From Stutzerimonas stutzeri (GTDB taxonomy: Bacteria; Pseudomonadota; Gammaproteobacteria; Pseudomonadales; Pseudomonadaceae): 64,000 nucleotides of DNA. The position numbers and the translations under genes are program-made. This document shows, one piece after another, positions 1-64,000 of the stretch; position 1 is the first letter of the stretch; each line of letters starts with the position of its first letter. Where the stretch lies: NCBI RefSeq assembly GCF_024451105.1, contig NZ_JANGEY010000001.1:620001-684000 (forward strand), in the 5' to 3' direction. The notes under the pieces are model-generated. The model worked only from the letters and a program-made list of their open reading frames with translations, searched no databases and was not told where the DNA came from.

Positions 1-50
1 TTGAGGAAGGCCGTCACCTGGGCGAGCGGTTCGAGGAGAGCGGTGGACAT
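1..50 (-). CDS. 5' end of an unidentified gene, leaving the window
   Basis: Only the first 16 codons are inside the window, read leftward from an ATG at 50-48 and giving MSTALLEPLAQVTAFL. A GGAG ribosome binding site lies about nine bases upstream of the ATG, which supports a real start. The fragment is too short to name a family. It is divergent from nothing nearby, because the next gene (the SDR) is on the same strand and ends 217 bases upstream of it. That gap holds no other convincing gene. Confidence 0.5.
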   Translation of the reverse strand, partial: MSTALLEPLAQVTAFL

Positions 51-267
51 GGCAGTAACTCCGGGCAGAAGGGGAATCCGCGCCCCGCCCCGCCCGGGCG
101 CCGATGGCGCTCCGGAGTCCTGGCAGGACGCCGCAGGGCGCTGGCGACGCGAGGCGCGCCACGGCCCAAAAGCATGCCTCGATGATAGCCAGCGCATTGC
201 ACGCTGCCTTGCCCCTGCCTGCCAAGCCGTTGACCCTGCATGCCGACTGAGCGCAGGCAGGGGCGCG

Positions 268-960
268 CTACCAGGGCAGCGTCTCGCCCTGGTGGTCGAC
301 GAAGCGGCAGTCGCGCGTGCCGGCGACCGCCTCGACCACCGCCACCAGTCCGGCCACGCTCTCTTCCACCGTCAGCGGCGCGGCGGCGCCGCCCATGTCG
401 GTCTGCACCCAGCCCGGGTGCAGCGCCAGCAGGGCGAAGTCGCGCGCATCGCCCAGCTGCGCGGCCCAGCTGAGCAGCAGGCTGTTCAGCGCCGCCTTGC
501 TCGCCGCGTACAGCGGCATGTCGGCGCCGGGGCTGAGCTGCAGGCTGGCCATCACCGAGCTGGTCGCCGCCAGCACCGCATCCGGCTTGAGCCGCGGGCG
601 CAGGGCGCGCGCCAGGCGCAGCGGGGCGACGGCGTTGCTGAGGAAAAGCTGGCCGATCTCGGCCTCGCTGGCGCTGGCCACGTCCTGCGCCGCCGGGCCG
701 TAGATGCCGGCGTTGAGCAGCACGCGGTCCAGGCGCGCGTCGCCGAGAGCGGCGAGGATCAGGGCCGGCGCCGCCGGATCGTTGAGGTCGCCGGCGATGG
801 TCCGCAGGCGCTCGGGGTACTGGCCGACCAGCTCGGCCAGCCCCGCCGAGGCGGCCGGATCGCGCGCCACCGCGAACACCCGCGCGCCGCCCTGCAGCCA
901 GGCGCGCACCAGACCCAGGCCGATGCCCCGCGAGGCGCCGGCGATCAGTACGTCGAGCAT
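268..960 (-). CDS. short-chain dehydrogenase/reductase (SDR)
   Basis: A 230-residue classical SDR, probably an NAD(P)-dependent cytosolic oxidoreductase of unknown substrate. The nucleotide-binding turn GASRGIG is at residues 8-14. An NAG motif (LLNAGIYG) sits near residue 88 and the catalytic YxxxK (LYAASKAALNS) near residue 152, followed by HPGWVQTDMGG. The ATG at 960 is preferred over an upstream in-frame ATG because GGGAG lies six bases before it. The length is short, close to the sniffer/CsgA-like SDRs. It ends in TAG, which shows that amber is a normal stop in this genome. No partner gene reveals the substrate. Confidence 0.85.
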   Translation of the reverse strand: MLDVLIAGASRGIGLGLVRAWLQGGARVFAVARDPAASAGLAELVGQYPERLRTIAGDLNDPAAPALILAALGDARLDRVLLNAGIYGPAAQDVASASEAEIGQLFLSNAVAPLRLARALRPRLKPDAVLAATSSVMASLQLSPGADMPLYAASKAALNSLLLSWAAQLGDARDFALLALHPGWVQTDMGGAAAPLTVEESVAGLVAVVEAVAGTRDCRFVDHQGETLPW

Positions 961-1011
961 GTGAGTCTCCCTTGCCAAAAGACGCAGGTTAACCGCAGCC
1001 GGCCCGGAATG

Positions 1012-1051
1012 AAAAAGGCCGGTCCGCCCGTTGCCGCGGGTCGGACCGGCC
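1012..1051 (-). terminator. rho-independent terminator of the porin gene
   Basis: On the minus strand a GGCCGGTCCG/CGGACCGGCC hairpin is followed directly by a run of five T. It begins 16 bases past the porin stop codon and separates the porin from the downstream SDR gene. Confidence 0.85.
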
Positions 1052-1066
1052 GGAGGGTGACAGGGG

Positions 1067-2413
1067 TCAGAAGAAGGTGACGAACATCAGCTGGCTGTAG
1101 ACGTTGGTGCCGTCGCCACCGAGCTGGGTGCCGCCGTTGGCGGCGCTGCGCTCGGGCTGGTAGAAGCCGACTACCGGGCTGATCAGCAGGTGGTCGTTGA
1201 CCATCCACTCGGCGTACAGGTCCAGCTCGCGGCCGCCGAGGTTGCCGAGGCCCTTGTCGATGCTGTCGAAGTCGAAGTACAGCGCGCCGACGCTGAGACC
1301 CTCCAGCGGCGCGGCCTTGAGGCCGACGTGGTGGACGCGGGTGTTGCTGTTGAACGGGCCGGCGTAGTTGGCCGCCACCTCGCCCTGGAACCAGGTGCCG
1401 TAGCCGCGGTTGAAGCCGTAGAACAGCGGGTCGAAGGTCTCCGAGAAGCGGCTGTAGCGATAGGTGGCGGTCGGCGCCCAGGGCAGCTCGGCGAAGGTCC
1501 AGCTGCCTTCCAGGTACCAGGCGTTCTCGCGGCCGCTGTCCCTGTCCTGGGTCGCGTACTCGAAGGCCAGGTTGAGGTTGTCCACGCCGAGGGAGCCCGC
1601 ACCGCGCAGGCTGACGGTGTCCATGCCGTCGCGCTCGAGCTGCGCCGGGCTGGCGTAGCGCTCCTCGACGTCCAGGCCGCGGATGTACGTCAGGCCGAGG
1701 GTGCCCGGTGCGGCGACGTGCTCGAGGGTGGCGATGGCCAGCTCGGTCTCGGCCTGGGCGCGGTTGTCGGATTTGAGCCACATCAGGTCGCCGCGCAGGC
1801 CCTGCTCGCCGCCCAGGCGCAGCACCGCGGTCTGGTCGAAGGCCTTGCGCGCGGCGATGTAGTAGCCGCCGCCGCGGTCGAAGTTGGCGCCGAGGTCGAC
1901 GTCGCCGAAGTTCAGCGAGTCGCCGTTGATCAGGAAGCCGTCGCCGACCACCACCTTCTGCCGGCCGGCGGAGAGGTCCACGCCGTTCTCGCCGAGCGCC
2001 GGGAACAGCTCGCCCGAGCGCCAGCCGAGGTAGGCGTCCTCGACGGCGGTGCGCCGCTCGCTGCCCTCGGTGAAGCCGGCGGCGTCGCCGTCGCCCCAGG
2101 TGCCGGAGCTGAGCAGGCTGACCGCGCCGTAGGCGCTGCCGCCGCCGCCCAGCGCCTGGCTGCCGCTCAGGCCGTACTTGACGTAGCCCTCGCGCCAGCT
2201 CGAGCTGCCGGCGCCGCGGTTGCCGAAGCCCAGGTCGTAGTTCTTGCGGCTGTGCATCAGGCCGAACACCGCCTCGAGGTCGGCGTTCAGCTGCGTGCCG
2301 TCCTGGTTGTACAGCTCGTAGGCGCTGGCCGGGACGGCGGCCAGGGCAGCGAAGGCGCTCGCCAGCGCCAGTGCGAGCGGCGCGCGGCGCGATCCGTGGT
2401 GCGGTGCATTCAT
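1067..2413 (-). CDS. outer-membrane beta-barrel porin (alginate-export-like family)
   Basis: A 448-residue exported protein. Residues 1-31 form a signal peptide (RR, then a long Ala/Leu core ending in ASA) before mature YELYNQDG. The rest alternates polar and hydrophobic residues with many aromatic and Gly turns and ends in Phe (MFVTFF), the usual outer-membrane assembly signal. Passages such as GFNRGYGTWFQGE recall the AlgE/alginate-export-type barrels, but the exact family is inferred. The ATG at 2413 has GGGAG upstream. An AraC-type direct repeat lies 107 bases upstream of the start, in the same arrangement as the amine oxidoreductase gene nearby. The porin probably admits the substrate of that cluster. 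Confidence 0.75.
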   Translation of the reverse strand: MNAPHHGSRRAPLALALASAFAALAAVPASAYELYNQDGTQLNADLEAVFGLMHSRKNYDLGFGNRGAGSSSWREGYVKYGLSGSQALGGGGSAYGAVSLLSSGTWGDGDAAGFTEGSERRTAVEDAYLGWRSGELFPALGENGVDLSAGRQKVVVGDGFLINGDSLNFGDVDLGANFDRGGGYYIAARKAFDQTAVLRLGGEQGLRGDLMWLKSDNRAQAETELAIATLEHVAAPGTLGLTYIRGLDVEERYASPAQLERDGMDTVSLRGAGSLGVDNLNLAFEYATQDRDSGRENAWYLEGSWTFAELPWAPTATYRYSRFSETFDPLFYGFNRGYGTWFQGEVAANYAGPFNSNTRVHHVGLKAAPLEGLSVGALYFDFDSIDKGLGNLGGRELDLYAEWMVNDHLLISPVVGFYQPERSAANGGTQLGGDGTNVYSQLMFVTFF

Positions 2414-2520
2414 GGGGGAAGACTCCCTGTTGTTCTGGTGATTCAGGCTAGAAGCCGGACCGGCGACGGGCAAAGCTCGTGCCGTTGTTTCATTAATCCC
2501 ACGGATACGCGCGATCGGTC

Positions 2521-2558
2521 TTGTGCCTGACTGCCAGGCAGTTGCCCCTGGCTGCCAG
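2521..2558 (-). promoter_or_regulatory. AraC-type direct-repeat operator upstream of the porin
   Basis: Two 17-mers, TTGTGCCTGACTGCCAG (2521-2537) and TTGCCCCTGGCTGCCAG (2542-2558), are repeated in the same orientation 21 bases apart. The same motif recurs at 4439-4477. A 21-22 base repeat of 17-mers is typical of AraC-family half-sites, and an AraC gene is in the cluster. Confidence 0.6.
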
Positions 2559-2580
2559 CACACGCCGGGCAGAACGCACG

Positions 2581-2610
2581 ACGCCCCCGCCGGCAAGCCG
2601 GCGGGGGCGT
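2581..2610. repeat. perfect 14-bp palindrome between cupin and porin genes
   Basis: Fourteen base pairs are perfectly self-complementary around an AA loop, built on GCCGGC-AA-GCCGGC. It lies 26 bases after the cupin stop and has no T run. It may act as a terminator-like hairpin or be a REP element; a related CCGGCAAGCCGGCG core is at 11268-11284. Confidence 0.6.
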
Positions 2611-2636
2611 CGCGGATGCGCAGCCGGGAAACGAAC

Positions 2637-2996
2637 TCAGACCACCGCGAGGTAGTGCTTGACGAAGGCCTCGCTGGTCACTTCCCACAGCACCGGAGTG
2701 CCCTTCTCGACGAACCAGCTGTCGCCGGCCTTGTAGGTGGTGCTCAGGCCGCTGGCCTCGTCGGTCAGGGTCACCTCGCCGCTGACCACGGTGGCCTGCT
2801 CGTTGAACGGGTAGACCATGCGGAACTTGCTCCTGGTCACGCCGAAGTAGGCGGAGCTGACCGGGTCGGTCGGCGCGCCGAAGGTCATCTTGCCGAAGGC
2901 CTTGCCCTCGCCTTCGAGAATCTCCGAGCCGAGGTCGGCCACGGTGCCCCAGGCGTCCAGTTCGGCGATGGTGGTGCCTTGCTTGATCGGATACAT
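2637..2996 (-). CDS. small cupin-domain protein
   Basis: A 119-residue single-domain cupin of the DUF861 (Cupin_3) type. Features are GKMTFGAPTD, the short barrel motif YPFNEQATVVSGEVTLTDEASG and GDSWFVEKGTPVLWEV, which is typical of this family rather than of metal-dependent cupins with a full His set. The start at 2996 has GAGGA seven bases upstream; an in-frame ATG 30 bases earlier lacks this. The gene follows the FAD oxidoreductase by 33 bases and is almost certainly co-transcribed with it. Cupins of this class often accompany FAD amine oxidases; the exact role is unknown. Confidence 0.75.
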   Translation of the reverse strand: MYPIKQGTTIAELDAWGTVADLGSEILEGEGKAFGKMTFGAPTDPVSSAYFGVTRSKFRMVYPFNEQATVVSGEVTLTDEASGLSTTYKAGDSWFVEKGTPVLWEVTSEAFVKHYLAVV

Positions 2997-3029
2997 CAGT
3001 CGGTCCTCACACAATGAATGGTTCAACTG

Positions 3030-4328
3030 TCAGCGGCGGCCGGTCCAGTAGCCGGAGGCCTGGTGCCAGCACTTGCCGCCGGTCAGCAGCAGGGAACGGA
3101 AGCGGTCCTTGCCGGGAATGCTCGGCCGGCGCACCGAGCTGATCAGGTCGTAGCGCGCCGAGCCCTCGCTCATGCCCTCGGCCAGCACCTTGCAGACGAT
3201 GTGGCTGGGGGTGACGCCGAAGCCCGAGTAGCCCTGCACGAAGAAGGCGTTGGGCCGTCCCGGCAGCGCGCCGATCTGCGGGAACAGGTTGGCGCTGCAG
3301 GCCATCGGCCCGCCCCAGGCCAGGTCGATCTTCACGTCCTTGAGGTAGGGGAAGATCTTCAGCATCAGGTTGCGGTTCCAGGCCTTCAGGTCGCTGGGGA
3401 TGTGCTCGATGAGCGGGGTGGCCGAGCCGAACAGCAGGCGGTTCTCGTTGGTCACCCGGTAGTAGTCGATCACCGGGCGGATGTCGCTGTAGGCGCCGCG
3501 GATCGGGCTGATGCGCTCGATCAGCTCGTCGGACAGCGGCTCGGTCATGATCTGGAAGGCGTAGGTGTTGATGGTGCTGCGGTGCAGCTCCGGCTCCAGC
3601 TGGTTGAGGAAGCTGTCGCAGGCCCACAGCAGCTTGCTGGCGCGCACCGAGCCCTTGGCGGTGCGCACCTCGATGCGCTCGCCGTAGCGGACTTCCAGCA
3701 CCGGGCTGTACTCGAAGATCTTCACTCCGTGCCCGGCCAGCGCCTTGGCCTCGCCGAGCAGCAGGTTGAGCGAGTGCACGTGGCCGCCGCCCATGTGCAG
3801 CAGGCCGCAGCTGTAGGCGTCGGAGCCGACGATGCGCTTGACCTCGCTGCCGGTGAGCAGGCCGATCTCCTGGTCCGGGGCGAGCTTCTTGAACTCGCTC
3901 TCCCAGGCGCGCAGGGTCTTCTCCTGGCGGGCGTTGAAGCCCATGTAGCCGTAGCCGTGGCGGAAGTCGGCGTCGATGCCGTACCTGTCGATGCGCGCCT
4001 TGATGATCTGCGCGCCCTGGTCGCTGATCTCGAAGATGCGGCGCAGGCCGTCCTCGCCGACGTCCGCCTTGATCGCCTCGAGATCGTGGCCGATGCCGGC
4101 CATCACCTGGCCGCCGTTGCGCCCGGAGCCGCCGAAGCCGATGTAGCGGCCTTCCAGCACGACGATGTTCCTGATGCCTTTTTCGGCCAGCTCCAGCGCG
4201 GTGTTGATGCCGGAGAAGCCGCCGCCGATCACCACCACGTCCGCGTCGAGATCGGCCTCCAGCGACGGGAAGCTCAGGTCGTATTTCTTGGTCGCCGTGT
4301 AGTAGGTCGGCGTTTCGATGTTGATCAT
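3030..4328 (-). CDS. FAD-dependent amine oxidoreductase (gamma-glutamylputrescine oxidase-like)
   Basis: A 432-residue flavoprotein of the DAO/PuuB-PauB family, which oxidises an amine or glutamylated amine with FAD. The dinucleotide-binding motif VVVIGGGFSG is at residues 31-40, preceded by an N-terminal YYTATKKYDLSFPSL segment typical of PuuB-like enzymes. A second FAD contact is GFGGSGRNGGQ, and near the C-terminus are MACSANLFPQIG and VQGYSGFGVTPSH. Together with the cupin, divergent APC permease and porin this suggests uptake and oxidation of a polyamine or related amine. A paired operator motif lies 110 bases upstream. The substrate is inferred from family membership only. Confidence 0.85.
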   Translation of the reverse strand: MINIETPTYYTATKKYDLSFPSLEADLDADVVVIGGGFSGINTALELAEKGIRNIVVLEGRYIGFGGSGRNGGQVMAGIGHDLEAIKADVGEDGLRRIFEISDQGAQIIKARIDRYGIDADFRHGYGYMGFNARQEKTLRAWESEFKKLAPDQEIGLLTGSEVKRIVGSDAYSCGLLHMGGGHVHSLNLLLGEAKALAGHGVKIFEYSPVLEVRYGERIEVRTAKGSVRASKLLWACDSFLNQLEPELHRSTINTYAFQIMTEPLSDELIERISPIRGAYSDIRPVIDYYRVTNENRLLFGSATPLIEHIPSDLKAWNRNLMLKIFPYLKDVKIDLAWGGPMACSANLFPQIGALPGRPNAFFVQGYSGFGVTPSHIVCKVLAEGMSEGSARYDLISSVRRPSIPGKDRFRSLLLTGGKCWHQASGYWTGRR

Positions 4329-4438
4329 GGCGCATTACCAGGGGGCGTTGGGATTGCCGGCCCGGAGCGCTGGGATCGCGCATCCGGATTGCCGCCTCGT
4401 TTCGTGAGCCTATTAGGCCGCCCACCTGCGGGGTCGTC

Positions 4439-4525
4439 TTGCCCGGCGCTGCCAGATTTCTTGCCCGAGACTGCCAGCCCCGGCACACGGCAAGCACAGT
4501 CAAGAAGCTCGGCAGGCAGGGGCAA
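4439..4525. promoter_or_regulatory. divergent control region with AraC-type half-sites
   Basis: The 330-base gap between the oxidoreductase and the permease holds two direct 17-mers, TTGCCCGGCGCTGCCAG (4439-4455) and TTGCCCGAGACTGCCAG (4461-4477), 22 bases apart. They match the pair upstream of the porin. A further copy with one mismatch in the conserved positions lies on the opposite strand at 4525-4509, facing the permease, with a weak partner 22 bases beyond. This fits an AraC-type activator serving both directions. No gene is seen in the gap. Confidence 0.6.
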
Positions 4526-4658
4526 GACGGCCCGCCCGACGCTGCTCAATGATCGATCCGACTTCGTTCGACCCCACCGTCTGCAGCGATGCAGCAACGC
4601 GGCCGACGGGCACGACCGGCGCCAGGCGCCGCCCCCTCACCCGGAACGAGATACGCAC

Positions 4659-6074
4659 ATGAACAAGAGCACCGCGAGTGCCTCCGACACTCTTCTCCCC
4701 GACGCCGCCGGCAGCCCGGCGGTGAAGCGCGGCCTCGGCTTCGCCACCATGATCGCCATCTGCATCGGCGTGGTGGTGGTGCAGGGCAGCATGGTCAGCG
4801 CCCTGCAGGGCATCGGCTTCGGCGGCGCGGGCTTTCTCGCCGCCGCCGTGGTCGCCTTCCTCCTCGCCCAGTGCAACGCGCTGAGCTTCGCCGAGCTGTC
4901 GCTGATGTTCCCGCGCGCCGGCGGCACCCTGGGCAGCTACACCGAGGCGGCGCTCGGCCCGTTCCCGGCGATAGTCGCGGTGTACGCCGGCTACGTGGTG
5001 GTGGCGATGTTCGGCCTGTCCGCCGAGCTGCTGCTGGTCGATGCGGTGATCGGCCAGCTGTTCCCCGGCATGCTGCCGGAAATGGTCGTGCCGCTGGGCA
5101 TCCTCGCCGTGCTGACCCTGCTCAACATCCTCGGCACCGACGTGTTCGCCCGCCTGCAGAACGTCTTCACCTTCGCCATGGTCTGCGCCCTGCTGCTGGT
5201 CGGCCTGACCGCGGTCACCGGCAGCGCCAACCCGGCACCGGCCGAGCTGGCCGGCGCGGTGCAGTGGAGCTGGGACGGCATCCTCGACGGCAGCTTCCTC
5301 GGCCTGGTGGCGCTGGCCATGTGGCTGCTGGTCGGCGTCGAGTTCATCTGCCCGCTGATCCAGGAGGTGCGCAATCCCGAGCGCAACGTGCCGCGGGCGA
5401 TGATGCTGTCGCTGTGCCTGATCTTCGCCATCTTCCTGCTGTTCTGCTGGGGCGCCAGCCGCTACCTGACGCTGGACACCCTGACCACCTCGCCGCTGCC
5501 CTACCTCGACTACGTCGACGCGGTATTCGGCAAGGCCGGGCTGATCGTCGCCACGGTGATGGCGGTGACCGCCACCTGCAGCACGGTCAACACCGTGCTC
5601 GCCTAGGTGCCGCGCATGCTGCACGGCATGGCGGTCAACGGCCAGTCGTTCCCGCAGCTCAAGCGCCTGCACCCGCGCTTCGCCACGCCGTGGGTGGCGA
5701 TCCTGTTCATGGCAGGCATCATCGCCCTGCCGTTCCTGCTGCTGGGCATCGACTCGATCATCCCGCTGCTGATCGCCGCCTCGACCAGTTGGCTGCTGGC
5801 CTACATCATCGCCCACCTCGACGTGATCGTCCTGCGCCACCGCCAGCCCGGCCTGGCGCGGCCGTTCCGCACGCCGTTCTACCCGCTGCCGCAGCTGCTC
5901 GGCATCCTCGGCATGGGCTACGTGGCGCTGAACAACTCGCCGTCGCCGGAGATGACCCAGACCGTCTACAGCCTGGCCGGCGTGGTGCTGCTGATCGTCG
6001 GCGTGATCGCCGCGCTGTGGGTCAAGCTGGTGATGAAGCGCGGCCTGTTCCAGCCGGAGCTGCCCAGGGGCTGA
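4659..6074 (+). pseudogene. APC-family amino acid/polyamine permease with in-frame TAG
   Basis: The frame encodes a 12-helix APC transporter of about 470 residues, interrupted by one TAG at codon 316 (5604-5606). Upstream lie a GFATMIAICIGVVVVQGSM first helix and the SFAELSLMFPRAGG signature. After the stop, reading continues in the same frame for 155 residues (VPRMLHGMA, helices 9-12). The TAG falls just after NTVLA, within conserved transporter sequence, so a truncated product would lack the last four helices. No base is lost or gained. It may be a nonsense mutation, a read error or suppressible. It faces the oxidoreductase divergently and presumably imported its substrate. Confidence 0.85.
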
Positions 6075-6100
6075 TCCCGCACACCCCAGAAAGTGTTACC

Positions 6101-6124
6101 GAAGGGCGCCCGCGGGCGCCCTTC
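6101..6124 (+). terminator. hairpin after the permease
   Basis: A perfect 12-bp palindrome, GAAGGGCGCCCG/CGGGCGCCCTTC, begins 27 bases after the permease stop. There is no long T run, so termination efficiency is uncertain. Confidence 0.55.
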
Positions 6125-6209
6125 GCGTTGCTGCGCCGGCGCTGGAAAAACCGCGCCACGGGCTCTGGCCCGCGGCTTTGCCCCATACCAAAGGATGATG
6201 ACCGGGCGT

Positions 6210-6243
6210 TGGCACGAAAATAGCTAACATGTTAACAATGTTA
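6210..6243 (+). promoter_or_regulatory. possible sigma-54 promoter and palindrome upstream of the AraC gene
   Basis: TGGCACGAAAATAGCT (6210-6225) matches the sigma-54 consensus TGGCACG-N4-TTGCW except for one base, with GG and GC ten bases apart. It runs into an AT-rich inverted repeat, TAACAT-GTTAACA-ATGTTA (6225-6243), in an otherwise GC-rich region. The AraC start lies 55 bases downstream. Confidence 0.5.
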
Positions 6244-6297
6244 CCGCCAACCCATCCCGAGTGGCGGCCACCGCCCACAGTCCCCATGAGGTGTAGC

Positions 6298-7248
6298 GTG
6301 AACGGCTTCCACAGTGCGCCCCAGACGTTCGACCACTGGCTGCAGGACCTGCACCGCGTGTGCGGCCACTTCGAGGCCAGCCCGCCCGGGCGCGGCGAAC
6401 GCTTCGTCGGCGAGATCGCCCTGCACGACCATGGCGGCCTGGAGCTGGCGCACATCCGCACCAACGCGGGGCGCATCGCCCGCCAGCAGTGCCGCAGCGA
6501 CCGCGGCGACGACCGCCACTGCTTCCTGGTGGTCAACCGCAGCGGCCACTCCGAGGTCCGCCAGGACAGCCACAGCATCCAGCTGGCGCCCGGCGACATG
6601 GCGCTGTTCGACTCCACGCGCGCCAGCGAGATCATCAGCGGCGACCTGATCGACCACGTGTCCTTCCACCTGTCGCGCGAGACCCTGTGCCGCCACTTCG
6701 CGCCCAACCAGCGGCTGTTCGGCAAGCTCGATCTGGGCAGCACCAGCGGCCGCCTGCTGGCCAGCCTGGCCGGGCAGATCCTCGCCGGCGACAGCGGGCA
6801 GACCGCCGCCAACGAGGGCAGCGCCCTGCAGGAAGCGCTGATCGCCCTGCTCCTGCCGACCCTGCGCGGCAGCGAGACGGCGCGCAGCGAACTGGGCGAG
6901 ACGCCGCACGCCGCACTGCTGCGCGACCAGGCACAGCGGCTGATCGGCCAGCTGCTGCAGGAGGCGCACCTGAGCCCGCAGTACCTGGCCGAGCGCCTGC
7001 ACATCTCGATCCGCCAGCTGTACCGGCTGTTCGAGGAACAGGGCGACAGCGTCTGCCGCTACATCCAGCGCCAGCGCCTGCAGCGCAGCGCCGACGACCT
7101 CGGCAACCCGCAACTGCGCCACGAGTCGATCACCCAGATCGCCTTCAAGTGGGGCTTCGCCGACTCGGCGCACTTCAGCCGCGCGTTCAAGAAGCAGTTC
7201 GAGCTGTCGCCCAAGGACTATCGCCTGCAGCAGCTGCGTCCGCACTGA
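6298..7248 (+). CDS. AraC-family transcriptional regulator
   Basis: A regulator of about 316 residues. The N-terminal 190 residues form an effector-binding domain of the FeaR-like type (CFLVVNRSGHSEVRQ, LAPGDMALFDST). The C-terminal 100 residues hold two helix-turn-helix units, LAERLHISIRQLYRLF and ITQIAFKWGFADSAHFSRAF followed by SPKDYR. The GTG at 6298 is chosen because AGGTG lies five bases before it; an ATG at 6286 is also possible. FeaR-like proteins often govern amine catabolism, which suits the neighbours. The paired 17-bp repeats at 2521 and 4439 are the likely binding sites. This role is inferred. Confidence 0.85.
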   Translation: MNGFHSAPQTFDHWLQDLHRVCGHFEASPPGRGERFVGEIALHDHGGLELAHIRTNAGRIARQQCRSDRGDDRHCFLVVNRSGHSEVRQDSHSIQLAPGDMALFDSTRASEIISGDLIDHVSFHLSRETLCRHFAPNQRLFGKLDLGSTSGRLLASLAGQILAGDSGQTAANEGSALQEALIALLLPTLRGSETARSELGETPHAALLRDQAQRLIGQLLQEAHLSPQYLAERLHISIRQLYRLFEEQGDSVCRYIQRQRLQRSADDLGNPQLRHESITQIAFKWGFADSAHFSRAFKKQFELSPKDYRLQQLRPH

Positions 7249-7316
7249 GCGCGCGCCAGGCCGGCGCACGCAGGGCGCGGGAAAGCCGGAGCAGGTGCGA
7301 AGATAAATCGCGGAAA

Positions 7317-7345
7317 AAAGAAAACCCCGCCGAAGCGGGGTTCTT
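7317..7345. terminator. bidirectional terminator between araC-type gene and acyl-CoA dehydrogenase
   Basis: AACCCCGC-CGAA-GCGGGGTT (7323-7342) is flanked by TTCTT on the plus side and by an A-rich stretch that reads as a T-rich tail on the minus strand. It serves the AraC gene and can also stop leftward transcription from the dehydrogenase. The 261 bases between those two genes hold nothing else. Confidence 0.75.
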
Positions 7346-7494
7346 GCAGACCGTGTCCTGACATCCTTGATCGCCCCACCATCCTGATGGGATCCCTGTG
7401 ATCCGTGTTCTGATTCGCGCTTCCTGCGCCAAGTCCAGATGTGCTCAGATTAGTTGTCGGGCCGATCTCTTCATAGGGCGGTTATCCGCCACGG

Positions 7495-7516
7495 CGTGTA
7501 AGCCAATGCTTACACG
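7495..7516 (-). repeat. hairpin containing the dehydrogenase stop codon
   Basis: CGTGTAAGC-ATTG-GCTTACACG is a perfect 9-bp inverted repeat whose left arm includes the TAA stop of the adjacent gene. It may protect the mRNA 3' end; no T run follows. Confidence 0.5.
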
Positions 7517-9303
7517 CTGCCCGCGGCACCGAACAGCGCCTCGTCCGGCGCGTACAGCGTTGCGCAGCCGGCGCGCACCGTCGCGCTCAGCGAATGGATA
7601 CGCGGCAGCAGGCGGGCGAAATAGAAGCGCGCGGTGGCCAGTTTGCCGGCGTAGAAGGGATCCTCCTCGCGCCCCAGCGCGGCCGCGGCCATCCGCGCCC
7701 ACAACCAGGCGAAGGCGGTGTAGCCGAACACCTGCAGGTACTCCACCGAGGCCGCGCCGATCTCGCGCGGATCGCGCAGCCCCTGCTCGAGCAGCCAGCG
7801 ACTGAGGCAGTCGAGATTGTCCAGCGCCTGCGCCAGCGGTGCGCTGAACTCGGCCAGTTCGGGGCCGGCGCCGGCCAGGAAGGTCTGCACCTCGTCGCTG
7901 AAGACCCGGTACAGCGCGCCGGTGCTGCCGACCAGCTTGCGCCCGACCAGGTCGAGGGCCTGGACGCCGTTGGTGCCCTCGTAGATCTGGGTGATGCGCA
8001 CGTCGCGCACCAGTTGTTCCTGGCCCCACTCGCGGATGTAGCCGTGGCCACCCAGCACCTGCTGGCCGAGCACGCAGACCTCGAGGCCGAGGTCGGTGAG
8101 GAAGGCCTTGGCCACCGGGGTGAGCAGCGCCACCAGGGCCTCGGCGCGTTCGCGCTCGGCGGCGTCGGCGGCGTATTTCGCCGCATCCAGCTGCAGCGCC
8201 ACGTAGCTGGAGAAGGCCCGGCCGCCCTCGGTGAGCGCCTTCATGCTCAGCAGCATGCGCCGCACGTCGGGATGCACCAGGATGGGGTCGGCGATCCGCT
8301 CCGGCGCCTCGGCGCCGCGTGGGGCGCGCCCCTGCAGACGCTCGCGGGCATAGGCCAGGGCGCTCTGGCAGGAGCGCTCGCCAGCCGCCAGGCCCTGGAT
8401 GCCGACCGCCAGGCGCTCGTAGTTCATCATGGTGAACATGGCGGCGAGGCCCTTGTGCGGCTCGCCGATCAGCCAGGCCGTCGCGCCGTCGTAGTTCATC
8501 ACGCAGGTGCTGGCGCCGCGGATGCCCATCTTGTGCTCGATCGAGCCGCAGCTGACGGCGTTGCGCGCGCCGAGGCTGCCGTCGGCATTCACCAGCAGCT
8601 TGGGCACCAGGAACAGCGAGATGCCGCGCGAGCCGGCCGGCGCGTCGGGCAAGCGGGCCAGCACCAGGTGGACGATGTTGGCGGTGAGATCCTGCTCGCC
8701 GCCGGTGATGAAGATCTTGCTGCCGGTCAGCCGGTAGCTGCCATCGGCCTGCGGCTCGGCGCGGCTGCGGATCAGGCCGAGGTCGGTGCCGGCGTGCGGC
8801 TCGGTCAGGCACATCACCCCGGCCCACTCGCCGCTGTACAGCCTGGGCAAATACCGCGCCTTGAGCGCCTCGTCGGCATGCGCGCTCAGCTCCAGGCAGG
8901 CGCCGGCGGTGAGCATCGGGTAGAGGGCGAAGGCCAGGTTGGCCGAGTTGAGCATCTCCTCGACCTGCGCGCCGAGCGCCTTGGGCATGCCCAGGCCGCC
9001 ATGCTGCGGATCGCCGCAGATGCCCAGCCAGCCGCCCGCGGCCCAGGCCCGCCAGGCCGCCGGGAAGCCGGCCGGGGTGCGCACCGCGCCGTCCTGCCAG
9101 TGGCAGCCCTCCTCGTCGCCGCTGCGGTTGAGCGGGGCGATGGCCGTAGCGGCCAGCTTGCCGGCTTCCTCCAGCACGGCGGCGGCGGTATCGACATCCG
9201 CCACGCCGGCCAGCGCCGGCATCCGCGCCCACTGGGCGGGGGCGTCGAGGACCTCCTCGAGGACGAAGCGCATGTCGCGCAGGGGAGCCTGGTAGTCGGC
9301 CAT
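7510..9303 (-). CDS. acyl-CoA dehydrogenase (second of a tandem pair)
   Basis: A 597-residue flavoprotein catalysing alpha,beta-dehydrogenation of acyl-CoA in beta-oxidation. Motifs include the flavin/substrate loop [30 protein letters not shown] and the catalytic glutamate in [14 protein letters not shown]. The extra C-terminal domain of about 150 residues marks the 600-residue subgroup. It lies 100 bases downstream of a paralogue and downstream of the biotin operon, as in P. aeruginosa where PA0506-PA0508 follow bioD; members there (FadE1, FadE2) differ in chain-length preference. Which orthologue this is cannot be fixed by eye. A palindromic repeat separates the two dehydrogenase genes. 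Confidence 0.9.
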
Positions 9304-9340
9304 CGGTGCATTCCTCGCGTGATGCTTGTTGTTTCCCCGC

Positions 9341-9395
9341 TAGGGGCGAATTCATTCGCCTGACAGTACCGCGTGGGCGAATGAATTCGCCCCTA
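9341..9395. repeat. REP-like palindromic element, copy 1
   Basis: Perfect 20-bp arms (TAGGGGCGAATTCATTCGCC and its complement) surround a 15-base spacer between the two acyl-CoA dehydrogenase genes. Related copies are at 14717-14773 and 27521-27578. Confidence 0.9.
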
Positions 9396-9403
9396 CAGGC
9401 GCC

Positions 9404-11209
9404 TCAATGGCCGAGCTCGAACTCCTCCTCGGCCATCGCCATCAGGCTGGCGGCGCCGGCCTGGATGCAGGCGACGTGGCTGCGGGTGCGCGGCAGGATG
9501 CGCTGGAAGTAGAAGCGCGCGGTGTGCAGCTTGGCGCGGTAGAAGGCTTCCTCCGCAGTGCCGGCAGCCAGCGTCTCCTGCGCCACGCGCGCCATGTCGG
9601 CCCAGAAGTAGGCCAGGCAGGCGTAGCCGGAGTACATCAGGTAGTCCACCGCCGCAGCGCCGACCTCCTCGCGGTCCTGCATGGCCTGCATGCCGATCCG
9701 CAGGGTCAGCTCGCCCCACTCCTTGTTCAGCTGCGCCAGCGGCGCGACGAACTCGGCCAGCTGCGCGTCGCCCTCGTGGGCCTTGCAGAACTTGTGTACC
9801 ACCCTGGTGAAGGCCTTGAGCGTCTCGCCCTGGGTCATCAGCACCTTGCGCCCGAGCAGGTCGAGCGCCTGGATGCCGGTGGTGCCCTCGTAGAGCAGCG
9901 CGATGCGGCTGTCGCGGGCGTTCTGCTCCATGCCCCATTCGGCGATGTAGCCGTGGCCGCCGAACACCTGCATGCCCAGGCTGGCGCTCTCGAAGCCGGT
10001 CTCGGTGGCGAAGGCCTTGGCGATCGGGGTGAGGAAGGCCAGCAGGGTGTCGGCCTCCTTCTTCGCCGCCTCGTCGCTGCTGTAGCGCACCACGTCGACC
10101 AGCTTGGCGGCGTAGTAGATCAGCGCGCGGTTGCCCTCGGCGAAGGCCTTGATGGTCAGCAGCATGCGCCGCACGTCGGGGTGGACGATGATCGGATCGG
10201 CCGGCTTGTCCGGCGCCTTGGCTCCGCTCAGTGCGCGCATCTGCAGGCGCTCGCGGGCGTACTTCAGCGCGCCCTGGAAGGCCACCTCGGCGTGCGCCAG
10301 GCCCTGCAGCGCAGTGCCGATGCGCGCGGTGTTCATGAAGGTGAACATGCACTTGAGGCCTTCGTTGGCCGGGCCGATCAGGTAGCCGGTGGCGCCGTCG
10401 AAGTTCATCACGCAGGTGGCGTTGCCGTGGATGCCCATCTTGTGTTCCAGCGAGCCGCAGGACAGCGCGTTGCGCTGACCGAGGCCGCCGTCCGCCGCGG
10501 GCAGGAACTTGGGCACGATGAACAGCGAGATGCCCTTGGTGCCTTCGGGGGCGTCGGGCAGGCGGGCGAGGACGATGTGCACGATGTTCTCCGCCAGGTC
10601 GTGCTCGCCGGCGGAGATGAAGATCTTGGTGCCGCTGATCCGGTAGCTGCCGTCGGCCTGCGGCTCGGCGCGGGTGCGCAGCAGGCCGAGGTCGGAACCG
10701 CACTGCGGCTCGGTCAGGCACATGGTGCCGGTCCACTCGCCGGACACCAGCCTGGGCAGGTAGGTGGCCTGCTGCTCGGCGCTGCCGTGCGCCGACAGGG
10801 TGTTCATCGCGCCGTGGGCCAGCCCCGGATACATGCCCCAGGCCCAGTTGGCCTCGCCGACCAGCTCGCTGACCACCAGCCCCAGCGACTCCGGCAGGCC
10901 CTGGCCGCCGTGCTCCGGCTCGTGGGCCAGGCTCGGCATGCCCAGCTCGACGTACTGGCGGTAGGCTTCCTTGAAACCGCTCGGGGTCTTCACCCCCTCG
11001 GCCGTCCAGGTGCAGCCCTCGAGGTCGCCGACCCGGTTGAGCGGCGCCAGCACCTCCGCGCAGAACTGCGCGGTCTGTTCGAGGATGGCATCCACTACGT
11101 CGGGGGTGGCGTCCTGGCAGGCGGGCAGGCTCTGGTAGTGCTGCGGGTAGCCGAGCAGCTCGTCGCGGACGAAACGCAGGTCGCGCAGGGGGGCATGGTA
11201 CTCGGGCAT
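9404..11209 (-). CDS. acyl-CoA dehydrogenase (FadE1-like)
   Basis: A 601-residue acyl-CoA dehydrogenase, clearly homologous along its whole length to the next gene (MPEYHAPLRDLRFVRDEL against [18 protein letters not shown]). It carries MCLTEPQCGSDLGLLRTRA, TKIFISAGEHD and the catalytic Glu in LLYEGTTGIQALDL. Its position directly after bioD matches P. aeruginosa PA0506, reported as a long-chain FadE1; the chain-length inference rests on that synteny. The start has an AGAGGACGACAGCC leader. About 90 bases separate it from bioD, including a small REP-like CCGGCAAGCCGGCG sequence. Confidence 0.9.
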   Translation of the reverse strand: MPEYHAPLRDLRFVRDELLGYPQHYQSLPACQDATPDVVDAILEQTAQFCAEVLAPLNRVGDLEGCTWTAEGVKTPSGFKEAYRQYVELGMPSLAHEPEHGGQGLPESLGLVVSELVGEANWAWGMYPGLAHGAMNTLSAHGSAEQQATYLPRLVSGEWTGTMCLTEPQCGSDLGLLRTRAEPQADGSYRISGTKIFISAGEHDLAENIVHIVLARLPDAPEGTKGISLFIVPKFLPAADGGLGQRNALSCGSLEHKMGIHGNATCVMNFDGATGYLIGPANEGLKCMFTFMNTARIGTALQGLAHAEVAFQGALKYARERLQMRALSGAKAPDKPADPIIVHPDVRRMLLTIKAFAEGNRALIYYAAKLVDVVRYSSDEAAKKEADTLLAFLTPIAKAFATETGFESASLGMQVFGGHGYIAEWGMEQNARDSRIALLYEGTTGIQALDLLGRKVLMTQGETLKAFTRVVHKFCKAHEGDAQLAEFVAPLAQLNKEWGELTLRIGMQAMQDREEVGAAAVDYLMYSGYACLAYFWADMARVAQETLAAGTAEEAFYRAKLHTARFYFQRILPRTRSHVACIQAGAASLMAMAEEEFELGH

Positions 11210-11299
11210 GGCTGTCGTCCTCTGAAAACCTTTCTTGTCGTTCGGGGACAGTATGACCGATCGGCCCCGCCGGCAAGCCGGCGAAGATGTAGGGGTGTT

Positions 11300-11983
11300 T
11301 CAGCCCAGCAGTGGCGCCAGATCGAGATGCGCCGCCACCGCCGCCGGGGTCGCCGCCGCCAGGCGCGGCACGCGGCCGAGGCAGGGCGCCGGCAGGCGCT
11401 CGGCCAGGGTGGCGAGGTTCTCCTCCAGCCGCGAGGTGGCCGGATCGACCACGTTGGCCACCCAGCCGGCCAGGGTCAGACCGTCGCGCTCGATGGCCTC
11501 GGCGCTCAGCAGCGCATGGTTGATGCAGCCCAGGCGCACGCCGACCACCAGGATCACCGGCAGCTGCAGGGCCACCGCCAGATCGGCCAGGCTCTCGCCG
11601 GCGGCCAGCGGCACCCGCCAGCCGCCGGCGCCCTCGATCAGGCTGAAGTCGGCGCCGCGCGCCAGCACCCGGCGCACGTGCGGCAGCAGGGCGGCGACGT
11701 TGAGCTCGACGCCGACCTCGCGCGCCGCCAGGTGCGGGGCGATGGCCGGCTCGAAGGCGAACGGGTTGACCTCGGCGTAGTCCTGCGCCAGCGAGCACTC
11801 GCCGAGCAGCGCCAGCGCATCGCCGTTGCGCAATCCGTCCGGGGTACGCTGGCAGTCGGAAGCCACCGGCTTGGCCGCCGCGGTGGACAGCCCGCGCTGG
11901 CGCGCGGCGTGCAGCAGGCCGGCAGCCACGGTGGTCTTGCCGATCTCGGTGTCGGTGCCGGCGATGAAGAAGGCGTTGCTCAT
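11300..11983 (-). CDS. bioD: ATP-dependent dethiobiotin synthetase BioD
   Basis: A 227-residue enzyme that closes the ureido ring of dethiobiotin using CO2 and ATP, the penultimate step of biotin synthesis. The P-loop GTDTEIGKTT is at residues 9-18, followed by KPVASDC (KPxxSG-like). EGAGGWRVPL is the family signature near residue 115, and VVGVRLGCINHALL follows. The ATG at 11983 has AGAGGAA upstream. It is the last biotin gene of the operon, 16 bases after bioC. Confidence 0.95.
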   Translation of the reverse strand: MSNAFFIAGTDTEIGKTTVAAGLLHAARQRGLSTAAAKPVASDCQRTPDGLRNGDALALLGECSLAQDYAEVNPFAFEPAIAPHLAAREVGVELNVAALLPHVRRVLARGADFSLIEGAGGWRVPLAAGESLADLAVALQLPVILVVGVRLGCINHALLSAEAIERDGLTLAGWVANVVDPATSRLEENLATLAERLPAPCLGRVPRLAAATPAAVAAHLDLAPLLG

Positions 11984-11999
11984 GCTGGATTCCTCTTGG

Positions 12000-12800
12000 T
12001 CAGGCGCTGCGGCGCAGCACCCCGTACACCACCTGCCAGCTGGCCGGCAGGCCCTGGGCGTCGCGGAAGCGCTCGTAGGCCTCGACCAGCGCGCGCACCC
12101 GCGCGCGACCGGTGAGGCCGCCGGGGCGGCCGGGGTTGAGGTTGTGCGCGCCGAGCGCCTTGAGTTCATGGGTCAGCTGGCGCAGGTCGGCGTAGTGCAA
12201 CACGCGGCGTTCCGTCGCCAGTTCGAGCACTTCCAGGCCGCTGGCGGCGCACAGCGCCCGGTAGTCCTCCAAGCGGCGGAAGCGGTTGACGTGGACGAAG
12301 CCGTCCACCGCCTGCCAGCTGCCCTGCAGCTCCTGCAGGGTGCCGACGCACAGGCTGCTGAAGGCCAGCACGCCGCCCGGCGCCAGCACGCGGCGCGCCT
12401 CGCCGAGCACGGCGGCGAAGTCCGCGCACCACTGCAGGGCCAGGCTGGAGAAGATCAGCTGCTGGCTGGCGCTGGCCAGCGGCAGGTGCTCGGCGTCGCC
12501 GCAGACGAACTGGGTCGCGCCACCGAGCGGGCGGGCGTGGCGCAGCATGCCCTCGGCGATGTCCAGCGCGGTGCCGCTCGCCTGCGGGAAGCGCGCGGCT
12601 AGGGCGCGGCTGAAGTGGCCGGTGCCGCTGCCCAGGTCGAGCCAGCGTTGCGGCACGAAATCGGCCGGCAGGCGCGCCAGCAGCTCGGCGCCGACCGCGC
12701 GCTGCAGTTCGGCGACGCTGTCGTAGCTGGCCGCGGCGCGCGAGAAGGAGGCGGCGACCTGGCGCTTGTCGGGCAGCACGCCGTGAGCGCCGTCAGTCAT
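12000..12800 (-). CDS. bioC: malonyl-ACP O-methyltransferase BioC
   Basis: A 266-residue SAM-dependent methyltransferase that methylates the free carboxyl of malonyl-ACP to start pimelate assembly. The characteristic BioC N-terminus [23 protein letters not shown] is followed by the SAM motif [14 protein letters not shown] at residues 54-67. Further SAM-binding segments are [11 protein letters not shown] and [22 protein letters not shown] is the usual BioC post-motif. Its start overlaps the end of bioH by 8 bases, which indicates translational coupling. Confidence 0.95.
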
Positions 12801-13521
12801 CCCCGGCCTCGCGGACGAACTCCTCGATCAGCGCGGCCAGCACCTGCGGCTGTTCGGCGACGAAGGCATGGCCACAGTCTTCCAGCACATCCACCTCGCC
12901 GGCCGGCAGCAGCGCCAGCAGGGCTTCGGCGGCGCTGGCCGGCAGCAGTTCGTCGCGTCCGGCGAGCAGATGCAGCTGCGGCCCGGCGAATCCGGCCAGC
13001 GCGGCGCGGTTGTCCAGCGCGGCCAGCACGTCGAGGCCGGCGAGCAGCGACGCCGGCACGGCCTCCGGCAGGCCGCGCTGCAGCTGGCGGGCCAGCGCGC
13101 GAGCATCGGCGCTGCCTTCGGCGCAGAGGACAGCGAAGCGCTTGAGGGTGGTGGTGGCGTTCGCCGAGCAGCCGGTGCGGAAGGCGGCGAAAGTCAGCGG
13201 ATCCATGCCGTCCGCCCAGCCGTCGCGGGCGACGAAGCAGGCGTTGCTGGCCAGGGTCAGCAGGCCCCTGCAGCGCGCGCCGCGCCGCGCGGCCAGCGCC
13301 GTAGCGAGCATGCCGCCGAGCGACCAGCCGCCCAGCCAGCAGTCGGCGCTCAGCCGCGCATCCAGCTCGGCCAGCCAGTCCTCGGGATCGGCAGACTCCA
13401 GCGCCGGCAGTTCGGCCAGCTCGGCGGCCAGGCCCTGTTCGTTCAGGGCGGCCACCAGCGGTTGCAGCGCGGTCGGGCCGAGGCCCCAGCCGGGCAGCAG
13501 GATCAGTTTGCTCATGTTCAT
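12793..13521 (-). CDS. bioH: pimeloyl-ACP methyl ester esterase BioH
   Basis: A 242-residue alpha/beta-hydrolase that demethylates pimeloyl-ACP methyl ester, ending the BioC cycle. The nucleophile elbow is GWSLGGM with Ser67; the catalytic His is in [12 protein letters not shown] near the C-terminus, and an Asp lies in AGRDELLP. The first ATG overlaps the bioF stop as ATGA, so bioF and bioH are coupled. A second ATG two codons later is an alternative. The operon order bioB-F-H-C-D is the Pseudomonas arrangement. Confidence 0.95.
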
Positions 13522-14690
13522 TGCTCCATCGGCGGCAGCAGGGCCTGACACTCGCCCAGCGCCTCGAGCAGCCGCTCGAGCTGCGCGAACGTGTGCGCGG
13601 CGGACAGGGTCACGCGCAGCCGCGCGGTGCCGGCCGGCACGGTGGGTGGGCGGATCGCGCCGACCAGCAGGCCGCGCTCGCGCAGCAGGCGGGAAAACTC
13701 GACGGCGCGCGCGCTGTCGCCGATCAGCAGCGGCTGGATCGGCGTCGGGCTGTCCATCAGGGTCAGGCCCAGCTCGGCGGCGCCGGCGCGGAAGCGTGCG
13801 ATCAGCGCATTCAGGTGCTCGCGGCGCCAGCTCTCGGCGCGCAGCAGCTCGAGGCTCTTCAGGGTGGCGCAGGCCACCGCCGGCGGCTGGCTGGTGGTGT
13901 AGATGTACGGGCGGGCGAACTGGATCAGCGTCTCGATCAGTTCCTCGCTGCCGGCGACGAAGGCGCCGGCGCTGCCGAAGGCCTTGCCGAGGGTGCCGAC
14001 CAGCACCGGCACGTCGTCCAGGCCCAGGCCGAAGTGCTCGACGATGCCGCCGCCGCTGGCGCCGAGGGTGCCGAAGCCGTGGGCGTCGTCGACCATCAGC
14101 CAGGCGCCCTTCTGCTTTGCCGCGGCGCACAGCGCCGGCAGGTCGGCCAGATCGCCGTCCATGCTGAACACGCCGTCGGTCACCACCAGGCTGTTGCCGC
14201 TCGCCTTGGCCAGGCGGCTGGCCAGGCTGGCCGCGTCGTTGTGCAGGTAGCGCGAGAAGCGCGCGCCGGAGAGCAGGCCGGCATCCAGCAGCGAGGCGTG
14301 GTTGAGGCGGTCCTCCAGCACGCTGTCGCCCTGGCCGACCAGCGCGGTGACCGCGGCCAGGTTGGCCATGTAGCCGGTGGAGAACAGCAGCGCGCGCGGC
14401 CGGCCGGTGAACTCGGCGAGCGCCTCCTCCAGGGCGTGGTGCGGCTGGCTGTGGCCGATCACCAGGTGCGAGGCGCCGCCGCCGACGCCCCATTGGGCGG
14501 CGCCGGCCTGCAGCGCGGCGATGACCTCGGGGTGGTTGGCCAGCCCCAGGTAGTCGTTGGAGCAGAAGGCCAGCAGCGGCTGGCCGTCGACCACCACCTC
14601 CGGCCCCTGCGGACTTTCGAGCAGCGGGCGCTGGCGGAACAGGTGGTCGGCGCGGCGGGCGGCGAGACGGGCGGCGAGGTCGAAGGGCAC
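13518..14690 (-). CDS. bioF: 8-amino-7-oxononanoate synthase BioF
   Basis: A PLP enzyme of about 390 residues that condenses pimeloyl-ACP with alanine. Visible features are [15 protein letters not shown], the [11 protein letters not shown] aspartate loop and the PLP lysine in [12 protein letters not shown]. An ATG at 14717 opens the frame nine codons earlier, but it has no ribosome binding site because a palindromic repeat abuts it. The GTG at 14690 has GGAG seven bases upstream and gives the family-typical N-terminus ([13 protein letters not shown]). I therefore prefer the GTG. Confidence 0.93.
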
Positions 14691-14716
14691 GGCGTGGCTC
14701 CAGGCGACAAACGGCA

Positions 14717-14773
14717 TGTAGGGGCGAATTCATTCGCCCAGGGCGCGCCCAGGCGAATGAATTCGCCCCTACA
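14717..14773. repeat. REP-like palindromic element, copy 2, between bioB and bioF
   Basis: Arms of 22 bp (TGTAGGGGCGAATTCATTCGCC and its complement) enclose 13 bases. The element fills the whole space between the bioB stop and the upstream ATG of bioF. Confidence 0.9.
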
Positions 14774-14776
14774 GGA

Positions 14777-15829
14777 TCAGACGGAAGCGGCGTCGTGGAA
14801 CAGCTGCGAATTGCGCTGCTCGACCAGCGCCTGCTCGATGGCGGCCTGGTGCACCTCGTCGGCGTGCTCCTCGCGGGCCTCGGGCTTGATGCCCAGGCGC
14901 TGGAACAGGCGCATGTCGCGCTCGGCCTCGGGGTTGCCGGTGGTCAAGAGCTTCTCGCCGTAGAAGATCGAGTTGGCGCCGGCGAGGAAGGCCAGCGCCT
15001 GCATCTGCTCGTTCATCTGCTCGCGGCCGGCGGACAGGCGCACGTGCGACTTGGGCATGAGGATGCGCGCCACCGCCAGGGTGCGGATGAAGTCGAACGG
15101 ATCGACGTCCTCGGCCTCGGCCAGCGGGGTGCCCTTGACCTTGACCAGCATGTTGATCGGCACCGACTCCGGGTGCTCGGGCAGGTTGGCCAGCTGGATC
15201 AGCAGGCCCAGGCGGTCGTCCAGCGACTCGCCCATGCCGAGGATGCCGCCGGAGCAGATCTTCATGCCCGCCTCGCGCACGTAGGACAGGGTCTGCAGGC
15301 GCTCGCTGTAGGTACGGGTGGTGATGATGTTGCCGTAGAACTCCGGCGAGGTGTCGAGGTTGTGGTTGTAGTAGTCGAGGCCGGCGTCGGCCAGGGCCAT
15401 GGTCTGCTCCTGGTCGAGAGTGCCGAGGGTCATGCAGGTCTCAAGGCCCATGGCCTTGACGCCCCTGACCATCTCCAGCACGTAGGGCATGTCCTTGGCC
15501 GACGGGTGCTTCCAGGCGGCGCCCATGCAGAAGCGCGTCGAGCCGATCGCCTTGGCCTCGGCGGCGGCCTGCAGCACCTTCTGCACCTCCATCAGCTTTT
15601 CCTTGTCCAGGCCGGTGTTGTAGTGGCCGGACTGCGGGCAGTACTTGCAGTCTTCCGGGCAGGCGCCGGTCTTGATCGACAGCAGGGTCGACACCTGCAC
15701 CTCGTTGGCATTGAAGTGCTGGCGGTGCACGCCCTGGGCCTGGAAGATCAGATCGTTGAACGGCTGGGTGAACAGGGCGCGGACCTCGTCGAGGGTCCAG
15801 TCGTGGCGCAGGGAAGCGTTGGCACTCAT
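14777..15829 (-). CDS. bioB: biotin synthase BioB
   Basis: A 350-residue radical-SAM enzyme that inserts sulfur into dethiobiotin. The radical-SAM cluster cysteines are C57, C61 and C64 in [14 protein letters not shown]. Other BioB hallmarks are [23 protein letters not shown], and RLSAGRE, whose Arg contacts the [2Fe-2S] cluster. The ATG at 15829 has AAGGAA ten bases upstream. It is the first gene of the biotin operon and is divergent from comF. A BirA-like operator overlaps its likely -35 element, suggesting repression when biotin is sufficient. Confidence 0.97.
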
Positions 15830-15896
15830 CGGGCGGTGTTCCTTGTTATGGGGACAGCACACCCCTGCTAGAGTGGCGGGGCGGCACGGATGCCGC

Positions 15897-15950
15897 ATCT
15901 TCTCCGGGCAGCGGAGAGGCTGTCAACCGCAGGGAAAGGCATGGTTTACA
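15897..15950 (-). promoter_or_regulatory. bioB promoter with BirA-like operator
   Basis: On the minus strand TGTAAACC-N14-GGTTGACA (15950-15921) closely matches the two halves of the BirA box (TTGTAAACC-N14/15-GGTTTACAA). Its right half contains a perfect TTGACA -35 element (15926-15921). A weak -10, GAAGAT, lies 18 bases on at 15902-15897. The operator also overlaps the comF start codon. Confidence 0.6.
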
Positions 15951-16684
15951 TCTGGACGAAATTCATACAGCACCTGCAGCGCCAGGCTGCCGCCCTGCGC
16001 CGCCCCGGCGCCTGCCTGCTCTGCGACGGCCCCGCCGACACCGTCCACGCCCTGTGCAGCGCCTGCCAGGACGAACTGCCCTGGCTGGGGCCGCAGTGCA
16101 GCGTCTGCGCCCTGCCGCTGCCGGCGGCGGGTCTGACCTGCGCCCACTGCCTGCGGCGTCCACCGAGCTTCGCGCGGGTCGAGGCGCCGTGGCGCTACGC
16201 CTTTCCGGTCGACGCGCTGATCACCCGCTTCAAGCACCAGAGCGTCTGGCCGCTCGGCCGCCTGCTCGGCGCGCTGCTCGCCGAGCACCTGCAGCACGCC
16301 CACCGGGAAGGCCTGCCGCGCCCCGAGCTGCTGCTGCCGGTGCCGCTGGCCCGCGCGCGCCTGCGCCGGCGCGGCTTCAACCAGGCGGCGCTGCTGGCGC
16401 GCTGGCTGGGCGAGGCCCTGCGCATCGAGGTGCGCGAGGATATCGTGCGGCGCCCGCAGGACACCGCGGCCCAGCAGGGCCTGGACGCCGCGGCGCGCCG
16501 GCGCAACCTGCGCGGCGCCTTTACCGTGGCCGATGCGCAGCTCGTCGCCGGCCGCCATGTCGCCCTGGTCGACGACGTGCTGACCACCGGTGCAACCGCC
16601 GAGGCGCTGGCACGCCTGCTGCGCCGGGCCGGCGCGGCGCGGGTCGACGTCTACTGCCTGGCGCGCACGCCGGCGCCGGACTGA
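15941..16684 (+). CDS. ComF-family protein (phosphoribosyltransferase-like)
   Basis: A 247-residue ComF protein, linked in other bacteria to DNA uptake for transformation. The N-terminus carries cysteine pairs (C25/C28, C39/C42, C53/C56, C67/C70) that form zinc-ribbon-like knuckles. The C-terminal phosphoribosyltransferase domain has LPVPLARARLRRRGFNQA and the PRPP loop VALVDDVLTTGATA. The ATG at 15941 is preferred over an upstream one because AGGGAAAGG precedes it. The BirA-like operator of bioB covers its first codons. Confidence 0.9.
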   Translation: MVYIWTKFIQHLQRQAAALRRPGACLLCDGPADTVHALCSACQDELPWLGPQCSVCALPLPAAGLTCAHCLRRPPSFARVEAPWRYAFPVDALITRFKHQSVWPLGRLLGALLAEHLQHAHREGLPRPELLLPVPLARARLRRRGFNQAALLARWLGEALRIEVREDIVRRPQDTAAQQGLDAAARRRNLRGAFTVADAQLVAGRHVALVDDVLTTGATAEALARLLRRAGAARVDVYCLARTPAPD

Positions 16685-16744
16685 CGGGCTACGCTGTGTG
16701 CAGAGGGAACGCATCAACCACACCAGGTCGGGGGAACAAAAGCC

Positions 16745-16924
16745 ATGAGCATCGCCCACTGCCGCGAGTGCCACCGGGAGGTCGAGCGCCACGCCCGCCG
16801 CTGCCCGCACTGCAACGCGGAGATCCCCGGCGAGGGCAAGCTGCTGCTGCTCGCCAAGTACTGCCTGTTCTTCGTGATCCTCGGTGCGCTGATGTACGCC
16901 CTGTTCAACTTCATCGGCGGCTGA
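16745..16924 (+). CDS. 59-residue zinc-ribbon single-pass membrane protein
   Basis: A small gene with a strong ribosome binding site (GGGGGAA, eight bases before ATG). Cysteines C6, C9, C20 and C23 make two CxxC knuckles (HCRECHREV and RCPHCNAEI), the pattern of a zinc ribbon. Residues 39-58 form one hydrophobic helix (YCLFFVILGALMYALFNFIG). The spacing of 60 bases after comF and about 47 before the kinase gene suggests one transcript. The family is unassigned and the function unknown; the domain order implies a cytoplasmic metal-binding head anchored to the inner membrane. Confidence 0.8.
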   Translation: MSIAHCRECHREVERHARRCPHCNAEIPGEGKLLLLAKYCLFFVILGALMYALFNFIGG

Positions 16925-16971
16925 CGCGGCCGGCAAGGGGTACACTGCGGGCTCACCGACTGGAGCCCGCC

Positions 16972-17946
16972 ATGAGCCACCCCTTCTCCGCCCTCACCCC
17001 CGATCTGGTGCTCGACGCCGTGGAAAGCCTCGGCCTGCTCAGCGACGCCCGCGTGCTGGCGCTGAACAGCTACGAGAACCGCGTCTACCAGGTCGGCATC
17101 GAGGGCGAGGCGCCGCTGATCGCCAAGTTCTACCGCCCCGGGCGCTGGAGCGACGCGGCGATCCGCGAGGAGCACGCCTTCAGCTTCGAGCTGGCCGAGC
17201 ACGAGGTACCGCTGGTCGCGCCCCTGCAGTTCGACGGCGACAGCCTGTTCGAGCACGCCGGCTTCCGCTTCGCGCTGTTCCCGCGCCGCGGCGGCCATGC
17301 GCCTGAGCCGGGCGATCTGGACCAGCTGTACCGCTTCGGCCAGTTGCTCGGCCGCCTGCACGCGATCGGCGCCAGCCGGCCGTTCCAGCACCGCGAGGCG
17401 CTGACCGTGGACAACTTCGGCCATGAGTCGCTGGCCACCCTGCTCGACGGCGGCTTCGTCCCCGCCAGCCTGCGTCCGGCCTACGCGTCGGTGGCGCGCG
17501 ATCTGCTGGCGCGTCTTGACGAGCTGTTCGCCCGGGTCGAGTACACCCCGATCCGCCTGCACGGCGACTGCCACCCCGGCAACCTGCTGTACCGCGACGA
17601 GCGCTTCCACATCGTCGACCTCGACGACTGCCGCATGGGCCCGGCGGTGCAGGACTTGTGGATGCTGCTGGCCGGCGAGCGCCAGGAGCGCCTGCGGCAG
17701 ATCGGCGAGCTGATCGACGGCTACCAGGAGTTCCACGACTTCGCCCCGCGCGAGCTGGCGCTGATCGAGGGCCTGCGCAGCCTGCGGCTGATCCATTACA
17801 GCGCCTGGCTGGCGCGGCGCTGGGACGATCCGGCGTTTCCGCCGAGCTTTTCCTGGTTCGGCAGCGAGCGCTACTGGGGCGAGCAGGTGCTGACCCTGCG
17901 CGAGCAGCTGGCCGCGCTCGACGAGGAGCCGCTGCGCCTCTACTGA
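16972..17946 (+). CDS. srkA: SrkA/YihE-like serine/threonine kinase
   Basis: A 324-residue kinase of the aminoglycoside-phosphotransferase fold, related to E. coli SrkA (YihE), a stress-response kinase. It has the N-lobe LNSYENRVYQVG and LIAKFYRPGRW (probable ATP-binding lysine), the catalytic loop HGDCHPGNLLY near residue 198 and the metal-binding IVDLDDCRMGPAVQDLW. Its length matches the family (about 325). It sits between the small zinc-ribbon gene and rarD, the order also known in Pseudomonas. Confidence 0.9.
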   Translation: MSHPFSALTPDLVLDAVESLGLLSDARVLALNSYENRVYQVGIEGEAPLIAKFYRPGRWSDAAIREEHAFSFELAEHEVPLVAPLQFDGDSLFEHAGFRFALFPRRGGHAPEPGDLDQLYRFGQLLGRLHAIGASRPFQHREALTVDNFGHESLATLLDGGFVPASLRPAYASVARDLLARLDELFARVEYTPIRLHGDCHPGNLLYRDERFHIVDLDDCRMGPAVQDLWMLLAGERQERLRQIGELIDGYQEFHDFAPRELALIEGLRSLRLIHYSAWLARRWDDPAFPPSFSWFGSERYWGEQVLTLREQLAALDEEPLRLY

Positions 17947-18080
17947 CGCGCCCTGTCAGGAAAAGCTGACGGTCGCCTGCCGGGCAGCCCCCGCCGCCCG
18001 CGCGCGCCCACAGACAGCGCCCTGGCCAGGCCCTAGAATGGTGCACCTATTTACTTAGCTTCCTAAATATTGGAGCCGAC

Positions 18081-18977
<897 letters not shown>

Positions 18978-18992
18978 GCGTTTTTCGAACGA

Positions 18993-19700
18993 TTCCCTGC
19001 AGGCCGCGCCAATCGTGGCCTGCAGGGAACTGCCCCGAGGTTTTCCACAGGCTGGTTCAGCGCCGCTGTGCACAAACCAGGCCCGTCGCCCTGTACGGAA
19101 AATCGCCAGAGTCCGTGCGCAGCCCGCGGCCGGCGCAGCCTGGCGATCCATCCCGAGCTTATCCACAGGCTGATCCCCCGCCATTGTGGAAAACACCACT
19201 CGACGGCGCTCGTGGCCGCCTGATCAAGATTCGACCAACCCCCTGCAGGGCAGGCCACATGCGGCCTACCGCGAGATGCACGCAGCTTGTCCACAGCCTG
19301 ATCCACCCCGATTGTGCACAACCCGGGGCTGTGGAAAGCGCCGCCATGCGGAGTTGCCCACAGCCATGGCAGGAATCCCGTACAAAAAACCACCAGAAGC
19401 CGCCAGGCCGCGCGGCGACTGGCCTGCAGCCAGGGCTCCAGAGCTTGTCCACAGGGGCATCCACCTCCGCCGTGCATAACCCCGACAGCGCTGTCCAATA
19501 ATCGATCAATCGCCCGCAGGCCGCATGGCGCCTGGCCTGCAGCGCTGTGCCCCAGGCTTGTCCACAGCCCCATCCACGGCAAACGGGGACAAGCCGCGAG
19601 CGAGGCGGCGCGCGCCTCCCGCCGCTGTGGAAAAGTCGCCGGCGCGGGTTGTGCGCAAGCGCCACGCATCGGCCTTGGGTCGCGGTTTTCCACGACTTTT
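18993..19700. repeat. non-coding array of paired DnaA-box-like motifs
   Basis: The 846-base gap between rarD and glcB holds no gene but five related units. Each has a 9-mer TTNTCCACA and an inverted partner TGTGNANAA whose start is always exactly 26 bases later: 19041/19067, 19159/19185, 19287/19313, 19445/19471 and a weak 19558/19584. Units 1, 4 and 5 also have GGCCTGCAG exactly 24 bases before the first 9-mer, as the right arm of a small inverted repeat (GCAGGCC or close, 11-base spacer). Perfect matches to TTWTNCACA lie at 19041, 19159, 19185 and 19626, with several one-mismatch sites. DnaA binding is suggested, not shown. Confidence 0.8.
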
Positions 19701-19740
19701 GTCGAAGTGCGCCCTGCCCTTCATACATTTCTCATCCGGC

Positions 19741-19775
19741 TTCATGTAGTATCCATCGACCGAGCACTACATGAA
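19741..19775 (+). promoter_or_regulatory. RccR-like operator upstream of glcB
   Basis: TTCATGTAGT-N15-ACTACATGAA is a perfect 10-bp inverted repeat ending 48 bases before the glcB start. Its core TGTAGT/ACTACA with a long linker resembles the aceA-type site of RccR, a KDPG-responsive RpiR-family regulator whose known Pseudomonas targets include glcB. The exact linker length should be compared with proven sites. Confidence 0.7.
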
Positions 19776-19823
19776 CGGCGTGGCCGCAGTCCCAGGCGGC
19801 TGCCAAGCAGAGTGAGGCAAGCA

Positions 19824-21998
19824 ATGACTGAACGCGTGCAAGTCGGTGGCCTGCAGGTCGCCAAAGCCCTTTACGACTTCGTCACCAACGAAGCCATTCC
19901 CGGTACCGGCGTCAGCGCCGACCAGTTCTGGGCTGGCGCCGACAGCGTGATCCACGACCTGGCGCCGAAGAACCGCGCCCTGCTGGCCAAGCGTGACGAG
20001 CTGCAGGCCAAGATCGACGCCTGGCACCAGGCCCGCGCCGGCCAGGGCCACGACGCCGTGGCCTACAAGGCCTTCCTGCAGGACATCGGCTACCTGCTGC
20101 CGGAAGCCGAAGACTTCCAGGCCACCACCGAGAACGTCGACGACGAGATCGCCCGCATGGCCGGCCCGCAGCTGGTGGTGCCGGTGATGAACGCCCGCTT
20201 CGCCCTGAACGCCGCCAACGCCCGCTGGGGCTCGCTGTACGACGCCCTGTACGGCACCGACGCCATCCCGGAAACCGACGGCGCCGAGAAGACTGCCGGC
20301 TACAACCCGCTGCGCGGCGCCAAGGTCATCGCCTTCGCCCGCGCCTTCCTCGACGAGGCCGCGCCGCTGGAAGGCGCCTCCCACGTCGACGCCACCGGCT
20401 ACGCCATCGACGGCGGCAAGCTGGTCGTCAGCCTGGCCAATGGCAGCACCGGCCTGCAGAACCCGGCCCAGCTGATCGGCTTCCAGGGCGAGGCCGCGGC
20501 GCCCAAGGCCGTGCTGCTGAAGAACAACGGCATCCACTTCGAGATCCAGATCGACCGCAACAGCCAGATCGGCAAGACCGACGCGGCGGGCGTGAAGGAC
20601 GTGCTGATGGAGGCCGCGCTGACCACCATCATGGACTGCGAGGACTCGGTCGCCGCGGTCGATGCCGAAGACAAGGTCATCGCCTACAAGAACTGGCTGG
20701 GCCTGATGAAGGGCGACCTGGCCGAGGAAGTGGCCAAGGGCGGCACCACCTTCACCCGCACCATGAACCCGGACCGCGTCTACACCGCGGCCAATGGCGG
20801 CGAGCTGACCCTGCACGGCCGTTCCCTGCTGTTCGTGCGCAACGTCGGTCACCTGATGACCAACGACGCGATCCTCGACAAGGACGGCAACGAGGTGCCG
20901 GAAGGCATCATGGACGGCCTGGTCACCAGCCTGATCGCCATCCACAACCTCAGCGGCAACACCAGCCGCAAGAACAGCCGCACCGGCAGCGTGTACATCG
21001 TCAAGCCGAAGATGCACGGCCCGGAAGAAGCCGCCTTCACCAACGAGCTGTTCGGCCGCATCGAGGACGTCCTCGGCCTGGCGCGCAACACCCTCAAGGT
21101 CGGCATCATGGACGAGGAACGCCGCACCACCGTCAACCTCAAGGCGTGCATCAAGGCCGCCCGCGAGCGCGTGGTGTTCATCAACACCGGCTTCCTCGAC
21201 CGCACCGGTGACGAGCTGCACACCTCCATGGAGGCCGGCGCCTTCATCCGCAAGGGCGACATCAAGAACGCCGCCTGGATCAAGGCCTACGAGAACTGGA
21301 ACGTCGACATCGGCCTGGCCACCGGCCTGTCCGGTCGCGCGCAGATCGGCAAGGGCATGTGGGCCATGCCCGACCTGATGGCCGGCATGCTCGAGCAGAA
21401 GATCGTGCATCCGATGGCCGGCGCCAACACCGCCTGGGTACCGTCGCCGACCGCCGCCGCCCTGCACGCCCTGCACTACCACAAGGTCGACGTGTTCGCC
21501 CGCCAGCAGGAGCTGGCCAAGCGCGAGCGCGCCTCGCTGGACGACATCCTGACCATCCCGCTGGCGCCGAGCATCAGCTGGAGCGCCGAGGAGATCCAGA
21601 ACGAGCTGGACAACAACGCCCAGGGCATCCTCGGCTACGTGGTGCGCTGGATCGACCAGGGCGTCGGCTGCTCCAAGGTGCCGGACATCAACGACATCGG
21701 CCTGATGGAAGACCGCGCCACCCTGCGCATCTCCAGCCAGCACATCGCCAACTGGCTGCGCCACGGCGTGTGCTCCGAGGCCCAGGTGCGCGAGACCTTC
21801 GAGCGCATGGCCCTGGTGGTGGACCGGCAGAACGCCAACGACCCGCTGTACCGGCCGATGGCGCCGAACTTCGACGACAACATCGCCTTCCAGGCCGCCC
21901 TCGAGCTGTGCATCGAAGGCACCAGGCAGCCCAACGGCTACACCGAGCCGGTGCTGCACCGCCGTCGTCGCGAGTTCAAGGCCCGCAACGCCCAGTAA
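19824..21998 (+). CDS. glcB: malate synthase G
   Basis: A 724-residue malate synthase G, condensing glyoxylate with acetyl-CoA to malate in the glyoxylate shunt; the length matches the family. Landmarks are [75 protein letters not shown] and [15 protein letters not shown]. The start is fixed by GTGAGGCAAGCA before the ATG; an upstream open extension runs through the repeat array and is not coding. It stands alone between an operator-bearing leader and a hairpin. Together with pckA in this window it supports growth on acetate or fatty acids. Confidence 0.97.
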
Positions 21999-22023
21999 TG
22001 CCCCCGCCGCTCTGCCGGCAACC

Positions 22024-22044
22024 GGGAGCGCCGCCGGCGCTCCC
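22024..22044 (+). terminator. hairpin after glcB
   Basis: GGGAGCGCC-GCC-GGCGCTCCC forms a 9-bp stem 26 bases after the glcB stop. No T run follows. Confidence 0.5.
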
Positions 22045-22196
22045 GACCACGACGCGCCGCGCTCCCACGAGCCGGCGCGTCGTGCATTCGGCGACGGAAA
22101 AAACCGCTCCCCCCGGCCAAGGTCCGATTGCCAGTGCCGAGTCGGCCGGCTAGCGTGGTCGCACGGGTACCTGACAGACCCAGTCCGGAGACTGCC

Positions 22197-22745
22197 ATGC
22201 GTCGCCTACGTTTCCTCCTCGGCCTGCCCCTGCTGCTCGGCAGCTTCGCCAGCCAGGCCGCCGACTGCCCGCCATTGCTCGAAGGCAGCCTGCCCGCCCT
22301 GCGCGGCAAGCAGAACATCGACCTGTGCCGCTTCGCCGGCAAGCCGCTGCTGGTGGTCAACACCGCCAGCCACTGCGGCTTCACCGGCCAGTTCGAGGGT
22401 CTCGAAGCCCTCTACCAGCGCTACCGCGGCCAGGGGCTGGAAGTGCTCGGCGTGCCGTCCGACGACTTCCATCAGGAAGCCGACGACGCCGCGGAGACCG
22501 CCAGCGTCTGCTACGTCAACTACGGCGTCACCTTCGCCATGAGCGCCGTGCAGAAGGTCACCGGCAAGGAGGCCATCCCGCTGTTCCGCAACCTCGCCGC
22601 GCAGAGCGGTCCGCCGCGCTGGAACTTCTACAAGTACGTGATCGACCGCCAGGGCAAGGTGCTGGCCAGTTTCTCCAGCATGACCGGACCGGACGATGCG
22701 AAACTGCTTGCGGCCGTGGAACGGGCCATCGCCTCGCAGCCCTGA
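22197..22745 (+). CDS. exported glutathione peroxidase-like protein
   Basis: A 182-residue thioredoxin-fold peroxidase. Residues 1-22 are a signal peptide ([21 protein letters not shown]). The peroxidatic cysteine lies in [21 protein letters not shown], replacing the selenocysteine of animal enzymes; the C-terminal [20 protein letters not shown] holds the catalytic Trp-Asn pair. The start is chosen at 22197 because CGGAG precedes it. It probably reduces peroxides in the periplasm; the true reductant may be a thioredoxin-like protein. Confidence 0.9.
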
Positions 22746-22825
22746 GCGGGACGAGCCCGGCGCAGATCAGGGGCTGCGCGGGCCTCGGCGCGAATCATGA
22801 ACGGACGCCCCCGGAGAACGACAAG

Positions 22826-24759
22826 ATGAGCAAGAACGATGGTTTCGCGGACGTCGGCAAGACCGCCGTGCTGCAGAACATCCAGGGCACCATGCACTTC
22901 CTGCTGCGCTACGCGCCGTTCAACCAGATGGAGCTCGGCCATCTGGCGCAGATGGTCGAACAGTGCCGGCTGCGCTTCTACGCCGCCGGCGATCCGGTGG
23001 TCGGCCCCGGCGACGGCAAGATCGAGCACGTCTACATCGTCAAGCAGGGGCTGGTGCTCGGCCAGCGCCCGACCCTCAGCGGCGACGGCATGGAGACCAC
23101 CCAGGAGATCGCCCCGGGGGAGTGCTTCCCGGTGGCGGCCATGGTCAGCGAGCGGGCCACCCGCAGTCACTACATCGCCGCCGAGGACACCTTCTGCCTC
23201 GAACTCAACCGCGCCGCCTTCGTGCACACCTACAACCAGTCGGCCGCCTTCCGCGATTTCGCCCTGCGCGGGGTCAGCAGCCTGGTCGGCCAGGCCCAGC
23301 AGCAGGTGCAGCTGCAGGCCGCGGAAACCCTCGGCGCCCAGTATTCGCTGGAAACCCGCCTGAACATCCTCGCCGCTCCCGAGCCGGTGACCTGCCGCAG
23401 CGGCATCAGTCTGCGCGATGCAGTGAAGCTGATGCACGAGAATCACGTCGGCAGCCTGGTGATGGTCGACGACGGCCACTACCCGATCGGCATCTTCACC
23501 CTGCGCGACCTGCGCCGGGTGATCGCCGACGGCAGCGGTGACCTGCAGCAGCCGCTCGACGAGCTGATGACCCGCGACCCGGTCCACCTGCCGCCGACCG
23601 CCACCGCCTTCGACGCGGCGCTGACCATGACCCAGCGGCAGATCGCCCACCTCTGCGTGGTGGAGATGGGCCGGCTGGTCGGCGTGCTCTCCGAGCGCGA
23701 CCTGTTCTCCCTGCAGCGCGTCGACCTGGTGCACCTGGCGCGCACCATCAGCTCGGCCCCTCGGCTCGACAGCCTGGTCGAGCTGCGCGAGGAGATCGCC
23801 CACCTGATCGACAACATGCTCGCCCACGGCGCCAACCCCGAGCAGTTGACCCACATCATCACCCTGCTCAACGACCACACCGTGGCACGGGTCATCGAGC
23901 TGATGATCGAGGAACACGGCGACCCCGGCGTCCCCTTCACCTGGCTGGTGTTCGGCAGCGAGGGGCGCCGCGAGCAGGCCCTGCTCACCGACCAGGACAA
24001 CGGCATCCTGTTCGAGGCCGCAGCCCCGAGGAAGCCGAGCGGATCCGCCAGCGCCTGCTGCCGCTGGCGCGCAGGATCAACGAGGCGCTGGATCGCTGCG
24101 GCTTCAGCCTGTGCAACGGCAACATCATGGCCGGCAATCCGGAGCTGTGCCTGTCGCGCCAGGAGTGGCTGCGGCGCTTCAGCGCGATGATCCAGAGCCC
24201 GACCCGCGACAACCTGATGCACTCGTCGATCTTCTTCGACCTGCGCCCGGTCTGGGGGCCGAGCGAAGGCTGCCGCCAGCTCGGCGCGGCGCTACTCGAG
24301 ATGATCGCCGGCAACGCCCTGTTCCAGCATCTGATGGCGGCCAACGCCCTGCGCCATCCGCCGCCCATCGGCCGCTTCCGCGACTTCATCGTCGCCAGCC
24401 GCGGCGCCGACAAGGACACCCTGGACCTCAAGGTGGAAGGCCTGATGCCCTTCGTCGAAGGCGTGCGCATCCTCTCCCTGGCCCACGGCATCGCCGAGTG
24501 CAACACCCTCGAGCGCCTGCGCCTGCTGGGCGAGCGGGGCGTGCTCAAGGCGCAGGATGCCGCCGCCTACGAGGAGGCCTATCACTTCATCCAGCTGACC
24601 CGCATGCAGCTGCACCAGCGCCAGGAGCGCGCCGGCCAGCCGCTGAGCAACCGCCTCGATCCCGACACCCTGAACGAGCTGGATCGGCGCATCCTGCGCG
24701 AGTCCTTCCGCCAGGCCCAGCGCCTGCAGACCAGCCTGAGCGTGCGGTACCAGCTATGA
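22826..24759 (+). pseudogene. CNBD-CBS-DUF294 nucleotidyltransferase-like protein, frameshifted
   Basis: Reading starts MSKNDGFADVGKTAVLQNIQG with GGAG upstream. An N-terminal cyclic-nucleotide-binding-like domain (residues 30-150) is followed by two CBS motifs and the DUF294 nucleotidyltransferase core GSEGRREQALLTDQDNGILFEA. The frame is then lost at the C run 24024-24027: restoring one base rejoins PEEAERIRQRLLPLARRINEAL and the complete DUF294 C-terminal domain to 24759. Length without the shift is about 644 residues. It overlaps the exonuclease gene as ATGA, an arrangement known in Pseudomonas (PA3233-PA3232 type). It is either a recent pseudogene or a sequencing error. Confidence 0.85.
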
Positions 24760-25475
24760 ATCCGATCCGCGCCCTGCTCTCCCGCCTGCAACGTCGCCCC
24801 CTGCAGCTCGACGACCAGCAACGCCAGCGCCTGAAGGCGCTGCCGCCGCCACCGTCCCTGGCCGCCCCGCTGAACCGGCAGCGCTTCGTGGTGCTCGATC
24901 TGGAAACCACCGGCCTGAACCTCAGCCGCGACATCGTCATCTCGATCGGCGCGGTGACCATCGAGGACGGCGCCATCGACATGGCCCAGCAGTTCGAGTG
25001 CACCCTGCGCCGCGAGGTCAAGGTCAACGAGGCGGTGCTGATCCACGGCATCGCCCCCAGCGAGCTGGCCAGCGGCCAGCCGCCGGTCGAGGCCCTGCTC
25101 GGCTTCATGGAGTTCGCCGCCGACAGCGTGCTGCTGGCCTTCCACGCCCCCTTCGACCAGCGCATGCTGGCCCGCGCGCTGAAGCACGAGCTGGGCTACA
25201 GCCTGGAAAACCCCTTCCTCGACGTCGCCGATCTGGCGCCGATGCTGTTCCCCGAGGTACTCACCCGGCGCGGCAGCCTGGACTTCTGGATGAACTACTT
25301 CGGCATCGACATCGCCCAGCGCCATCACGCCTCGGCGGACGCCCTGGCCACCGCGGAAATCGCCCTGATCCTGTTCAACCGCGCCCAGCGCATGGGGATC
25401 GAGCGGGTCGACGAGCTGGCCGAGCGGGTCCGCTGCTGGCAGCGCGCCCGCCAGGCGGCGCTCAATTCGATCTGA
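24756..25475 (+). CDS. DnaQ-like DEDDh 3'-5' exonuclease
   Basis: A 239-residue exonuclease of the DNA polymerase III epsilon family. Motif I VVLDLETTG gives D48 and E50; motif II is HAPFDQRML, and motif III HHASADALATAEI carries the DEDDh histidine and aspartate. Its start codon overlaps the stop of the DUF294 gene, so translation is coupled to a gene that is frameshifted here. In related Pseudomonas a DUF294 protein and this exonuclease are paired beside a sodium:solute symporter. It is probably not the replicative proofreader, since no polymerase gene is nearby. Confidence 0.88.
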   Translation: MNPIRALLSRLQRRPLQLDDQQRQRLKALPPPPSLAAPLNRQRFVVLDLETTGLNLSRDIVISIGAVTIEDGAIDMAQQFECTLRREVKVNEAVLIHGIAPSELASGQPPVEALLGFMEFAADSVLLAFHAPFDQRMLARALKHELGYSLENPFLDVADLAPMLFPEVLTRRGSLDFWMNYFGIDIAQRHHASADALATAEIALILFNRAQRMGIERVDELAERVRCWQRARQAALNSI

Positions 25476-25484
25476 GCGCCGCCC

Positions 25485-25517
25485 CGCGACCGCAGGCGCC
25501 ACCGCCCTGCGGTCGCG
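25485..25517. terminator. hairpin between convergent genes
   Basis: CGCGACCGCAGG and its exact complement (12 bp) enclose a 9-base loop between the exonuclease and the convergent DUF294 gene. It can serve both directions; no T run is present. Confidence 0.6.
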
Positions 25518-25520
25518 GAC

Positions 25521-27362
25521 TCAGCTGCTGATGTGGTAACGCATCGCAAACAGCTTCTTGAAGTCCTTGACGATGTGCAGCGCGTCGCGCAGCAGGTCGC
25601 GCTCCAGCTTGTTCAGCCGCTGCACGTCGATGGCGTTGGGCGTCCTGTCCAGCCCCTCCCCGCTGGCTTCGGCACGCTGCATCTGCTGGTTCAGGCGCAG
25701 CTGGATGAAGATCGACAGCGCCTCGCCGAGGTTCTCGCCCATCGCCTTGTCCATCTTGCCCATCTCGACCAGCGCCTCGATGCGCTTGAAGGTGTTGGTC
25801 TCCAGGATGCGCTGCTCCAGGGCCATGGTCCTGACCCCGTGGACGATGGGGAAGATGCCGCCCTTCTCGATGTCCAGCTGCTCCTTGCCCTTGAGGTTGC
25901 CGAAAATGGTCAGCGGCGTGTCGAAGTTCAGCGCTGCCCGGGCGAAGTGCGAGAAGAAGATGTCGTTGCTCTGCACGCTGCGCAGGAAGGCGTTCCTCGC
26001 CACCTTGAACAGCGCGATGTTGCCGGCGATCGGCTTGCCGTCCACCGCGATGGCCAGATTCATCACCGAGGCGCCATCGCAGCTCTGGCTCCACTGGGTC
26101 AGCTTGCGCGTCCACGCGTCGATCGAATTCACCCACTCCGGATTCGACACCATGATGTTGCCCGGGCAGGGCGGAAAGCCGAAGCTGATCAGGGTCTCGC
26201 TGAACTGGCGCATGGTGTCCATCATCCCCGGCCACTCCAGGCCGCTGCGCACCAGCAGCGCGTTGTCCTGATCGGTCTTCATGATCTGCTCGCCGCGCCC
26301 TTCCGAGCCCATCACGATCAGGCAGACGTGCGGCCGCATGTCCTGGGGCACGATCAGGTCGAACAGCTTGGCGATGATCCGGCCGTTCATGGCCGCCAGC
26401 AGCTCCATGGTGAAGCGGATCTTCACCCCGGTGGAGATCAGCGCGCGGATCAGGTCGGTGAGGCCCAGCGCCGCCTCGCGCAGCGCCTCGACCGTGCTGG
26501 CTCGTTCGACCCGCAGGCCGATGACGTGGGAGTGGCTGGAGAAGTGGCTGAGCACGTCGGTCAGCTCGACCACCCCCGCCAGCCGGTTGCCCTCCCCCAT
26601 GACCACGATGCGCTCGATCTGGTGCTGGGTCATCAGGATCAGCGCATTGAACAGATAGTCCTCGGGGTCCGCGGTGATCAGGCGGTAGCTGGCTATTTCG
26701 GAGACGTCGGTCTCCGCCGGCATGCCCCTGAGTACCACCGCATCGAGCAGATCGGTGCGGGTCACCATGCCATAGCGGTTACCCTTCCTGGCCAGCAGAC
26801 AGTCCGACTTCATCTCGCGCATCAGCCGGGTCGCCTCGTGCAGACTGGTGCCCTCGGCGACGACCGGAGGCTCGCGGACCATGCCGTCGCTGATCCGGGC
26901 CAGCATGAACTCGGCCATGTCCTGGCCCTGACCGTGCTGGGCGACGATTTCCCGCTTGGCACTCAGATTCTGCTGGAAGTAATCGGCGAACAGATGGTTG
27001 CTGGTCATCAGCTCCAGCAGGGTGCTGGTGGGCAGGACATGGCAGGTGGTTTCCTCGACGGCGATGAAGTTGTGGATCGCCACCCCATTGATCGCCGACC
27101 AGCCGCCGAAGTAGTCCTCGGCCTCGTAATGCACGAAGACATGGCTGGCCAGCGGCCGCCCCTGCTCGTCCGGCTCGGGCACATCGCTTTCCGCGACCCG
27201 GCCCCTGGCAACGACGAATACGCCCAGCGGAGGCTTGCCCGCCTCGATGATCGCCTCGCCCTTGCGGAACTGGGCGATCTCGAGATGACTGTTCAGCAGA
27301 TCCTGCTCGCGAGCATCCAGCAGACTGAAAGGCAGGTTATCCATATTGAACGAATCAGACAT
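25521..27362 (-). CDS. CNBD-CBS-DUF294 nucleotidyltransferase-like protein (intact paralogue)
   Basis: A 613-residue protein with the same layout as the frameshifted gene beside it: a cyclic-nucleotide-binding-like N-terminal domain (FRKGEAIIEAGKPPLGVFVVARG), two CBS motifs (residues about 165-280), the DUF294 core MGSEGRGEQIMKTDQDNALLV and the DUF294 C-terminal helical domain. AAAGGAG lies upstream of the ATG. Such proteins are usually linked to sodium:solute symporters and are thought to be signal-transducing regulators; the nucleotidyl transfer activity is unproven. Here it is the intact member of the two. Confidence 0.88.
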   Translation of the reverse strand: MSDSFNMDNLPFSLLDAREQDLLNSHLEIAQFRKGEAIIEAGKPPLGVFVVARGRVAESDVPEPDEQGRPLASHVFVHYEAEDYFGGWSAINGVAIHNFIAVEETTCHVLPTSTLLELMTSNHLFADYFQQNLSAKREIVAQHGQGQDMAEFMLARISDGMVREPPVVAEGTSLHEATRLMREMKSDCLLARKGNRYGMVTRTDLLDAVVLRGMPAETDVSEIASYRLITADPEDYLFNALILMTQHQIERIVVMGEGNRLAGVVELTDVLSHFSSHSHVIGLRVERASTVEALREAALGLTDLIRALISTGVKIRFTMELLAAMNGRIIAKLFDLIVPQDMRPHVCLIVMGSEGRGEQIMKTDQDNALLVRSGLEWPGMMDTMRQFSETLISFGFPPCPGNIMVSNPEWVNSIDAWTRKLTQWSQSCDGASVMNLAIAVDGKPIAGNIALFKVARNAFLRSVQSNDIFFSHFARAALNFDTPLTIFGNLKGKEQLDIEKGGIFPIVHGVRTMALEQRILETNTFKRIEALVEMGKMDKAMGENLGEALSIFIQLRLNQQMQRAEASGEGLDRTPNAIDVQRLNKLERDLLRDALHIVKDFKKLFAMRYHISS

Positions 27363-27882
27363 GACAAACGCTCCTTTGTAGTTATTGTCCGGCCTGGCGC
27401 TCGCCGCGGCAGGCCGGCCTGCTTTCTCGCCATTTCGCAGACTACCGGATGCCTCGGCGCGATTGAAGCGACACCGGCGGGGGCAATTGCATGAATGACT
27501 TCGGAGCCCGCTCTATCCCTGCAGGGGGCGAACTCATTCGCCAAAATATCCCGTCGAGGCGAACGAACTCGCCCCTGCGGACCGAGAATCTGGCCTCAGC
27601 CGATTGCCCTGGCGACACAGCCGGGGAACTGGAGCGAATCCATGCGCGTCCTCGCGTCGAGCGCGGCGCATGCCGTGAAATCTGCGCCCGACAGGGCGTA
27701 GCCTGCCGATACCCCGGCTCATGCGCCTGCCCTGGCCGCAGCCGGACATCGGCCGAAGCGACGCCTGGCGGTGCCCGCCGAAGAACGCAAGCCGTCTCTG
27801 CCGCAGCGGCGGCGCCGGGGCCGGGGCCGGGGCCGGGGCCGCCGCCGTTGCAGCGACGCGCCCGCCGGCCCGCGGAAGAGTT
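27363..27882. other. 520-base intergenic region with repeat and G-rich tract
   Basis: No convincing gene. It contains the third REP-like palindrome (27521-27578) and a G-rich tract, four copies of CCGGGG at 27815-27838 ending in CC. The four G4 runs spaced by two C are a G-quadruplex pattern. The open frames across it are low-complexity by-products of base composition. Confidence 0.7.
27521..27578. repeat. REP-like palindromic element, copy 3 (diverged)
   Basis: GCAGGGGGCGAACTCATTCGCC pairs with GGCGAACGAACTCGCCCCTGC around a 15-base spacer. It keeps the layout of copies 1 and 2 with several substitutions. Confidence 0.8.
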
Positions 27883-28401
27883 TCAGCCGTTGTAGGCGCA
27901 AATGGCCCGATACAGCGGCGCATCCATGGCCAGTTCGGTCATGGTTTCGAACTTCGCCTGCCCCGCCTCGTTCAGCCGGAACATCGCCCGCTCGGTGCAG
28001 AGCAACTGATAGCTGGCGCTGCTCACGGTGGAGAGCAGGTGCTGCTTTTCGAAACGATAGAGCACGAAACGGGCGATGCGCCCCCGGTCGGTATCCTCGA
28101 TCTGCGCATTGGCGGCATCGAGTACCGTATAGGCCGTCGGCATGGGGAACTTGACGGTCCACGGCCGCCAGAACATCTGGCCCTTTTCGCTGGAGACGAC
28201 CACGGCTCCTTCCGGCAGGCGCGCCTGCTTGTAGTCGAACCAGGTGTATTCGTAATGGATGGTATAGGCGAGCATGCCGAGGCCGGCGAATACCGGAATG
28301 ATCCACTTCGGCAACAGCTTGCGGGTCAGGGCGCGCAACAGCAGCGCGATCCCCGCACCGCCCAATGCGGCAACGATTGCGGCAATCAAGTGCCAGATCA
28401 T
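27883..28401 (-). CDS. hypothetical membrane protein, 172 residues
   Basis: The N-terminus has two hydrophobic segments (IWHLIAAIVAALGGAGIALLL and WIIPVFAGLGMLAYTIHYEYTW), followed by a soluble domain of about 115 residues with QARLPEGAVVVSSEKGQMFWRPWTVKFPMPTAYTVLD. The ATG at 28401 has GAGGA eight bases upstream. The family is not recognised. The start is only 14 bases past the T run of the symporter terminator, so expression may depend on read-through of that terminator or on a promoter within it. Confidence 0.75.
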   Translation of the reverse strand: MIWHLIAAIVAALGGAGIALLLRALTRKLLPKWIIPVFAGLGMLAYTIHYEYTWFDYKQARLPEGAVVVSSEKGQMFWRPWTVKFPMPTAYTVLDAANAQIEDTDRGRIARFVLYRFEKQHLLSTVSSASYQLLCTERAMFRLNEAGQAKFETMTELAMDAPLYRAICAYNG

Positions 28402-28414
28402 GTACAGCTTCCTC

Positions 28415-28447
28415 AAAAAAAATCGGGCTTCCAGATGGAAGCCCGAT
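28415..28447 (-). terminator. strong rho-independent terminator of the symporter operon
   Basis: On the minus strand ATCGGGCTTCC-ATCT-GGAAGCCCGAT (11-bp stem) is followed by eight T. It lies 54 bases past the symporter stop and just before the hypothetical membrane protein start. Confidence 0.92.
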
Positions 28448-28501
28448 ATTTGTTTCAACCGTGGCTCAGATTATTAATCTGGCTTCTGGTTGCATTATCA
28501 C

Positions 28502-30274
28502 TTAGTGATCAAGTGCAGCGCCAGCGCCTTTCGGAGTACGCACGCTCTCGACCAGATCCTGGATTTCCTGCGGCGGAGCCTGGGTGGCCATCGACACAGT
28601 GTAGGCAACTGCGAAGTTGATCATCGCGCCCACGGCACCGAAGGACAGCGGGGAGATGCCGAACAGCCACTGATCCGGAGTGTTGGCGAAGGTCGCGGTG
28701 CCCGGAATGAAGAACCAGCCCAGGTACAGGAAGATGTAGATCACGGTGGTGACCAGACCCACGACCATGCCTGCGATGGCGCCCTTGTCGTTCACGCGCT
28801 TGGAGAAGATACCCATCATCAGCGCCGGGAACAGGGTCGCGGCGGCGATACCGAAGGCCAGCGCCACCACCTGGGCGGCGAAGCCCGGGGGGTTCAGACC
28901 CAGGTAGGTTGCCAGCAGGATCGCGGCAGCCATGGACAGACGCGCGGCGAGCATTTCGCCCTTCTCGCTGATCTTCGGATTGATGATGGTCTTGATCAGG
29001 TCGTGGCTGACGGCAGCGGAGATGGCCAGCAGCAGACCGGCAGCGGTCGACAGCGCAGCGGCGATGGCGCCCGCGGCGATCAGACCGATGACCCAGGACG
29101 GCAGGTTGGCGATTTCCGGGTTGGCCAGTACGAGGATGTCGTTGTTGACGGTCAGCTCGTTGCCGTTCCAGCCACGCTCCTTGGCGGTGGTGGCGGCGAA
29201 GGTGGCGTTGGCATCGTTGTACATCTGGATGCGGCCGTCGCCGTTCTTGTCTTCCCACTTGATCAGACCGGTGGTTTCCCAGGTCTTGACCCACTGCGGA
29301 CGCTCTTCATAGGCCAGAGCCGGAGCCGAAGTACCTTCCGGGTAAACGGTGGTCATCAGGTTCAGGCGCGCCATGGAAGCCACGGCCGGGGCGGTGAGGT
29401 ACAGCAGAGCGATGAAGATCAGGGTCCAGCCGGCGGACCAGCGGGCATCGGCGACCTTCGGTACGGTGAAGAAGCGGATGATGACGTGCGGCAGACCGGC
29501 GGTACCGATCATCAGCGACAGGGTGAACAGGAACATGTTCAGCTTGTTGCTGGCGTCGGCGGTGTAGCCCTGGAAGCCCAGGTCGCGCACCACGTCGTTC
29601 AGCTTGGCCAGCAGCGGCTCGCCCGACTCGGTGTGGGTGCCGATCATGCCCAGCGAGGGGATCGGGTTGCCGGTCAGATGCATGGAGATGAACACCGCCG
29701 GGATGGTATAGGCGATGATCAGTACCACGTACTGGGCGACCTGGGTGTAGGTGATGCCCTTCATGCCGCCGAATACCGCGTAGGCGAACACCACGGCAGC
29801 GGCGATCCAGATGCCGGCGGCGTTGCTGACTTCGAGGAAGCGGGAGAAGGCCACACCGGCACCGGCCATCTGGCCGATCACGTAGGTGACGGACATGGTG
29901 ATCAGGCAGATCACGGCAGTCAGGCGCGCGCCACGGCTGTAGAAGCGGTCACCGATGAAGTCCGGCACGGTGAACTTGCCGAACTTGCGCAGGTAGGGCG
30001 CCAGCAGCATGGCCAGCAGCACGTAGCCACCGGTCTAGCCCATCAGGAAGGACGAGTTGGCGTAACCACCGGCGGCGATCAGACCGGCCATGGAGATGAA
30101 GGATGCAGCGGACATCCAGTCGGCCGCGGTGGCCATGCCGTTGGTGATGGGGTTGACGCCACCGCCGGCGACGTAGAATTCCTTGGTCGATCCGGCACGA
30201 GCCCAGACCGCGATACCGATGTACAGGAGGAAGGACGCCCCCACGAACATCATGTTGATTGCAAATTGGCTCAT
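28502..30274 (-). pseudogene. sodium:solute symporter large subunit with in-frame TAG
   Basis: The frame encodes a symporter of about 590 residues of the ActP-like/VC_2705 subfamily (sodium-coupled uptake, probably of a small carboxylate). It begins [25 protein letters not shown]. Codon 80 is TAG (30037-30035) between SSFLMG and TGGYVLLAMLLAPYLRKFG. Family members read WTGGYVLL here, so a Trp TGG has probably become TAG. Downstream the frame is open and conserved for 506 residues (FTVPDFIGDRFYSRG, AQYVVLIIAYTIPAVF). A truncated 79-residue product could not transport. It lies 6 bases after its small subunit. Confidence 0.88.
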
Positions 30275-30280
30275 TCTGGC

Positions 30281-30541
30281 TTACTCCTCAACGCCGAATT
30301 CTTTGTCCAGCTTGTTCAGCCGCCACGCGTAGTGGAAGATGATGCCGATGAACGTCAGGATGGATCCCTGTTGCGCGAACCAGAAACCGAGGTCCGCACC
30401 ACCGACCGAGATTCCCATCAACATCGGGCGCAGGATAATACCAAAGCCAAATGAGACCACAGCCCATACCACCAGGCTCCACGTGATAAGGCGAACGTTC
30501 GCCCTCCAGTACGCAGCAGAATTGCTTTTATCGTCTGCCAT
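30281..30541 (-). CDS. symporter small subunit (DUF4212 family)
   Basis: An 86-residue protein with two membrane helices (LITWSLVVWAVVSFGFGII and WFAQQGSILTFIGIIFHYAW) and a charged tail LNKLDKEFGVEE. DUF4212 proteins are encoded just before the VC_2705-type sodium:solute symporter and are taken to be its small subunit. GGAGAG precedes the ATG at 30541. It is intact, although the large subunit six bases downstream carries an amber codon. Confidence 0.9.
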   Translation of the reverse strand: MADDKSNSAAYWRANVRLITWSLVVWAVVSFGFGIILRPMLMGISVGGADLGFWFAQQGSILTFIGIIFHYAWRLNKLDKEFGVEE

Positions 30542-31276
30542 CGCCGCTCTCCGTTTTGTTTTTATTACAGGTGAAAGAAATTCACATGTTGAATCTAACA
30601 AAGGGGCCACATAAAAAGAAAGCCCCGACTTTAGTCTGAAGCAACACCCGGAAACACTTCCGCACGCCCTGCGCCGGGCCCCTCGCCACGCCCTGCGGAC
30701 GCGCTCGGGAGCCCGCCGGCTCGGCCGCCCAGTCACGCCGCCCGCCCGGTCGGCAGATCGCCCGGCGTCCCGCGCGAGCCGCCAGAGCGCCCACGCTTGA
30801 CGCGCAGCGGCGGCGAACGCCGCACCCTCGATGCCGTCGCGGAGCCGGGCCGCCGTGCGAGGATGCGCCATGCCGTCCCGCCTGCCCCGGATCGACCGCC
30901 AGCGGACGAACGCCCGAAAGCGTAAGCCGGATGGGTACGGCAATCCCCCACGACCGACAAGGCAATTCAGACTGTCTTCTTATCGGCATATGCAGAGTCC
31001 GCGACAGGAACAACGAACAAACAAATAACGAACACCCAAACAACAAATCAAAAACTCGCCAATACACCAAAATAAAAACAACAACTTAGAACAACAAAAA
31101 ATCATCCGAATTCAATTGACCCGCATGCCGGCAGCGAACCCATGCAGGCTCCCCGGTCATTCCGAGGGCATGCCGCCCAGTATCCGTCCCGTGCTCGCGG
31201 ACGGCCGCCCGCGCACGGAGGTCGTGCTACGCAACCTGCTACACTGTCGCCCCGCCTTCATACAGACCCGCCGCCC
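30542..31276. other. 735-base intergenic region with A/C-rich tract
   Basis: The gap between the divergent symporter operon and dbpA has no supported gene. The part 30640-30960 is GC-rich with no clear feature. The part 31000-31120 is sharply AT-rich on an otherwise GC-rich background and nearly lacks G and T on the plus strand. It contains three perfect AACAACAA motifs plus degenerate ones. The dbpA leader and the symporter promoter must both lie here; I could not place either with confidence. Confidence 0.7.
31010..31111 (+). ncRNA. candidate Hfq/Crc-binding RNA or leader (CA-motif cluster)
   Basis: The plus strand carries AACAACAA at about 31038-31048, 31076-31086 and 31089-31100, plus other AAnAAnAA-like runs. 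These match the catabolite-activity motif bound by Hfq with Crc in Pseudomonas and concentrated in the decoy RNAs CrcZ, CrcX and CrcY. No sigma-54 promoter and no T-run terminator were recognised, so a separate sRNA is unproven; it could instead be the dbpA 5' leader. Confidence 0.35.
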
Positions 31277-32653
31277 GTGACCGACGCCTTCTCCACCCTG
31301 CCCCTGCCCGCCGGCCTGCTCGACAGTCTGGATGCCCTCGGTTACCGGCAGATGACCCCGATCCAGGCCGCCAGTCTGCCGGCGATCCTCGCCGGCCACG
31401 ACCTGATCGCCCAGGCCAGCACCGGCAGCGGCAAGACCTGCGCCTTCGCCCTCGGCCTGCTCGCCCCGCTCAACCCGCGCTACTTCGGCTGCCAGGCGCT
31501 GGTGCTCTGCCCGACCCGCGAGCTGGCCGACCAGGTGGCCAAGGAGATCCGTCTGCTGGCCCGCGGCCTAGGCAACATCAAGGTGCTGACCCTCTGCGGC
31601 GGCGTGCCCTTCGGCCCGCAGATCGGCTCGCTGGAACACGGCGCGCATATCGTGGTGGGCACTCCCGGGCGGCTGCTCGAGCATCTCGAGCGCGGCAGCC
31701 TCAAGGTCGACGGGGTCAACCATCTGGTTCTCGACGAAGCCGACCGCATGCTCGACATGGGCTTCGTCGACTCGATCGGCGCGATCATCGAGCGGACGCC
31801 GAGCCGCCGGCAGACCCTGCTGTTCTCCGCCACCTACCCCGAGGGCATCGAGCAGCTGGCGGCGCGCTTCCTGCGCCAGCCGCAGCGCATCGAAGTGGAC
31901 AGCCAGCACGACCAGAGCGTGATCGAGCAGCGCTTCTACGAGGTCGACCCGCAGCAGCGCCTGGATGCGGTGGCGCGCCTGCTGCTGCACTTCCGGCCGG
32001 CCTCCAGCGTGGTGTTCTGCCAGACCAGAGCGCAGTGCCAGGAGCTGGCGAGCCTGCTCGATGCGCGCAAGATCTCCGCACTGGCGCTGCACGGCGACCT
32101 GGAGCAGCGCGAGCGCGACCAGGTGCTGGCAATGTTCGCCAACAGGAGCTGCTGCGTGCTGGTGGCCACCGACGTGGCCGCCCGCGGCCTGGACATCGAC
32201 GGCGTCGAGGCGGTGATCAACCTGGAGCTGCCGCGCGATCCGGCGGTGCACATCCACCGCATCGGCCGCAGCGGCCGCGCCGGCGCCAAGGGCCTGGCGC
32301 TGTCGCTGGTCGCTCCCGCCGAGGCTCGACGCGCCGCTGCCATCGAGGAGCAGCAGGGCAGCCCGCTGCACTGGGGCAACCTGGAGCTGCTCAGGTGCCG
32401 CGGCGAGGAGCGCCTGCTGCCGCCGATGACCACCCTGTGCATCAACGGTGGACGCAAGGACAAGCTGCGCCCCGGCGACATCCTCGGCGCGCTGACCGGC
32501 GAGGGCGGGCTGCCCGGCAGCGCGGTCGGCAAGATCGCTCTCTACGACTTCAACGCCTACGTGGCGGTGGAGCGCAGCCAGGCCCGCGCCGCCCTGCAGC
32601 GGCTGAGCGAGCGCAAGGTCAAGGGCCGCCCGTTCAAGGCACGTATCCTCTGA
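31277..32653 (+). CDS. dbpA: ATP-dependent RNA helicase DbpA
   Basis: A 458-residue DEAD-box helicase that remodels 23S rRNA during 50S assembly. Motifs in order: Q-motif YRQMTPIQAASLP, Walker A ASTGSGKT (47-54), PTRELADQ, GGVPFG, TPGRL, DEAD (VLDEADRMLDMGF), SAT, and HRIGRSGRAG. The final 75 residues are the DbpA RNA-binding domain (MTTLCINGGRKDKLRPGDILGALTG and GKIALYDFNAYVAVER), which recognises hairpin 92. The GTG at 31277 gives the family-typical start VTDAFSTLPLPAGLL. Its long A/C-rich upstream region is unusual. Confidence 0.94.
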   Translation: MTDAFSTLPLPAGLLDSLDALGYRQMTPIQAASLPAILAGHDLIAQASTGSGKTCAFALGLLAPLNPRYFGCQALVLCPTRELADQVAKEIRLLARGLGNIKVLTLCGGVPFGPQIGSLEHGAHIVVGTPGRLLEHLERGSLKVDGVNHLVLDEADRMLDMGFVDSIGAIIERTPSRRQTLLFSATYPEGIEQLAARFLRQPQRIEVDSQHDQSVIEQRFYEVDPQQRLDAVARLLLHFRPASSVVFCQTRAQCQELASLLDARKISALALHGDLEQRERDQVLAMFANRSCCVLVATDVAARGLDIDGVEAVINLELPRDPAVHIHRIGRSGRAGAKGLALSLVAPAEARRAAAIEEQQGSPLHWGNLELLRCRGEERLLPPMTTLCINGGRKDKLRPGDILGALTGEGGLPGSAVGKIALYDFNAYVAVERSQARAALQRLSERKVKGRPFKARIL

Positions 32654-32790
32654 ACCGGCGCTGAGCGCCGCTCGGCGGCCGGAGCCTCGTCGAGCGGCGC
32701 CAGCGGCTAGAGTTGAGGCATGGCCATGTGCCAACGAACCGGCCGCTCGCCAGCGGGCCGACGACCGTTCTCGGAATTCACGGGTTTCCC

Positions 32791-34683
32791 ATGCCACAGG
32801 AGTCCAGCCGGCCGGCCGCGCGGGCAGCGCGGTCGAGCGCGCGCCGTCCGGGCCCAGTCGCGGCGCTGGTCCTGCTGATCGTGCTGTTCGCCCTGGCGCC
32901 GCCGGCGCATCCCGGGAGCGAAGCGGCGATCCTGTATCTCGACGGCAGCGAACGCGCGCTGGATCTCTATCCCTACTTCGGCCTGCAGCGCGGCGCCGTC
33001 CCCGGCAGCGCAGCGCCTCCCGACGATGCCGCTTTCCGAGCGCAGCGCGAACGCGCCGACCTCAACCTCGGCTACACCGCGGACGGCGCCTGGCTGCGCC
33101 TGGAGCTGCAGTCGCGCGCCGAGCGGCCCGCCGAGTGGCGCATCGCCTTCAGCTACCCGCCGCTCGATCACGTCGAGCTGTTCGCTCCGGGCCCCGCCGG
33201 AATCGAGCGGCAGAGCGCCGGCGACAGTCTGCCGCGTGCCCAGCGCAGCCTCGACCACCGCGCCCCGCTGTTCGCCGTGCGGCTGGCGCCCGGCGAGCGA
33301 CGCACCCTGTATTTCCACGCGCACAGCTCGGGCAGCCTCTCGCTGGATGCGCGCCTGTGGAGCGCCGCCGCCTTCGCCAGCGACGATCGCCGCGCCCTCC
33401 TGCTGCTGGCCCTGTACTTCGGCATCCTGCTCGGCCTGGCCGCCTACAACCTGCTGCTGTTCCTCGCCCTGCGCGAACGCAGCTTCCTGCTCTACGTACT
33501 GTTCGCCGCCGCCGCCGGGCTGGCCATGCTCGCCTTCAGCGGGCTCGGCGCCCAGTACCTGTGGCCACAGGGCGGCGCCTGGGGCACCCGCGCGCTGCCG
33601 TTCTGCCTCGGGCTGGCCAATGCCGGTGCCATCCTGTTCAGTCGCAGCCTGCTCGACAGCGCCCGCCACGTGCCGTTCTGGCACCGCCTGCTGACCATCG
33701 ACCTGGCCGCCCAGCTGCTGGTCGGCTTGGCCACCCTGCTGCTGCCCGGACCGCTGATGCTGCAGGTGCTGGCCCGCGCCAGCCTGGCCAACCTCCTCCT
33801 GCTGCTCGGCGCCGGCCTGGCCTGCGCACGCCGCGGCGTGCCGGCCGCGCGCAGCTTCGTGGCCGCCATCGGCATGCTGCTGGCCGGTTCGCTGCTGCTG
33901 ACGCTGCGCAACTTCGGCCTGCTGCCGTCCAACAGCCTGACCCTCAACGCCCTGCTGATCGGCTCGGCGCTGGAGCTGTTGCTGCTTTCCTTCGCCCTGG
34001 CGCAACGCCTCAACGCCCTGCGCCAGCAGCACCTCGACGCCCAGCAGCAGGACCTGCAGGCCCTGCAGGAACAGGAGCGGCTCCTCGAGCAGCGTGTGGC
34101 CGAGCGCACCGCGGCGCTGGCGGTGGCCAACCGGCGCCTGCGCGAACTGGCCCTCAAGGACCCGCTCACCGGCCTGGCCAACCGTACGGCGCTGCGCCAG
34201 CACCTGGAACAGGCCTGGCAGCGCGCGCGCCGGCGCGGGGAGATGCTCGCGGTGCTGCTCGTCGACCTCGACGAATTCAAGCCGGTCAACGACAGCCACG
34301 GCCACGAGGCCGGCGACCTGCTGCTCGCCCAGGTGGCCCGGCGCCTGGAGGCCGGCGCACGCGCCACCGACCTGGTGGCGCGGCTCGGCGGCGACGAGTT
34401 CGTACTGGTCTGCGAGGGGATCGGCAGCGAGGAGCAGGCCGAGCAGTTGGCCGGGCGCCTGCTCGAGGACCTCGGCGAGCCGTTCCGGCTGGGCGCCGAG
34501 GAGGTGCGCATCGGCGCCAGCATCGGCATCAGCTTCGGCCGCGGCTGCCAGAACAGCGCCGATCTGCTGCGCGAGGCCGACCAGGCCATGTACCGAGCCA
34601 AGGCCGCCGGGCGCAACCGCCTGTGTCTCGGCCGCCGCCACGGCGACGACGCCGCGCGGCCGCTGCCGCCCGACGAGGCCTGA
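32791..34683 (+). CDS. 7TM-DISM diguanylate cyclase (GGDEF)
   Basis: A membrane signalling protein of about 630 residues. After an N-terminal hydrophobic segment comes a periplasmic 7TMR-DISMED2-type domain (ILYLDGSERALDLYPYFGLQRG, DGAWLRLELQS), then seven membrane helices (residues about 210-405), a short coiled coil rich in Gln/Glu, and a C-terminal GGDEF domain. The active site LGGDEFVLVC is intact, and RATD five residues upstream is an inhibitory I-site. It should make cyclic-di-GMP and be product-inhibited. The start is uncertain (an ATG at 32713 also opens the frame). No EAL domain is present. Confidence 0.88.
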   Translation: MPQESSRPAARAARSSARRPGPVAALVLLIVLFALAPPAHPGSEAAILYLDGSERALDLYPYFGLQRGAVPGSAAPPDDAAFRAQRERADLNLGYTADGAWLRLELQSRAERPAEWRIAFSYPPLDHVELFAPGPAGIERQSAGDSLPRAQRSLDHRAPLFAVRLAPGERRTLYFHAHSSGSLSLDARLWSAAAFASDDRRALLLLALYFGILLGLAAYNLLLFLALRERSFLLYVLFAAAAGLAMLAFSGLGAQYLWPQGGAWGTRALPFCLGLANAGAILFSRSLLDSARHVPFWHRLLTIDLAAQLLVGLATLLLPGPLMLQVLARASLANLLLLLGAGLACARRGVPAARSFVAAIGMLLAGSLLLTLRNFGLLPSNSLTLNALLIGSALELLLLSFALAQRLNALRQQHLDAQQQDLQALQEQERLLEQRVAERTAALAVANRRLRELALKDPLTGLANRTALRQHLEQAWQRARRRGEMLAVLLVDLDEFKPVNDSHGHEAGDLLLAQVARRLEAGARATDLVARLGGDEFVLVCEGIGSEEQAEQLAGRLLEDLGEPFRLGAEEVRIGASIGISFGRGCQNSADLLREADQAMYRAKAAGRNRLCLGRRHGDDAARPLPPDEA

Positions 34684-34685
34684 GG

Positions 34686-35450
34686 TCAGCCCCGTGGCGG
34701 CCGGCGCTGCTCGGCGAGCCCCTGCAGCAGGTCGATCGGCAGCGGGAAGACGATGGTCGAACTCTTGTCGCTGGCGATGCTGCCCAGGGTCTGCAGGTAG
34801 CGCAGCTGCATGGCGCCGCTCTGCCGGCCGAGCATCTCGGCGGCCTGCATGAGCTTCTCGGAAGCCTGCAGCTCGCCCTCGGCGTGGATCACCTTGGCGC
34901 GCCGCTCGCGCTCGGCCTCGGCCTGCTTGGCGATGGCACGCACCATCGACTCGTCGAGATCGACGTGCTTGATCTCGACGTTGGCCACCTTGATGCCCCA
35001 GGCGTCGGTCTGTGCGTCGAGCACCTGCTGGATGTCGGCGTTGAGCCGCTCGCGCTCGGCGAGCATGTCGTCCAGTTCGTGCTTGCCGAGCACCGCGCGC
35101 AGGGTGGTCTGCGCCAACTGGCTGGTGGCGGCCTGGAAGTCCTCGACCTGGATGATCGCCTTCTGCGGGTCGAGCACCCGGTAGTAGACCACCGCGTTGA
35201 CCTTGACCGAAACGTTGTCGCGGGAGATCACGTCCTGGGTCGGCACATCGAGCACTATGGTGCGCAGATCGACGCGCACCATCTGCTGCACGCCGGGGAT
35301 CACCACGATCAACCCCGGTCCCTTGACCTTCCAGAAGCGCCCCAGCATGAACACCACGCCGCGCTCGTATTCGCGCAGGATGCGGAACGCCGAGGCCAGC
35401 AGGCCGATCAGCATGGCCAGCAGCGCGACGAAACCCAACTCGAAACCCAT
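34686..35450 (-). CDS. SPFH/stomatin-like membrane protein (slipin)
   Basis: A 254-residue slipin with one N-terminal membrane helix and an SPFH domain ([57 protein letters not shown]) and a C-terminal coiled coil ([22 protein letters not shown]). ATG at 35450 has GGAGG eight bases upstream. It follows the NfeD gene by four bases. Stomatin-NfeD pairs are widely conserved; the membrane protease NfeD is thought to act on the stomatin partner within membrane microdomains. Confidence 0.92.
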
Positions 35451-35454
35451 CACC

Positions 35455-36861
35455 TCAGCCTCCTTCGGCCGCAGCCGTATGTGCCGCCACCACCTCCAGC
35501 AGCACGCCGTGGCGGGCGGTGACCCGCACCTGTTGTCCGGCGCGCAGCTTGCGGGCGCTGCGTACCTGCCACTGTTCGCCCTGCAGCTGCACCCAGCCGC
35601 AGTGCGGATCCTGCTCGTCGACCCGCAGCACCGCCGCCAGGCTGCCGACCAGCCCGGCGTCGCCGGCTGCCGGTGCGCGGCGGCGCGCGCCGAGCGCCAT
35701 GCCGAGCAGCGCGGCGATCAGCACCGCGCTGGCGATGCCCAGGCTGACGATCAGCGCCAGCGGGATGCCGAAGCCGGGCACCTCGGTGTCGATCAGGATC
35801 AGCGCGCCGACCACGAAGGCCACCACCCCGCCGATGCCGAGCACGCCGAAGCTGGGCAGGAAGGCCTCGGCAGCCATGAAGGCGATGCCGAGCAGGATCA
35901 GCGCCACTCCTGCGTAGCTGACCGGCAGCAACTGCAGGGCGTAGAGCGCGAGGATCAGACAGATGCCGCCGAGCACCCCGCCGACGCCGAGGCCCGGATT
36001 GGAGAATTCGAAGAACAGCCCGTAGACACCGAGCATCATCAGGATCAGCGCCACGCTGGGGTTGGTGATCACCGCCAGCAGGCGGGTGCGCCAGTCGGGC
36101 GCGCGTTCGAGCAGTTCCGCGCCGGCGGTGGCCAGGGTCAGCATCTGCCCGGCGGCGACCAGCGTCTTGCCGTCGAGCTGGCGCAGCAGCTCGGGCAGAT
36201 CGGCGGCCAGATGGTCGACCACCCCGAGCTCGAGCGCCTCCTCGGCGCTCAGGCTCACCGAGGCGCGCACCGCCTGCTCGGCCCACTCGGCGTTGCGCCC
36301 GCGCAGTTGGGCCAGGCCGCGAATGTAGGCGGCGGCGTCCTCGATCTGCTTGCGGCTCAGCACGTCGCCGGGTGCCGGCGCACCCTCCGCCTCGCCGGCC
36401 TTGTCGGCCTTTTCGGACGGCTCCGGCCGGCCGGCCGGCGGCTGTGGCGGCGGTGCGCCGGGCAGGCCGCCGATCTGCACCGGGGTGGCGGCGCCGAGAT
36501 TGGTACCCGGCGCCATGGCGGCGACGTGGCTGGCATAGAGGATGTAGGTACCGGCACTGGCCGCCCGCGCGCCGCTGGGCGCCACGTAGCTGGCCACCGG
36601 CAGCGGACTGGCGATGATCGCCTTGATGATCGCGCGCATCGCCGTGTCCAGGCCGCCGGGAGTGTCGAGGCGCAGCACCACCAGTTGCGCCCCCTCCTCC
36701 TGCGCCCGCATCAGGCCGCGCACCACGTAGTCGGCGCCGGCCGGCCCGATCGGTCCTTCCACCGTCAGCACGCTGACCGGCGCAGGCTGGGCCAGCGCAC
36801 ACAGCGGCGCCAGCAGGCAGAGCAGCAAGGTCCGGCAGCAACGCTCAAGGCATGGCGGCAT
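35455..36861 (-). CDS. NfeD-family membrane serine protease
   Basis: A 468-residue long-form NfeD (ClpP-class protease plus membrane and OB-fold domains). A signal-like N-terminus ([17 protein letters not shown]) precedes [18 protein letters not shown]. The catalytic Ser lies in [19 protein letters not shown], and the protease part is interrupted by a Pro/Ala/Glu-rich linker. Four to five helices follow, and the last 70 residues form the NfeD OB domain ([29 protein letters not shown]). GGAGG six bases before ATG 36861 decides the start over an ATG two codons earlier. It forms a two-gene unit with the slipin. Confidence 0.92.
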
Positions 36862-36986
36862 GGCCATCCTCCGGCGGATTCGCGGGGCGACTCTCACAGG
36901 ATAGACGAGTCGCGGCGCCCACCCCCCGTCCGCCCCCAAGCTGCGTTTAGAATGCGCGGACCACGCCCTTCACCGCAGGACGCGCC

Positions 36987-39170
36987 ATGCCCGCCACCTC
37001 GCTCCGCCACTCCCTGCGCCGCCTGTGGGCGCTGGACAAGTTCAGCTACAGCCTGCGGGTGCTGATCGCCCTCACCGGCAGCATGGCGCTGTGCTGGACC
37101 CTGGGGCGCATGGAGCTGCTCATCCCGCTGTTCCTCGGCATCGTCGCCAGCGCCCTGGCCGAGACCGACGACAGCTGGCGCGGCCGCCTGCACGCCCTGC
37201 TGGTCACCCTGGCCTGCTTCGCCACCGCCGCCTTCGCCGTCGAGCTGCTGTTTCCCTATCCCTGGCTGTTCGTCGCCGCCCTGGCGCTGTCGACCTTCGC
37301 CCTGACCATGCTCGGCGCCCTGGGCGAACGCTACGGCACCATCGCTTCGGGCACGCTGATCCTCTCCATCTACACCATGATCGGCGTCGACCAGCGCGGC
37401 GGCGAGGTCACCGACCTGTGGCGCGAGCCGCTGCTGCTGCTGGCCGGCGCCGCCTGGTACGGCGCGCTCTCGGTGCTCTGGCAGGCGCTGTTCAGCCAGC
37501 AACCGGTGCAGCAGGCGCTGGCCCGGGTGTTCCGCGAGCTGGACCAGTACCTGCGCCTCAAGGCCGCACTGTTCGAACCGCTGCGCGACCTCGACGTGGA
37601 GGCCCGGCGCCTCGAGCTGGCCGGCCAGAACGCCCGCCTGGTGGCGGCGCTCAACGCCGCCAAGGAGATCATCCTGCACCGGGTCGGCAAGGGCCGGACG
37701 AGCCCGCGGGTCAGCCGCTACCTGAAGCTGTACTTCCTCGCCCAGGACATCCACGAGCGCGCCAGCTCCTCGCACTACCCCTACACGGCGCTGGCCGAGG
37801 CATTCTTCCACAGCGACGTGCTGTTCCGCTGCCGCCTGCTGCTGCGTCAGCAGGGCAAGGCCTGCCGGGCGCTGGCCGAGGCCATCGAGCTGCGCCAGCC
37901 GTTCCTCCACCGGCGCGCCAGCGCCCAGGCCCGCGACGACCTGGCAGCCTCGCTGGCCTACCTGCAGGCGCAGGACAACCCGCAGTGGCGCGAGCTGCTG
38001 CGCGCCCTCCACGCGCTGGCCGACAACCTCGGCAGCATCGAGCGCCTGCTCGGCGCGGCGAGCAACCCCGACGCACTGGCCGAGGAGCAGGACAGTACCC
38101 TGCACGACCGCGACCCGCACAGCCTCGCCGAGGTCTGGCAGCGCCTGCGCCTGCAGCTCACCCCCAGCTCGCTGCTGTTCCGCCACGCCGTGCGCCTGGC
38201 CGTGGCGTTGGCCGCCGGCTACGGCGTGCTGCACGCCATCCACCCGACCCAGGGCTACTGGATCCTGCTCACCACGGTGTTCGTCTGCCAGTCCAGCTAC
38301 GGCGCCACGCGGGTCAAGCTGGTGCAGCGGATCGCCGGCACCCTGCTCGGCCTCACCGTCGGCTGGGCGCTGTTCGACCTGTTCCCCGGCGCCCTCGCCC
38401 AGTCGCTGATCGCGGTGATCGCCGGGGTGGCCTTCTTCGCCACCCGCGCCAGCCGCTACACCCTGGCCACCGCGGCGATCACCCTGATGGTGCTGTTCTG
38501 CTTCAACCAGGTCGGCGACGGCTACGGGCTGATCTGGCCGCGACTGTTCGACACCCTGCTCGGCAGCCTGATCGCCGCGCTGGCGGTGTTCCTGATCCTC
38601 CCCGACTGGCAGGGCCGCCGCCTGCCCAGCGTGGTGGCCAGTACCCTGAGCAGCCACGCCGCCTACCTGCGGCAGATCCTCCGGCAGTACGCCAGCGGCA
38701 AGCGCGACGACCTGGCCTATCGCCTGGCCCGGCGCGACGCCCACAATGCCGACGCCGCGCTGTCCGCCAGCCTGGCCAGCATGCTGCTCGAGCCCGGCCA
38801 CTTCCGCCGCGAGGCGGACGTGGGCTTTCGCTGCCTGGCGCTGTCGCACACCCTGCTCGGCTACCTGTCGGCGCTCGGCGCGCACCGCCCGGCCGCGCCG
38901 CTCGAACTGCACGGCCGCCTGGTCGAAGGGGCGGCCGAGCACCTGGCCGGCAGCCTCGACGAGATCGCCCGCGGGCTGCGGACGCGCCAGCCGCCCGAGC
39001 CCGCCAGCCGCGACGAGGAGGCGCTGGCCCGCGAACTGGAACAGCTGCCGGAGGCCTGCGACGAACGCGAACGCCTGCTGCGCAGCGAGCTGGCGCTGAT
39101 CTGCCGCCAGTTGCCGCCGCTGCGCGAGCTGAGCGTCCGCCTGCTGCGCCCGCTCGCGGCCGCCGCCTGA
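36987..39170 (+). CDS. yccS: YccS-family (FUSC) inner-membrane protein
   Basis: A 727-residue protein with two blocks of about five to six membrane helices (residues 20-150 and 400-540) separated and followed by cytoplasmic domains, the layout of the YccS/YhfK and aromatic-acid exporter (FUSC) families. Typical segments are YSLRVLIALTGSMALCWTLGRMELLIPLFLGIVASALAETDD and TQGYWILLTTVFVCQSSYGATRVKLVQRIAGTLLGL (each shown from longer runs, at residues 23-62 and 424-459). The substrate is unknown. It is divergent from nfeD, with about 120 bases between the starts. Confidence 0.88.
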   Translation: MPATSLRHSLRRLWALDKFSYSLRVLIALTGSMALCWTLGRMELLIPLFLGIVASALAETDDSWRGRLHALLVTLACFATAAFAVELLFPYPWLFVAALALSTFALTMLGALGERYGTIASGTLILSIYTMIGVDQRGGEVTDLWREPLLLLAGAAWYGALSVLWQALFSQQPVQQALARVFRELDQYLRLKAALFEPLRDLDVEARRLELAGQNARLVAALNAAKEIILHRVGKGRTSPRVSRYLKLYFLAQDIHERASSSHYPYTALAEAFFHSDVLFRCRLLLRQQGKACRALAEAIELRQPFLHRRASAQARDDLAASLAYLQAQDNPQWRELLRALHALADNLGSIERLLGAASNPDALAEEQDSTLHDRDPHSLAEVWQRLRLQLTPSSLLFRHAVRLAVALAAGYGVLHAIHPTQGYWILLTTVFVCQSSYGATRVKLVQRIAGTLLGLTVGWALFDLFPGALAQSLIAVIAGVAFFATRASRYTLATAAITLMVLFCFNQVGDGYGLIWPRLFDTLLGSLIAALAVFLILPDWQGRRLPSVVASTLSSHAAYLRQILRQYASGKRDDLAYRLARRDAHNADAALSASLASMLLEPGHFRREADVGFRCLALSHTLLGYLSALGAHRPAAPLELHGRLVEGAAEHLAGSLDEIARGLRTRQPPEPASRDEEALARELEQLPEACDERERLLRSELALICRQLPPLRELSVRLLRPLAAAA

Positions 39171-39275
39171 GGCTTGCGTGGCCGGCGGCGGCTGGGGCTA
39201 GACTGTCTGCGAGGATCGCCGCGCCAAGCCCCCACCCGCCGTGCGCCCCTGGCGCCAAGACTGGAGAAGTCCGCC

Positions 39276-40217
39276 ATGACCAGCCCCGAAACCGGCTTCG
39301 ACCCCCGCGTATTCCGCCGCGCGCTGGGCAATTTCGCCACCGGCGTCACCATAGTCACCGCCCGCAGCCCGAGCGGCGAGCAGGTCGGCGTCACCGCCAA
39401 CAGCTTCAACTCGGTTTCCCTGGAGCCGCCGCTGATTCTCTGGAGCATCGACAAGCGCTCCGCCAGCCACGCGGTGTTCGCCGCTGCCAGCCACTTCGCG
39501 GTGAACATCCTCGCCGCCGACCAGATCGAGCTGTCCAACCACTTCGCCCGCCCGCAGGAGGACAAGTTCGCCGGCGTCGGCTACGAGGCGGGCCTCGGCG
39601 GCGCACCGCTGCTGCCCGACTGCGCCGCGCGCTTCCAGTGCGAGCTCCACCAGCAGGTGGACGGCGGCGACCACTGGATCCTGATCGGCAAGGTGGTGGC
39701 CTTCGACGACCTCGGCCGCTCGCCGCTGCTCTACCACCAGGGCGCCTACTCGATGGTCCTGCCGCACCCGCGCGCCCCGCGCAAGCCCGCCGCCGAGGGT
39801 GCGCCGGCCGCCATGCACGGCCGGCTGCTGCGCGACAACCTGTTCTACCTGATGATCCAGGCGGTCAACGCCTACCAGGCCAGCTACACGCCCAAGCAGC
39901 TGTCCACCGGCCTGCGCACCAGCGAGGCGCGCATGCTGATGGTGCTGGAGGACAGCGCCCAGCTCGACCTGGTCGCCCTGCAGCGCGAGGTGGCGATGCC
40001 GACCCGCGAGATCGAGGAAGCGCTGGCCAACCTGCAGCAGAAGGGCCTGGTCGCCGAGAGCGCCGCCGGCCACCAGCTGACCGAGGCCGGCCGCGCACAG
40101 ACCGAGGCACTCTGGGAGATTGCCCGGCGCCAGCAGGAGGCGGTGTTCGCCGGGGTCGGCGTCGAGGACCTCGAGGCCTTCAGGCGGGTGCTCAAGGTGG
40201 TGATGGCCGCGCAGTAA
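39276..40217 (+). CDS. flavin reductase with C-terminal MarR-like domain
   Basis: A 313-residue fusion. Residues 1-175 are a flavin reductase-like FMN-binding domain (RRALGNFATGVTIVTARS, GVTANSFNSVSLEPPLILWS, FAVNILAADQ). Residues 185-313 are a winged-helix domain of the MarR type (LRTSEARMLMVLEDSAQLDL, MPTREIEEALANLQQKGLV). The same architecture is known in the reductase component C1 of p-hydroxyphenylacetate hydroxylase, where the MarR-like domain senses the aromatic substrate and relieves inhibition. No oxygenase component is encoded nearby, so the partner and ligand are unknown. CTGGAG lies upstream of the ATG. Confidence 0.87.
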   Translation: MTSPETGFDPRVFRRALGNFATGVTIVTARSPSGEQVGVTANSFNSVSLEPPLILWSIDKRSASHAVFAAASHFAVNILAADQIELSNHFARPQEDKFAGVGYEAGLGGAPLLPDCAARFQCELHQQVDGGDHWILIGKVVAFDDLGRSPLLYHQGAYSMVLPHPRAPRKPAAEGAPAAMHGRLLRDNLFYLMIQAVNAYQASYTPKQLSTGLRTSEARMLMVLEDSAQLDLVALQREVAMPTREIEEALANLQQKGLVAESAAGHQLTEAGRAQTEALWEIARRQQEAVFAGVGVEDLEAFRRVLKVVMAAQ

Positions 40218-40229
40218 GCGCGGCCTGTC

Positions 40230-40721
40230 TCAGCCCAGCTCGCGCCAGGTCAGGTACAGGCGCAAGTCGAACTCCAGCTGCTGGTAGCCCGGCAGCATGT
40301 GCTCGCAGAGCTGGTAGAACGCCTTGTTGTGGTCGAACTCGCGCAGGTGCGCCAGCTCGTGGACCACGATCATCTCGAGGAACTCGGGCGCGGCGTCGCG
40401 GAACAGCGCGGCGACGCGAATCTCCTTCTTCGCCTTGAGCTTGCCGCCCTGCACCCGCGAGACCGCGGTGTGCAGGCCGAGGGCGTTACGCACCACGTCC
40501 AGCTTGCTGTCGTAGAGCACCTTGTCGATCCCCGGCGCGTTGCGCAGGAAGCGCTGCTTGCGCTCCATCACGTAGGCGTACAGCGCCTTGTCGCTCTGCA
40601 CCGCATGGCGCTCGGGATAGCGCTTGGCCAGGTAGTCGCCGAGGCGTTCCTCGGCGATCAGCCGGCGCACCTGCTCCTGCAGGTGGGGCGGATAGGCGGC
40701 GAGGTATTTCAGGATGGTCAT
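40230..40721 (-). CDS. YgjP-like (DUF45/M48-type) metallopeptidase
   Basis: A 163-residue protein with the zinc motif HELAHLREFDHNKAFYQL: HExxH followed by a third ligand in the DHNKAF segment, as in YgjP-like metallopeptidases. The N-terminal half (LKYLAAYPPHLQEQVRRLI, ALYAYVMERKQRF) is helical. It converges with the flavin reductase gene, with 12 bases between their stop codons. The start lacks a strong Shine-Dalgarno sequence. The substrate is unknown. Confidence 0.85.
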   Translation of the reverse strand: MTILKYLAAYPPHLQEQVRRLIAEERLGDYLAKRYPERHAVQSDKALYAYVMERKQRFLRNAPGIDKVLYDSKLDVVRNALGLHTAVSRVQGGKLKAKKEIRVAALFRDAAPEFLEMIVVHELAHLREFDHNKAFYQLCEHMLPGYQQLEFDLRLYLTWRELG

Positions 40722-40868
40722 GGCAAGGGGCGTTCGCGGTCGGGAACGGCATTCTAACCTGCCGTCCGACCGGCCGCCGCGCCGCCCGGAACTTGCGCGC
40801 GCGCGGGTTTCCTGCGAAAACGCCGCACCCTGCCGGCCATGACCGGCGCAGCCAGCGAGAGACGAGCG

Positions 40869-41210
40869 ATGAGCGAGCAACTGCAGATCGAGGACATCCG
40901 GCCGGGCGACGGCAAGGCCGTGGTCAAGGGTGCCCTGATCACCACCCAGTACACCGGCTGGCTGGAAGATGGCACCGAGTTCGACTCCTCCTACGCCAAG
41001 GGCCGCCCGTTCCAGTGCGTGATCGGCACCGGCCGGGTGATCAAGGGCTGGGACCAGGGACTGATGGGCATGCAGGTCGGCGGCAAGCGCAGGCTGTTCG
41101 TGCCGGCGCACCTGGCCTACGGCGAGCGGCAGATCGGTGCGCACATCAAGCCCAACTCCAACCTGATCTTCGAGATCGAGCTGTTGGAAGTGCTGACCCG
41201 CGACGACTGA
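40869..41210 (+). CDS. FKBP-type peptidyl-prolyl isomerase
   Basis: A 113-residue single-domain FKBP with no signal peptide, so cytoplasmic. The fold is clear from VKGALITTQYTGWLEDGTEFDSSYAKGRPFQCVIGTGRVIKGWDQGLMGMQVGGKRRL (residues 23-80), including the conserved Tyr, Phe/Asp (EFDSS) and VIKGWDQGL active-site segments, then the flap PAHLAYGERQIG. Start at 40869 (MSEQLQIEDI) has GAGAGACGAG before it. It accelerates proline isomerisation in folding or regulation. Confidence 0.92.
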   Translation: MSEQLQIEDIRPGDGKAVVKGALITTQYTGWLEDGTEFDSSYAKGRPFQCVIGTGRVIKGWDQGLMGMQVGGKRRLFVPAHLAYGERQIGAHIKPNSNLIFEIELLEVLTRDD

Positions 41211-41224
41211 GAACCCGCCCACGA

Positions 41225-41370
41225 TCTGCTGCGCGTCGGCCATGCTGCGTTGAAGTCGGTTTCGGAATGCTCATTTGCAACCAGCAAACTCCGCTTCCTC
41301 AACCGATTTTGCGGGGCCGCCGAGGCCTTGCCTGGCTCTAGCTCGCGAGATCGTGGACAGGTTCTGGTCC
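41225..41370. other. intergenic stretch between the FKBP gene and fba
   Basis: About 220 bases separate the FKBP and fba stop codons. Apart from the fba terminator it contains no gene. Its composition (GAAGTCGGTTTCGGAATGCT, TTTGCGGGGCCGCCGAGGCC) looks like a dispersed Pseudomonas intergenic repeat rather than a unique sequence, but that impression is not verified. Confidence 0.3.
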
Positions 41371-41377
41371 GGACAGC

Positions 41378-41404
41378 ACAAGGCCCGCACGTGGCGGGCC
41401 TTGT
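41378..41404 (-). terminator. hairpin terminator of fba
   Basis: ACAAGGCCCGC pairs perfectly with GCGGGCCTTGT (11 bp, 5-base loop), 28 bases after the fba stop codon. No T run follows on the minus strand. Confidence 0.65.
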
Positions 41405-41431
41405 GGGGCTACCAGAAGCGAACGCGCCGGA

Positions 41432-42496
41432 TCAGTTGACCTTGGCAGCCAGCTCGCCGCGGGCGTAGCGCTGGAACATGCCTTCCAGGGAGATCGGCTT
41501 GATCTTCGAGGCATTGCCGGCGGTGCCGAAGGCTTCGTAGCGGGCGATGCAGATGTCGCGCATGGCTTCGATGGTCTTGGCGAAGAACTTGCGCGGGTCG
41601 AACTCGCTCGGCTGCTCGGCCATCATGCGGCGCATGGCACCGGTGGAAGCCAGGCGCAGGTCGGTGTCGATGTTGACCTTGCGCACGCCGTGCTTGATGC
41701 CCTCGACGATCTCCTCGACCGGCACGCCGTAGGTTTCCTTGATGTCGCCACCGTACTGGTTGATGATCGCCAGCCACTCCTGCGGCACCGAGGAGGAACC
41801 GTGCATCACCAGGTGGGTGTTGGGGATGCGCTTGTGGATTTCCTTGATGCGCTCGATGGCCAGCACGTCGCCGGTCGGCGGCTTGGTGAACTTGTAGGCG
41901 CCGTGGCTGGTGCCGATGGCGATGGCCAGGGCGTCGACCTGGGTGGCCTTGACGAAGGCCGCCGCCTCTTCCGGATCGGTCAGCATCTGGCTGTGGTCGA
42001 GGGTGCCCTCGGCGCCGACGCCGTCTTCCTCACCGGCCTGGCCGGTTTCCAGGCTGCCCAGGCAGCCCAGCTCGCCTTCCACCGACACGCCGCAGGCGTG
42101 GGCCATGGCCACGGTCTGCTGGGTGACGCGCACGTTGTAGTCGTAGTCGGCCGGGGTCTTGCCGTCGGCCATCAGCGAACCGTCCATCATCACCGAGCTG
42201 AAGCCCAGCTGGATCGAGCGCTGGCAGACGTCCGGGCTGGTGCCGTGATCCTGGTGCATGCACACCGGGATGTGCGGGAATTCCTCGATGGCGGCGAGGA
42301 TCAGGTGGCGCAGGAAGGGCGCGCCGGCGTACTTGCGGGCGCCGGCGGAGGCCTGGACGATCACCGGGGAGTCGGTCTTGTCGGCCGCTTCCATGATGGC
42401 GCGCATCTGCTCGAGGTTGTTGACGTTGAAGGCCGGCACGCCGTAGCCGTATTCGGCGGCGTGGTCCAGCAGCTGGCGCATGCTGATAAGTGCCAT
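41432..42496 (-). CDS. fba: class II fructose-1,6-bisphosphate aldolase
   Basis: A 354-residue zinc aldolase that interconverts fructose-1,6-bisphosphate with triose phosphates. Zinc ligands are visible in [12 protein letters not shown] and HGAYKF; other landmarks are [52 protein letters not shown] and [14 protein letters not shown]. Sequence and length match the Calvin-subtype class II enzymes of Pseudomonas. It is the last of the tkt-epd-pgk-fba series, separated from pgk by a repeat-filled 196-base gap. In Pseudomonas, which lacks 6-phosphofructokinase, it mainly serves gluconeogenesis. Confidence 0.96.
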
Positions 42497-42579
42497 CGGT
42501 GTAGCTCCCAGTAAGGGTCGTTTGATCGGTGCCCAGCCTGCCGCAGGGGCAGGTCGGGCGCAATATGCTGGCGGACGAT

Positions 42580-42684
42580 CGTTGCCACGCTCCCGCGTGG
42601 CAATGCATCCCCGGACGCTCCGGCGTCCATGCACCGGGACGCCGAGCGTCCCGGGCGCGGCTCCCACGCCGGAGCGTGGGAGCC
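42580..42684. repeat. dispersed palindromic repeat between pgk and fba
   Basis: Successive inverted repeats TTGCCACG/CGTGGCAA, GGACGC/GCGTCC (twice) and GGCTCCCACGC/GCGTGGGAGCC lie end to end. This is the style of the CCCACGCTCC...GCGTGGGA intergenic repeats spread through Pseudomonas genomes. Confidence 0.7.
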
Positions 42685-42692
42685 ATCAGGCC

Positions 42693-43856
42693 TCAGGCCT
42701 TGGCGCGCTCTTCCAGCACCGCCACGGCCGGCAGGACCTTGCCCTCGACGAACTCGAGGAAGGCGCCGCCGCCGGTGGAGATGTAGGAGATGCGCTCGGC
42801 CACGCCGTACTTGTCGATGGCCGCCAGGGTGTCGCCGCCGCCGGCGATGGAGAAGGCGTCGCTGGCGGCGATGGCCTGGGCCAGCGCCCGGGTGCCGTTG
42901 CCGAACTGGTCGAACTCGAACACGCCGACCGGGCCGTTCCACAGGATGGTCTGCGAGGCCTTGAGCATCTCGGCGAACATCGCCGCGGTCTGCGGGCCGA
43001 TGTCGAGGATCATGTCGTCGTCGGCGACCTCGCCGATCAGCTTGACGGTGGCGGAGGCCGACTCGGCGAACTCCTTGGCGACCACCACGTCGACCGGCAG
43101 CGGCACGGCGACCTTGGCGGCGATGGCGCGGGCGGTGTCCAGCAGCTCGGCTTCGCACAGCGACTTGCCGACCTTGTAGCCGGCGGCGGCGAGGAAGGTG
43201 TTGGCGATGCCGCCGCCGACGATCAGCTGGTCGCAGATCTCGGCCAGCGAGTTCAGCACGTCGAGCTTGGTGGAGACCTTGGAGCCGGCGACGATGGCGA
43301 CCATCGGCCGCGCCGGCTTGTCGAGGGCCTTGCCCAGGGCGTCCAGCTCGGCGGCCAGCAGCGGGCCGGCGCAGGCGACCTTGGCGAACTTGGCAACGCC
43401 GTGGGTCGAGCCCTCGGCGCGGTGGGCGGTGCCGAAGGCGTCCATGACGAACACGTCGCACAGCGCGGCGTATTGCTGCGCCAGCTCGTCGCTGTTCTTT
43501 TTCTCGCCCTTGTTGAAGCGCACGTTCTCGAACAGCACGACCTGACCCGGCTGCACGTCGACGCCGCCCAGGTAGTCGCTGACCAGCGGCACTTCGCGGC
43601 CGAGGGCCTTGGACAGGTAGTCGGCGACCGGCTTGAGGCTGTTCTCGGCGGAGAACTCGCCCTCGGTCGGACGGCCCAGGTGCGAACAGACCATGACCGC
43701 CGCGCCCTTCTCCAGCGCAAGCCGGATGGTCGGCAGGGAGGCGACGATGCGCGCGTCGCTCTTGACCGCGCCGTCCTTCACCGGAACGTTGAGGTCTTCG
43801 CGGATCAGCACGCGCTTGCCGGCGAGATCCAGGTCGGTCATCTTCAAAACAGTCAT
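42693..43856 (-). CDS. pgk: phosphoglycerate kinase
   Basis: A 387-residue glycolytic/gluconeogenic kinase transferring phosphate between 1,3-bisphosphoglycerate and ADP. The signature [16 protein letters not shown] is at residues 14-29, with [11 protein letters not shown], the substrate loop [13 protein letters not shown], the hinge [12 protein letters not shown], and the C-terminal ATP-site sequence [15 protein letters not shown] and [13 protein letters not shown]. Length is typical. It follows epd by 12 bases and is probably transcribed with it. Confidence 0.97.
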
Positions 43857-43868
43857 GGGCTCAGTCCT

Positions 43869-44921
43869 TTACATGGGCTGTGGGCGATGGGCGACGCGCA
43901 GGAAGTGTTCCGCCACGTCGAGCATGCGGTTGGCAAAGCCCCACTCGTTGTCGAACCAGGCCAGCAGGTTGACCAGCCGCGGGCCGGAAACCAGGGTCTG
44001 GCTGCCATCGACGATGGCCGAGTGGGGGTCGTGGTTGAAGTCGCAGCTGGCGTGGGGCAGCTCGGTGTAGTCGATCAGTCCCTTGAGCGGGCCATGCCCG
44101 GCGGCCTCGCGCAGCACGCGGTTGATCTCGGCCGCCGTGGTGTCGCGGCGGGTCTGCAGGGTGATGTCCAGGCAGGACACGTTGACCGTCGGCACGCGGA
44201 TCGCCTTGGCCTTGACCCGTCCGGACAATTCGGGGAGCAGGCGCTCGATGCCGCGGGCGAGGCCGGTGGACACCGGGATCACCGACTGGAACGCCGAGCG
44301 GGTGCGGCGCAGGTCCTCGTGGTGGTAGGCGTCGATCACCGGCTGGTCGTTCATCGCCGAGTGGATGGTGGTGATCGCCACGTAGTCGAGGCCGATCGCC
44401 TCGTCGAGCAGCTTGAGCAGCGGCACGCTGCAGTTGGTGGTGCACGAGGCGTTGGACAGCAGTTTCTCGGCGCCGCTCAGGCTGGCCTGGTTGACGCCGT
44501 AGACCACGGTGGCGTCGACGTCGGCCTCGCTGGCCATCGGCTGGGAGAACAGCACCCGCGGCGCGCCAGCAGCGAGGAAACGCTCGCCATCGGCGCGGCT
44601 GTGGTAGACGCCGGAGCACTCCAGCACCAGATCGACGCCCAGCGCCGCCCAGTCGATGGCCTCGGGCGTCGCCTCGCGCAGCACCTTCACGCAGTCGCCG
44701 TTGATGTGCAGGCAGTCGCCGGCGACCTTGACCTCGCCGGGGAAGCGGCCGTGGGTGGAGTCGAAGCGGGTCAGGTACTCGACGCTGGCCTGGTCGGCCA
44801 GGTCGTTGAGCGCGACGATCTCCAGCGCGCAGTCCGCGCCGCGCTCGTGCAACGCGCGCAGCACGCAGCGGCCGATGCGGCCGTAGCCGTTGAGGGCGAC
44901 TTTGTAGGGACGTTTCGACAT
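43869..44921 (-). CDS. epd: D-erythrose-4-phosphate dehydrogenase
   Basis: A 350-residue enzyme of the GAPDH superfamily, oxidising erythrose-4-phosphate for pyridoxal phosphate synthesis. NAD-binding VALNGYGRIGRCVLRAL is at residues 8-24; the catalytic Cys is in SNASCTTNCSVPLLKLL, and the NEWGFANRML motif lies near the C-terminus. Assignment to Epd rather than GapA rests on its place between tktA and pgk, the gapB/epd arrangement, and on segments such as CSGVYHSRADGERFLAAGA. GAGAGCTC is a modest ribosome binding site before ATG 44921. Confidence 0.88.
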   Translation of the reverse strand: MSKRPYKVALNGYGRIGRCVLRALHERGADCALEIVALNDLADQASVEYLTRFDSTHGRFPGEVKVAGDCLHINGDCVKVLREATPEAIDWAALGVDLVLECSGVYHSRADGERFLAAGAPRVLFSQPMASEADVDATVVYGVNQASLSGAEKLLSNASCTTNCSVPLLKLLDEAIGLDYVAITTIHSAMNDQPVIDAYHHEDLRRTRSAFQSVIPVSTGLARGIERLLPELSGRVKAKAIRVPTVNVSCLDITLQTRRDTTAAEINRVLREAAGHGPLKGLIDYTELPHASCDFNHDPHSAIVDGSQTLVSGPRLVNLLAWFDNEWGFANRMLDVAEHFLRVAHRPQPM

Positions 44922-44960
44922 GAGCTCTCGCAGTCTTTCGCTCGGCGCGGGGAGTGCCTC

Positions 44961-45016
44961 GTAGGGTGCGCCATGCGCACCACAGGCGAACCAACGGTGC
45001 GCACGGCGCACCCTAC
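44961..45016. repeat. palindromic repeat between tktA and epd
   Basis: GTAGGGTGCGCCATGCGCACC is mirrored by GGTGCGCACGGCGCACCCTAC, with one internal mismatch and a 14-base centre. It resembles short dispersed repeats of Pseudomonas and occupies most of the tktA-epd gap. Confidence 0.75.
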
Positions 45017-45060
45017 CGGAGCGCCGGTGGCTGACCGCGACCAGCCACCGGCCACGCAGG

Positions 45061-47061
45061 TCAGACGTCCAGCAGCTCCTCGGCGGTGCTCAGCACGTTG
45101 TCGAGGGTGAAGCCGAACTCCTCGAACAGCTGGCCGGCCGGCGCGGATTCGCCGAAGCTGGTCATGCCGATGATGCGGCCTTCCAAGCCGACGTACTTGT
45201 ACCAGAAGTCGGCATGCGCGGCCTCGATGGCGATGCGCGCGCCGACCTGCAGCGGCAGCACGGCCTGCTTCCAGGCGGCGTCCTGCTGGTCGAACACGCT
45301 GGTCGACGGCATCGACACCACGCGCACCTGGCGGCCCTGGGCGGTCAGCGCCTCATAGGCCTGCACGGCCAGGCCGACTTCCGAGCCGGTGGCGATCAGG
45401 ATCAGCTCCGGCTCGCCGGCGCAGTCCTTCAGCACGTAGCCACCGCGGGCGATGTCGGCGATCTGCTGCTCGCTGCGCGGCTGGTGCGCCAGGTTCTGGC
45501 GGCTGAACACCAGCGCCGACGGGCCGTCCTGGCGCTCGATGGCGTACTTCCAGGCCACCGCGGATTCCACCGCGTCGGCCGGGCGCCAGCAGTCGAGGTT
45601 CGGCGTGCCGCGCAGGCTGGCCAACTGCTCGATCGGCTGGTGGGTCGGGCCGTCCTCGCCCAGGCCGATGGAGTCGTGGGTGAACACGTAGAGCACGCGC
45701 TGCTTCATCAGCGCCGACATGCGCACGGCGTTGCGCGCGTATTCCATGAAGATCAGGAAGGTCGCGCCGTAGGGGATGAAGCCGCCGTGCAGGGCGACGC
45801 CGTTCATGATCGCCGCCATGCCGAACTCGCGCACGCCGTAGTGCACGTAGTTGCCGCCGGCGTCGTCGTGGGCCAGGCCCTTGCAGCCCTTCCACAGGGT
45901 CAGGTTGGAACCGGCCAGGTCGGCCGAGCCGCCGAGGAACTCGGGCAGCAGCGGACCGAAGGCGTTGAGGGTGTTCTGGCTGGCCTTGCGGCTGGCGATG
46001 GTCTCGCCCTTCTCGGCGACTTCCGCGACGTAGGCGGCGGCCTTCTCGGCGAAGCCTTCCGGCAGCTCGCCGGCCAGGCGGCGCTGGAACTCGGCGGCCA
46101 GTTCGGGGAACTCGGCGGCGTAGGCGGCGAACTTCTCGTTCCAGGCGGCCTCGCGGGCAGCACCGGCTTCCTTCGCGTCCCACTCGGCGTAGATGTCGGC
46201 GGGGATCTCGAACGGGCCATGCTCCCAGCCGAGCTGGGCGCGGGTGGCGGCGATCTCGTCGGCGCCCAGGGGCGCGCCGTGGCACTCTTCCTTGCCGGCC
46301 TTGTTCGGCGAGCCGAAGCCGATCACGGTCTTGCAGCAGATCAGGGTCGGACGCTCGGTTTCGGCGCGGGCGGTCTCGATGGCCATCTTGATCTCGTCGG
46401 CGTCGTGGCCGTCGACGTTGCGGATCACCTGCCAGCCGTAGGCCTCGAAGCGCGCCGGGGTGTCGTCGGTGAACCAGCCCTCGACCTCGCCGTCGATGGA
46501 GATGCCGTTGTCGTCGTAGAAGGCGACCAGCTTGCCCAGGCCCAGGGTACCGGCCAGCGAGCAGACTTCGTGGCTGATGCCTTCCATCATGCAGCCGTCG
46601 CCGAGGAAGGCGTAGGTGAAGTGGTCGACGATGGCGTGGCCTTCGCGGTTGAACTGCGCGCCCAGCACCTTCTCGGCGATGGCGAAGCCGACCGCGTTGG
46701 CGATGCCCTGGCCGAGCGGGCCGGTGGTGGTCTCCACGCCCGGGGTGTAGCCGAATTCCGGGTGGCCCGGGGTGCGGCTGTGCAGCTGGCGGAACTGCTT
46801 GAGGTCGTCGATCGTCAGGTCGTAGCCGGTCAGGTGCAGCAGCGAGTAGACCAGCATCGAGCCGTGGCCGTTGGACAGCACGAAGCGGTCGCGGTCGGCC
46901 CACTGCGGGTTCTGCGGATTGTGCTTGAGGAAGTCGCGCCACAGCACTTCGGCGATGTCCGCCATGCCCATGGGTGCGCCGGGATGGCCGCTGTTGGCTT
47001 TCTGCACGGCATCCATGCTGAGGGCACGAATGGCATTGGCTCGGTCACGACGACTGGGCAT
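45061..47061 (-). CDS. tktA: transketolase
   Basis: A 666-residue thiamine-diphosphate enzyme of the non-oxidative pentose phosphate pathway. The N-terminal part has [33 protein letters not shown] and the TPP-binding [18 protein letters not shown]...DDNGISIDG; the middle has the pyrimidine domain [21 protein letters not shown] and the Glu of [19 protein letters not shown] (each quoted as parts of longer segments). AGGAGACCAGCG precedes the ATG at 47061. It heads the tktA-epd-pgk-fba series and is divergent from the ArsR-methyltransferase gene. Confidence 0.97.
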
Positions 47062-47189
47062 CGCTGGTCTCCTGCGAGGGGGCTTGACGAAAAAGGCGGC
47101 CATTTTCGCCCAGCGGCGGGGGAACGGGCAATCACAGATGGTCGATCCGGGCGAATCGGCCCGCCGCCCCGGCGCCGACCTGGCGCCAA

Positions 47190-47207
47190 TATCAAAACTT
47201 TTTGATA
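47190..47207. promoter_or_regulatory. palindromic operator in the tktA/ArsR-fusion intergenic region
   Basis: TATCAAAA-CT-TTTTGATA is a perfect 8-bp inverted repeat in a 191-base divergent gap, 45 bases before the ArsR-type gene. Its form (ATCAA...TTGAT) is the kind of site bound by ArsR-family repressors, so autoregulation is likely. Confidence 0.6.
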
Positions 47208-47252
47208 CAGGCATTGCGCCACCGCTGCGCGCCGACTAGACTTCGCCGCCTT

Positions 47253-48233
47253 ATGAGCATCCAGCCCGCCTTCCGCCACGACCCGAGCGAGCAACTGGCC
47301 GCCCTGTGCAAGGCCGCCGGCGATCCGCTGCGCCTGAGCGTGCTGCGCGTGCTGGCCAGCGACTCGTTCGGCGTGCTGGAGCTGGCGCAGATCTTCGCCA
47401 TGCGCCAGTCGGGGATCAGCCACCACCTCAAGGTGCTGGCCCAGGCCGGGCTGGTGGCGACCCGTCGCGAGGGCACCGCGATCTTCTACCGGCGCGCCCT
47501 GGCGCACGGCGGCGAAACCGGCGGCGCACTGCACGCGGCGCTGCTCGAGGAAGTCGACGCACTGCAGCTGCCGGAAGCGGTACAGGCGCGCATCGCCGAG
47601 GTGCAGGCGCAGCGCGCCGCCGCGGCGCGCGACTTCTTCGCCCGCACGCTGGAGAAGTTCCGCGCCCAGCAGGACCTGATCGCCGGGCTGCCGCAGTACC
47701 GCGACAGCCTGCTGAGCCTGCTCGACGCCCTGCACTTCGCGCCCGGCGCCAGCGCGCTGGAGGTCGGTCCCGGCGACGGCGCCTTCCTCCCCGAGCTGGC
47801 CCGGCGCTTCGCCCGCGTCGGCGCGCTGGACAGCAGCCCGGCGATGCTCGAGCTGGCCCGCCAGCGTTGCCGGAGCGAGGGACTGGCCAACGTCGAGCTG
47901 AAACTGGCCGATGCGCTGAACGACGATCAGGCGCCGGCCGACTGCGTGGTGCTGAACATGGTGCTGCACCACTTCGCCGACCCGGCCGCGGCGATGCGCC
48001 AGCTGGCACGGCTGGTCCGGCCGGGCGGCAGCCTGCTGCTGACCGAGCTGTGCAGCCACGACCAGGCCTGGGCGCGCGAGGCCTGCGGCGACCTCTGGCT
48101 GGGCTTCGACCAGGACGAGCTGGCGCGCTGGGCCGAACAGGCGGGACTGGAGAGCGGCGAGAGCCTCTATCTGGGCCTGCGCAACGGTTTCCAGATCCAG
48201 GTGCGGCACTTCGCCCGCCCGGATCGCGAATGA
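47253..48233 (+). CDS. ArsR-type regulator fused to a SAM-dependent methyltransferase
   Basis: A 326-residue fusion. Residues 10-90 are an ArsR winged helix (LCKAAGDPLRLSVLRVLA, QIFAMRQSGISHHLKVLAQAGLVATRREGTAIFYRR, in pieces). Residues 150-310 are a class I methyltransferase (ALEVGPGDGAFLPELARRF, LKLADALND, VVLNMVLHHFADP, LARLVRPGGSLLLTELC). The gene lies 62 bases before metK, as PA0547 does in P. aeruginosa. The methyltransferase-like half may sense SAM or S-adenosylhomocysteine rather than catalyse; this is inference. There is no evident Shine-Dalgarno sequence before the ATG. Confidence 0.88.
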   Translation: MSIQPAFRHDPSEQLAALCKAAGDPLRLSVLRVLASDSFGVLELAQIFAMRQSGISHHLKVLAQAGLVATRREGTAIFYRRALAHGGETGGALHAALLEEVDALQLPEAVQARIAEVQAQRAAAARDFFARTLEKFRAQQDLIAGLPQYRDSLLSLLDALHFAPGASALEVGPGDGAFLPELARRFARVGALDSSPAMLELARQRCRSEGLANVELKLADALNDDQAPADCVVLNMVLHHFADPAAAMRQLARLVRPGGSLLLTELCSHDQAWAREACGDLWLGFDQDELARWAEQAGLESGESLYLGLRNGFQIQVRHFARPDRE

Positions 48234-48295
48234 ACACTGCAGTACGACACGGCCGCGAGGCCGACTCACCCACCGGTAATAACAGGAACCGATAG

Positions 48296-49486
48296 ATGAG
48301 CGAATATTCCATTTTCACCTCCGAGTCCGTGTCCGAAGGCCATCCGGACAAGATCGCCGACCAGATCTCCGATGCGGTGCTCGACGCCATCATCGCCGAG
48401 GACAAGCACGCCCGCGTGGCCTGCGAGACCCTGGTGAAGACCGGCGTGGCCATCGTCGCCGGCGAGATCACCACCAGCGCCTGGATCGACCTCGAGCAGA
48501 TCGTCCGCGACGTGATCTGCGACATCGGCTACACCAGCTCCGACGTCGGCTTCGACGGCGCCACCTGCGGCGTGCTGAACGTCATCGGCAAGCAGTCGGT
48601 GGACATCAACCAGGGCGTCGACCGCGCCAAGCCGGAAGACCAGGGCGCCGGCGACCAGGGCCTGATGTTCGGCTACGCCAGCAACGAGACCGACGTGCTG
48701 ATGCCGGCGCCGATCGTGCTGTCGCACCGCCTGGTCGAGCGCCAGGCCGAGGCGCGCAAGAGCGGCCTGCTGCCGTGGCTGCGCCCGGACGCCAAGAGCC
48801 AGGTCACCTGCCGCTACGAGAACGGCAAGGTGGTCGGCATCGACGCGGTGGTGCTGTCCACCCAGCACAACCCGGAGATCGGCCAGAGCGACCTGCAGGA
48901 AGCGGTGATGGAGCTGATCGTCAAGCACACCCTGCCGGCCGAACTGCTGCACAAGAACACCCAGTACCACATCAACCCGACCGGCAAGTTCGTCATCGGC
49001 GGCCCGGTGGGCGACTGCGGCCTGACCGGGCGCAAGATCATCGTCGACTCCTACGGCGGCATGGCCCGCCACGGCGGCGGCGCCTTCTCCGGCAAGGACC
49101 CGTCCAAGGTCGACCGCTCGGCCGCCTACGCCGGCCGCTACGTGGCCAAGAACATCGTCGCCGCCGGCCTCGCCGAGCGCTGCGAGATCCAGGTCTCCTA
49201 CGCCATCGGCGTGGCCCAGCCGACCTCCATCTCGATCAACACCTTCGGCACCAACAAGGTCAGCGAGGAGACCATCGTCAAGCTGGTCCGCGAGGTCTTC
49301 GACCTGCGTCCGTACGCGATCACCAAGATGCTCGACCTGCTGCACCCGATGTACCGCCCGACCGCGGCCTACGGCCACTTCGGCCGCACCCCGGTGGAGA
49401 TGACCGTCGGCGACGACACCTTCACCGCCTTCACCTGGGAGAAGACCGACAAGGCCGAGGCGCTGCGCGCCGCCGCCGGTCTGTAA
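48296..49486 (+). CDS. metK: S-adenosylmethionine synthetase
   Basis: A 396-residue enzyme making SAM from methionine and ATP. It begins [30 protein letters not shown] (ATP-site histidine in GHPDK). Further landmarks are [40 protein letters not shown] and [16 protein letters not shown] (P-loop). Length matches the family. AACAGGAA precedes the ATG by about nine bases. A strong terminator follows. No SAM riboswitch was seen in the 62-base leader. Confidence 0.98.
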
Positions 49487-49503
49487 TCGCCCCCGTGGTA
49501 GCG

Positions 49504-49538
49504 AAAGCCCCGCCGGCAGCCGCCGCGCGGGGCTTTTT
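49504..49538 (+). terminator. rho-independent terminator of metK
   Basis: AAAGCCCCGC pairs with GCGGGGCTTT and continues into a T5 run; it starts 18 bases after the metK stop codon. Confidence 0.92.
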
Positions 49539-49644
49539 GCTGGGCGCACGCCCCCTGCAATGTTGCGCCCCATCCGGCACGGCGGGATCATTGACGCAGC
49601 GCGCTCCTGGCGCGTTCTCGTTACCGAACCAGGACACCCCGGAC

Positions 49645-50097
49645 ATGAATCCCGACTGTCGCTATCTGGAAGACCTGCTCCACCACGACATCCCGCTGAC
49701 CCGCGCCATGCAGCTGCGCGTCGCCGGCTGGGACAATCACCAGCTGCGCCTGGCCATGCCGCTGGCGCCCAACGTCAACCACACCGGCAGCATGTTCGGC
49801 GGCAGCCTGTACAGCCTCAGCGTGCTGGCCGGCTGGGGCTGGCTGACCCTGCGCCTGCGCGAGGCCGGCATCGACGACGGCCACATCGTGATCAAGGGCG
49901 GGCAGATCGACTACCCGCTGCCGGTGGTCGAGGACGCCGTGGCGATCTGCGCCGCGCCAGGCGAGGAGGAGTGGAAGAAGTTCGAGACGATGTACCGCCG
50001 CCGCGGCCGCGCGCGCCTGTACCTGGACATCCGCATCCCCGCGCCGAGCGGCGAGACCGCGGTGCACCTGCATGGCGAGTACGTGCTGCACAAGTGA
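49645..50097 (+). CDS. YiiD-C-type hotdog thioesterase
   Basis: A 150-residue hotdog-fold protein of the putative thioesterase family seen at the C-terminus of YiiD. The key helix is NVNHTGSMFGGSLYSLSVLAGWGWLTLRLRE, read in two parts (residues 46-76), with the Asn-His-Thr-Gly-Ser-Met-Phe-Gly core typical of the family, followed by GHIVIKGGQIDYPLPVV. The substrate is unknown. It starts 107 bases after the metK terminator and stands alone. Confidence 0.85.
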   Translation: MNPDCRYLEDLLHHDIPLTRAMQLRVAGWDNHQLRLAMPLAPNVNHTGSMFGGSLYSLSVLAGWGWLTLRLREAGIDDGHIVIKGGQIDYPLPVVEDAVAICAAPGEEEWKKFETMYRRRGRARLYLDIRIPAPSGETAVHLHGEYVLHK

Positions 50098-50244
50098 GTG
50101 CAGCATGCAGGGTGGAGGCCACCCCGTAGCAAACCCGCGCAGCGGTTTTCTGCCAGGCCCTGCAGCGAGGCTCGAACGGTGGCCCGCCGTGGTTTGACCG
50201 GCGGGTAATCGCTGCGCCAGTTACCCAGCCTGCCTGCCGCGCCC

Positions 50245-51075
50245 TCAGTCCAGCGCCAGCGCCAGCTGCAGCAGCTCCTCGCGCCACTCGGCGGCCTGCG
50301 GCAGGGCGAGGAAGTGCGGATTGAGGAAGTCCGCGCGCGGCGGATAGGCCAGCGGCCGGCCGCGCAGGTCGAGCACCTCGCCGCCGGCGCCTTCCAGCAC
50401 CCCCTGCGCCGCCGCGGTGTCCCACTGCGAGGTGGGCGCCAGGCGCGGATAGCAGTCGGCGCTGCCCTCGGCGAGCAGGCAGAACTTCAGCGAGCTGCCG
50501 ACGCTGGCCAGCGCCAGGTCGCCGAAGCGCGCGGCCAGACCATTGAGCAGACGCTCCTGGGCCGGACTGGAGTGGCGGCGGCTGGCGACCACGGTGAAGG
50601 CCTCCGGCGGGGCGATGCGCACGCCGATCGGCTGCTCGCCGGCGTTGTCGAGACGCCAGGCGCCGAGCCCCGCGCCACCGTAGTAGCACAGCCCGCGCGC
50701 CGGCACGCCGACCACCCCGAAGATCACCCGGCCACCCTCGACCAGCGCCACGTTGACGGTGAACTCCGGGCTTCCGGCGATGAACTCCTTGGTGCCGTCC
50801 AGCGGATCGACCAGCCACCAGCGCGACCAGTGCCGGCGCACCGCATGATCGATCGCGCAGTCCTCCTCGGACAGCAGCGGAATCTGCGGCGCCAGCGCCG
50901 CCAGCCCTTCGGCCAGCAGGCGGTGGGCGGCCAGGTCGGCGGCGGTCACCGGCGAGGCGTCGGCCTTCAGCTCGATGGCCAGCTCGCTGCGCCAGAACGG
51001 CAGGGTCGCCGCGCCGGCGCGGCGCACCAGCTCGACCACCTGCGCCAGCAGCGGATACCCCGGGGCCGGGCTCAT
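50245..51075 (-). CDS. cysQ: 3'(2'),5'-bisphosphate nucleotidase CysQ
   Basis: A 276-residue magnesium phosphatase that hydrolyses 3'-phosphoadenosine 5'-phosphate, a by-product of sulfate assimilation. Inositol-monophosphatase-fold motifs are LLSEED, WWLVDPLDGTKEFIAGSPEFTVNVAL (in parts) and TSQWDTAAAQGVLEGAGG. Start at 51075 overlaps the nudE stop as ATGA, so the two are translationally coupled. The same cysQ-nudE pairing is common in gamma-proteobacteria. Confidence 0.94.
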   Translation of the reverse strand: MSPAPGYPLLAQVVELVRRAGAATLPFWRSELAIELKADASPVTAADLAAHRLLAEGLAALAPQIPLLSEEDCAIDHAVRRHWSRWWLVDPLDGTKEFIAGSPEFTVNVALVEGGRVIFGVVGVPARGLCYYGGAGLGAWRLDNAGEQPIGVRIAPPEAFTVVASRRHSSPAQERLLNGLAARFGDLALASVGSSLKFCLLAEGSADCYPRLAPTSQWDTAAAQGVLEGAGGEVLDLRGRPLAYPPRADFLNPHFLALPQAAEWREELLQLALALD

Positions 51076-51638
51076 GGCCGATACTCGCCGCGCTGGGTCA
51101 GCAGATCGCGCACCAGGTACAGCGCGGCCAGCGCGCGACCCTCGCTGAAGTGCTCGGAAACCGCCAGGCGCGAGATGTCGCGCAGATTGAGCCGCGAGAC
51201 GCGGATCTCCTCCGGTTCGTCGCCGGGCAGCCGCTCGGGATAGAGGTCGCGGGCCAGCACCACCTGGATGCACTGGCTCATGTAGCCCGGCGACAGCGAC
51301 AGCCCGGTGATGTGCTCGAGCTGGCGGGCGCCGAAGCCGGCCTCTTCCTTCAGCTCGCGATTGGCCGCCGCCAGCACGTCCTCGCCCGGCTCGATCAGCC
51401 CCTTGGGCAACGACAGCTCGTAGGCGTCGGTGCCGGCGCAGTACTCCTCGATCAGCAGCACGTTCTCGCTATCCTCCAGCGCCACCACCATCACCGCGCC
51501 GTAACCCAGGCCGCGACTGAGCAGCCGCTCGTAGGTGCGCTCGACGCCGTTGGCGAAGCGCAGCTGCAGCTCCTCGACGGTGAACAGGCGGCTCTTGGCC
51601 ACGATGGCGCGGGCTAGGACATCGGGTTTCTGGCGCAT
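51072..51638 (-). CDS. nudE: ADP compounds hydrolase NudE
   Basis: A 188-residue Nudix hydrolase acting on ADP-ribose, NADH and AP3A-type compounds. The Nudix box is GLIEPGEDVLAAANRELKEE followed by AGFG. The N-terminal QLRFANGVERTYERLLSRGLGYGAVMVVAL and C-terminal SRLAVSEHFSEGRALAALYLVRD fit NudE (each part of a longer match). The ATG at 51638 is preceded by GGAG about nine bases earlier (TCCAAGGAGTCCAGCTT). It is the first gene of the nudE-cysQ pair. Confidence 0.93.
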   Translation of the reverse strand: MRQKPDVLARAIVAKSRLFTVEELQLRFANGVERTYERLLSRGLGYGAVMVVALEDSENVLLIEEYCAGTDAYELSLPKGLIEPGEDVLAAANRELKEEAGFGARQLEHITGLSLSPGYMSQCIQVVLARDLYPERLPGDEPEEIRVSRLNLRDISRLAVSEHFSEGRALAALYLVRDLLTQRGEYRP

Positions 51639-51734
51639 AAGCTGGACTCCTTGGCGAGCCGACACGTTACCATAACGCACCCTTTTTCGACTCCCGGCAG
51701 ACCGTCGCGCTGCCCCCTGCCCGAGCCGCCCGCC

Positions 51735-52418
51735 ATGCCCCAGCTGCCCTGGAACCGGATCGACACCGTCCTGCTCGACATGGACGGCACCCTGCTCGAC
51801 CTGCACTTCGACAACCAGTTCTGGCTGCGTCACCTGCCGCAGCGCTACGCCGACAAGCACGCCATTTCCCTCGACGCCGCGCTGGCCGAGCTGCTGCCGC
51901 TGTTCCAGCGCCATGCCGGCCAGCTGAGCTGGTACTGCCTGGACTTCTGGAGCCGCGAACTGGACCTGCCGGTGCGCGCCCTCAAGGAGGAGATCGCCCA
52001 CCTGATCGCCCTGCGTCCGGACGCCGACCGCTTCCTCGCCGCCCTGCGCGGCGCCGGCAAGCGCGTGGCGCTGATCACCAACGCGCACCGCGACTCGCTG
52101 TCGCTGAAGCTCGAGCGGGTCGAGCTGGCGCCGTTCTTCGACCGCCTGATCAGCTCCCACGACTACGGCTTCCCCAAGGAGGACCAGCAGTTCTGGTTCG
52201 CCCTGCAGCAGGACTTCGGCTTCGAGCCGGCGCGCAGCCTGTTCATCGACGACAGCCTGCCGATCCTGCGCAGCGCCCGCGACTACGGCATCGCCCACCT
52301 GCTCGGCATCCGCCAGCCGGACAGCCGCGGCGAGCCGAAGGACACCGAGGAGTTCGCCGCGGTGGACAGCTACCTGTCCCTCTGCGCGGGACTGGACGGC
52401 GGCGAACCAGTGCGCTGA
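51735..52418 (+). CDS. yrfG: GMP/IMP nucleotidase YrfG (HAD superfamily)
   Basis: A 227-residue HAD phosphatase dephosphorylating purine monophosphates. Motif I is VLLDMDGTLLDLHFDNQFW (nucleophile D in DMDGT), motif II ITNAHRDS, motif III Lys in GFPKEDQQFW, and motif IV FIDDSLPILRSARDYG. It is divergent from nudE, with the starts 97 bases apart, matching the E. coli yrfG-nudE neighbourhood. Confidence 0.92.
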   Translation: MPQLPWNRIDTVLLDMDGTLLDLHFDNQFWLRHLPQRYADKHAISLDAALAELLPLFQRHAGQLSWYCLDFWSRELDLPVRALKEEIAHLIALRPDADRFLAALRGAGKRVALITNAHRDSLSLKLERVELAPFFDRLISSHDYGFPKEDQQFWFALQQDFGFEPARSLFIDDSLPILRSARDYGIAHLLGIRQPDSRGEPKDTEEFAAVDSYLSLCAGLDGGEPVR

Positions 52419-52565
52419 GACCCGGGCATATCCGGCAAAGTTCCGGAAAAAACCGGCCAACGCGCAGAATTTCGCATTTTGCTGCCGCCCATCGGAACAG
52501 CCCTTGCCAAAGCCTGCGGGCCTGCGCAGGATCGTCGCCGTCATCCCCAACGAGTGATAGCTGCG

Positions 52566-53012
52566 ATGAAATACGCTCCCCTGTTCCTGTTGTCCCTGAC
52601 CCTGGCCGGCGGCTCCGCCTGGGCCGACGGCGACTTGCGCACCGGCGTCGGCGGCGCGCTCGGCGGGGTGGTGGGCTCGGTGGTCGGCCAGTCGATCGGC
52701 GGCAGCACCGGCGCCACCATCGGCGCCGGCCTCGGCGGTGCGGCCGGCAGCGCGGCCACCGCCAACCGCGGCAGCAAGACCGAAGCCGCCATCGGCGGCG
52801 GCCTCGGCGCCGCCGGCGGCAACGTGGTCGGCACCACCCTCGGCGGCAGCACCGGCGGCATGATCGGTGCAGGCCTCGGCGGTGCCGTGGGCGGCGCGCT
52901 GGGCAACAACATCGGCGACCGCAACGACCGCTACGACGGCCGCCGTGGCTACCGCGAAGTCCACCACCACCACTACCACGGCAAGAAGCACAAGCATCGC
53001 TACCGCGATTGA
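52566..53012 (+). CDS. exported glycine-zipper protein with His-rich tail
   Basis: A 148-residue protein. Residues 1-20 are a signal peptide (MKYAPLFLLSLTLAGGSAWA). Residues 25-118 are two long runs of Gly/Ala/Ser in zipper repeats (GALGGVVGSVVGQSIGGSTG, GGMIGAGLGGAVGGALGNNIG), as in outer-membrane-associated glycine-zipper proteins. The tail EVHHHHYHGKKHKHRYRD has seven histidines in 18 residues, suggesting metal or polyanion binding. Function is unknown. It is preceded by a low-GC patch that may hold its promoter. Confidence 0.85.
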   Translation: MKYAPLFLLSLTLAGGSAWADGDLRTGVGGALGGVVGSVVGQSIGGSTGATIGAGLGGAAGSAATANRGSKTEAAIGGGLGAAGGNVVGTTLGGSTGGMIGAGLGGAVGGALGNNIGDRNDRYDGRRGYREVHHHHYHGKKHKHRYRD

Positions 53013-53339
53013 GCGAGCCGGGGCCGGCTCCACCGCCGGCCCCGCTCGACCGTTCATCCCCGCCTTTCGACCGTTCGACCGCCTGAAACGACCTTCCGTC
53101 ACCCCGCCTCCACTGTGACCTGCCTCGCGAAGCGGCTTCGCGCCTGCGGCAAAACGGTACTGGCTCGCACAAATTCGCCCCCGCAAACTTAAACCCTGCG
53201 TCCGGCTGGGATACCATGCCGGCCATCCGACCGTTCATCGGCTGCGCCATACCGCCCGTCGGCATCTTTCAGCCGAATGGCCAACGCCTGCCAAACGGCT
53301 CGGACTCGCTTCGCCAGAAGACCAGGGAGTGGTAGTGCA
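53013..53339 (+). promoter_or_regulatory. leader region of the pilin cluster with AlgR-like boxes
   Basis: This 327-base gap has a hairpin (53018-53044, GGGGCCGGC/GCCGGCCCC) that ends the glycine-zipper gene. Three 9-mers lie within one base of the AlgR consensus CCGTTCGTC: CCGTTCATC at 53050-53058, CCGTTCGAC at 53071-53079 and CCGTTCATC at 53231-53239. In P. aeruginosa, AlgR activates the fimU-pilVWXY1Y2E operon. No other gene is seen here. Confidence 0.5.
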
Positions 53340-53834
53340 GTGCCGCGAAAGATTTCGCCATCCAGGGGGTTCACCCTGATCGAGCTGATGGTCACCCTCG
53401 GGGTGCTGGCCATCCTGCTCGCGCTCGCAGTTCCCGCCTTCAACGACATGATCCGCCGCCAGCGCATGCACTCGGCCAGCACGGAGTGGCTGAGCCTGGC
53501 CGCCCAGGCGCGCAGCGAAGCCATCCGCCGCGGCCACCCGATCCGCATCGTCGCGGCCGGCAGCGGCTTCCGCATGCTCGACGCCAGCACCGGCGAGGTG
53601 CTGCGCGAGTGGCAGCAGCGCAGCGTAGAGACCGAGCTGAAGAACTTCGCCGGCCTGCTGTTCCTCCCGCCGCTGGGCATCCTCAACGTCGCCCAGGCCT
53701 GCGTGCAGCTCAAGCACCGCGGCGTCGACGGCCACCAGCGCTTCGTCTATCTCGGCCGCTCCGGCATGAACCTGGTGTTCGCGCCGGAACGTGGTGCCGT
53801 GCCGGAAAAGGTGACCAACACATGTACCTCCTGA
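53340..53834 (+). CDS. fimT: type IV minor pilin FimT/GspH-like
   Basis: A 164-residue pseudopilin. The prepilin cleavage and methylation site is SRG-FTLIELMVTLGVLAILLALAVPAFN (in parts, residues 8-35), followed by a GspH/FimT beta domain (LSLAAQARSEAIRRGHPIRI). The GTG at 53340 is preferred because GGGAG lies ten bases upstream and the leader peptide then has the short basic form usual for class IVa prepilins. It is the first gene of the minor-pilin operon and overlaps pilV by 13 bases. It may correspond to fimT or fimU; the name is uncertain. Confidence 0.85.
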   Translation: MPRKISPSRGFTLIELMVTLGVLAILLALAVPAFNDMIRRQRMHSASTEWLSLAAQARSEAIRRGHPIRIVAAGSGFRMLDASTGEVLREWQQRSVETELKNFAGLLFLPPLGILNVAQACVQLKHRGVDGHQRFVYLGRSGMNLVFAPERGAVPEKVTNTCTS

Positions 53835-54235
53835 CCGCTCCCGCCCGCCGCCAGCATGGCGTCACCCTGATCGAGGCGCTGATCACCCTGCTGGTGCTTT
53901 CGGTCGGCCTGCTCGGCATGGCGGCCCTGCAGGCGCGCTCCCTGCAGTTCAACCAGGACGCCCATCTGCGCAGCCAGGCCAACGTCCTGCTCTACGACAT
54001 GGCCGAACGCTGCCGCGCGCTGCCCGGCCTCGGCGCGGACTTCGACGGCGAGCACGAGCTGTGGCAGGCCCAGGTGAGCGAGGAGTTGCCCGACGGCCAG
54101 GGCAGCGCCGACTGCGCGGCAGGTGTCTGCACGCTGCAGGTCAGCTGGGCGGGCCGCCGCTTCCTCGACGACCGCGAGGCCGCCGACGACTCCCGCGAAA
54201 CCCTGCAACTGACCGTCAAGGTAGGAGTCCTGTGA
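53822..54235 (+). CDS. pilV: type IV pilus minor pilin PilV
   Basis: A 137-residue minor pilin. The prepilin motif is HGVTLIEALITLLVLSVGLLGMAALQ (in parts, residues 12-37), with the PilV-characteristic LLGMAALQARSLQFNQDAHLRSQANVLLYDMAER. It starts inside fimT and its stop overlaps the pilW start (TGATG), so the three are translationally coupled. In the pilus it belongs to the minor-pilin priming complex with PilW, PilX and PilY1. Confidence 0.92.
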   Translation: MYLLTAPARRQHGVTLIEALITLLVLSVGLLGMAALQARSLQFNQDAHLRSQANVLLYDMAERCRALPGLGADFDGEHELWQAQVSEELPDGQGSADCAAGVCTLQVSWAGRRFLDDREAADDSRETLQLTVKVGVL

Positions 54236-55431
54236 TGGCCGTCCGTCGCCCCCAACACGGCCTGTCGCTGGTCGAACTGCTGATCGCCCTGGCCATCGGC
54301 CTGTTCCTGATGCTCGGCGCCACCCAGATCTTCCTCGCCAGCCAGCGCAGCCAGCTGCTCAACGAGGAGCTGGCGCGGCGCCAGGAACGCATCCGCTTCG
54401 TCAAGGAGTGGCTCGGCCACGACCTGCGCCAGCTCGGCTACCTGGGCTGCGGCACCCGCAACAAGCGCTTCGTCGATGCCGGCGGCGGCGCCGACCTCGG
54501 CTTCAGCTTCATCAACATGACCGACCTCGTCGATCCCGGCGCGCGGGTGCTCGGCGTCAGCGGTCTCGACGGCGACCACCTGCCCTCCAGCCTGGGCAAC
54601 GACCTGTCCGGCGCCGACCGCTGGCAGCCGGCCGACGCCCCGGACGGCTATCCGGGCTCCGACATCCTCACCCTGAGCAGCGTGCAGGGCGGCCTGCGCA
54701 TCCTCGACGCCGACATCACCGGCAACGCCAACCTGCGCGTGGTCGCCGCCGACAGCACCCGCCGCTGCAGCAGCAACGGCAACGGCAACGGCAACAACTC
54801 CGGCGTCGCGCCGAGCGGCCTGTGCGCCGGCGACCTGCTGATCGCCGCCGACTGCGACCAGGCGGTGCTGTTCGTCGGCACCAACATCACCACCGTCAAC
54901 GGCTGCGGTGCCGGCGTCGCCTCCTGCACCCAGGTCGTCCATTCGCGCGCCAACACCGGCGGCACCGGCAATACCGCCAGCGTCTGGCACAAGCAGGTCG
55001 AGCGCTTCGGCGCCGGCGCCGAACTGATCCGGGTCGGCGGCGTGGCCTACTTCGTCGGGCTCTCCGAACTCAACGGCGAGCCGGCGCTGATGCGCTGCGA
55101 ACTGCCGTGCACCGGCCGTGCCCAGTGGGAGGAACTGGTCCCCGGAGTGGAGAACCTGCAGGTCTGGTACCGCGTCGGCGCCGCCAGCGAGTTCCTGCGA
55201 GCCGACCAGATCGGCAACGCCGGCGACTGGCAGCGCGTCACCGCCCTGCGCATCCGCGGCGTCCTGCGCAGCGAGCGCCCCTCCGCGGAGACCGTGCGCC
55301 TCGCCTTCAACGGCGATGGCTGCGCCTCGCCGATGGCCGGCAGCAGCCCCGGCGACCTGCTGGAGTTCGCCGACGGCCGTGCCCGCCACGACTTCTGCTT
55401 CACCGTGGCGCTGCGCAATCGCCTGAACTGA
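54235..55431 (+). CDS. pilW: type IV pilus minor pilin PilW
   Basis: A 398-residue minor pilin with the leader site QHGLSLVELLIALAIGLFLM (residues 7-26) and a large periplasmic domain. It carries Cys pairs (YLGCGTRN, NGCGAGVASC, RCELPC, DGCASP) and a low-complexity SSNGNGNGNNSG loop. The C-terminal DLLEFADGRARHDFCFTVALRNRLN ends as in PilW. It joins PilV, PilX and PilE under the pilus tip. Confidence 0.92.
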   Translation: MAVRRPQHGLSLVELLIALAIGLFLMLGATQIFLASQRSQLLNEELARRQERIRFVKEWLGHDLRQLGYLGCGTRNKRFVDAGGGADLGFSFINMTDLVDPGARVLGVSGLDGDHLPSSLGNDLSGADRWQPADAPDGYPGSDILTLSSVQGGLRILDADITGNANLRVVAADSTRRCSSNGNGNGNNSGVAPSGLCAGDLLIAADCDQAVLFVGTNITTVNGCGAGVASCTQVVHSRANTGGTGNTASVWHKQVERFGAGAELIRVGGVAYFVGLSELNGEPALMRCELPCTGRAQWEELVPGVENLQVWYRVGAASEFLRADQIGNAGDWQRVTALRIRGVLRSERPSAETVRLAFNGDGCASPMAGSSPGDLLEFADGRARHDFCFTVALRNRLN

Positions 55432-55441
55432 GGATCCCCAC

Positions 55442-55981
55442 ATGCGACAACGACAATCCGGCGCCGCCCTGCTGGTGGCCCTGGTCCTGCTGCTGGTCCT
55501 GACCCTGATCGGCGTCTCGGGAATGACCTCGGTCGGCCTGCAGGAGCGCATGGCCGGCAGCCTGAGCGAACGCGCCGGCTATTTCGAAGCAGCCGAAGCC
55601 GGCCTGCGGCATGCCGAGCGCTACCTGAGCAGCGCCGTCGTCCCGGCCTTCGACAACAGCGCCGGCAGGTACCGCTTCGAGCGCAGCGACTGCCGCTTCG
55701 ACCGCAGCGGCGATGCCGCCAGCTTCTACGCCGGCTGCTCCAGCGTGCGCTTTTCCGCCGCCGGCTTCACCCGCCGCACCGGCGAGAGCGACGACAGCAT
55801 CGACGTGCGCTACCTGATCGAACACCTCGAGGGTGCTGGGGTGACCCGCGACAAGGGCCTGGAGCTGGGCGAGCTGGAGGAACTGCAGCTGTACCGGATC
55901 ACCGTGCTGGCCGCACCGCGGATCGGCGGCGAAGCCGTCGCCGATCCGCTGATCGTCCTGCAAAGCACCTACCTGCGCTGA
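55442..55981 (+). CDS. pilX: type IV pilus minor pilin PilX
   Basis: A 179-residue protein with the PilX-type N-terminus MRQRQSGAALLVALVLLLVLTLIGVSGM (in parts). The leader cleavage site is QSG-AALLVAL, lacking the usual Glu5 of major pilins, as in known PilX proteins; MTSVGLQERMAGSLSERAGYFEAAEAGLRHAERYL follows. It starts ten bases after pilW and ends twelve before pilY1. Confidence 0.93.
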   Translation: MRQRQSGAALLVALVLLLVLTLIGVSGMTSVGLQERMAGSLSERAGYFEAAEAGLRHAERYLSSAVVPAFDNSAGRYRFERSDCRFDRSGDAASFYAGCSSVRFSAAGFTRRTGESDDSIDVRYLIEHLEGAGVTRDKGLELGELEELQLYRITVLAAPRIGGEAVADPLIVLQSTYLR

Positions 55982-55993
55982 AGGAGAAGAGCA

Positions 55994-58873
55994 ATGGGGA
56001 TTTCCAGCCGACTGACCCTGGCGCTGGCCGGCATGCTGCTCGGCGGCCTGCCAGCCCATGCCGCGGTATCGGTCTCGCAGATACCGCTGAGCAAGAACGC
56101 CAGCGTGCCGCCCAACGTGGTACTGCTGATGGACACCTCGGGGAGCATGGCCGAACGCCTGCCCGGCTCCCAGGAAACCCGCATCGCCGCCACCCGGCGG
56201 ATCGCCAAGGCGCTGATCGAGAACAACGCCAGCGGCGTGCGCTTCGGTCTGTTCCGTCTCGACGGCAGCCGCGTCACCGACCGCCGCGGCAACCTGATAG
56301 AAAGCAGCTCCTACAATGGCGCGCGCCTGATCCAGCCGGTCGGCGCCAGCACCAGCGCCCTGCTCGCCGGCGTCGACGCCCTTGAGGCCAGCGGCTCGAC
56401 CCCGGTAGCCGAGGCGCTCTACGAGGTGACCCGCTACTACCGGGGCATGAGCTCGGCCTACCACAGTGGCGTGACCTACCAGAGCCCGTTGCAGTACCGC
56501 TGCCAGCCCAACTACACCATCATGCTCACCGACGGCGAGCCGCAGTACGACAGCCGCTTCCCGAGCGACGACCCCGACGCTCAGCTGCTCTCGGGCAGCC
56601 GGCCGGACGAGCATGGCCAGCGCAACAGCCTGCCGAACTGGGACAACAAGGCACCGGAGCGCGGCCAGCGTTTCTCCGACGGCCCGCGCCAGAACATCGC
56701 CACGGTCGGCGACTACCTCTACGTCGACGACATCGCGCTGTTCGCCTGGGACCTCGACGTCGCCCGCACCCTCGGTTCCGCGCTGCACGCCGAGTCCAGC
56801 CGCGAGCGGCGTCGGCTGCGCACCTATACCGTCGGCTTCACCACCAGCCAGCAGATGCTCGAGGACGCCGCCGAGTACGGCCGCGGCCAGTACTACACCG
56901 CCGACGACGCCGCACAGCTGCAGAGCGCGCTGGAGCGGGCCATCTCGGCGATCAACGACCAGAGCGGTGCGGCCGCCTCGACGACCGCCAACTCCAGCTC
57001 GGTGGGCAGCGACACGCGCTTCTACCAGGCCGAGTACGACCCGCGCGACTGGTCGGGGCGCCTGCTCGCCCGCCGCGTCGGGGCCGACGGCAGCCTCGCC
57101 GCCACGGTCTGGGACACCCGCAGCGACGGCGTCTTCGCCTCGGCCGCCAACCGCGACATCTTCACCTGGAGTCGCGAGCGCAACCGTGCCACCCCGTTCA
57201 CCTGGAACAACCTCGACGGCGCCGTGCAGACCGCGCTGGCCAGCGGCGCCGACGCCAGCCTCGCCCGCGACCGTCTGGACTGGCTGCGCGGCGAGCGCAG
57301 CGGCGAAGACGGCAGCCGCCTGCGCCAGCGCCGCACCCTGCTCGGCGACGTGATCAACGCCAACCTGCTGTACATGGGGACGCAGGACTACGGCTTCGAG
57401 CGCCTCGGCAGCCGGAACCCGCAGAACGCCGGCGACGAACGCGGCCAGAGCAGCTACCGCGCCTTCCTGCAGAGCAAGGCCAGCCGCACCCCGGTACTGT
57501 TCGCCGGGGCCAACGACGGCATGCTGCACGCCTTCGACGCCGAGACCGGTCGCGAGCTGTTCGCCTTCGTTCCGCGCGGGGTGGCCGAGGAGCTGCACCG
57601 GCTGACCCGCCCCGACTATGGCGGCGGCGTGCACCGCTACTACGTGGACGGCGGACTCACCCTCTCCGACGCCTTCATCGACGGCCGCTGGCGCACCCTG
57701 CTGGTCGGCAGCCTGGGCGCCGGCGGGCGCAGCGTGTTCGCCCTCGACGTCACCGACCCGGACAACTTCTCGGCCAGCGACGTGCTCTGGGAGTACCACG
57801 ACGCCGATCTCGGCCTGACCTTCGGCACCCCGCAGATCGGCCCGCTGGCCAACGGTCGCTGGGGCGTGCTGTTCGGCAACGGCTACAACAGCGACAACCA
57901 CCGCGCCATGCTCTACGTGCTCGACGCCGCCAGCGGCGAACTGCTGCGCAAGCTCGATACCGGCGCCGGCGACGCCGCCGGCAGCAACGGCCTGTCCGCC
58001 CCCGCCGCGCTGCCGAACGCCCAGCGCATCGTCCAGACCGTGTACGCCGGCGATCTGCTGGGCAACCTGTGGAAGTTCGACCTGTCCGCCAGCAACCCGG
58101 CCAACTGGGACATCCCGCTGCGCCGCAACGGCAACAACGGCGGCCCGCGCCCGCTGTTCCGCAGCGCCGACGGCCAGCCGATCACCGCCAAGCCGACCCT
58201 CGGCGCCGCCGGCAACGACGCCGGCCTGCTGATCTACTTCGGCAGCGGTCGCTATCTGGGCGAGGTCGACAAGAGCGACGCCAGCCTGCAGGCCTTCTAC
58301 GCGGTACTGGACACCACCACCCGGAGCAACAACCATACCCCGCTGCGCCCAACCGACCTCTTCGCCCGCTCCATGCGCAACGTCAGCCACGCCGGCGGGA
58401 CCTACCGCCAGGTCGACGCCGGCAGCTTCAGCCTGGGCAGCGGCAACAACCAGTATCCCGGCTGGTACCTGCCGCTCAAGGCCGCCAACGCCGCCGCCGA
58501 GGGCGAACGGGTGATCTACGAGGCGCGCCTGCGCTACGACCGGGTGATCTTCGTCACCGCCATCCCCTCGCAGGATCCCTGCGTGGCCGGCGGCAAGAGC
58601 TGGCTGATGGAGGTCAGCGCGCAGAGCGGCGCCCGACTGCCCTATTCGGTGTTCGACCTCGACGGCGACGGCGACTTCGACGCCGACGACGGCAACGACG
58701 ACGGCCCGCTCTCGGGCATCCCCTTCGAGGACGGCATTCTCGGCGCGCCGAGCATCATCTCGGCTGGCGAGCACGAGTACAAGTACATGGGCAGCACCTC
58801 CGGCAAGGTGGAGATTGTCAACGAGCAGGGCGGCTTCCAGTCCGGTCGCCAGTCCTGGCTGCAACTGAGGTGA
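55994..58873 (+). CDS. pilY1: type IV pilus tip-associated protein PilY1
   Basis: A 959-residue secreted adhesin and pilus regulator. A signal peptide (residues 1-23) is followed by a von Willebrand A-like region with the MIDAS motif LLMDTSGSM and TPVAEALYEV. The C-terminal beta-propeller contains repeated GANDGMLHAFDAETGRELFAF-type strands. A calcium-binding loop is seen in DLDGDGDFDADDGNDDGP near residue 895. It is shorter than the 1161-residue P. aeruginosa PilY1, mainly in the N-terminal half. It works with PilW and PilX at the pilus tip. Confidence 0.93.
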   Translation: MGISSRLTLALAGMLLGGLPAHAAVSVSQIPLSKNASVPPNVVLLMDTSGSMAERLPGSQETRIAATRRIAKALIENNASGVRFGLFRLDGSRVTDRRGNLIESSSYNGARLIQPVGASTSALLAGVDALEASGSTPVAEALYEVTRYYRGMSSAYHSGVTYQSPLQYRCQPNYTIMLTDGEPQYDSRFPSDDPDAQLLSGSRPDEHGQRNSLPNWDNKAPERGQRFSDGPRQNIATVGDYLYVDDIALFAWDLDVARTLGSALHAESSRERRRLRTYTVGFTTSQQMLEDAAEYGRGQYYTADDAAQLQSALERAISAINDQSGAAASTTANSSSVGSDTRFYQAEYDPRDWSGRLLARRVGADGSLAATVWDTRSDGVFASAANRDIFTWSRERNRATPFTWNNLDGAVQTALASGADASLARDRLDWLRGERSGEDGSRLRQRRTLLGDVINANLLYMGTQDYGFERLGSRNPQNAGDERGQSSYRAFLQSKASRTPVLFAGANDGMLHAFDAETGRELFAFVPRGVAEELHRLTRPDYGGGVHRYYVDGGLTLSDAFIDGRWRTLLVGSLGAGGRSVFALDVTDPDNFSASDVLWEYHDADLGLTFGTPQIGPLANGRWGVLFGNGYNSDNHRAMLYVLDAASGELLRKLDTGAGDAAGSNGLSAPAALPNAQRIVQTVYAGDLLGNLWKFDLSASNPANWDIPLRRNGNNGGPRPLFRSADGQPITAKPTLGAAGNDAGLLIYFGSGRYLGEVDKSDASLQAFYAVLDTTTRSNNHTPLRPTDLFARSMRNVSHAGGTYRQVDAGSFSLGSGNNQYPGWYLPLKAANAAAEGERVIYEARLRYDRVIFVTAIPSQDPCVAGGKSWLMEVSAQSGARLPYSVFDLDGDGDFDADDGNDDGPLSGIPFEDGILGAPSIISAGEHEYKYMGSTSGKVEIVNEQGGFQSGRQSWLQLR

Positions 58874-58880
58874 GCGAACG

Positions 58881-59294
58881 ATGCACAGACGCGAACAGGG
58901 GTTCACCCTGATCGAGATGATGATGGTGGTGGCAATCGTCGGCATTCTTGCCGCCATCGCCTATCCCTCCTACCAGGGCTACATCCAGCGCGGCAACCGC
59001 GTGGACGCCCAGGCCGCGCTGATGGACGCGGCGCAGCGCCTGGAGCGCTGCTTCAGCCGCAACAACAGCTACCGGCACAGCGCCGCGCGGCCCTGCCCGG
59101 TCGCCGAGGCGCTCTCCGGCAGCGACGGCGAAACCAGCGCCAACGGTTTCTACCGACTGCGCAGCACCAGTCTCGGCGCCAGCGCCTTCAGCCTGACGGC
59201 AACCGCCGAGCGCGCCCCGCAGACCGCCGACCAGCCCTGCCGAACCATCAGCCTGGACCATCGCGGCCAGCGCACCCCGGAGCAGTGCTGGTAG
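58881..59294 (+). CDS. pilE: type IV minor pilin PilE
   Basis: A 137-residue minor pilin. The leader site is EQGFTLIEMMMVVAIVGILAAIAYPSYQGY (in parts, residues 5-34) with Glu5 present. Cysteines C53, C73, C118 and C136 can form the D-region disulfides. It begins eight bases after pilY1; no pilY2 gene lies between, unlike in P. aeruginosa. It closes the operon. Confidence 0.92.
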   Translation: MHRREQGFTLIEMMMVVAIVGILAAIAYPSYQGYIQRGNRVDAQAALMDAAQRLERCFSRNNSYRHSAARPCPVAEALSGSDGETSANGFYRLRSTSLGASAFSLTATAERAPQTADQPCRTISLDHRGQRTPEQCW

Positions 59295-59434
59295 GCCACG
59301 GGCCCGCGCAACAGCGAGCTGGAAAAGCGGTCGGCGCTCGGGGAGACTGACGACCTGCATGCCCGCTCGACTCGCCGCGCGCGCCCGCCGCGAGTCGCCC
59401 GTCCCCGCCACTACACCGCAGAGCACCCCAGCCC

Positions 59435-60100
59435 ATGAGCGAACCGAGCAGTGTCCCCTCCCCCGTCGCCGACGCCCCGCTGTCCGCCGTCGAGCTCCGC
59501 GCCCTCGGCTGCCTGATCGAGAAGCAGGCGACCACCCCGGAAAGCTACCCGCTGACCCTCAACGCCCTGCAGCTGGCCTGCAACCAGAAGACCAGCCGCG
59601 AGCCCCTGATGAACCTCAACCCCGGCGAGATCGGCCAGGCCCTGCGCAGCCTCGAGCAGCGCGGCCTGGTGCGCCTGGTGATGGGCAGCCGCGCCGACCG
59701 CTGGGAGCAGCGTTGCGAGAAGCCGCTGGAGCTGGCGCCGCCGCAGCTGGCGCTGCTCGCCCTGCTGCTGCTGCGCGGCCCGCAGACCCTCGGCGAGCTG
59801 CTCGCCCGCACGAGCCGCCTGCACGCCTTCGACGACAGCGAGGAGGTCCGCCACCATCTCGAGCGTCTGGCCGCTCGCGGCCTGGTGCGCCAGCTGACGC
59901 GGCAGAGCGGCCAGCGCGAGGAACGCTACGCCCACCAGCTGGGCGATCCGGCCGAGCAGGAGGCGCTGCTCGCCGCCCGCCCGCAGGACAGCGCCGCGCC
60001 GACCGCCGCGGCAGCGCAGGAAGAGCGCTTCGCCGCGCTGGAGGCCCGCATCGCCGAGCTGGAGGCGCGCCTCGCCCGCCTGGAGGGCGGCGTCGAGTGA
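59435..60100 (+). CDS. YceH/UPF0502-family protein
   Basis: A 221-residue protein with two winged-helix modules ([46 protein letters not shown] at residues 16-61, split here; and [21 protein letters not shown]) and a C-terminal coiled coil ([26 protein letters not shown]). This is the UPF0502 family including E. coli YceH, of unknown function. It stands between the pilus operon and convergent pckA. Confidence 0.9.
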
Positions 60101-60181
60101 GCCTTCTCGCGCAGCGGCAGAAAATCGCTGCACGAGTTTTCGACGCGGCCCAGCCTGCCCGCCCTATCCTCGCCAGAAACG

Positions 60182-60207
60182 AAAAAGCCGCCCGAAGGCG
60201 GCTTTTT
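60182..60207. terminator. bidirectional terminator between yceH-like gene and pckA
   Basis: AAAAAGCCGCC-CGAA-GGCGGCTTTTT is a perfect stem with T runs on both strands, placed between two convergent genes. Confidence 0.95.
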
Positions 60208-60226
60208 CATCCATGGTCGCAGGCGA

Positions 60227-61771
60227 TTACAGCTGCGGACCGGCGGCGCGGATGGCCTCGGACACCTCGAACTTGGTGAAGTTCTCGATGAACAGCTTGG
60301 CCAGGCCGCGGGCGGCCTCGTCGTAGGCGGACTTGTCGGCCCAGGTGTTGCGCGGGTTGAGCAGCTCGGTGTCGACGCCCGGCACGGCCTTCGGCACGTC
60401 CAGGTTGATGATCGGCAGGTGCTCGGTCTCGGCACCGACCAGCGCGCCGCTCTGGATCGCGGCGATCACCGCGCGGGTGGTCGGGATGTTGAAGCGCTTG
60501 CCGACGCCGTAGCCGCCGCCGGTCCAGCCGGTGTTGACCAGATAGACCTTGGAACCGAACGCCTTGATGCGCTTGATCAGCAGCTCGGCGTACTCGCCGG
60601 CCGGGCGCGGGAAGAACGGCGCGCCGAAGCAGGTGGAGAAGGTCGACTTGATGCCGGTGCCGCTGCCCATCTCGGTGGAACCGACCAGGGCGGTGTAGCC
60701 GGACAGGAAGTGGTAGGCGGCCTGCTCGTTGTTGAGGATCGACACCGGCGGCAGCACGCCGGTCAGGTCGCAGGTCAGGAAGATCACCGCGTTCGGCTCG
60801 CCGCCGAGGTTCTGCGCGGAACGCTTCTCGACGTGCTCCAGCGGGTAGGCGGCGCGGCTGTTCTGGGTCAGGCTGGCGTCGGCGTAGTCCGGCTTGCGGC
60901 TACGCTCGTCGAGCACCACGTTCTCCAGCACGGCGCCGAACTGGATGGCCTTCCAGATCACCGGCTCGTTCTTCTCCGACAGGTCGATGCACTTGGCGTA
61001 GCAGCCACCCTCGATGTTGAACACCACGCCCTCGCCCCAGCCGTGCTCGTCGTCGCCGATCAGGTAGCGGCTCTCATCGGCGGACAGGGTGGTCTTGCCG
61101 GTGCCGGACAGGCCGAAGAACAGGGTGACGTCGCCGGCTTCGCCGATGTTGGCGGCGCAGTGCATCGGCAGCACGTCGGCTTCCGGGAGCAGGAAGTTCT
61201 GCACCGAGAACATCGCCTTCTTCATCTCGCCGGCGTAGCGCATGCCGGCGATCAGCACTTTCTTCTGGGCGAAGTTGATGATCACGCAGCCGTCGGAGTT
61301 GGTGCCGTCGCGCTCCGGCTCGCAGACGAACGACGGCACGTTGAGGATGCGCCACTCGCTCTTGCCGGCCGGGTTGAAGGTTTCCGGGTTGATGAACAGG
61401 CAGCGGCCGAACAGGTTGTGCCAGGCGGTCTCGGTGGTCATCTTCACCGGCAGGTAGTGGGCCTCGGCGGAGCCGACGTGCACGTGGGAGACGAAGTGGC
61501 TGCGCTCGACGAGGAAGCCCTCGACGCGATCCCACAGGGCGTCGAACTTGTCTTCCGGGAACGGACGGTTGATCTTGCCCCAGGCGATCTTCGCCTCGGT
61601 GCTCTGCTCCTGGACGATGAAGCGGTCCATCGGCGAGCGGCCGGTACGGTGACCGGTACGCACGACCAGCGAGCCGTTGGCGGCGAGCTCGCCCTCGCCA
61701 CGGCGGATGGCCTGCTCGATCAGTTCGGCAGTGCTGATGTCGGTGTACACGGCAGTGTTGGCTTGCGTCAT
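60227..61771 (-). CDS. pckA: phosphoenolpyruvate carboxykinase (ATP)
   Basis: A 514-residue enzyme converting oxaloacetate to phosphoenolpyruvate, the first step of gluconeogenesis. The P-loop is [18 protein letters not shown] near residue 237. Other landmarks are [15 protein letters not shown], the metal-binding [29 protein letters not shown], and the C-terminal [16 protein letters not shown]. The ATG at 61771 is weakly served by GGGGACCAC. Its upstream region has TGTAGC-N14-GCTACA, a possible relative of the RccR site. It works with glcB during growth on C2 compounds or organic acids. Confidence 0.97.
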
Positions 61772-61812
61772 GTGGTCCCCGTCGGCCTGTGGCCGAGTCC
61801 TCCAATCATTGT

Positions 61813-61838
61813 TGTAGCGGTTCTTCGAGCGCGCTACA
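61813..61838 (-). promoter_or_regulatory. inverted repeat upstream of pckA (possible RccR-type site)
   Basis: TGTAGC-N14-GCTACA lies 42 bases before the pckA ATG. It shares the TGTAG/CTACA half-sites of the glcB operator, but the spacer differs by one base. pckA is a reported RccR target in Pseudomonas. Confidence 0.35.
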
Positions 61839-61891
61839 GCGAAAAATTGCGCGCGATTATGCCAGAGAAGCGACCTCTGGGCAAAAAACAC

Positions 61892-62779
61892 TCAGTGCCG
61901 GGTCGGCGACGGCTCGGCACTGCCGCCTCCGGCGAACAGCTGGGCGATGTCGGCGGCGTCGAAACGGTAGCTGTGGTTGCAGAACTGGCAGTCGATCTGC
62001 ACCGTGCCACCCTGCTCCTGCACCAGTTGGGTCGCATCGGCCTCGCCGAGGCTGACCAGCGCGTTGGCCGAACGCTCGCGCGAGCAGCTGCAGCCGAAAC
62101 GCAGCGGCTCGGCGTCGAACAGGCGCACCGTTTCCTGGTGGTAGAGGCGGTGCAGCAGGGTCTCGTTGTCCAGGCCGAGCAGCTCCTCGGCACTCAGGGT
62201 GCCGGCCAGGGTCGCCAGGTGCTCCCAGCTGGCGTCGCGCGCCTCGGCGTCCGGCTGGCGGTCGGCCGGCAGCTGCTGCAGCAGCAGGCCGCGGGCGCGA
62301 CGGCCGTCGGCGTGCAGCCAGAAACGGGTGGGCAACTGCTGGGACAGGGCGAAGTAGCCGGACAGGCACTCGGCGAGAGTTTCACCGTCCAGGCTGACGA
62401 TGCCCTGGTAGCGCTTGCCCTCGCGGGGGTCGACGGTCATCGCCAGCACGCCCTCGGGCATCAGCTCGCGCAGGCTGGTGGCGTCGCCCAGCGCCGCGGC
62501 GTCGTAGCGCGCGATGCCGCGGACCTCGCGTTCGCTGGAGCACTCGACCATCAGCAGCGGCACCGGGCCGGCGGAGCGCGCCTGCAGCACCAGCAGGCCG
62601 TCGTACTTGAGGATGTCGCTGAGCAGGGTCACCGCGGCGAGCATCTCGCCGAGCAGTTCGGCGACCGGCTCGGGATAGGCGTGCTTGGCCAGCACCTCGG
62701 CGTAGCTGTGCTCGAGATCGACCAGTTCGCCGCGCACATCGGTGTCTTCGAACAGGAAACGTTGGGAAAAATCGGACAT
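61892..62779 (-). CDS. hslO: redox-regulated chaperone Hsp33
   Basis: A 295-residue holdase chaperone activated by oxidative unfolding. The N-terminal chaperone core includes [20 protein letters not shown] and [13 protein letters not shown]. The C-terminal redox switch carries the four zinc cysteines: CxC in [13 protein letters not shown] and CxxC in [11 protein letters not shown], with [17 protein letters not shown] between. Start at 62779 is the family-typical [12 protein letters not shown]. It is downstream of hslR on the same strand and upstream of pckA, the usual order. Confidence 0.96.
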
Positions 62780-62884
62780 GCCAGACCCGCAGGGTTCGCT
62801 CGTGAAAAGCGATTCTAGGCGCAAACCCGGAGCCTGACCAAGGGTCGCCCGTCTATCGCCCGCGCGGGCGTTTTCTATCGACGC

Positions 62885-63277
<393 letters not shown>

Positions 63278-63405
63278 CTCGCTCCTCGCTGTCGCGGCCG
63301 CCGCCGCTCTCGTCGCCCGGCATGGCGGGGCCGTCGGGCCTTGATCATAATGTCCTGACCCCGTCGAGGCGATCCGGCCGCAGCCGAACAGCGAGGACGT
63401 TCACC

Positions 63406-64000
63406 ATGCACCAGGCCACTGCGTCCTTCCCGTCATGCCCGCACCGCACAGCGCCTCGTCGTCCGCGGCGGCGCCTGCTGGGACTGCTGCTGGTCGCCTG
63501 GCTGCTGCCCGCGGCGGCGGCGCCCGTCGCGCTGAGCGAGTCGGAGCGCGTCTATCTGCAGGCGCGCCCGTCGATCCCGATGTGCGTCGACCCCGACTGG
63601 TGGCCGTTCGAGCAGATCGACGGCGACGGCCGGCATGTCGGCATAGCCGCCGACCTGATCGCGCTGGTCGCCCGGCGCACCGGCACACCGCTCGCCCTGC
63701 ACCTCACCCAGACCTGGGAGGAGAGCCTGGCCGCCGCCCAGAGCGGCGAGTGCCTGGCGCTGAGCTTCCTCAACAGCACCCCCGACCGCGACCAGTGGCT
63801 GATCTTCACCGAGCCGCTGCTGGTCGACCCCAACGTGATCATCACCCGCGAGGAGCATCCGTTCGTCTCCGACATCGGCACCCTGCAGGGCAAGACCATC
63901 GCCCTGCCGCGTGGCACCGCGATGGCCGAGCGCATCGCCCGCGACTTCCCCAACCTGACCATCGTCCCCACCGAGTCGGAGCGCGAGGCGCTGGAGCTGG
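63406..64000 (+). CDS. periplasmic solute-binding-type sensor, N-terminal part (runs off the window)
   Basis: The first 198 residues of a longer protein. GAGGA lies upstream of the ATG. A basic N-terminus and hydrophobic segment (LLGLLLVAWLLPAAAAP) form a signal peptide or anchor. A type-3 solute-binding (SBP_bac_3) domain follows: SERVYLQARPSIPMCVDPDWWPFEQID, VGIAADLIALVARRTG, LSFLNSTPDRDQWLIFTEPLL and TLQGKTIALPRGTAMAERIA (quoted in parts). WWPFE at the start is typical of sensor kinases and diguanylate cyclases with periplasmic SBP domains. The output domain is beyond the window. Confidence 0.85.
   Translation, partial: MHQATASFPSCPHRTAPRRPRRRLLGLLLVAWLLPAAAAPVALSESERVYLQARPSIPMCVDPDWWPFEQIDGDGRHVGIAADLIALVARRTGTPLALHLTQTWEESLAAAQSGECLALSFLNSTPDRDQWLIFTEPLLVDPNVIITREEHPFVSDIGTLQGKTIALPRGTAMAERIARDFPNLTIVPTESEREALEL

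Follow-up and report, generated by a model that had tools for sequence, protein, structure and literature searches.

The array between rarD and glcB

Five tandem modules occupy the 846 bases that separate two genes in the window (the whole 64-kb stretch of DNA that was analysed): a gene at 18081-18977, which we take to be rarD, and a gene at 19824-21998, which we take to be glcB. Relatives of the encoded GlcB were found by search. The array of DARS-like modules as a whole spans 18976-19592 on the plus strand; its profile E-values run from 5.8e-23 to 1.6e-12 and apply to copies that belong to the training set.

Each module holds a 35-base core composed of two 9-mers whose starts are 26 bases apart. 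The cores begin at 19041, 19159 and 19287 (no mismatch to the 15 specified letters of the pattern), 19445 (one mismatch) and 19558 (two), exactly where a first-pass annotation had placed five modules with this spacing, the fifth weaker than the rest. It had also noted that in three modules GGCCTGCAG precedes the first 9-mer by 24 bases, and we find it so in modules 1, 4 and 5. Searches of the plus strand for the 35-mer, even with three mismatches allowed, found nothing in 300 dinucleotide-shuffled versions of the 846-bp intergenic region and nothing in the rest of the window. Boxes of the form TTWTNCACA are concentrated in the same interval: over both strands of the 64-kb window all four perfect boxes lie there, and with one mismatch allowed it contains 13 of 20, or 15.4 per kb versus 0.11 elsewhere. 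The genome scan that the annotation had proposed confines the exact 35-mer to the array (three forward matches and one reverse reading of module 2), while a looser profile gives seven matches in the same genome at E<=1e-4, five of which are in the array.

In the descriptions that follow, Fis-like sites and DnaA box positions III and II are on the plus strand, box I positions are on the minus strand, and repeat regions carry no strand. Module 1 opens with the Fis-like site GAGCGTTTTTCGAAC (18976-18990), which overlaps the rarD stop codon and reads G-N2-Y-N7-R-N2-C, one base off GnnYAnnnnnYRnnC. Its inverted repeat TTCCCTGCAGGCC..GGCCTGCAGGGAA (18993-19029) is followed by TTTTCCACA at III (19041-19049), TGGTTCAGC, a poor match, at II (19053-19061), and TGTGCACAA at I (19067-19075). 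Module 2 lacks the Fis-like pattern, which is broken by a one-base shift, and has a degenerate repeat region (19116-19142); its box III is perfect (TTATCCACA, 19159-19167), with TGATCCCCC at II (19171-19179) and TGTGGAAAA at I (19185-19193). The full Fis-like pattern is present in module 3 (GATCAAGATTCGACC, 19222-19236), ahead of an inverted-repeat region (19244-19270) and the positions III TTGTCCACA (19287-19295), II TGATCCACC (19299-19307) and I TGTGCACAA (19313-19321). Module 4 has a Fis-like site with one mismatch (GTACAAAAAACCACC, 19380-19394), an inverted-repeat region (19402-19428), and TTGTCCACA, GCATCCACC and CGTGCATAA at III (19445-19453), II (19457-19465) and I (19471-19479). In module 5 the Fis-like pattern is again complete (GTCCAATAATCGATC, 19493-19507); the inverted-repeat region (19515-19541), TTGTCCACA at III (19558-19566) and CCATCCACG at II (19570-19578) follow, and box I (CGGGGACAA, 19584-19592) is weak.

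Further, looser DnaA-like 9-mers that do not belong to the three-box geometry occur near 19330, 19354, 19626 and 19686 (within 19330-19694), in gaps between modules and past the last one. The RsmY small RNA gene, at 7321-7438 on the minus strand, is the sole Rfam gathering-level match in the window.

Anatomy of the module

When relatives' copies are aligned on the first 9-mer there are almost no indels, and the 35-base core proves to be part of a rigid element of about 107 bases. In these aligned copies a Fis-consensus-like site, G-N2-Y-A-N5-Y-R-N2-C with an A/T-rich centre, starts at -65. An inverted repeat with imperfect arms, TGCAGGCC..GGCCTGCA, covers roughly -43 to -17, and a spacer resembling CCCNAGG separates it from the first box. 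Three DnaA boxes follow: a TTNTCCACA box at 0, a TGATCCMCG-like middle box at +12 and an opposite-facing box at +26. Boxes III and II are thus co-oriented with starts 12 apart, and box I is opposed, its start 14 beyond that of II. The annotation had described two 9-mers flanking 17 free bases; the pair and its spacing hold, but the 17 bases contain a third, weaker DnaA-like box at +12, so that each module has three.

Because the filter that picked the 84 aligned modules drew on the first box and on the register of the Fis site, the conserved letters of those two parts are partly a product of selection. A test free of that filter used 29 places picked by the two outer 9-mers alone, comprising all matches of that pattern; several of the places are orthologous and hence not independent, and two (L093 and L100) look unrelated or distant. 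The middle-box core TNC[AC]C occurs at +15 in 24 of the 29 (the other 12 offsets have a mean of 0.33 and a maximum of 2), and GnnYAnnnnnYRnnC occurs at exactly -65 in 18 (mean 0.13 and maximum 3 over the other 149 offsets). The middle box is missing in five places and the strict Fis consensus in 11. Our Fis pattern permits C where the published consensus, GnnYAnnnnnTRnnC, has T (PMC4245941). An IHF site as a part of the module was rejected, since the consensus had no match in 38 readings covering offsets -130 to +59.

The inverted repeat raises the question of a structured RNA or terminator family, a form of which, small hairpin RNAs, the annotation had offered. Paired changes are seen at 10 of 11 pairs of the repeat. 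With the two helices pooled, none of 500 shuffles reaches the observed covariation score (0.128; shuffled, 0.106) or the observed 75.2% of cells that pair. However, the repeat helix pairs in just 70.5% of cells, sliding the whole structure by +2 yields as many double changes (45 versus 40), the most conserved letters are those of the DnaA boxes (box III by selection), and rigid spacing without loop indels is atypical of RNA. A known Rfam RNA at the array was rejected, there being no gathering-level match, and so was a hairpin between the outer 9-mers, where 81% of cells pair and one of nine pairs has a double change. We find the RNA reading very hard to credit, and the hairpin suggestion fared poorly.

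The boxes differ in strength by position. Among 79 copies (76 of 97 rows of family copies plus three own-genome copies), at least eight of nine letters match TTATCCACA at III in 57 and at II in eight. The copies strong at II sit at single-copy-type loci, namely the LonB-like, thrC-rmuC and FKBP loci (L103-L105 of the same genome and others), and they resemble E. coli DARS1; the array of the window falls in the III-strong class.

Comparison with E. coli DARS, datA and oriC

Read in the module strand sense, E. coli DARS1 has TAATACACA, TTATCCACA and AGTGGATAA with 9-mer starts 12 and then 14 apart, and the boxes of the DARS2 core are laid out at these 12/14 intervals too; the 26-base spacing of the modules is therefore 12 + 14. 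DARS1 and DARS2 are described as having a common box spacing, with box I opposed to II and III and head-to-head contact prominent (PMC5742627). Similarity extends beyond the layout. R1, a sequence-only profile of 62 Pseudomonadaceae modules (61 of the 84 aligned and module 2 of the window), matches DARS1 over 97 bp (model positions 14-110, 25.4 bits, E 6.5e-7; 50 kb of E. coli, 69 kb searched). Its match to the DARS2 core is weak (10.2 bits, E 0.035), and E. coli datA and oriC give no match at E up to 10. An oriC fragment was rejected as a description of the module, with R1 reaching at most 14.9 bits in five dnaA loci (L108-L112). For full activity DARS1 is reported to require a 42-bp flank next to its last box (PMC4585315), which we take to be the side bearing the inverted repeat of the module; the flank beyond box III aligns to DARS1 by R1 and is conserved among the modules.

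DARS1, in the bioD-uvrB intergenic region, thus shares with the modules the three boxes, their orientation, the 12/14 spacing and the 97-bp similarity including the flank beyond III. It differs in being a single, non-tandem copy and in lacking any match to the Fis consensus around the upstream position. In both DARS1 and DARS2 the TTATCCACA box is II, whereas the array copies are strong at III. This reversed order of box affinity counts against DARS, and it is mainly for that reason that we call the array a variant and keep titration of DnaA as a rival. DARS2, in the rppH-mutH region, shares the core geometry; it is reported to use Fis and to exchange ADP for ATP on DnaA through a nucleoprotein complex (PMC5742627, PMC4245941). 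Its Fis and IHF sites lie in a regulatory region of about 400 bp, whereas the modules have no IHF consensus and their predicted Fis sites keep a fixed register (the 18 of 29 places above) with a placement unlike that in DARS2.

The DARS2 region has a second three-box 12/14 set (L102 2636-2670, minus strand), which may represent accessory DnaA boxes; the core set, at 2952, is 316 bp away. The proximity of bioB to the array and of bioD to E. coli DARS1 was judged a coincidence because the two lie on opposite sides of the cluster.

The annotation had likened the array to datA as a DnaA-titrating locus. A datA-like site would promote hydrolysis of DnaA-ATP and so inactivate DnaA, and the array does resemble datA in being an intergenic DnaA-box cluster distant from oriC: in three genomes of the same genus it lies 481, 623 and 609 kb from dnaA, and the datA region of E. 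coli is about 467 kb from oriC. The essential boxes of datA are, however, said to face one direction and to need an IHF site (PMC5742627), while here one box opposes two, the modules have no IHF consensus, and R1 finds nothing in datA. We consider inactivation improbable; the datA half of the earlier proposal fits less well than DARS does, and its titration half survives among the alternatives. Another resemblance, in the presence of several clusters near the origin, is to the oriC-proximal DnaA-box clusters of B. subtilis, reportedly described by Okumura in 2012.

Distribution and conservation of loci

At E<=1e-4, R1 matches 95 of 99 Pseudomonadaceae genomes, with 7-12 matches per genome in the genus of the window, 15-18 in g9, 24-33 in g11 and fewer in several other genera. 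The four genomes of genus g12 (G018, G034, G067 and G078) have no match at this threshold and do have Fis; natural loss of the modules is a possible reading. In eight complete genomes the modules are grouped in short arrays, and many of these occupy orthologous loci. When the fetched stretches were compared by BLAST within g9, all six G015 loci and all seven G099 loci match G030 loci, and locus matches across genera were obtained for four of seven G033 loci (g11), all four G094 loci (g14) and both other G002 loci (the genus of the window).

These figures bear on whether the modules are a functionless dispersed repeat of the REP or another mobile type. Similar modules do stand at several loci, and the 7-33 copies per genome in some genera go part of the way to the genome-wide scatter of an ordinary REP element that the annotation had named as contrary to its reading. 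However, flanking sequence shows many of the loci to be orthologous across species and genera, the copies have diverged and yet kept their register almost free of indels, the similarity extends to E. coli DARS1, and the exact 35-mer is nowhere else in the genome. We therefore regard a repeat of this kind as very doubtful. The annotation's view of the 9-mers as DnaA boxes under selection for spacing is supported, with spacing and register kept across genera.

The array had been placed by reference to glcB, and this anchor was rejected. Among the loci fetched with GlcB, 26 of those examined hold rarD, and in 21 of the 26 at least one TTNTCCACA occurs no more than 900 bases beyond the rarD end; L013, L015, L021, L024 and L026 have none in that interval. 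In the box-bearing Pseudomonas loci inspected, the boxes come directly past rarD and an ORF, ACT-domain-like as named by eye, stands between them and glcB; where it intervenes, the copies remain with the rarD 3' end, which is thus the conserved anchor. The rarD locus is represented by L114, L127, L132 and L144. Other loci with modules adjoin a chemotaxis receptor-like gene, pyruvate kinase, EF-G, a LonB-like gene, thrC-rmuC and an FKBP gene (RmuC and FKBP were named by Pfam and thrC by eye; the LonB-like match is below the family cut-off). One Pseudomonas syringae strain has an additional pair of modules some 3.6 kb past the glcB end (L017 9776-10061, minus strand).

An operator for rarD, glcB or a neighbour, bound by a transcription factor or by DnaA with Fis, would suit an intergenic array that stands upstream of glcB in this genome. 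It suits less well the unrelated genes that similar modules adjoin elsewhere, or the ORF that parts the modules from glcB in the Pseudomonas loci inspected, and we think it very unlikely.

Beyond the family, a class-level R1 search gave matches in 30 of 143 genomes, the own genome included, with at most three outside the family; R1 is biased to the family, and the search is thus no count of DARS in other groups. The core pattern TTATCCACA-N6-GTGGATAA, which does not depend on R1, occurs in 116 of 274 genomes of the class, and its reversed control had no match in the genomes listed. Among the matches listed, 30 places were checked: in 22 of them box III TNCAC stands where it was expected, against at most 2 at any other offset. 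Together with the 116 genomes this indicates that DARS-type cores are widespread. At the same 30 places, chosen by the II-I pair among the matches listed, the Fis consensus was found in none at the expected -77 and in seven at -78, compared with a mean of 0.15 over all offsets but -77 (these seven included) and three at the next best offset. The -78 register is one base off the prediction and was adopted post hoc; L103, L104 and L147 have it too. This hints that the upstream Fis site is old.

Position relative to oriC

In the eight complete genomes, the 42 loci found at E<=1e-6 lie at a mean of 0.233 of the arm from dnaA, 40 of them in the proximal half; at E<=1e-3 there are 54 loci, with a mean of 0.286 and 46 in the proximal half. 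With one genome per genus (21 loci, mean 0.248), p is about 1e-5 against uniform placement. A combined rotation test gave values as small in four of 20000 trials, a test that treats genomes as independent although they share orthologous loci, and rotation of single genomes (E<=1e-6) gave p from 0.06 to 0.38. In the genus of the window alone, origin proximity is not significant (p 0.21 in G002 and 0.31 in G007).

In all three of G015, G030 and G099, loci stand at roughly mirror distances on either side of dnaA, about 0.17 and 0.52 Mb; two of the three also have mirror loci at 0.8 Mb, and a locus near 1.1-1.3 Mb is one-sided. A conserved orientation relative to the fork was rejected, the strands following no rule by eye.

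Most array-type modules have one strong box, and origin-proximal arrays, doubled early after initiation, would consequently soak up free DnaA. The arrays might then act mainly as a DnaA sponge. The strength of box III in 57 of the 79 copies and the crowding of loci into the oriC-proximal half favour this, as does the statement that a high density of boxes near oriC is advantageous for titration in E. coli (PMC12371093). Titration has, however, no need of a rigid head-to-head geometry of three boxes or of a fixed Fis register, yet both are conserved, and the single-genome rotation tests and the genus of the window lack significant origin proximity. We hold titration as the main role to be unlikely, though it is the chief rival reading.

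Proposed mechanism

We prefer the reading of the modules as DARS-type elements that would bind DnaA and govern its nucleotide state or its supply. The boxes, their geometry, the register of the Fis consensus, the similarity to DARS1, the conservation of loci and the occurrence of genes for Fis, DnaA and an Hda-like protein are read from the sequences themselves. Fis homologues are present in all 16 genomes tested (g12 included), and DnaA in all five, each with a second, weaker and shorter match that we take to be Hda. That the modules are DnaA-binding elements of DARS architecture appears highly probable; for nucleotide exchange as their function we put the chances at about even. Counting against the proposal are the reversed box strength; the departures in window modules 1 (box II), 2 and 4 (Fis site) and 5 (box I); the places that lack a middle box or the strict Fis consensus; the lack of an IHF consensus at the modules, given that DARS2 needs IHF; the low R1 score of the DARS2 core; the g12 genomes, which have Fis and no R1 match at E<=1e-4; and the five rarD loci in which no TTNTCCACA follows within 900 bases. 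From the same material we infer binding of DnaA and Fis, nucleotide exchange and an effect on the timing of initiation.

DnaA molecules would bind positions III, II and I in each module. Since III and II are co-oriented and I is opposed, the protomers would face each other head-to-head, the arrangement put forward for the DARS of E. coli. At the fixed upstream site a Fis dimer, probably assisted by the inverted-repeat segment, would bend or stabilise the complex and tie the module to growth phase, Fis favouring the complex in fast growth. The most likely outcome would be reactivation, in which ADP is released from DnaA and ATP is reloaded, and it would be delivered by many copies in mostly oriC-proximal arrays rather than by the two DARS sites of E. 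coli. The whole proposal, that is, five tandem DARS-type elements that bind DnaA and Fis, exchange nucleotide and affect initiation, seems to us evenly balanced between right and wrong.

Going further, we tentatively suggest, with less confidence, that pseudomonads control DnaA through a new device, distributed, Fis-gated tandem arrays derived from DARS (up to 33 modules per genome) at several conserved loci flanking oriC, in which the strong box has moved from II to III, alongside a few classical single DARS at the LonB-like, thrC-rmuC and FKBP-gene loci. Such a device could be, for example, a switch, gated by growth phase, that either stores DnaA or recharges it and has an output proportional to the number of origin copies.

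Relation to known elements and significance

DARS elements are already known, and the tandem, multi-locus pseudomonad form with a Fis site is a variant of them. The open-access literature consulted (e.g. PMC5742627, PMC12371093, PMC8682772, PMC4245941, PMC4585315, PMC4285127) yielded no DARS in pseudomonads, tandem or multi-locus; conservation of DARS2 is placed there in E. coli-related species (PMC5742627, PMC4245941). Recharging and titration of DnaA outside enterics seem little tested. The proposal suggests that the enteric DARS1/DARS2 pair may be younger than a DARS core with a Fis site upstream of it. If the proposal is true, the arrays would offer precise target sites for the study of DnaA control in pseudomonads, and the family would provide a natural series, from a single DARS through tandem arrays to multi-locus arrays, in which to ask whether geometry, Fis or copy number sets the timing of initiation.
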